Assembly (NCBI GenBank): GCA_934646865.1
Contig: CAKUEU010000056.1
Span: forward strand, 1-11,518
Direction of reading: 5' to 3'
Length of the DNA: 11,518 bases
Origin: an uncultured Collinsella sp.
Lineage (GTDB): Bacteria; Actinomycetota; Coriobacteriia; Coriobacteriales; Coriobacteriaceae
The position numbers and the translations under genes are program-made. Below, piece by piece: positions 1-11,518 of the stretch; position 1 is the first letter of the stretch; each line of letters starts with the position of its first letter. The notes below the pieces were generated by a model that saw nothing but the letters and a program-made list of their open reading frames with translations, was not told the origin of the DNA and searched no databases.

Positions 1-2018
1 CTGCGGGCCTTCACGTTGTCGCGCAGCTGCATGCCCATGTACTCGTGCACCAGGGCGCGGCAGGTGGGGTCGAGCACGGGGAAGGCGATCTCCACGCGGT
101 GCTCGGTGTTACGCGTCATCATGTCGGCGGAGCTCAGGTAGATCATGTCCGAGTCCACGCCAAAGGCGTACACACGTGCATGCTCCAAAAAGCGTCCGAC
201 AATGGAGCGAACATGCACGTTTTCGGTCTTGCCTGGGACGCCGGGCTTGAGGCACGAGATGCCGCGGATGATCATGTCCACGCGGACTCCTGCGCACGAT
301 GCCTCGGCGATCTTGTCGATAACCTCGCGGTCGGTGAGCGAGTTGAGCTTAAAGAACACACGGGCGGGCTCGCCGGCAAGGGCGCGCTGAATCTCGCGGT
401 CCAGACCGCGCATGATGAGCGGCTTAAGGCCGACGGGCGCCACGCCCAGGAAGCGATAATCTCCGCGCAGGTTGCCCAGTGACAGGTTGCGGAAGAACAG
501 GTTGGCGTCCTCACCGATGCCGGGATGGGCGGTCATGAGCATAAAGTCGCTGTAGAGCTTGGCCGTCTTTTCGTTAAAGTTGCCGGTGCCCAACAGCGTC
601 AGGCGCGTAAGCGCCATGCCCTCGCGATAGGTGAGCTGGCAGATCTTGGAGTGGCATTTAAAGCCCTCAGAGCCGTAGATGACGGTGCAGCCGGCCTCTT
701 CCAGGCGCTCGGCCCACTCGATGTTGTTCTGCTCGTCGAAGCGGGCGCGGAGCTCCATAAGCACCGTGACCTCTTTGCCGTTCTCGGCGGCGTCGATGAG
801 CGACTCGCACAGGCGGCTCTGCTTGGCCACGCGGTAGAGCGTGATGCGCAACGAGATGCACTCGGGGTCGTAGGCTGCCTCGTGAACCAGGTCCAAGAAC
901 GGGTTCATGGCCTCATAGGGATAAAAGAGCAGCTTGTCGTGCTGCAGCACCTGCTCGCGGATGGAACGGGTCATGTCGATGGTGGGGTTGGGCTGCGGTT
1001 TGAACGGCGTAAAGAGCAGCTCGTTGCGCAGGTGCTCGGGAATCTTACCCTCAATGCCAAAGACATAGCCCAGATCGAGCGGGATATCGCAAGTAAAGAC
1101 CGAGCGGCGCGAAAGCTCGAGTGCCTTGCGGATGGTCTTGAGTGTTTGCTTCTCGAGCGAGCCCGAGACGGCGAGCACTACCGGCTGCAGGCGCAGGCGC
1201 TTCTTGAGGATGCGCTTCATGTGCTGGCGGTAGTCCTCTTCCTCCTCGACGCCCTCGCCGTCCGGATCGATGTCGGCGTTGCGGGTGACGCGGATGAGCG
1301 CGCGGTCGAGCGGCTTATAGGAGCCAAAGCAACTGTCCAGGCAGGCGAGGATGACGTCCTCGAGCAAGATGTAGGAGTAGGTGCCGGTGGGCGAGGGGAT
1401 CTCGACCACGCGGTTCATCGAGGCGGGAATCTCGATGAGGCCCAGCAGGCTCTCCTCGTCGGTGACACCGTCCAGGCCGCAAGCCAGGTAGAGTGCACCG
1501 TTACGCAGGTTGGGGAAGGGGTGGCGCGGGTCGATGACCAACGGCGAGATGACCGGCGACACGTAGGCCTGGAAGTAGCGGGTGACAAAGGTGCGCTCCT
1601 CGGGCGTAAGCGAATCGACGCGCGCGCGGTGAACACCCAGGGCGTCGAGCTTGCCCTCGATGCTCTTGAAAATGGACTCCCAGCGGTCGAGGAGCCCGGG
1701 CAGCTCCGCCACGACGGCTTCGACCTGCTCAGAGGCAGTCATATTACTCTTGTTGTCGACGGGTTGCTTTTTGAGTTCGGCCAGGTCGGACAGGCCGCCC
1801 ACGCGGACCATAAGGAACTCGTCGAGGTTGGACTCGAAGATCGAGACGAACTTTAGGCGCTCGAACAGCGGCACGGACTCATCGAAAGCCTCATCGAGCA
1901 CGCGGTTGTCAAAGCGTAGCCAGCTGAGCTCTCGATTCTGCGTGTACGAGAAGTCGCGCGGCGGCTTGCGCAGCTTTGCGGCGGCTTGCTTCTTTTCGAT
2001 TTTGCTCGGCATATGCAT
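1..2018 (-). CDS. ppk1: Polyphosphate kinase 1, C-terminus cut by window edge
   Basis: The minus-strand frame is open from an ATG at 2018 to the window edge (672 codons, no stop), so the gene is partial only at its 3' end. PPK1 reversibly moves the terminal phosphate of ATP onto polyphosphate chains. Family marks seen: HPFPNLRNGALYL near residues 166-178, SLRITLYRVA near 389-398, the first active-site histidine in CHSKIC (His456) and the second in GRFLEHARVYAF (His613). These two match E. coli His435 and His592 with the same +21 offset, which predicts about 35-40 missing C-terminal residues. I chose the ATG at 2018 over the in-frame ATG at 2012 because a GGGGA tract lies about 12 nt upstream of it; an in-frame stop lies just beyond. 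It is divergent from the arc genes; a functional tie is not shown. Confidence 0.97.
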   Translation of the reverse strand, partial: MHMPSKIEKKQAAAKLRKPPRDFSYTQNRELSWLRFDNRVLDEAFDESVPLFERLKFVSIFESNLDEFLMVRVGGLSDLAELKKQPVDNKSNMTASEQVEAVVAELPGLLDRWESIFKSIEGKLDALGVHRARVDSLTPEERTFVTRYFQAYVSPVISPLVIDPRHPFPNLRNGALYLACGLDGVTDEESLLGLIEIPASMNRVVEIPSPTGTYSYILLEDVILACLDSCFGSYKPLDRALIRVTRNADIDPDGEGVEEEEDYRQHMKRILKKRLRLQPVVLAVSGSLEKQTLKTIRKALELSRRSVFTCDIPLDLGYVFGIEGKIPEHLRNELLFTPFKPQPNPTIDMTRSIREQVLQHDKLLFYPYEAMNPFLDLVHEAAYDPECISLRITLYRVAKQSRLCESLIDAAENGKEVTVLMELRARFDEQNNIEWAERLEEAGCTVIYGSEGFKCHSKICQLTYREGMALTRLTLLGTGNFNEKTAKLYSDFMLMTAHPGIGEDANLFFRNLSLGNLRGDYRFLGVAPVGLKPLIMRGLDREIQRALAGEPARVFFKLNSLTDREVIDKIAEASCAGVRVDMIIRGISCLKPGVPGKTENVHVRSIVGRFLEHARVYAFGVDSDMIYLSSADMMTRNTEHRVEIAFPVLDPTCRALVHEYMGMQLRDNVKAR

Positions 2019-2047
2019 CTGTCCGTTCAGTCCCCACAGGGGACGGT

Positions 2048-2075
2048 AGCCTAACACTAATCACTATTGTCTCAA
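2048..2075 (-). promoter_or_regulatory. Possible ppk1 promoter
   Basis: On the minus strand TTGAGA (2075-2070) and TAGGCT (2053-2048), the latter preceded by TG as in an extended -10, are 16 bp apart. Transcription would start near 2041, about 23 nt before the ppk1 ATG. The -10 is a weak match, so this is a candidate only. Confidence 0.35.
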
Positions 2076-2105
2076 TTTAGTCGACTTGTGGCACGGACGT
2101 ATCGC

Positions 2106-2115
2106 GTGAACGGTA
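2106..2115 (-). promoter_or_regulatory. Single TACCGTTCAC box between ppk1 and arcA
   Basis: Read on the minus strand this is TACCGTTCAC, the same core (CCGTTC) found as spaced pairs upstream of both arcA genes. No partner is present 21 bp away on either side. The remaining sequence from 2116 to 2206 shows no gene or convincing site. Confidence 0.3.
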
Positions 2116-2206
2116 TCTTTACCTACTTCTTACGCGCACAAGTTATTGAACTAACGCCCGAAGAGTTGTGCAAGCAATCTATATCCTCACTCAACTGGTG
2201 AGAATA

Positions 2207-2245
2207 TATGAATAAGAATAAGTAGGTGCTGAATATTATCCAAGT
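2207..2245 (+). promoter_or_regulatory. Paired ArgR-like boxes upstream of arcA copy 1
   Basis: Two AT-rich segments, 2207-2224 and 2228-2245, each carry TGAATA, with the TGAAT cores at 2209 and 2230, that is 21 bp apart. Known ArgR/AhrC operators are two 18-bp boxes separated by about 3 bp, with TGAAT half-sites, so the arrangement fits. The inverted ATTCA halves are poor (the second box reads TGAATATTATCCA). The same pair occurs at the same distance (360 bp) from arcA copy 2. ArgR is the usual arginine-responsive regulator of deiminase genes in Gram-positive bacteria; its role here is inferred. Confidence 0.45.
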
Positions 2246-2420
2246 TACATCGAATCGTAGGCAGACGTTAGTTATATACAGAAAACCGATTTAGCTATGC
2301 AATTCCGAATCATGAATTTCTTTGTTCGATCGCTTGCGATTCTTAAGAAAAAAGAGCGTCTAGCTTTAAATTTCTGCTTTACAAAGCCGAAGTACATCAT
2401 GGGGAATCATATGCGATATA

Positions 2421-2447
2421 CCGTTCATCGAACTTTGCTGACCGTTC
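2421..2447 (+). promoter_or_regulatory. CCGTTC direct-repeat operator, arcA copy 1
   Basis: CCGTTC occurs at 2421-2426 and again at 2442-2447, exactly 21 bp apart, two helical turns. The proximal box starts 39 bp before the TATAAC element, so the pair would sit at about -50 and -70 from the transcript start, a usual place for an activator. The copy upstream of arcA 2 has the same spacing and the same distance, although the bases between the boxes differ. The binding protein is unknown. Confidence 0.55.
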
Positions 2448-2457
2448 GGGGGCGAGG

Positions 2458-2486
2458 TGGAATTACAGGTGCATTTTGGATATAAC
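2458..2486 (+). promoter_or_regulatory. arcA copy 1 promoter (-35/-10)
   Basis: TATAAC at 2481-2486, inside the conserved string TTTTGGATATAA, is the likely -10. TGGAAT at 2458-2463 stands 17 bp upstream and is a poor -35, as expected for an activated promoter. The second arcA has TGGAAG-17-TATAAA at the same distance from its ATG (88 bp from -10 to ATG in both), which is the main support. Confidence 0.6.
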
Positions 2487-2503
2487 TAGAGCTGTCAGCA
2501 AGC

Positions 2504-2552
2504 AGCGTCCCAAACGGAGGGGCGCTGATACATTCGGCCAGTAAGGCCCGAA
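2504..2552 (+). promoter_or_regulatory. Structured 5' leader of arcA copy 1, two hairpins
   Basis: Hairpin 1 pairs AGCGTCCC (2504-2511) with GGGGCGCT (2519-2526) around the 7-nt loop AAACGGA. Hairpin 2 pairs TTCGGCC (2533-2539) with GGCCCGAA (2545-2552), with one bulged C and a 5-nt loop. The leader of arcA copy 2 forms the same two hairpins from a different sequence, with the same bulge. The hairpins end just before the ribosome binding site, so they could affect translation or mRNA life. No known riboswitch class is recognised. Confidence 0.5.
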
Positions 2553-2553
2553 A

Positions 2554-2566
2554 GAAAGGTAGGAGG
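2554..2566 (+). promoter_or_regulatory. Tandem Shine-Dalgarno of arcA copy 1
   Basis: Two ribosome-binding motifs are seen: GAAAGG (2554-2559), 9 nt before the ATG, and AGGAGG (2561-2566), only 2 nt before it. The stronger motif is unusually close to the start codon, so the upstream one may be what is used. The arrangement is identical in front of arcA copy 2. Confidence 0.6.
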
Positions 2567-2568
2567 CC

Positions 2569-3810
2569 ATGACGAAAGGTCTGCACGTGCCTTCCGAGAT
2601 CGGCAAGCTCAGGAAGGTCTGCCTGCACCGTCCCGGCGACGAGCTCCTCAACCTGCCGCCCGACGAGCTCGAGCGACTCCTGTTCGACGACGTCCCGTTC
2701 CTGGAGGTCGCACAGCAGGAGCACGACACCTTCGCCCAGATCCTGAGGGACCAGGGCGTGGAGGTCCTCTATCTCGAGAACCTCGTCGCGGAGGTGTTCG
2801 ACCAGGTCCCCGGCGCCCGCGCCGAGTTCACCGACCAGTACATCGCCGAGGCAGGCATCCGCGGCCAGCACATGCCGCAGATCGTCCGCGAGAAGCTGGA
2901 CTCCATCGAGGACAACCTCGAGTTCGTCAAGAAGACCATGGCCGGCATGACCAAGTCCGAGATCGAGATGCCCCTCACGGCCTCCACGACCCTCGACTCC
3001 CTGGTCAACTCCGAGTCCGAGTCCGACCTGATCATCGACCCGATGCCCAACCTCTACTTCACCCGCGACCCGTTCGCGGTCGTCGGCGAGGGCGTCAACC
3101 TCAACCGCATGTACTCGGTCACCCGCAACCGCGAGACCCTGTACGGCAAGTACATCTTCAAGTACCACCCCGACTACAAGGACGTCTCGCTGTACTTCCG
3201 CCGCGACTGCCAGTTCCACACCGAGGGCGGCGACGTGCTGAACATCAACGAGAAGACCCTCGCCGTCGGCATCTCCCAGCGCACCCAGGCCGCCGCGATC
3301 GACGTCATGGCCCAGAACATCTTCTGGAACTCCGACTCCAAGGTCGAGCGCATCCTGGCCTTCGACATCCCGGTCTCGCGCGCCTTCATGCACCTCGACA
3401 CGGTCTTCACCCAGATCGACGTCGATAAGTTCACGATCCACCCCGCCATCATGGGCACCCTGCGCGTCTACGAGCTGACCGCCGGCAAGAACCCGGGCGA
3501 CGTGAACATCCGCCTGATCGAGGACACCCTCGAGCACGTCCTGGAGGACGCCACCGGCGTCGACCAGGTCAAGCTGATCCCCTGCGGCGGCGGCGACCCG
3601 ATCGCGGCCTCCCGCGAGCAGTGGAACGACGGCTCCAACACCCTGTGCGTCGAGCCCGGCAAGATCTGCGTCTACGCCCGCAACACCGTCACCAACGACG
3701 TGCTGTACAAGGAGGGCCTGGACCTTCTCGTCGTGCCCTCCGCCGAGCTCTCCCGCGGCCGCGGCGGCCCGCGCTGCATGAGCATGCCCTTCTGGCGCGA
3801 GGACCTCTAA
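2569..3810 (+). CDS. arcA: Arginine deiminase, copy 1
   Basis: The 413-residue cytoplasmic enzyme hydrolyses L-arginine to L-citrulline and ammonia, the first step of the deiminase pathway, giving energy and acid protection. Length is normal for the family. Active-site marks are all present: FTRDP (164-168, Asp167), EGGD (219-222, Glu219), MHLDTVF with His275 and Asp277, and the nucleophile Cys403 in GGPRCMSMPF near the C-terminus. It is the first gene of an arcA-arcD-arcT unit and has its own promoter, operator pair and structured leader. Codon use is more extreme (almost all C/G-ending) than in the arcD gene that follows, which suggests very high expression. The protein is identical to that of arcA copy 2. 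Confidence 0.98.
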   Translation: MTKGLHVPSEIGKLRKVCLHRPGDELLNLPPDELERLLFDDVPFLEVAQQEHDTFAQILRDQGVEVLYLENLVAEVFDQVPGARAEFTDQYIAEAGIRGQHMPQIVREKLDSIEDNLEFVKKTMAGMTKSEIEMPLTASTTLDSLVNSESESDLIIDPMPNLYFTRDPFAVVGEGVNLNRMYSVTRNRETLYGKYIFKYHPDYKDVSLYFRRDCQFHTEGGDVLNINEKTLAVGISQRTQAAAIDVMAQNIFWNSDSKVERILAFDIPVSRAFMHLDTVFTQIDVDKFTIHPAIMGTLRVYELTAGKNPGDVNIRLIEDTLEHVLEDATGVDQVKLIPCGGGDPIAASREQWNDGSNTLCVEPGKICVYARNTVTNDVLYKEGLDLLVVPSAELSRGRGGPRCMSMPFWREDL

Positions 3811-3871
3811 GGTCTTCAAGGACCCGTACAGGTCTTAATACATACATCTAGCTGCTATTAGATGTCTCCCA

Positions 3872-3904
3872 TTGGGGCGGTGCGGATCTTTCGCACCGCC
3901 CCAA
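3872..3904 (+). terminator. Strong hairpin between arcA copy 1 and arcD
   Basis: A perfect 13-bp GC-rich stem (3872-3884 with 3892-3904) has a 7-nt loop. It is followed by ACTTCTTTA rather than a clean T-run, so it may be a leaky terminator or a 3'-end stabiliser giving more arcA than arcD message. An in-frame ATG at 3862 lies just upstream of this stem and is unlikely to be the arcD start. Confidence 0.6.
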
Positions 3905-3948
3905 ACTTCTTTAATGACGTTAAATTAACAACAGATAAGGTGACCGTT

Positions 3949-5427
3949 ATGTCTAAAGACAGTCACGTCGACAACCCCAACGGTGTCGGCTTTTTTGGCC
4001 TTGTCGGCATGGTCGTTTCCTCCTGCATCGGCACGGGCGTGTTCGCTCTGACCGGTCAGCTCGCTAACGTCGCTTCCCCCGGTGCCGCACTCGTCGCTTG
4101 GGTCGTTTGCGGCCTGGGCTTTTTGATGCTGGCGCTCTCGCTTGCCAACATCGGCTCCAAGCGCCCCGATCTCGATGGCGCTTGCGCCTATGCCGAGGAG
4201 GGCTTTGGCCCCTTCCACGGATTTATTTCGGGCTGGGGCTATTGGCTTTCGGCCTGGCTCGGTAACGTCGGATTTGGCACCATGATCGCTCAGGTTCTGG
4301 GTTCCGATTATTGCCTGGGCACGATCATGCCCGGCGTGTTCTCGGATCCTGTGACCGGTAACCCTGCCGTCGTCGGCGTCGTTGTCGTGTCGCTCGTCCT
4401 GTGGGGCATCACCTTCCTGGTCATTCGCGGCGTCGAGAGCGCTGCGGCATTCAACGCGATCGTCATGGTCATTAAGATTGCCTCCATCCTGCTGTTCATC
4501 GCGTTCTCCTGCTTTGCCTTTAACGCCGGCGTGTTCACCGCCGATTTCTGGGGTACCGCTGCGCGCAACGCCACGATCGTCGCCGCGAACGATGTTGAGC
4601 TCGGAAGCGTTGCCAACCAGGTCACGCAGTGCATCCTCATCATGATGTGGGTCTTCATCGGCGTCGAGGGCGCTTCGGTCATGTCCGGTCGCGCCAAGCG
4701 TAAGAGTGAGGTCGGCTCCGCCACCATCATCGGCCTGATCGTTCTGCTGACCCTCTATATCGGCGCTTCCGTCATTCCGTATGGCGTTGTGGATTACGCC
4801 GACCTGGTTGCGGCTCCCAAGCCCGCCACCATTACCGTGTTCGAGCAGCTTGCTCCCGGCTGGGGCGGCGCTTTCATCTCCTGGGCTATCATCATCTCGG
4901 TGTGCGGGTCCTGGCTGTCCTTTACCATGCTTCCCGCCGAGGTCTCCTCGATGATGGCCGATCACGGCCTGCTGCCCAAGTCGTGGGGCGAGGTCAACGC
5001 CAAGGGCGCTCCGCAGATGGCCCTGATTATCGTCGGTGCACTGACCGAGGCATTCATCATCATCGCAACGTTTGCCGCCGACGCCTACACCTTCGCCATC
5101 TCCATGTGCACCGTGACCATCGTCGTCACCTGGGCCTATGCCGCGGCGTATCAGGTTAAGTTCTCCCGTGAGCGCGGCGAGACGGGCCAGATGCTCATCG
5201 GTATCCTTGCCCTGGTGTTCCAGGTCGTGGGCGTGCTCTTTACCGGCTGGGGCTTCCTGCTGCTGGCCTGCCTGGGCTATATCCCCGGCTTCCTGTTCTA
5301 TCGCAAGGCGCTCTCCGAGTCCGGTCAGTCCATGGGTAAGGGACAGGTCATCTGCGCGGTCGTTATCGCCATCCTGGGCATCATCTCGATTCCCATGACC
5401 TTTGCCGGCATCATCCCCGTGTTCTAG
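3949..5427 (+). CDS. arcD: APC-family arginine/ornithine antiporter
   Basis: A 492-residue, very hydrophobic protein of the amino acid-polyamine-organocation superfamily, basic amino acid antiporter group. The helix-1 substrate signature SSCIGTGVF (24-32) and the following pattern of about twelve membrane helices are seen; RGVESAAAFNAIVMVIKI marks helix 6 in ArcD-like antiporters (about residues 163-180). It would exchange external arginine for ornithine at the membrane; exchange for citrulline is possible here because the unit lacks arcB. I chose the ATG at 3949 because AAGGTG lies 7 nt before it; the longer frame from 3862 would start inside the arcA-arcD hairpin region. It is 16 bp from the aminotransferase gene, so the two are co-transcribed. 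Confidence 0.9.
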   Translation: MSKDSHVDNPNGVGFFGLVGMVVSSCIGTGVFALTGQLANVASPGAALVAWVVCGLGFLMLALSLANIGSKRPDLDGACAYAEEGFGPFHGFISGWGYWLSAWLGNVGFGTMIAQVLGSDYCLGTIMPGVFSDPVTGNPAVVGVVVVSLVLWGITFLVIRGVESAAAFNAIVMVIKIASILLFIAFSCFAFNAGVFTADFWGTAARNATIVAANDVELGSVANQVTQCILIMMWVFIGVEGASVMSGRAKRKSEVGSATIIGLIVLLTLYIGASVIPYGVVDYADLVAAPKPATITVFEQLAPGWGGAFISWAIIISVCGSWLSFTMLPAEVSSMMADHGLLPKSWGEVNAKGAPQMALIIVGALTEAFIIIATFAADAYTFAISMCTVTIVVTWAYAAAYQVKFSRERGETGQMLIGILALVFQVVGVLFTGWGFLLLACLGYIPGFLFYRKALSESGQSMGKGQVICAVVIAILGIISIPMTFAGIIPVF

Positions 5428-5443
5428 CGATTGGAGCCTAGCC

Positions 5444-6568
5444 ATGGATATCAAGACGATCGGCGTTGAGGAGTGGCTCAACGTTTGGGAGAAGAGCGCT
5501 ACGTGGGATATCGCCCAGTCGACGATCTCGTCGCTCACCATGGGCGAGCTGCGCGCGCTCGACGAGCAGGACGGCGCCACGTTCTACGAGCGCCTGGACC
5601 GCGAGAAGATGAACTACGGCTGGATCGAGGGCTCGCCCGACTTTAAGGCCGAGGTCGCCAAACTCTATCGTCGCGAGGTCAATCCCGATCATATTCTGCA
5701 GACCAACGGCTGCACGGGCGCGAACCTCAATGCCATCATGGCGGTGGTCGAGCCCGGCGACCATGTCATCGCCGAGTGGCCCACCTATGCGCCGCTCTAC
5801 GAGATTCCGCGTACGTTGGGCGCCGAGGTCGAGTACTGGGAGCTTCGCGAGGAGCTCGGCTGGAAGCCCGATATCGAGGAGCTCAAGCGCCTGGTGCGTC
5901 CCAACACCAAGCTCATCTGCATCAACAACGCATCGAACCCCATCGGTACGGTGCTCGATGCCGATACGCTCGGCCAGATTGCCGAGATCGCCCGCTCGGT
6001 GGGCGCCTACGTGCTGTGCGACGAGGTGTACCTACCGCTCGAGAACACCGAGTCCTTCATGTCGATGGCCGACGTGTACGAGAAGGCCATCGTCACCAAC
6101 TCCGTGTCCAAGACCTATTCGACGCCTGCGGCCCGCGTGGGCTGGGTTGTGGCCGACGAAGAGGTGTCTAACCGCATCCGCACCTATCGTGACTACACCA
6201 TGATCTGCGGCGGCGTGTTCAACGACGCCCTGGCAACCTACGTGCTCGAGCACAAGGACAAGATCCTCGAGCGCAACCGCAAGATCGTGTTTGGCAATCG
6301 CGATATCGCGCAGGCGTGGATCGATACGCAGCACCGTGTCTCCTGGACGGCCCCGCAAGGCGTTTCCACCTCGTTTATCCAGCTGGATATCCCTGGGGAC
6401 GACGAGGAGTTCTGCAAGCGCCTGCTGGCCGAGAGGGGGGTGCTGCTGGTGCCCGGCAGCCGCTTTGAGCTTCCCTGCGGTGCACGCCTGGGTTACTGCG
6501 CGAGCGAGGACGTTCTGCGCGAGGGCTTAAGGCTTTTGGGCGAGGCGCTGGCGGAGTTCGATCGCTAG
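5444..6568 (+). CDS. arcT: PLP-dependent aminotransferase, ArcT-like
   Basis: A 374-residue fold-type I aminotransferase (class I/II). Visible marks are YGWIEGSPDFK (58-68), NGCTGAN (88-94), Asn165 in NASNPIG, CDEVY with Asp193, the PLP lysine Lys223 in SVSKTYS, ARVGW with Arg231, and Arg348 in ARLGY, expected to hold the substrate carboxylate. TTGGAG (5431-5436) sits 7 nt before the ATG. A transaminase named arcT occurs in deiminase clusters of lactobacilli and enterococci, so place and family agree; its substrate is not established there either. NASNPIG departs from the usual NPNNPTG loop. A relationship to capreomycidine-synthase-like enzymes, which act on arginine derivatives, is an alternative I cannot test. 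It is the last gene of unit 1. Confidence 0.8.
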   Translation: MDIKTIGVEEWLNVWEKSATWDIAQSTISSLTMGELRALDEQDGATFYERLDREKMNYGWIEGSPDFKAEVAKLYRREVNPDHILQTNGCTGANLNAIMAVVEPGDHVIAEWPTYAPLYEIPRTLGAEVEYWELREELGWKPDIEELKRLVRPNTKLICINNASNPIGTVLDADTLGQIAEIARSVGAYVLCDEVYLPLENTESFMSMADVYEKAIVTNSVSKTYSTPAARVGWVVADEEVSNRIRTYRDYTMICGGVFNDALATYVLEHKDKILERNRKIVFGNRDIAQAWIDTQHRVSWTAPQGVSTSFIQLDIPGDDEEFCKRLLAERGVLLVPGSRFELPCGARLGYCASEDVLREGLRLLGEALAEFDR

Positions 6569-6615
6569 GATTCCGACGGTCCTCGAAAGCCGTTCATAAC
6601 TGCCTACGATTATCG

Positions 6616-6656
6616 AAAACAGGCCCGTTCCCCACGAGGGGAGCGGGCCTGTTTTT
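6616..6656 (+). terminator. Rho-independent terminator of arcA-arcD-arcT
   Basis: A long stem (6616-6633 with 6638-6655, one G-T pair) around the tetraloop ACGA is flanked by an A-run and a T-run (TTTTT at 6652-6656). It lies 48 bp after the arcT stop and, because of the flanking A-run, could also stop minus-strand transcription. Confidence 0.95.
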
Positions 6657-6734
6657 CTATACCTAGAAGTCAAGTTGTTACAAATGGAGCCGTAGGACAA
6701 GCGAGTATCCGCTGGGCCTTATACTGAGCTTCCG

Positions 6735-6765
6735 GTGAACGGTACCAAGCGTCTGGTAAACGGTA
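6735..6765 (-). promoter_or_regulatory. Inverted CCGTT box pair, 21-bp spacing
   Basis: GTGAACGGTA (6735-6744) and GTAAACGGTA (6756-6765) are 21 bp apart; on the minus strand they read TACCGTTCAC and TACCGTTTAC. They have the core and spacing of the arcA operator pair but the opposite orientation, about 260 bp upstream of the pair at 6994. No minus-strand gene lies next to them. Confidence 0.45.
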
Positions 6766-6779
6766 ATTTGTTTACTAGA

Positions 6780-6818
6780 AATGAATAGGACAAACTTTTT
6801 TCTGAATAAAAATGAAAA
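6780..6818 (+). promoter_or_regulatory. Paired ArgR-like boxes upstream of arcA copy 2
   Basis: TGAAT occurs at 6782 and 6803, 21 bp apart, inside two 18-bp AT-rich segments. The second, TCTGAATAAAAATGAAAA, agrees with the Bacillus ArgR/AhrC box in 13 of 18 positions by my count. Both TGAAT cores are 4573 bp from those at 2209 and 2230, the same offset as the two arcA starts. The site was therefore kept while surrounding bases changed. Confidence 0.5.
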
Positions 6819-6832
6819 TGGTTGAGACGCGG

Positions 6833-6856
6833 TATGAATCGCTAATTCTATTCATA
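6833..6856. promoter_or_regulatory. TATGAAT-N10-ATTCATA dyad
   Basis: A perfect 7-bp inverted repeat with a 10-bp spacer lies 309 to 286 bp upstream of arcA copy 2. It resembles an operator for a dimeric regulator, possibly another ArgR half-site arrangement. No equal dyad is seen at the matching place upstream of arcA copy 1. The rest of 6857-6993 is AT-rich and without a gene; its only other conserved island is TATGCAATT at 6870-6878. Confidence 0.3.
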
Positions 6857-6993
6857 GCTTTATTGGAAATATGCAATTTGAGGGTGGTTTATCAAAGATT
6901 CGTTCCATTCGATATTTGGATTGAAAACACGTTTAAGCACGTAAATACACTTTATTATGACGAAGTGTGCCATGCGTGAAGTATATGTGTATG

Positions 6994-7020
6994 CCGTTCA
7001 CCCCCTATAAAAAACCGTTC
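6994..7020 (+). promoter_or_regulatory. CCGTTC direct-repeat operator, arcA copy 2
   Basis: CCGTTC at 6994-6999 and 7015-7020 are 21 bp apart, and the proximal box starts 39 bp before the -10 TATAAA. Spacing and distance equal those upstream of arcA copy 1, while the 15 bp between the boxes share little sequence. Confidence 0.55.
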
Positions 7021-7030
7021 GGGGGCAAGG

Positions 7031-7059
7031 TGGAAGTATGAGCTGATTTTGGATATAAA
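7031..7059 (+). promoter_or_regulatory. arcA copy 2 promoter (-35/-10)
   Basis: TGGAAG (7031-7036) and TATAAA (7054-7059), 17 bp apart, match the copy 1 promoter in place and in the context TTTTGGATATAA. The poor -35 fits activation from the CCGTTC boxes just upstream. Confidence 0.6.
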
Positions 7060-7076
7060 TATGTCGTCAGCAATAA

Positions 7077-7124
7077 CGCCTCACACGGAGGGGCGCTAAC
7101 GAATCGGCCCCGACAAGGGCCCGA
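7077..7124 (+). promoter_or_regulatory. Structured 5' leader of arcA copy 2, two hairpins
   Basis: Hairpin 1 pairs CGCCTC (7077-7082) with GGGGCG (7090-7095), with a 7-nt loop ACACGGA. Hairpin 2 pairs TCGGCCC (7104-7110) with GGGCCCGA (7117-7124), with one bulged C and a 6-nt loop. Compared with copy 1, the 5' arm of hairpin 1 and the inner pairs of hairpin 2 differ in sequence but still pair, which supports an RNA role. Confidence 0.5.
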
Positions 7125-8384
7125 AAGAAAGGTAGGAGGCCATGACGAAAGGTCTGCACGTGCCTTCCGAGATCGGCAAGCTCAGGAAGGTCTGCCTGCA
7201 CCGTCCCGGCGACGAGCTCCTCAACCTGCCGCCCGACGAGCTCGAGCGACTCCTGTTCGACGACGTCCCGTTCCTGGAGGTCGCACAGCAGGAGCACGAC
7301 ACCTTCGCCCAGATCCTGAGGGACCAGGGCGTGGAGGTCCTCTATCTCGAGAACCTCGTCGCGGAGGTGTTCGACCAGGTCCCCGGCGCCCGCGCCGAGT
7401 TCACCGACCAGTACATCGCCGAGGCAGGCATCCGCGGCCAGCACATGCCGCAGATCGTCCGCGAGAAGCTGGACTCCATCGAGGACAACCTCGAGTTCGT
7501 CAAGAAGACCATGGCCGGCATGACCAAGTCCGAGATCGAGATGCCCCTCACGGCCTCCACGACCCTCGACTCCCTGGTCAACTCCGAGTCCGAGTCCGAC
7601 CTGATCATCGACCCGATGCCCAACCTCTACTTCACCCGCGACCCGTTCGCGGTCGTCGGCGAGGGCGTCAACCTCAACCGCATGTACTCGGTCACCCGCA
7701 ACCGCGAGACCCTGTACGGCAAGTACATCTTCAAGTACCACCCCGACTACAAGGACGTCTCGCTGTACTTCCGCCGCGACTGCCAGTTCCACACCGAGGG
7801 CGGCGACGTGCTGAACATCAACGAGAAGACCCTCGCCGTCGGCATCTCCCAGCGCACCCAGGCCGCCGCGATCGACGTCATGGCCCAGAACATCTTCTGG
7901 AACTCCGACTCCAAGGTCGAGCGCATCCTGGCCTTCGACATCCCGGTCTCGCGCGCCTTCATGCACCTCGACACGGTCTTCACCCAGATCGACGTCGATA
8001 AGTTCACGATCCACCCCGCCATCATGGGCACCCTGCGCGTCTACGAGCTGACCGCCGGCAAGAACCCGGGCGACGTGAACATCCGCCTGATCGAGGACAC
8101 CCTCGAGCACGTCCTGGAGGACGCCACCGGCGTCGACCAGGTCAAGCTGATCCCCTGCGGCGGCGGCGACCCGATCGCGGCCTCCCGCGAGCAGTGGAAC
8201 GACGGCTCCAACACCCTGTGCGTCGAGCCCGGCAAGATCTGCGTCTACGCCCGCAACACCGTCACCAACGACGTGCTGTACAAGGAGGGCCTGGACCTTC
8301 TCGTCGTGCCCTCCGCCGAGCTCTCCCGCGGCCGCGGCGGCCCGCGCTGCATGAGCATGCCCTTCTGGCGCGAGGACCTCTAAG
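7118..8384 (+). repeat. Long direct repeat, copy 2 (arcA)
   Basis: Second copy of the identical tract at 2545-3811, in the same orientation at an offset of 4573 bp. Such a long identical pair could recombine and loop out arcD and arcT, or act as a donor for gene conversion. Confidence 0.93.
7142..8383 (+). CDS. arcA: Arginine deiminase, copy 2
   Basis: The protein (413 residues) is identical to copy 1, with the same FTRDP, EGGD, MHLDTVF and Cys403 active-site marks, the same tandem Shine-Dalgarno and the same start. It heads a different unit, arcA-arcB-permease, which can carry arginine on to ornithine and carbamoyl phosphate. It has its own promoter, CCGTTC operator pair and hairpin leader. 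Since the enzymes cannot differ in activity, the second gene must matter through dose, timing or what it is co-transcribed with. The identity, against a diverged upstream region, points to gene conversion or a recent replacement of one copy by the other. Confidence 0.98.
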   Translation: MTKGLHVPSEIGKLRKVCLHRPGDELLNLPPDELERLLFDDVPFLEVAQQEHDTFAQILRDQGVEVLYLENLVAEVFDQVPGARAEFTDQYIAEAGIRGQHMPQIVREKLDSIEDNLEFVKKTMAGMTKSEIEMPLTASTTLDSLVNSESESDLIIDPMPNLYFTRDPFAVVGEGVNLNRMYSVTRNRETLYGKYIFKYHPDYKDVSLYFRRDCQFHTEGGDVLNINEKTLAVGISQRTQAAAIDVMAQNIFWNSDSKVERILAFDIPVSRAFMHLDTVFTQIDVDKFTIHPAIMGTLRVYELTAGKNPGDVNIRLIEDTLEHVLEDATGVDQVKLIPCGGGDPIAASREQWNDGSNTLCVEPGKICVYARNTVTNDVLYKEGLDLLVVPSAELSRGRGGPRCMSMPFWREDL

Positions 8385-8395
8385 TCTTTAACGTT

Positions 8396-8443
8396 CCGGT
8401 GCGGTCCCCCTACAACCGCACCGGTTTCGCCCGTCAAACGGGC
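8396..8443 (+). terminator. Two hairpins between arcA copy 2 and arcB
   Basis: The first has a perfect 10-bp stem (8396-8405 with 8415-8424) and a 9-nt loop, followed by only TTT. The second, smaller stem is GCCCGT/ACGGGC (8429-8443). Without a T-run they are more likely a leaky terminator or an mRNA processing and stabilising element that sets the arcA to arcB ratio, like the hairpin after arcA copy 1. Confidence 0.5.
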
Positions 8444-8489
8444 TCCACTACTACTTTTAGTAATTCATTTCTTCGAAAGGAAACGAACC

Positions 8490-9485
8490 ATGGGTGTTAA
8501 CCTCTCCGGCCGTAGCTTCCTCAAGCTCCTCGACCTCACCACCGAGGAGATCGAGTACCTGCTCAAGCTCTCCAAGAACTTCAAGGACATGAAGCGCGCT
8601 GGCGTTCCGCACCGCTATCTCGAGGGCAAGAACATCGTCCTGCTCTTCCAGAAGACTTCCACCCGTACCCGCTGCGCCTTCGAGGTCGGCGGCATGGATC
8701 TGGGTATGGGCGTCACCTACCTCGATCCCGGTTCGTCGCAGATGGGCAAGAAGGAGTCCATCGAGGACACCGCTCGCGTTCTCGGCCGCATGTATGACGG
8801 CATCGAGTTCCGCGGCTTTGCCCAGGACGACGTCGAGGAGCTTGCTGCTAAGTCCGGCGTGCCCGTGTGGAACGGCCTGACCACTGAGTGGCACCCCACC
8901 CAGATGCTCGCCGACATCCTGACCGTCCAGGAGAACTTCAACTACGACATCAAGGGCAAGACCCTCGTCTTCATGGGCGACTGCAAGAACAACGTCGCTC
9001 GCTCCCTCATGGTCGTCTGCTCCAAGCTCGGCATGAACTTCGTGGCCTGCGGCCCCGAGGAGTGCATGCCCGCTGACGACGTCATCGAGGCCTGCAAGCC
9101 CATCGCCGAGGCCAACGGCTGCACCATCAAGCTGACCACCGACGTCAAGGACGGCGTCACCGGCGCTGACGTTCTCTACACCGACGTGTGGGTCTCCATG
9201 GGCGAGCCCGACGAGGTCTGGGCCGAGCGCATCGCTCAGCTCACCCCGTATCGTGTCACCTCCGAGGTCATGGCTATGGCCAACCCGGGTGCCATCTTCC
9301 TGCACTGCCTGCCCAGCTTCCACGACACCAACACCACCATTGGCGCCGAGAAGTGCGAGCAGTTCGGCATCACCGAGCAGGAGGTCACCGACGAGGTCTT
9401 CGAGAGCCCCGCTTCCAAGGTCTTCGATGAGGCCGAGAACCGCATGCACACCATCAAGGCTGTCATGTACGCCACGCTCAAGTAA
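8490..9485 (+). CDS. arcB: Ornithine carbamoyltransferase, catabolic
   Basis: The 331-residue cytoplasmic enzyme interconverts citrulline plus phosphate and ornithine plus carbamoyl phosphate. Carbamoyl-phosphate loop STRTR (57-61), HPTQ (135-138), the ornithine-binding DVWVSMGE (232-239) and HCLP (272-275) are all present, and the length is that of the family. GAAAGGA (8475-8481) is an evident ribosome binding site 8 nt before the ATG. The place, 106 bp after arcA and before a permease, makes the catabolic direction likely. An anabolic ArgF would look similar by motif, but no arginine biosynthesis gene is nearby. Carbamate kinase, the usual next gene, is not in the window. Confidence 0.95.
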   Translation: MGVNLSGRSFLKLLDLTTEEIEYLLKLSKNFKDMKRAGVPHRYLEGKNIVLLFQKTSTRTRCAFEVGGMDLGMGVTYLDPGSSQMGKKESIEDTARVLGRMYDGIEFRGFAQDDVEELAAKSGVPVWNGLTTEWHPTQMLADILTVQENFNYDIKGKTLVFMGDCKNNVARSLMVVCSKLGMNFVACGPEECMPADDVIEACKPIAEANGCTIKLTTDVKDGVTGADVLYTDVWVSMGEPDEVWAERIAQLTPYRVTSEVMAMANPGAIFLHCLPSFHDTNTTIGAEKCEQFGITEQEVTDEVFESPASKVFDEAENRMHTIKAVMYATLK

Positions 9486-9500
9486 GAGTATCTAGCATCT

Positions 9501-9536
9501 CGCTCGGGGTGTATTGCTGCACACCCCGAGCGGTTT
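9501..9536 (+). terminator. Terminator after arcB
   Basis: A perfect 12-bp stem (9501-9512 with 9521-9532) with an 8-nt loop is followed by GTTTTG. The T-run is short, so some read-through into the permease gene is likely; it would lower permease expression relative to arcB. Confidence 0.8.
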
Positions 9537-9549
9537 TGTCTGGTAAAAA

Positions 9550-9598
9550 TCTCGCGTCGAGCGGTGGGCACGGCACGGAAGATCCGCTTTGCGCGAGA
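9550..9598 (+). promoter_or_regulatory. Long hairpin in the leader of the permease gene
   Basis: TCTCGCG (9550-9556) pairs with CGCGAGA (9592-9598), then, after a 3-by-3 internal loop, AGCGG (9560-9564) pairs with CCGCT (9584-9588), leaving a 19-nt loop. It lies between the arcB terminator and the permease ribosome binding site (about 9617-9624). It could be a regulatory leader; no known class is recognised. Confidence 0.35.
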
Positions 9599-9633
9599 AG
9601 AGTTAAATGATTTATGAAGGGGGGATGAGAACC

Positions 9634-11112
9634 ATGACTGAGACCGCTAAGAAAAAGCGCGGTATGCCTTCATCGTTCACCATTCTTCTTGCTCTGCTGG
9701 CAATTGTCGCAGTGATTACCGTTATCGTCTCCGGCACGTCCGGCGGCGAGGTTACTGCAGCCCGCCTGAGTGATTTCTGCACCGCCCCGATTTTGGGCTT
9801 CGCTGACGCTCTGCCCGTCTGCCTCTTCGTTATGATCCTGGGTGGCTTCCTCGGCATGATGACCGAGACCGGCGCTCTGGACAACGGCATTGCCGTTCTG
9901 GTGCAGAAGCTTAAGGGCAACGAGATCATGCTCGTTCCCGTGCTGATGCTCATCTTCTCCCTCGGTGGTACCACCTATGGTATGTGCGAGGAGACCGTTC
10001 CCTTCTACGCCCTGCTCGCCGCTACCATGATGGCCGCTGGCTTCGACCCCATGGTCGGTGCCGCTACCGTCCTGCTCGGCGCTGGCTGCGGCTGCCTGGG
10101 CTCCACGGTTAACCCGTTCGCCGTCGGCGCTGCCGTCGACGCTCTGACCGGCGTTGGCATTGAGGTCAACCAGTCCATCATCATCGGCCTTGGCGCCGTC
10201 CTGTGGATTGTCACCACCGCTATGTCCATCGTCTTCGTGATGAACTATGCCAAGAAGGTCAAGGCCGACAAGGGTTCCACCATCCTTTCGATGCAGGAGC
10301 TCGAGGATGCCGAGGCCGCCCACGGTAAGGCTGCTTCTGAGGTTAACAAGGAGGTCAAGCTCACCGGTCGTCAGAAGGGTGTCCTGATCGCCTTCGCCTT
10401 CACCTTTGTCGTCATGATCGTCGGCTTCATCCCGCTGGCCGACCTCAACGAGGGCGTCGCCAACTTCTTCGATGCTGGCGCTGTCTACGACGCCGACGGT
10501 AACACCGTCGTCCAGGGCTGGTCTGCCCTGATCACCGGCCTGCCCATTGGCCAGTGGTACTTCGACGAGGCTTCCACCTGGTTCTTCCTCATGGCTATCC
10601 TGATCGGTATCATCGGTGGCCTGTCCGAGAAGCAGATCGTCAACACCTTCATCACCGGCGCTGCCGACATGATGTCCGTTGTTCTCGTCATCGCCCTCGC
10701 CCGTGGTATCTCCGTCCTCATGGCTAACACCGGCCTCGACGTCTACGTCCTCGACGCTGCCGCCAATGCCCTGGCTGGCCTGTCCGGCGTGATCTTCGCT
10801 CCCATGAGCTTCCTGGTCTACTTCGGCCTGTCCTTCCTGATCCCCTCGACCTCCGGTATGGCCACCGTCTCCATGCCCATCATGGGACCGCTGGCTGTCA
10901 AGCTCGGCTTCTCACCCGAGGTCATGGTCATGATCTTCTCCGCCGCCATCGGTGTCGTGAACCTGTTCACCCCGACCTCCGGCGCCATCATGGGCGGCCT
11001 CGCCCTGGCCAAGATCGAGTGGACGACCTGGCTCAAGTTTGCCCTTAAGCTCATCGTCGCTCTCTCCGTCGTCTGCGCCGTTATCCTGACCGTCGCCTGC
11101 GTGATGCTCTAA
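9634..11112 (+). CDS. YfcC/ArcD-type (DcuC-like) amino acid permease
   Basis: A 492-residue membrane protein of the YfcC group (C4-dicarboxylate anaerobic carrier-like family), unrelated to the APC antiporter of unit 1. Marks seen: a first helix at 14-33 after a basic MTETAKKKRG, GGTTYGMCEETVPFY (111-125), GCGCLGSTVNPFA (151-163), ARGISVLM (356-363), IPSTSGMATVSMPIMGPLA (403-421) and LFTPTSGAIMGGLALAKI (444-461). I chose the ATG at 9634 because the purine tract AAGGGGGG ends about 9 nt before it; in-frame ATGs at 9607 and 9625 lie before or within that tract. Members of this family accompany deiminase genes in other bacteria, so arginine uptake or arginine/ornithine exchange is likely here, but the substrate is inferred. 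A dicarboxylate or peptide substrate cannot be excluded. Confidence 0.85.
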   Translation: MTETAKKKRGMPSSFTILLALLAIVAVITVIVSGTSGGEVTAARLSDFCTAPILGFADALPVCLFVMILGGFLGMMTETGALDNGIAVLVQKLKGNEIMLVPVLMLIFSLGGTTYGMCEETVPFYALLAATMMAAGFDPMVGAATVLLGAGCGCLGSTVNPFAVGAAVDALTGVGIEVNQSIIIGLGAVLWIVTTAMSIVFVMNYAKKVKADKGSTILSMQELEDAEAAHGKAASEVNKEVKLTGRQKGVLIAFAFTFVVMIVGFIPLADLNEGVANFFDAGAVYDADGNTVVQGWSALITGLPIGQWYFDEASTWFFLMAILIGIIGGLSEKQIVNTFITGAADMMSVVLVIALARGISVLMANTGLDVYVLDAAANALAGLSGVIFAPMSFLVYFGLSFLIPSTSGMATVSMPIMGPLAVKLGFSPEVMVMIFSAAIGVVNLFTPTSGAIMGGLALAKIEWTTWLKFALKLIVALSVVCAVILTVACVML

Positions 11113-11198
11113 GTACCCAACGGGTACCCCACGGAAACCTTGACGATCCTGTAAAGGATCACCTGGTCATCGTCTGTCCGGTGGGGTCAACCCACCGG
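11113..11198 (+). other. Structured 3' region with competing hairpins
   Basis: Right after the permease stop come GTACCC/GGGTAC (11113-11127), GATCCT/AGGATC (11145-11160) and CCGGTGGG/CCCACCGG (11178-11198). Other pairings compete with these: CCCCAC (11127-11132) with GTGGGG (11181-11186), and GACGAT (11142-11147) with ATCGTC (11169-11174). No coding region is seen. It may be a 3'-UTR structure or part of a regulatory RNA. Confidence 0.4.
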
Positions 11199-11216
11199 TA
11201 GACTCCTACCTTTAGT

Positions 11217-11253
11217 CCCCTCCCGTTCCGTGCGCGGGAGGGGGCGCTTTTTT
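11217..11253 (+). terminator. Terminator of the arcA-arcB-permease unit
   Basis: CCCCTCCCG (11217-11225) pairs with CGGGAGGGG (11235-11243) around a 9-nt loop. A run of six T (11248-11253) follows after GCGC. This is the clearest termination signal downstream of the permease. Confidence 0.85.
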
Positions 11254-11342
11254 GTTCCGCGGTTTTACCAAACCGCGGAACTGCTCGACGCTGCGCCTAT
11301 GGGTTCCGCCGTTCTAACGAACGGCGGACCGGTTGACGCTGC
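11254..11342. repeat. Two related hairpin modules in tandem
   Basis: Module 1 has GTTCCGCGGTT (11254-11264) pairing with AACCGCGGAAC (11271-11281), then GACGCTGC at 11287. Module 2 starts GTTCCGCC at 11303, pairs TCCGCCGTTC (11305-11314) with GAACGGCGGA (11319-11328), then GACGCTGC at 11335. The modules are 48-49 bp apart and keep both the hairpin and the tail motif while stem bases change on both sides. Confidence 0.45.
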
Positions 11343-11344
11343 AC

Positions 11345-11440
11345 GGGCACCAGAGCGACAACTTGTCATTCAAAGAGGCCGGCATGACCAAAAGGTCTAT
11401 GCCGGCCTCTTTTCATGCCAATTTGTTCGCTCTGGCACCC
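11345..11440. terminator. Bidirectional terminator inside a longer inverted repeat
   Basis: The core is a perfect 14-bp stem, 11372-11385 with 11399-11412, topped by GACC-AAAA-GGTC, with an A-run before and a T-run after, as for a terminator working in both directions. Around it CCAGAGCGA (11350-11358) pairs with TCGCTCTGG (11427-11435), extended outward by GGG/CCC. The whole nested structure spans about 96 bp and holds no believable gene. Confidence 0.65.
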
Positions 11441-11480
11441 GTTCGCTCATATGACCCAATCCGCTGTCAAGAGCCACAAT

Positions 11481-11516
11481 GGCCCCGCCGACCGCTTGCA
11501 ATCGGTCGGCGGGGCC
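11481..11516. terminator. GC-rich hairpin at the window edge
   Basis: A 14-bp perfect stem (11481-11494 with 11503-11516) encloses an 8-nt loop. The sequence is cut two bases later, so a T-run on the plus strand cannot be judged; on the minus strand none follows. Probably a terminator of a gene beyond the window. Confidence 0.45.
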
Positions 11517-11518
11517 TG

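Follow-up and report, generated by a model that had tools for sequence, protein, structure and literature searches.

How can two genes be identical at every base when the promoters that precede them have diverged? This question is raised by a stretch of 11,518 nucleotides (the window) from an uncultured Collinsella sp. that, judging from its relatives, belongs to the Collinsella aerofaciens group. The window carries two genes for arginine deiminase, arcA1 and arcA2, among the following features.

3..2060, minus strand: divergent upstream neighbour, a reading frame of 686 amino acids, which we take to be ppk (polyphosphate kinase)
2209..2486, plus strand: promoter P1, read from the sequence and conserved across the P1 set, with TGAAT at 2209 and 2230, TATACA at 2275, TATGCA at 2296, ACCGTTC at 2420 and 2441, and a -10-like TATAAC at 2481-2486; the members of the TGAAT and ACCGTTC pairs are each 21 bp apart
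2545..3811, plus strand: identical tract, copy 1 (24-nt leader with a ribosome-binding-site-like GGAGG, arcA1, and 1 nt past the stop), an exact match to 7118-8384
2569..3810, plus strand: arcA1, arginine deiminase, 413 amino acids (TIGR01078, 496.5 bits, cut-off 489.1)
3949..5427, plus strand: APC-family basic amino-acid antiporter, closest to arginine-ornithine antiporters (TIGR03810, 475 bits, below the cut-off of 591)
5444..6568, plus strand: AT, PLP-dependent aminotransferase (NF005593, 534.7 bits, above the cut-off of 476)
6782..7059, plus strand: promoter P2, read from the sequence and conserved across the P2 set, with TGAAT at 6782 and 6803, TATTCA at 6849, TATGCA at 6870, CCGTTC repeats from 6993 and 7014, and a -10-like TATAAA at 7054-7059
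7118..8384, plus strand: identical tract, copy 2, an exact match to 2545-3811
7142..8383, plus strand: arcA2, arginine deiminase, assigned by identity to arcA1, whose protein it shares
8490..9485, plus strand: argF, ornithine carbamoyltransferase (TIGR00658, above cut-off)
9628..11112, plus strand: arcD, a DcuC/YfcC-type carrier named by its position (PF03606, 271 bits, above cut-off; in a profile search against NF008611 YfcC, 202 bits, below the cut-off of 500)

A base-by-base comparison of the two tracts found 1267 of 1267 bases equal and zero additional matching bases on either side. Each tract is made up of 24 bases upstream of the ATG, the 1242-base gene including its stop codon, and 1 further base, and an exact repeat of this length is far beyond chance. 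The preliminary description of this DNA, which had the tracts equal at every base and the identity ending inside the leader and one base past the stop codon, is exact on both points, with edges at -24 and +1. The end after the stop codon is common to all 14 two-copy genomes compared (the window and 13 relatives with two full arcA copies), and the 24-base leader end is common to 13 of them, the exception being G003 with 95 bases. Downstream identity drops to background (0.24) as soon as a 50-base window lies entirely past the tract. Upstream, at an offset of 4573 bp, identity in 50-base windows is 0.44-0.62 for starts at 2350-2500, 0.44-0.54 for starts at 2175-2200, and 0.16-0.40 at the remaining starts from 1900 on.

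The upstream regions were also said to be homologous yet diverged, and both the windowed identity near the tract and the presence of shared islands agree with this. The P2 elements sit at the 4573 offset from their P1 counterparts or one base off. Of the islands originally placed at this offset, the TGAAT pair, the CCGTTC pair (each 21 bp apart) and the -10 lie there, but TATGCAATT is one base off (4574). Among the two-copy genomes, median promoter identity is 82% for P1-P1 and 90% for P2-P2, whereas P1 and P2 inside one genome share 54%. Even this last value exceeds the identity of either promoter with the 13 outgroup promoters examined (0.38-0.51; 0.31-0.34 for G002). LytTR-type operators consist of two direct repeats about 12 bp apart, located just upstream of the -35 element. 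By eye, the LytTR consensus fits both repeats of P1 but in P2 the second one only, with a period of 21 bp in P1 and P2; run as a pattern, the same consensus matches 0 of 14 outgroup promoters.

Comparison of the 28 arcA copies in the 14 two-copy genomes gives the opposite grouping, as promoters cluster by position and arcA genes cluster by genome. The two copies in one genome are 0-1 base apart in 13 of the 14 and 7 apart in one draft, G004, where 6 of the 7 differences alter the protein and the copies may be drifting or may contain draft error. Between genomes, arcA differs by 1-17 bases, with medians of 8. The 28 copies vary at 36 columns. At 26 of these the two copies agree in every one of the 14 genomes, and no variable column splits copy 1 from copy 2 within the C. 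aerofaciens group. Within-genome differences total 10 over the 14 genomes; shuffling copy 2 among genomes raises this to 103 on average, and 0 of 100,000 shuffles reached a total as low as that observed. Furthermore, when only the window and G040, G024, G001 and G008 (1, 3, 3 and 10 contigs, respectively) are considered, the true pairing scores lowest among the 120 possible ones, and the AU test rejects a tree that forces all copy-1 genes into one clade (p = 6e-5). Because arcA is so conserved, a single genome is not always informative by itself, and the arcA of several genomes is only 1-3 bases from a copy in a neighbouring genome. Paralogues are nevertheless closer within genomes, and the position-specific promoter identities indicate a duplication older than the species compared. 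The preliminary description had favoured ongoing conversion or overwriting over a fresh duplication and had predicted that the two copies of a genome would resemble each other more than the orthologues at the same position in other genomes; the shuffles, the AU test and the grouping of the flanks by position bear this out. It had also named observations that would speak against this view. Grouping of the copies by position does not occur in the C. aerofaciens group, although most multi-copy arcA sets of another family do cluster by position. Some relatives do carry a single arcA, but these are outgroups or lineages of the group that apparently lost a copy, and in two of these lineages the leader is a P1/P2 hybrid.

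Hybrid leaders were scored at 101 columns that separate 12 other P1 from 14 other P2 sequences. The leader of the single-copy genome G018 switches from P1 to P2 between -59 and -45, and that of G013 makes the same switch between -35 and -32; both are of the deletion type. The leader of copy 2 in G003 switches from P2 to P1 between -101 and -83, and an N run lies within a few bases downstream of this arcA2. Tract boundaries are visible as switches between copy-specific flanks in three genomes, all drafts. One arcA copy appears to have been lost in two or three draft genomes, and of 23 genomes searched, the 13 two-copy relatives and G012 are the only ones with AT at an identity of at least 96%.

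Several processes other than conversion could make paralogues look alike. Strong selection on every base, synonymous sites included, would suit a gene as highly constrained as arcA, in which differences at 4-fold sites are few (2.4%) and the effective number of codons is about 25. Selection toward one optimum, however, cannot give shared variants at the 26 columns that vary between genomes and cannot make hybrid leaders, and the probability of this explanation is practically negligible. Recent duplication in each lineage separately, with no time for the copies to differ, is in keeping with the zero differences in the window and with the ease with which tandem copies arise. Such lineage-specific events would bring the promoter along, yet P1 and P2 are conserved by position across genomes and have diverged from each other, and the two-copy genomes have one layout and share their tract ends on both the stop side and the leader side; recent duplication is therefore highly improbable. 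Most of the genomes are drafts, in which an assembler can yield identical copies, and a single copy could have been read twice. There are N runs in or beside arcA in drafts G003, G011, G004, G012, G041 and G042, and contigs end inside arcA in G010, G013, G019 and G043. Contig breaks at the gene are, however, expected from an identical repeat, and unique sequence (AT, P2) separates the copies. Moreover, a single contig of 2.31 Mb in G040 carries both copies, and G001 and G024 consist of three contigs each, so the pattern is not solely an assembly effect, and an artefact of this kind is extremely improbable.

Allele traffic between species, in which the same foreign arcA recombined into both positions with little exchange within the cell, is very unlikely. 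In its favour, arcA is far more alike between species (99.4%) than the flanking AT, ppk, arcD and argF (92-98%), and the copies of G001 hold the two states of one site that varies between genomes. Median differences between genomes at 4-fold sites are 2.4% for arcA, 4.3% for tuf, 8% for arcD, 9% for argF, 18% for ppk (67 of 91 pairs, those of equal length) and 21% for AT. However, for the copies in 13 of 14 genomes to match within one base, each import would need to overwrite both of them inside flanks that are not shared, and the G003 hybrid leader would still require exchange between positions. Inter-species recombination could place one allele at both positions, which is a caveat on conversion within the cell.

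Gene conversion between the copies may be placed in the history of the operon. In outgroups G006 and G047, arcA-argF-arcD-APC-AT is present once. This single arrangement suggests that in the ancestry of the window the operon was duplicated and the two units were then reduced to arcA-APC-AT and arcA-argF-arcD. An APC gene at the arcA1-AT locus was not found in the two-copy relatives examined; by eye, scars consisting of the first and last APC codons only lie between arcA1 and AT in G004, G052 and G012. An intact duplication of the whole operon was found in none of the genomes examined. Based on gene order and scars, a duplication of the ancestral Collinsella operon is proposed for the stem lineage of the C. 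aerofaciens group, after which the upstream unit would have shed argF-arcD and the downstream unit APC-AT, giving P1-arcA1-APC-AT beside P2-arcA2-argF-arcD, with the window retaining the fullest state of the pair. Concerted sites and hybrid leaders show that homologous recombination, with RecA as the presumptive enzyme, then repeatedly overwrote one copy by the other. Conversion ends where homology ends, with the diverged leader on one side and unrelated sequence past the stop codon on the other. The promoters therefore diverge, except at shared sites of regulatory appearance, and a single enzyme sequence serves two transcription units. Recombination between the same repeats also appears to have deleted one copy together with AT in a few lineages. 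This account of operon duplication, splitting and arcA gene conversion is very probably correct as a whole, and the twin arcA genes likely serve a high, doubly regulated dosage of arginine deiminase.

Candidate remnants of a third arcA were also considered. Frames of 52-58 codons resembling arcA near the copies in G003, G011, G004 and G042 were rejected, as those in the first three adjoin N runs of 96-98 bases and were read as scaffold overlaps, and in G042 94 N sit in the leader. The arcA fragments at contig ends in G010, G019 and G043 look like repeat collapse.

The weight of GC-biased conversion in bacteria is debated, and the composition of arcA is relevant to this question. Third-position GC (GC3) of arcA is 0.978, compared with 0.912 in single-copy relatives (+0.067), and in the same contrast the GC3 of five comparison genes fell by 0.045 to 0.099. 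The outgroups number 14, with ppk values from 10 of them and arcD values from 12, and G014 gave no tuf match; G049 (low GC) and G023 belong to one GC3 outgroup set and were left out of the gene-comparison and codon-count set. T-ending codons are nearly gone from arcA, are heavily used by tuf and gap, and have become commoner over time in the operon partner argF. GCT accounts for 5/345 in arcA versus 244/383 in tuf, 251/487 in gap and 130/336 in argF, and CGT for 14/309 in arcA versus 155/292 in tuf. The GC3 of arcA is above that of unconverted orthologues and of neighbours, and AT-ending favoured codons, as inferred from tuf and gap only and without ribosomal proteins, are depleted. These changes, seen in one clade, point to GC-biased conversion, and the G/C richness of arcA may reflect bias in copying itself. 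That ectopic conversion here is GC-biased strongly enough to override translational selection, and accounts for the GC3 gain, is a tentative proposal that we consider possible rather than probable. If true, the arcA pair is a natural experiment in which the sole converted gene of an operon gained GC3, and the same bias accounts for a median synonymous divergence below that of tuf. A converted and an unconverted gene in one operon allow codon selection and GC-biased conversion, which are usually confounded, to be separated. Elsewhere, arcA GC3 is above that of argF by 0.024-0.046 in G025 and G127; it is below that of tuf in G025, yet above it in 4 of 5 related genomes; one of the five, the one in which copy number was counted, carries several arcA copies. 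Among eight multi-copy genomes besides G025, with an other-genome match available for one copy per pair, G127 alone has copies that clearly resemble each other more than those of the other genomes compared, G231 is mixed, and in six the copies are not closer to each other. A GC rise in homogenised arcA sets elsewhere is consequently suggestive at most.

These results have a practical side. Gene-count methods for C. aerofaciens arginine deiminase give a result that depends on counting one arcA or two, and arcA copies can be dropped or broken in draft assemblies. The available part of a PICRUSt-based rheumatoid-arthritis study (PMC7230781) provides an example in which C. aerofaciens is credited with arginine deiminase by gene count.

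Gene conversion itself is a known process; no earlier report of gene conversion in arcA was found among the literature matches listed. As far as the accessible portions of the sources show, several known systems are similar. The 26 long-lasting concertedly evolving prokaryotic genes (PMC6053082) resemble arcA in that paralogues are closer within species than to orthologues, synonymous sites included, and concerted evolution confined to coding regions is discussed there; "arginine deiminase" has 0 occurrences in the main text as available, and the arcA case differs in being confined to one species group. GC-biased conversion in bacteria, which PMC4450053 notes had previously been excluded, is predicted in that work to raise GC-ending codons and possibly to lower optimal AU-ending ones in recombining genes, which is the arcA pattern. 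That work compares recombining with non-recombining genes, and its available text contains no word starting with "paralog", "duplicate" or "multicopy", whereas arcA has its donor in a paralogue of the same genome and its control in an operon partner. Mammalian X palindromes (PMC8981503) likewise hold near-identical intrachromosomal copies with a history of GC-biased conversion, but are large and mammalian. Among the closest known systems is tufA/tufB conversion in the Salmonella model (PMC5485169, seen in part). In comparison, arcA encodes a catabolic enzyme, belongs to Collinsella, shows a GC3 rise in the converted gene, and has copies 3-4.6 kb apart in one orientation, a proximity that allows deletion to occur too. 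The arcA pair adds a catabolic enzyme of a common gut bacterium to the genes maintained by conversion, with promoters that diverge around fixed sites.

The two arcA tracts of the window, each comprising a 24-nt leader, the gene and one nucleotide past the stop codon, are the same at every one of their 1267 bases, with identity stopping precisely at the borders reported in the preliminary description. The upstream regions, described there as homologous but diverged, are indeed alignable over approximately 350 bases with many mismatches. From left to right, the locus contains a divergent neighbour (which we take to be ppk), the promoter P1, arcA1, an APC antiporter gene (APC), an aminotransferase gene (AT), the promoter P2, arcA2, argF and arcD.

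2209-2301: TGNATA/TATNCA array of P1
2545-3811: tract of arcA copy 1
6782-6875: TGNATA/TATNCA array of P2
7118-8384: tract of arcA copy 2
11343-11516: after arcD, inverted repeats (approximately 100 bp at 80% and 36 bp at 94%) and a 28-bp hairpin, a region that differs in length among relatives

Four records of this locus (L051-L054), one of them from a Collinsella aerofaciens strain and the other three from Collinsella sp., share the two-copy layout. The nearest genome compared has 27% of sampled words in common with the window. In all 8 genomes searched for it, the carbamate kinase gene lies away from the arc locus.

Among 43 same-genus genomes, 13 carry two full arcA copies nearly identical to the query, G018 and G054 carry a single such copy each, and 19 others have one full arcA at 76-89% identity. 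Both positions are present in G012, with N runs within each copy. The counts are unreliable for the drafts G013 (one copy divided over two contigs), G010, G019 and G043 (arcA ends only, at contig ends) and G044 (no arcA match in this survey). No full arcA of the query kind was found in G045 (54% only), G051 (a fragment) or G053 (none). A search of 23 genomes for AT at 96% or above found it in 14, namely the 13 two-copy genomes and G012. Among those 23, APC at 78% was found in G006 only, the others having none or relatives at 33-44%; G047 also has APC at 78%. Some C. aerofaciens-group genomes contain a second, divergent arginine-deiminase pair in opposite orientation, with 55-58% and 32-40% identity to the query:

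G003, contig C31: 3-7 kb
G012, contig C2: 80-85 kb
G042, contig C3: 61-66 kb
G024, contig C1: 974-978 kb

Within a genome, the two arcA copies are 0 or 1 base apart in 13 of 14 cases (the window and the 13 two-copy genomes), and 7 bases apart in G004; between genomes, copy 1 differs by 1-16 bases and copy 2 by 2-17. Variable columns number 36; 26 of them are alike within every genome and none separates copy 1 from copy 2. Conversion had been predicted to leave copies closer within a genome than to their positional orthologues, and three tests agree with this. Within-genome differences sum to 10, compared with a mean of 103 and a minimum of 45 when copy 2 was randomly dealt (0 of 100,000 shuffles as low as observed); among the 120 possible pairings for the window, G040, G024, G001 and G008, the true one gives the fewest differences; and the AU test rejects a single copy-1 clade (p = 6e-5; 10 sets of identical rows were not constrained). 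In contrast, the promoters group by position: over 376 upstream bases, excluding four P1 sequences with N runs (G011, G004, G041, G042), median identity is 82% for P1-P1, 90% for P2-P2 and 54% for P1-P2 within a genome.

Both promoters keep word pairs at a 21-bp spacing, with TGNATA, TATNCA and CCGTTC each present twice, followed by TATAA, and similar words are seen by eye in a genus alignment of promoters from outgroups, relatives outside the C. aerofaciens group. A strict two-repeat pattern of the LytTR-regulator type matches 0 of 14 outgroup promoters. A search with the P1 form hit four genomes once each, and every hit was P1. We propose a candidate activator that would act on the CCGTTC pair.

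Leaders were typed at 101 columns without a common state between 12 P1 and 14 P2 sequences, with negative numbers for positions upstream of arcA. In G018, the single leader carries P1 states as far as -59 and P2 states from -45 on; in G013, the change falls between -35 (still P1) and -32 (already P2), with one column of neither type. Both switches fit a deletion between the arcA repeats. The copy 2 leader of G003, P2 to -101 and P1 from -83, fits a conversion tract that would extend beyond the gene. All three genomes are drafts, with an N run just after arcA2 in G003; the joins sit in short common words, judged by eye to span approximately 13 bases in G018, and an ordinary assembly join would need longer ones. 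G054 lacks AT and its leader is P1 throughout, which fits either a crossover inside arcA or a collapse.

The gene order is arcA-argF-arcD-APC-AT in G006 and G047. In G016, G022, G023, G046 and G055 it is arcA-argF-arcD with AT further on (truncated at a contig end in G023), and no APC match was found between arcD and AT. The first and last APC codons are kept before AT in G004, G052 and G012. The simplest history would be duplication of the operon followed by complementary gene loss. In L040 (G012), a short transposase-like frame, presumably IS200-like, has inserted between arcA1 and AT, ahead of the APC scar (about 6370-7200 in L040). The split seen in the window recurs at distant sites in another family, where G025, G127 and G203 each have one arcA by argF and one by APC-AT, 0.57-0.92 Mb apart:

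L246/L247 (G025): 98.8% alike; the 15 differences all fall at third positions
L254/L255 (G127): 91.6% alike
L261/L262 (G203): 77.4% alike

This recurrence suggests that one arcA per module arose more than once, or is old.

The composition of arcA bears on whether conversion was GC-biased. Its GC3 exceeds that of argF in 16 of 16 group genomes (14 two-copy, G018 and G054; median +0.092) and in 2 of 16 outgroups (G014 and G002; median -0.026). Relative to up to 14 outgroups, median GC3 in the two-copy set differs by +0.067 for arcA, -0.050 for argF, -0.075 for arcD, -0.099 for ppk, -0.045 for tuf and -0.079 for gap. Genome-wide copy-number searches, run for tuf and gap, gave a single match per genome for gap and, above the family cut-off, for tuf (G014 without tuf). 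Where the outgroup majority implies a GC ancestor at a 4-fold column, AT (fixed or still segregating) is seen at 6/110 in arcA versus 37/97 in argF, 32/99 in arcD, 79/173 in ppk, 20/118 in tuf and 26/121 in gap (Fisher p from 1e-14 for ppk to 0.007 for tuf). At columns mixed in outgroups, mean GC moves from 0.713 to 0.929 for arcA and from 0.726 to 0.734 for argF; the other four genes show a fall.

This evidence, like the codon usage below, comes from one gene in one clade of non-independent genomes. Instead of GC-biased conversion, it may reflect a stem replacement in which a GC-richer relative took the place of arcA: quick protein trees leave the place of the C. aerofaciens-group arcA unsettled. 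At 4-fold sites, the divergence of arcA (0-4.3%) and that of tuf (0-6.8%) cover overlapping ranges. Within arcA, GC3 is lower in the first 59 codons (0.906). Elsewhere, arcA GC3 is above that of argF by 0.024-0.046 in G025 and G127, with no rise over tuf in G025. It is above argF in G231 and G094 too, without clear homogenisation, and below in G203, G191, G082, G090 and G111 (by 0.002), where copies are not closer within a genome.

The genes tuf and gap are, in general, strongly expressed. GCT makes up 5/345 alanine codons in arcA, 244/383 in tuf, 251/487 in gap and 130/336 in argF, and 64/414 (arcA) and 27/361 (argF) in outgroups, indicating that arcA left the codons of strongly expressed genes while its operon partner argF moved towards them. 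Among the matches listed in the open-access literature (subscription papers and supplements aside), no report of converted arginine-deiminase genes was found, and arginine deiminase is unnamed in the main text of PMC6053082. A contrast of exactly this kind is named in PMC4450053 as what distinguishes GC-biased conversion from codon selection.
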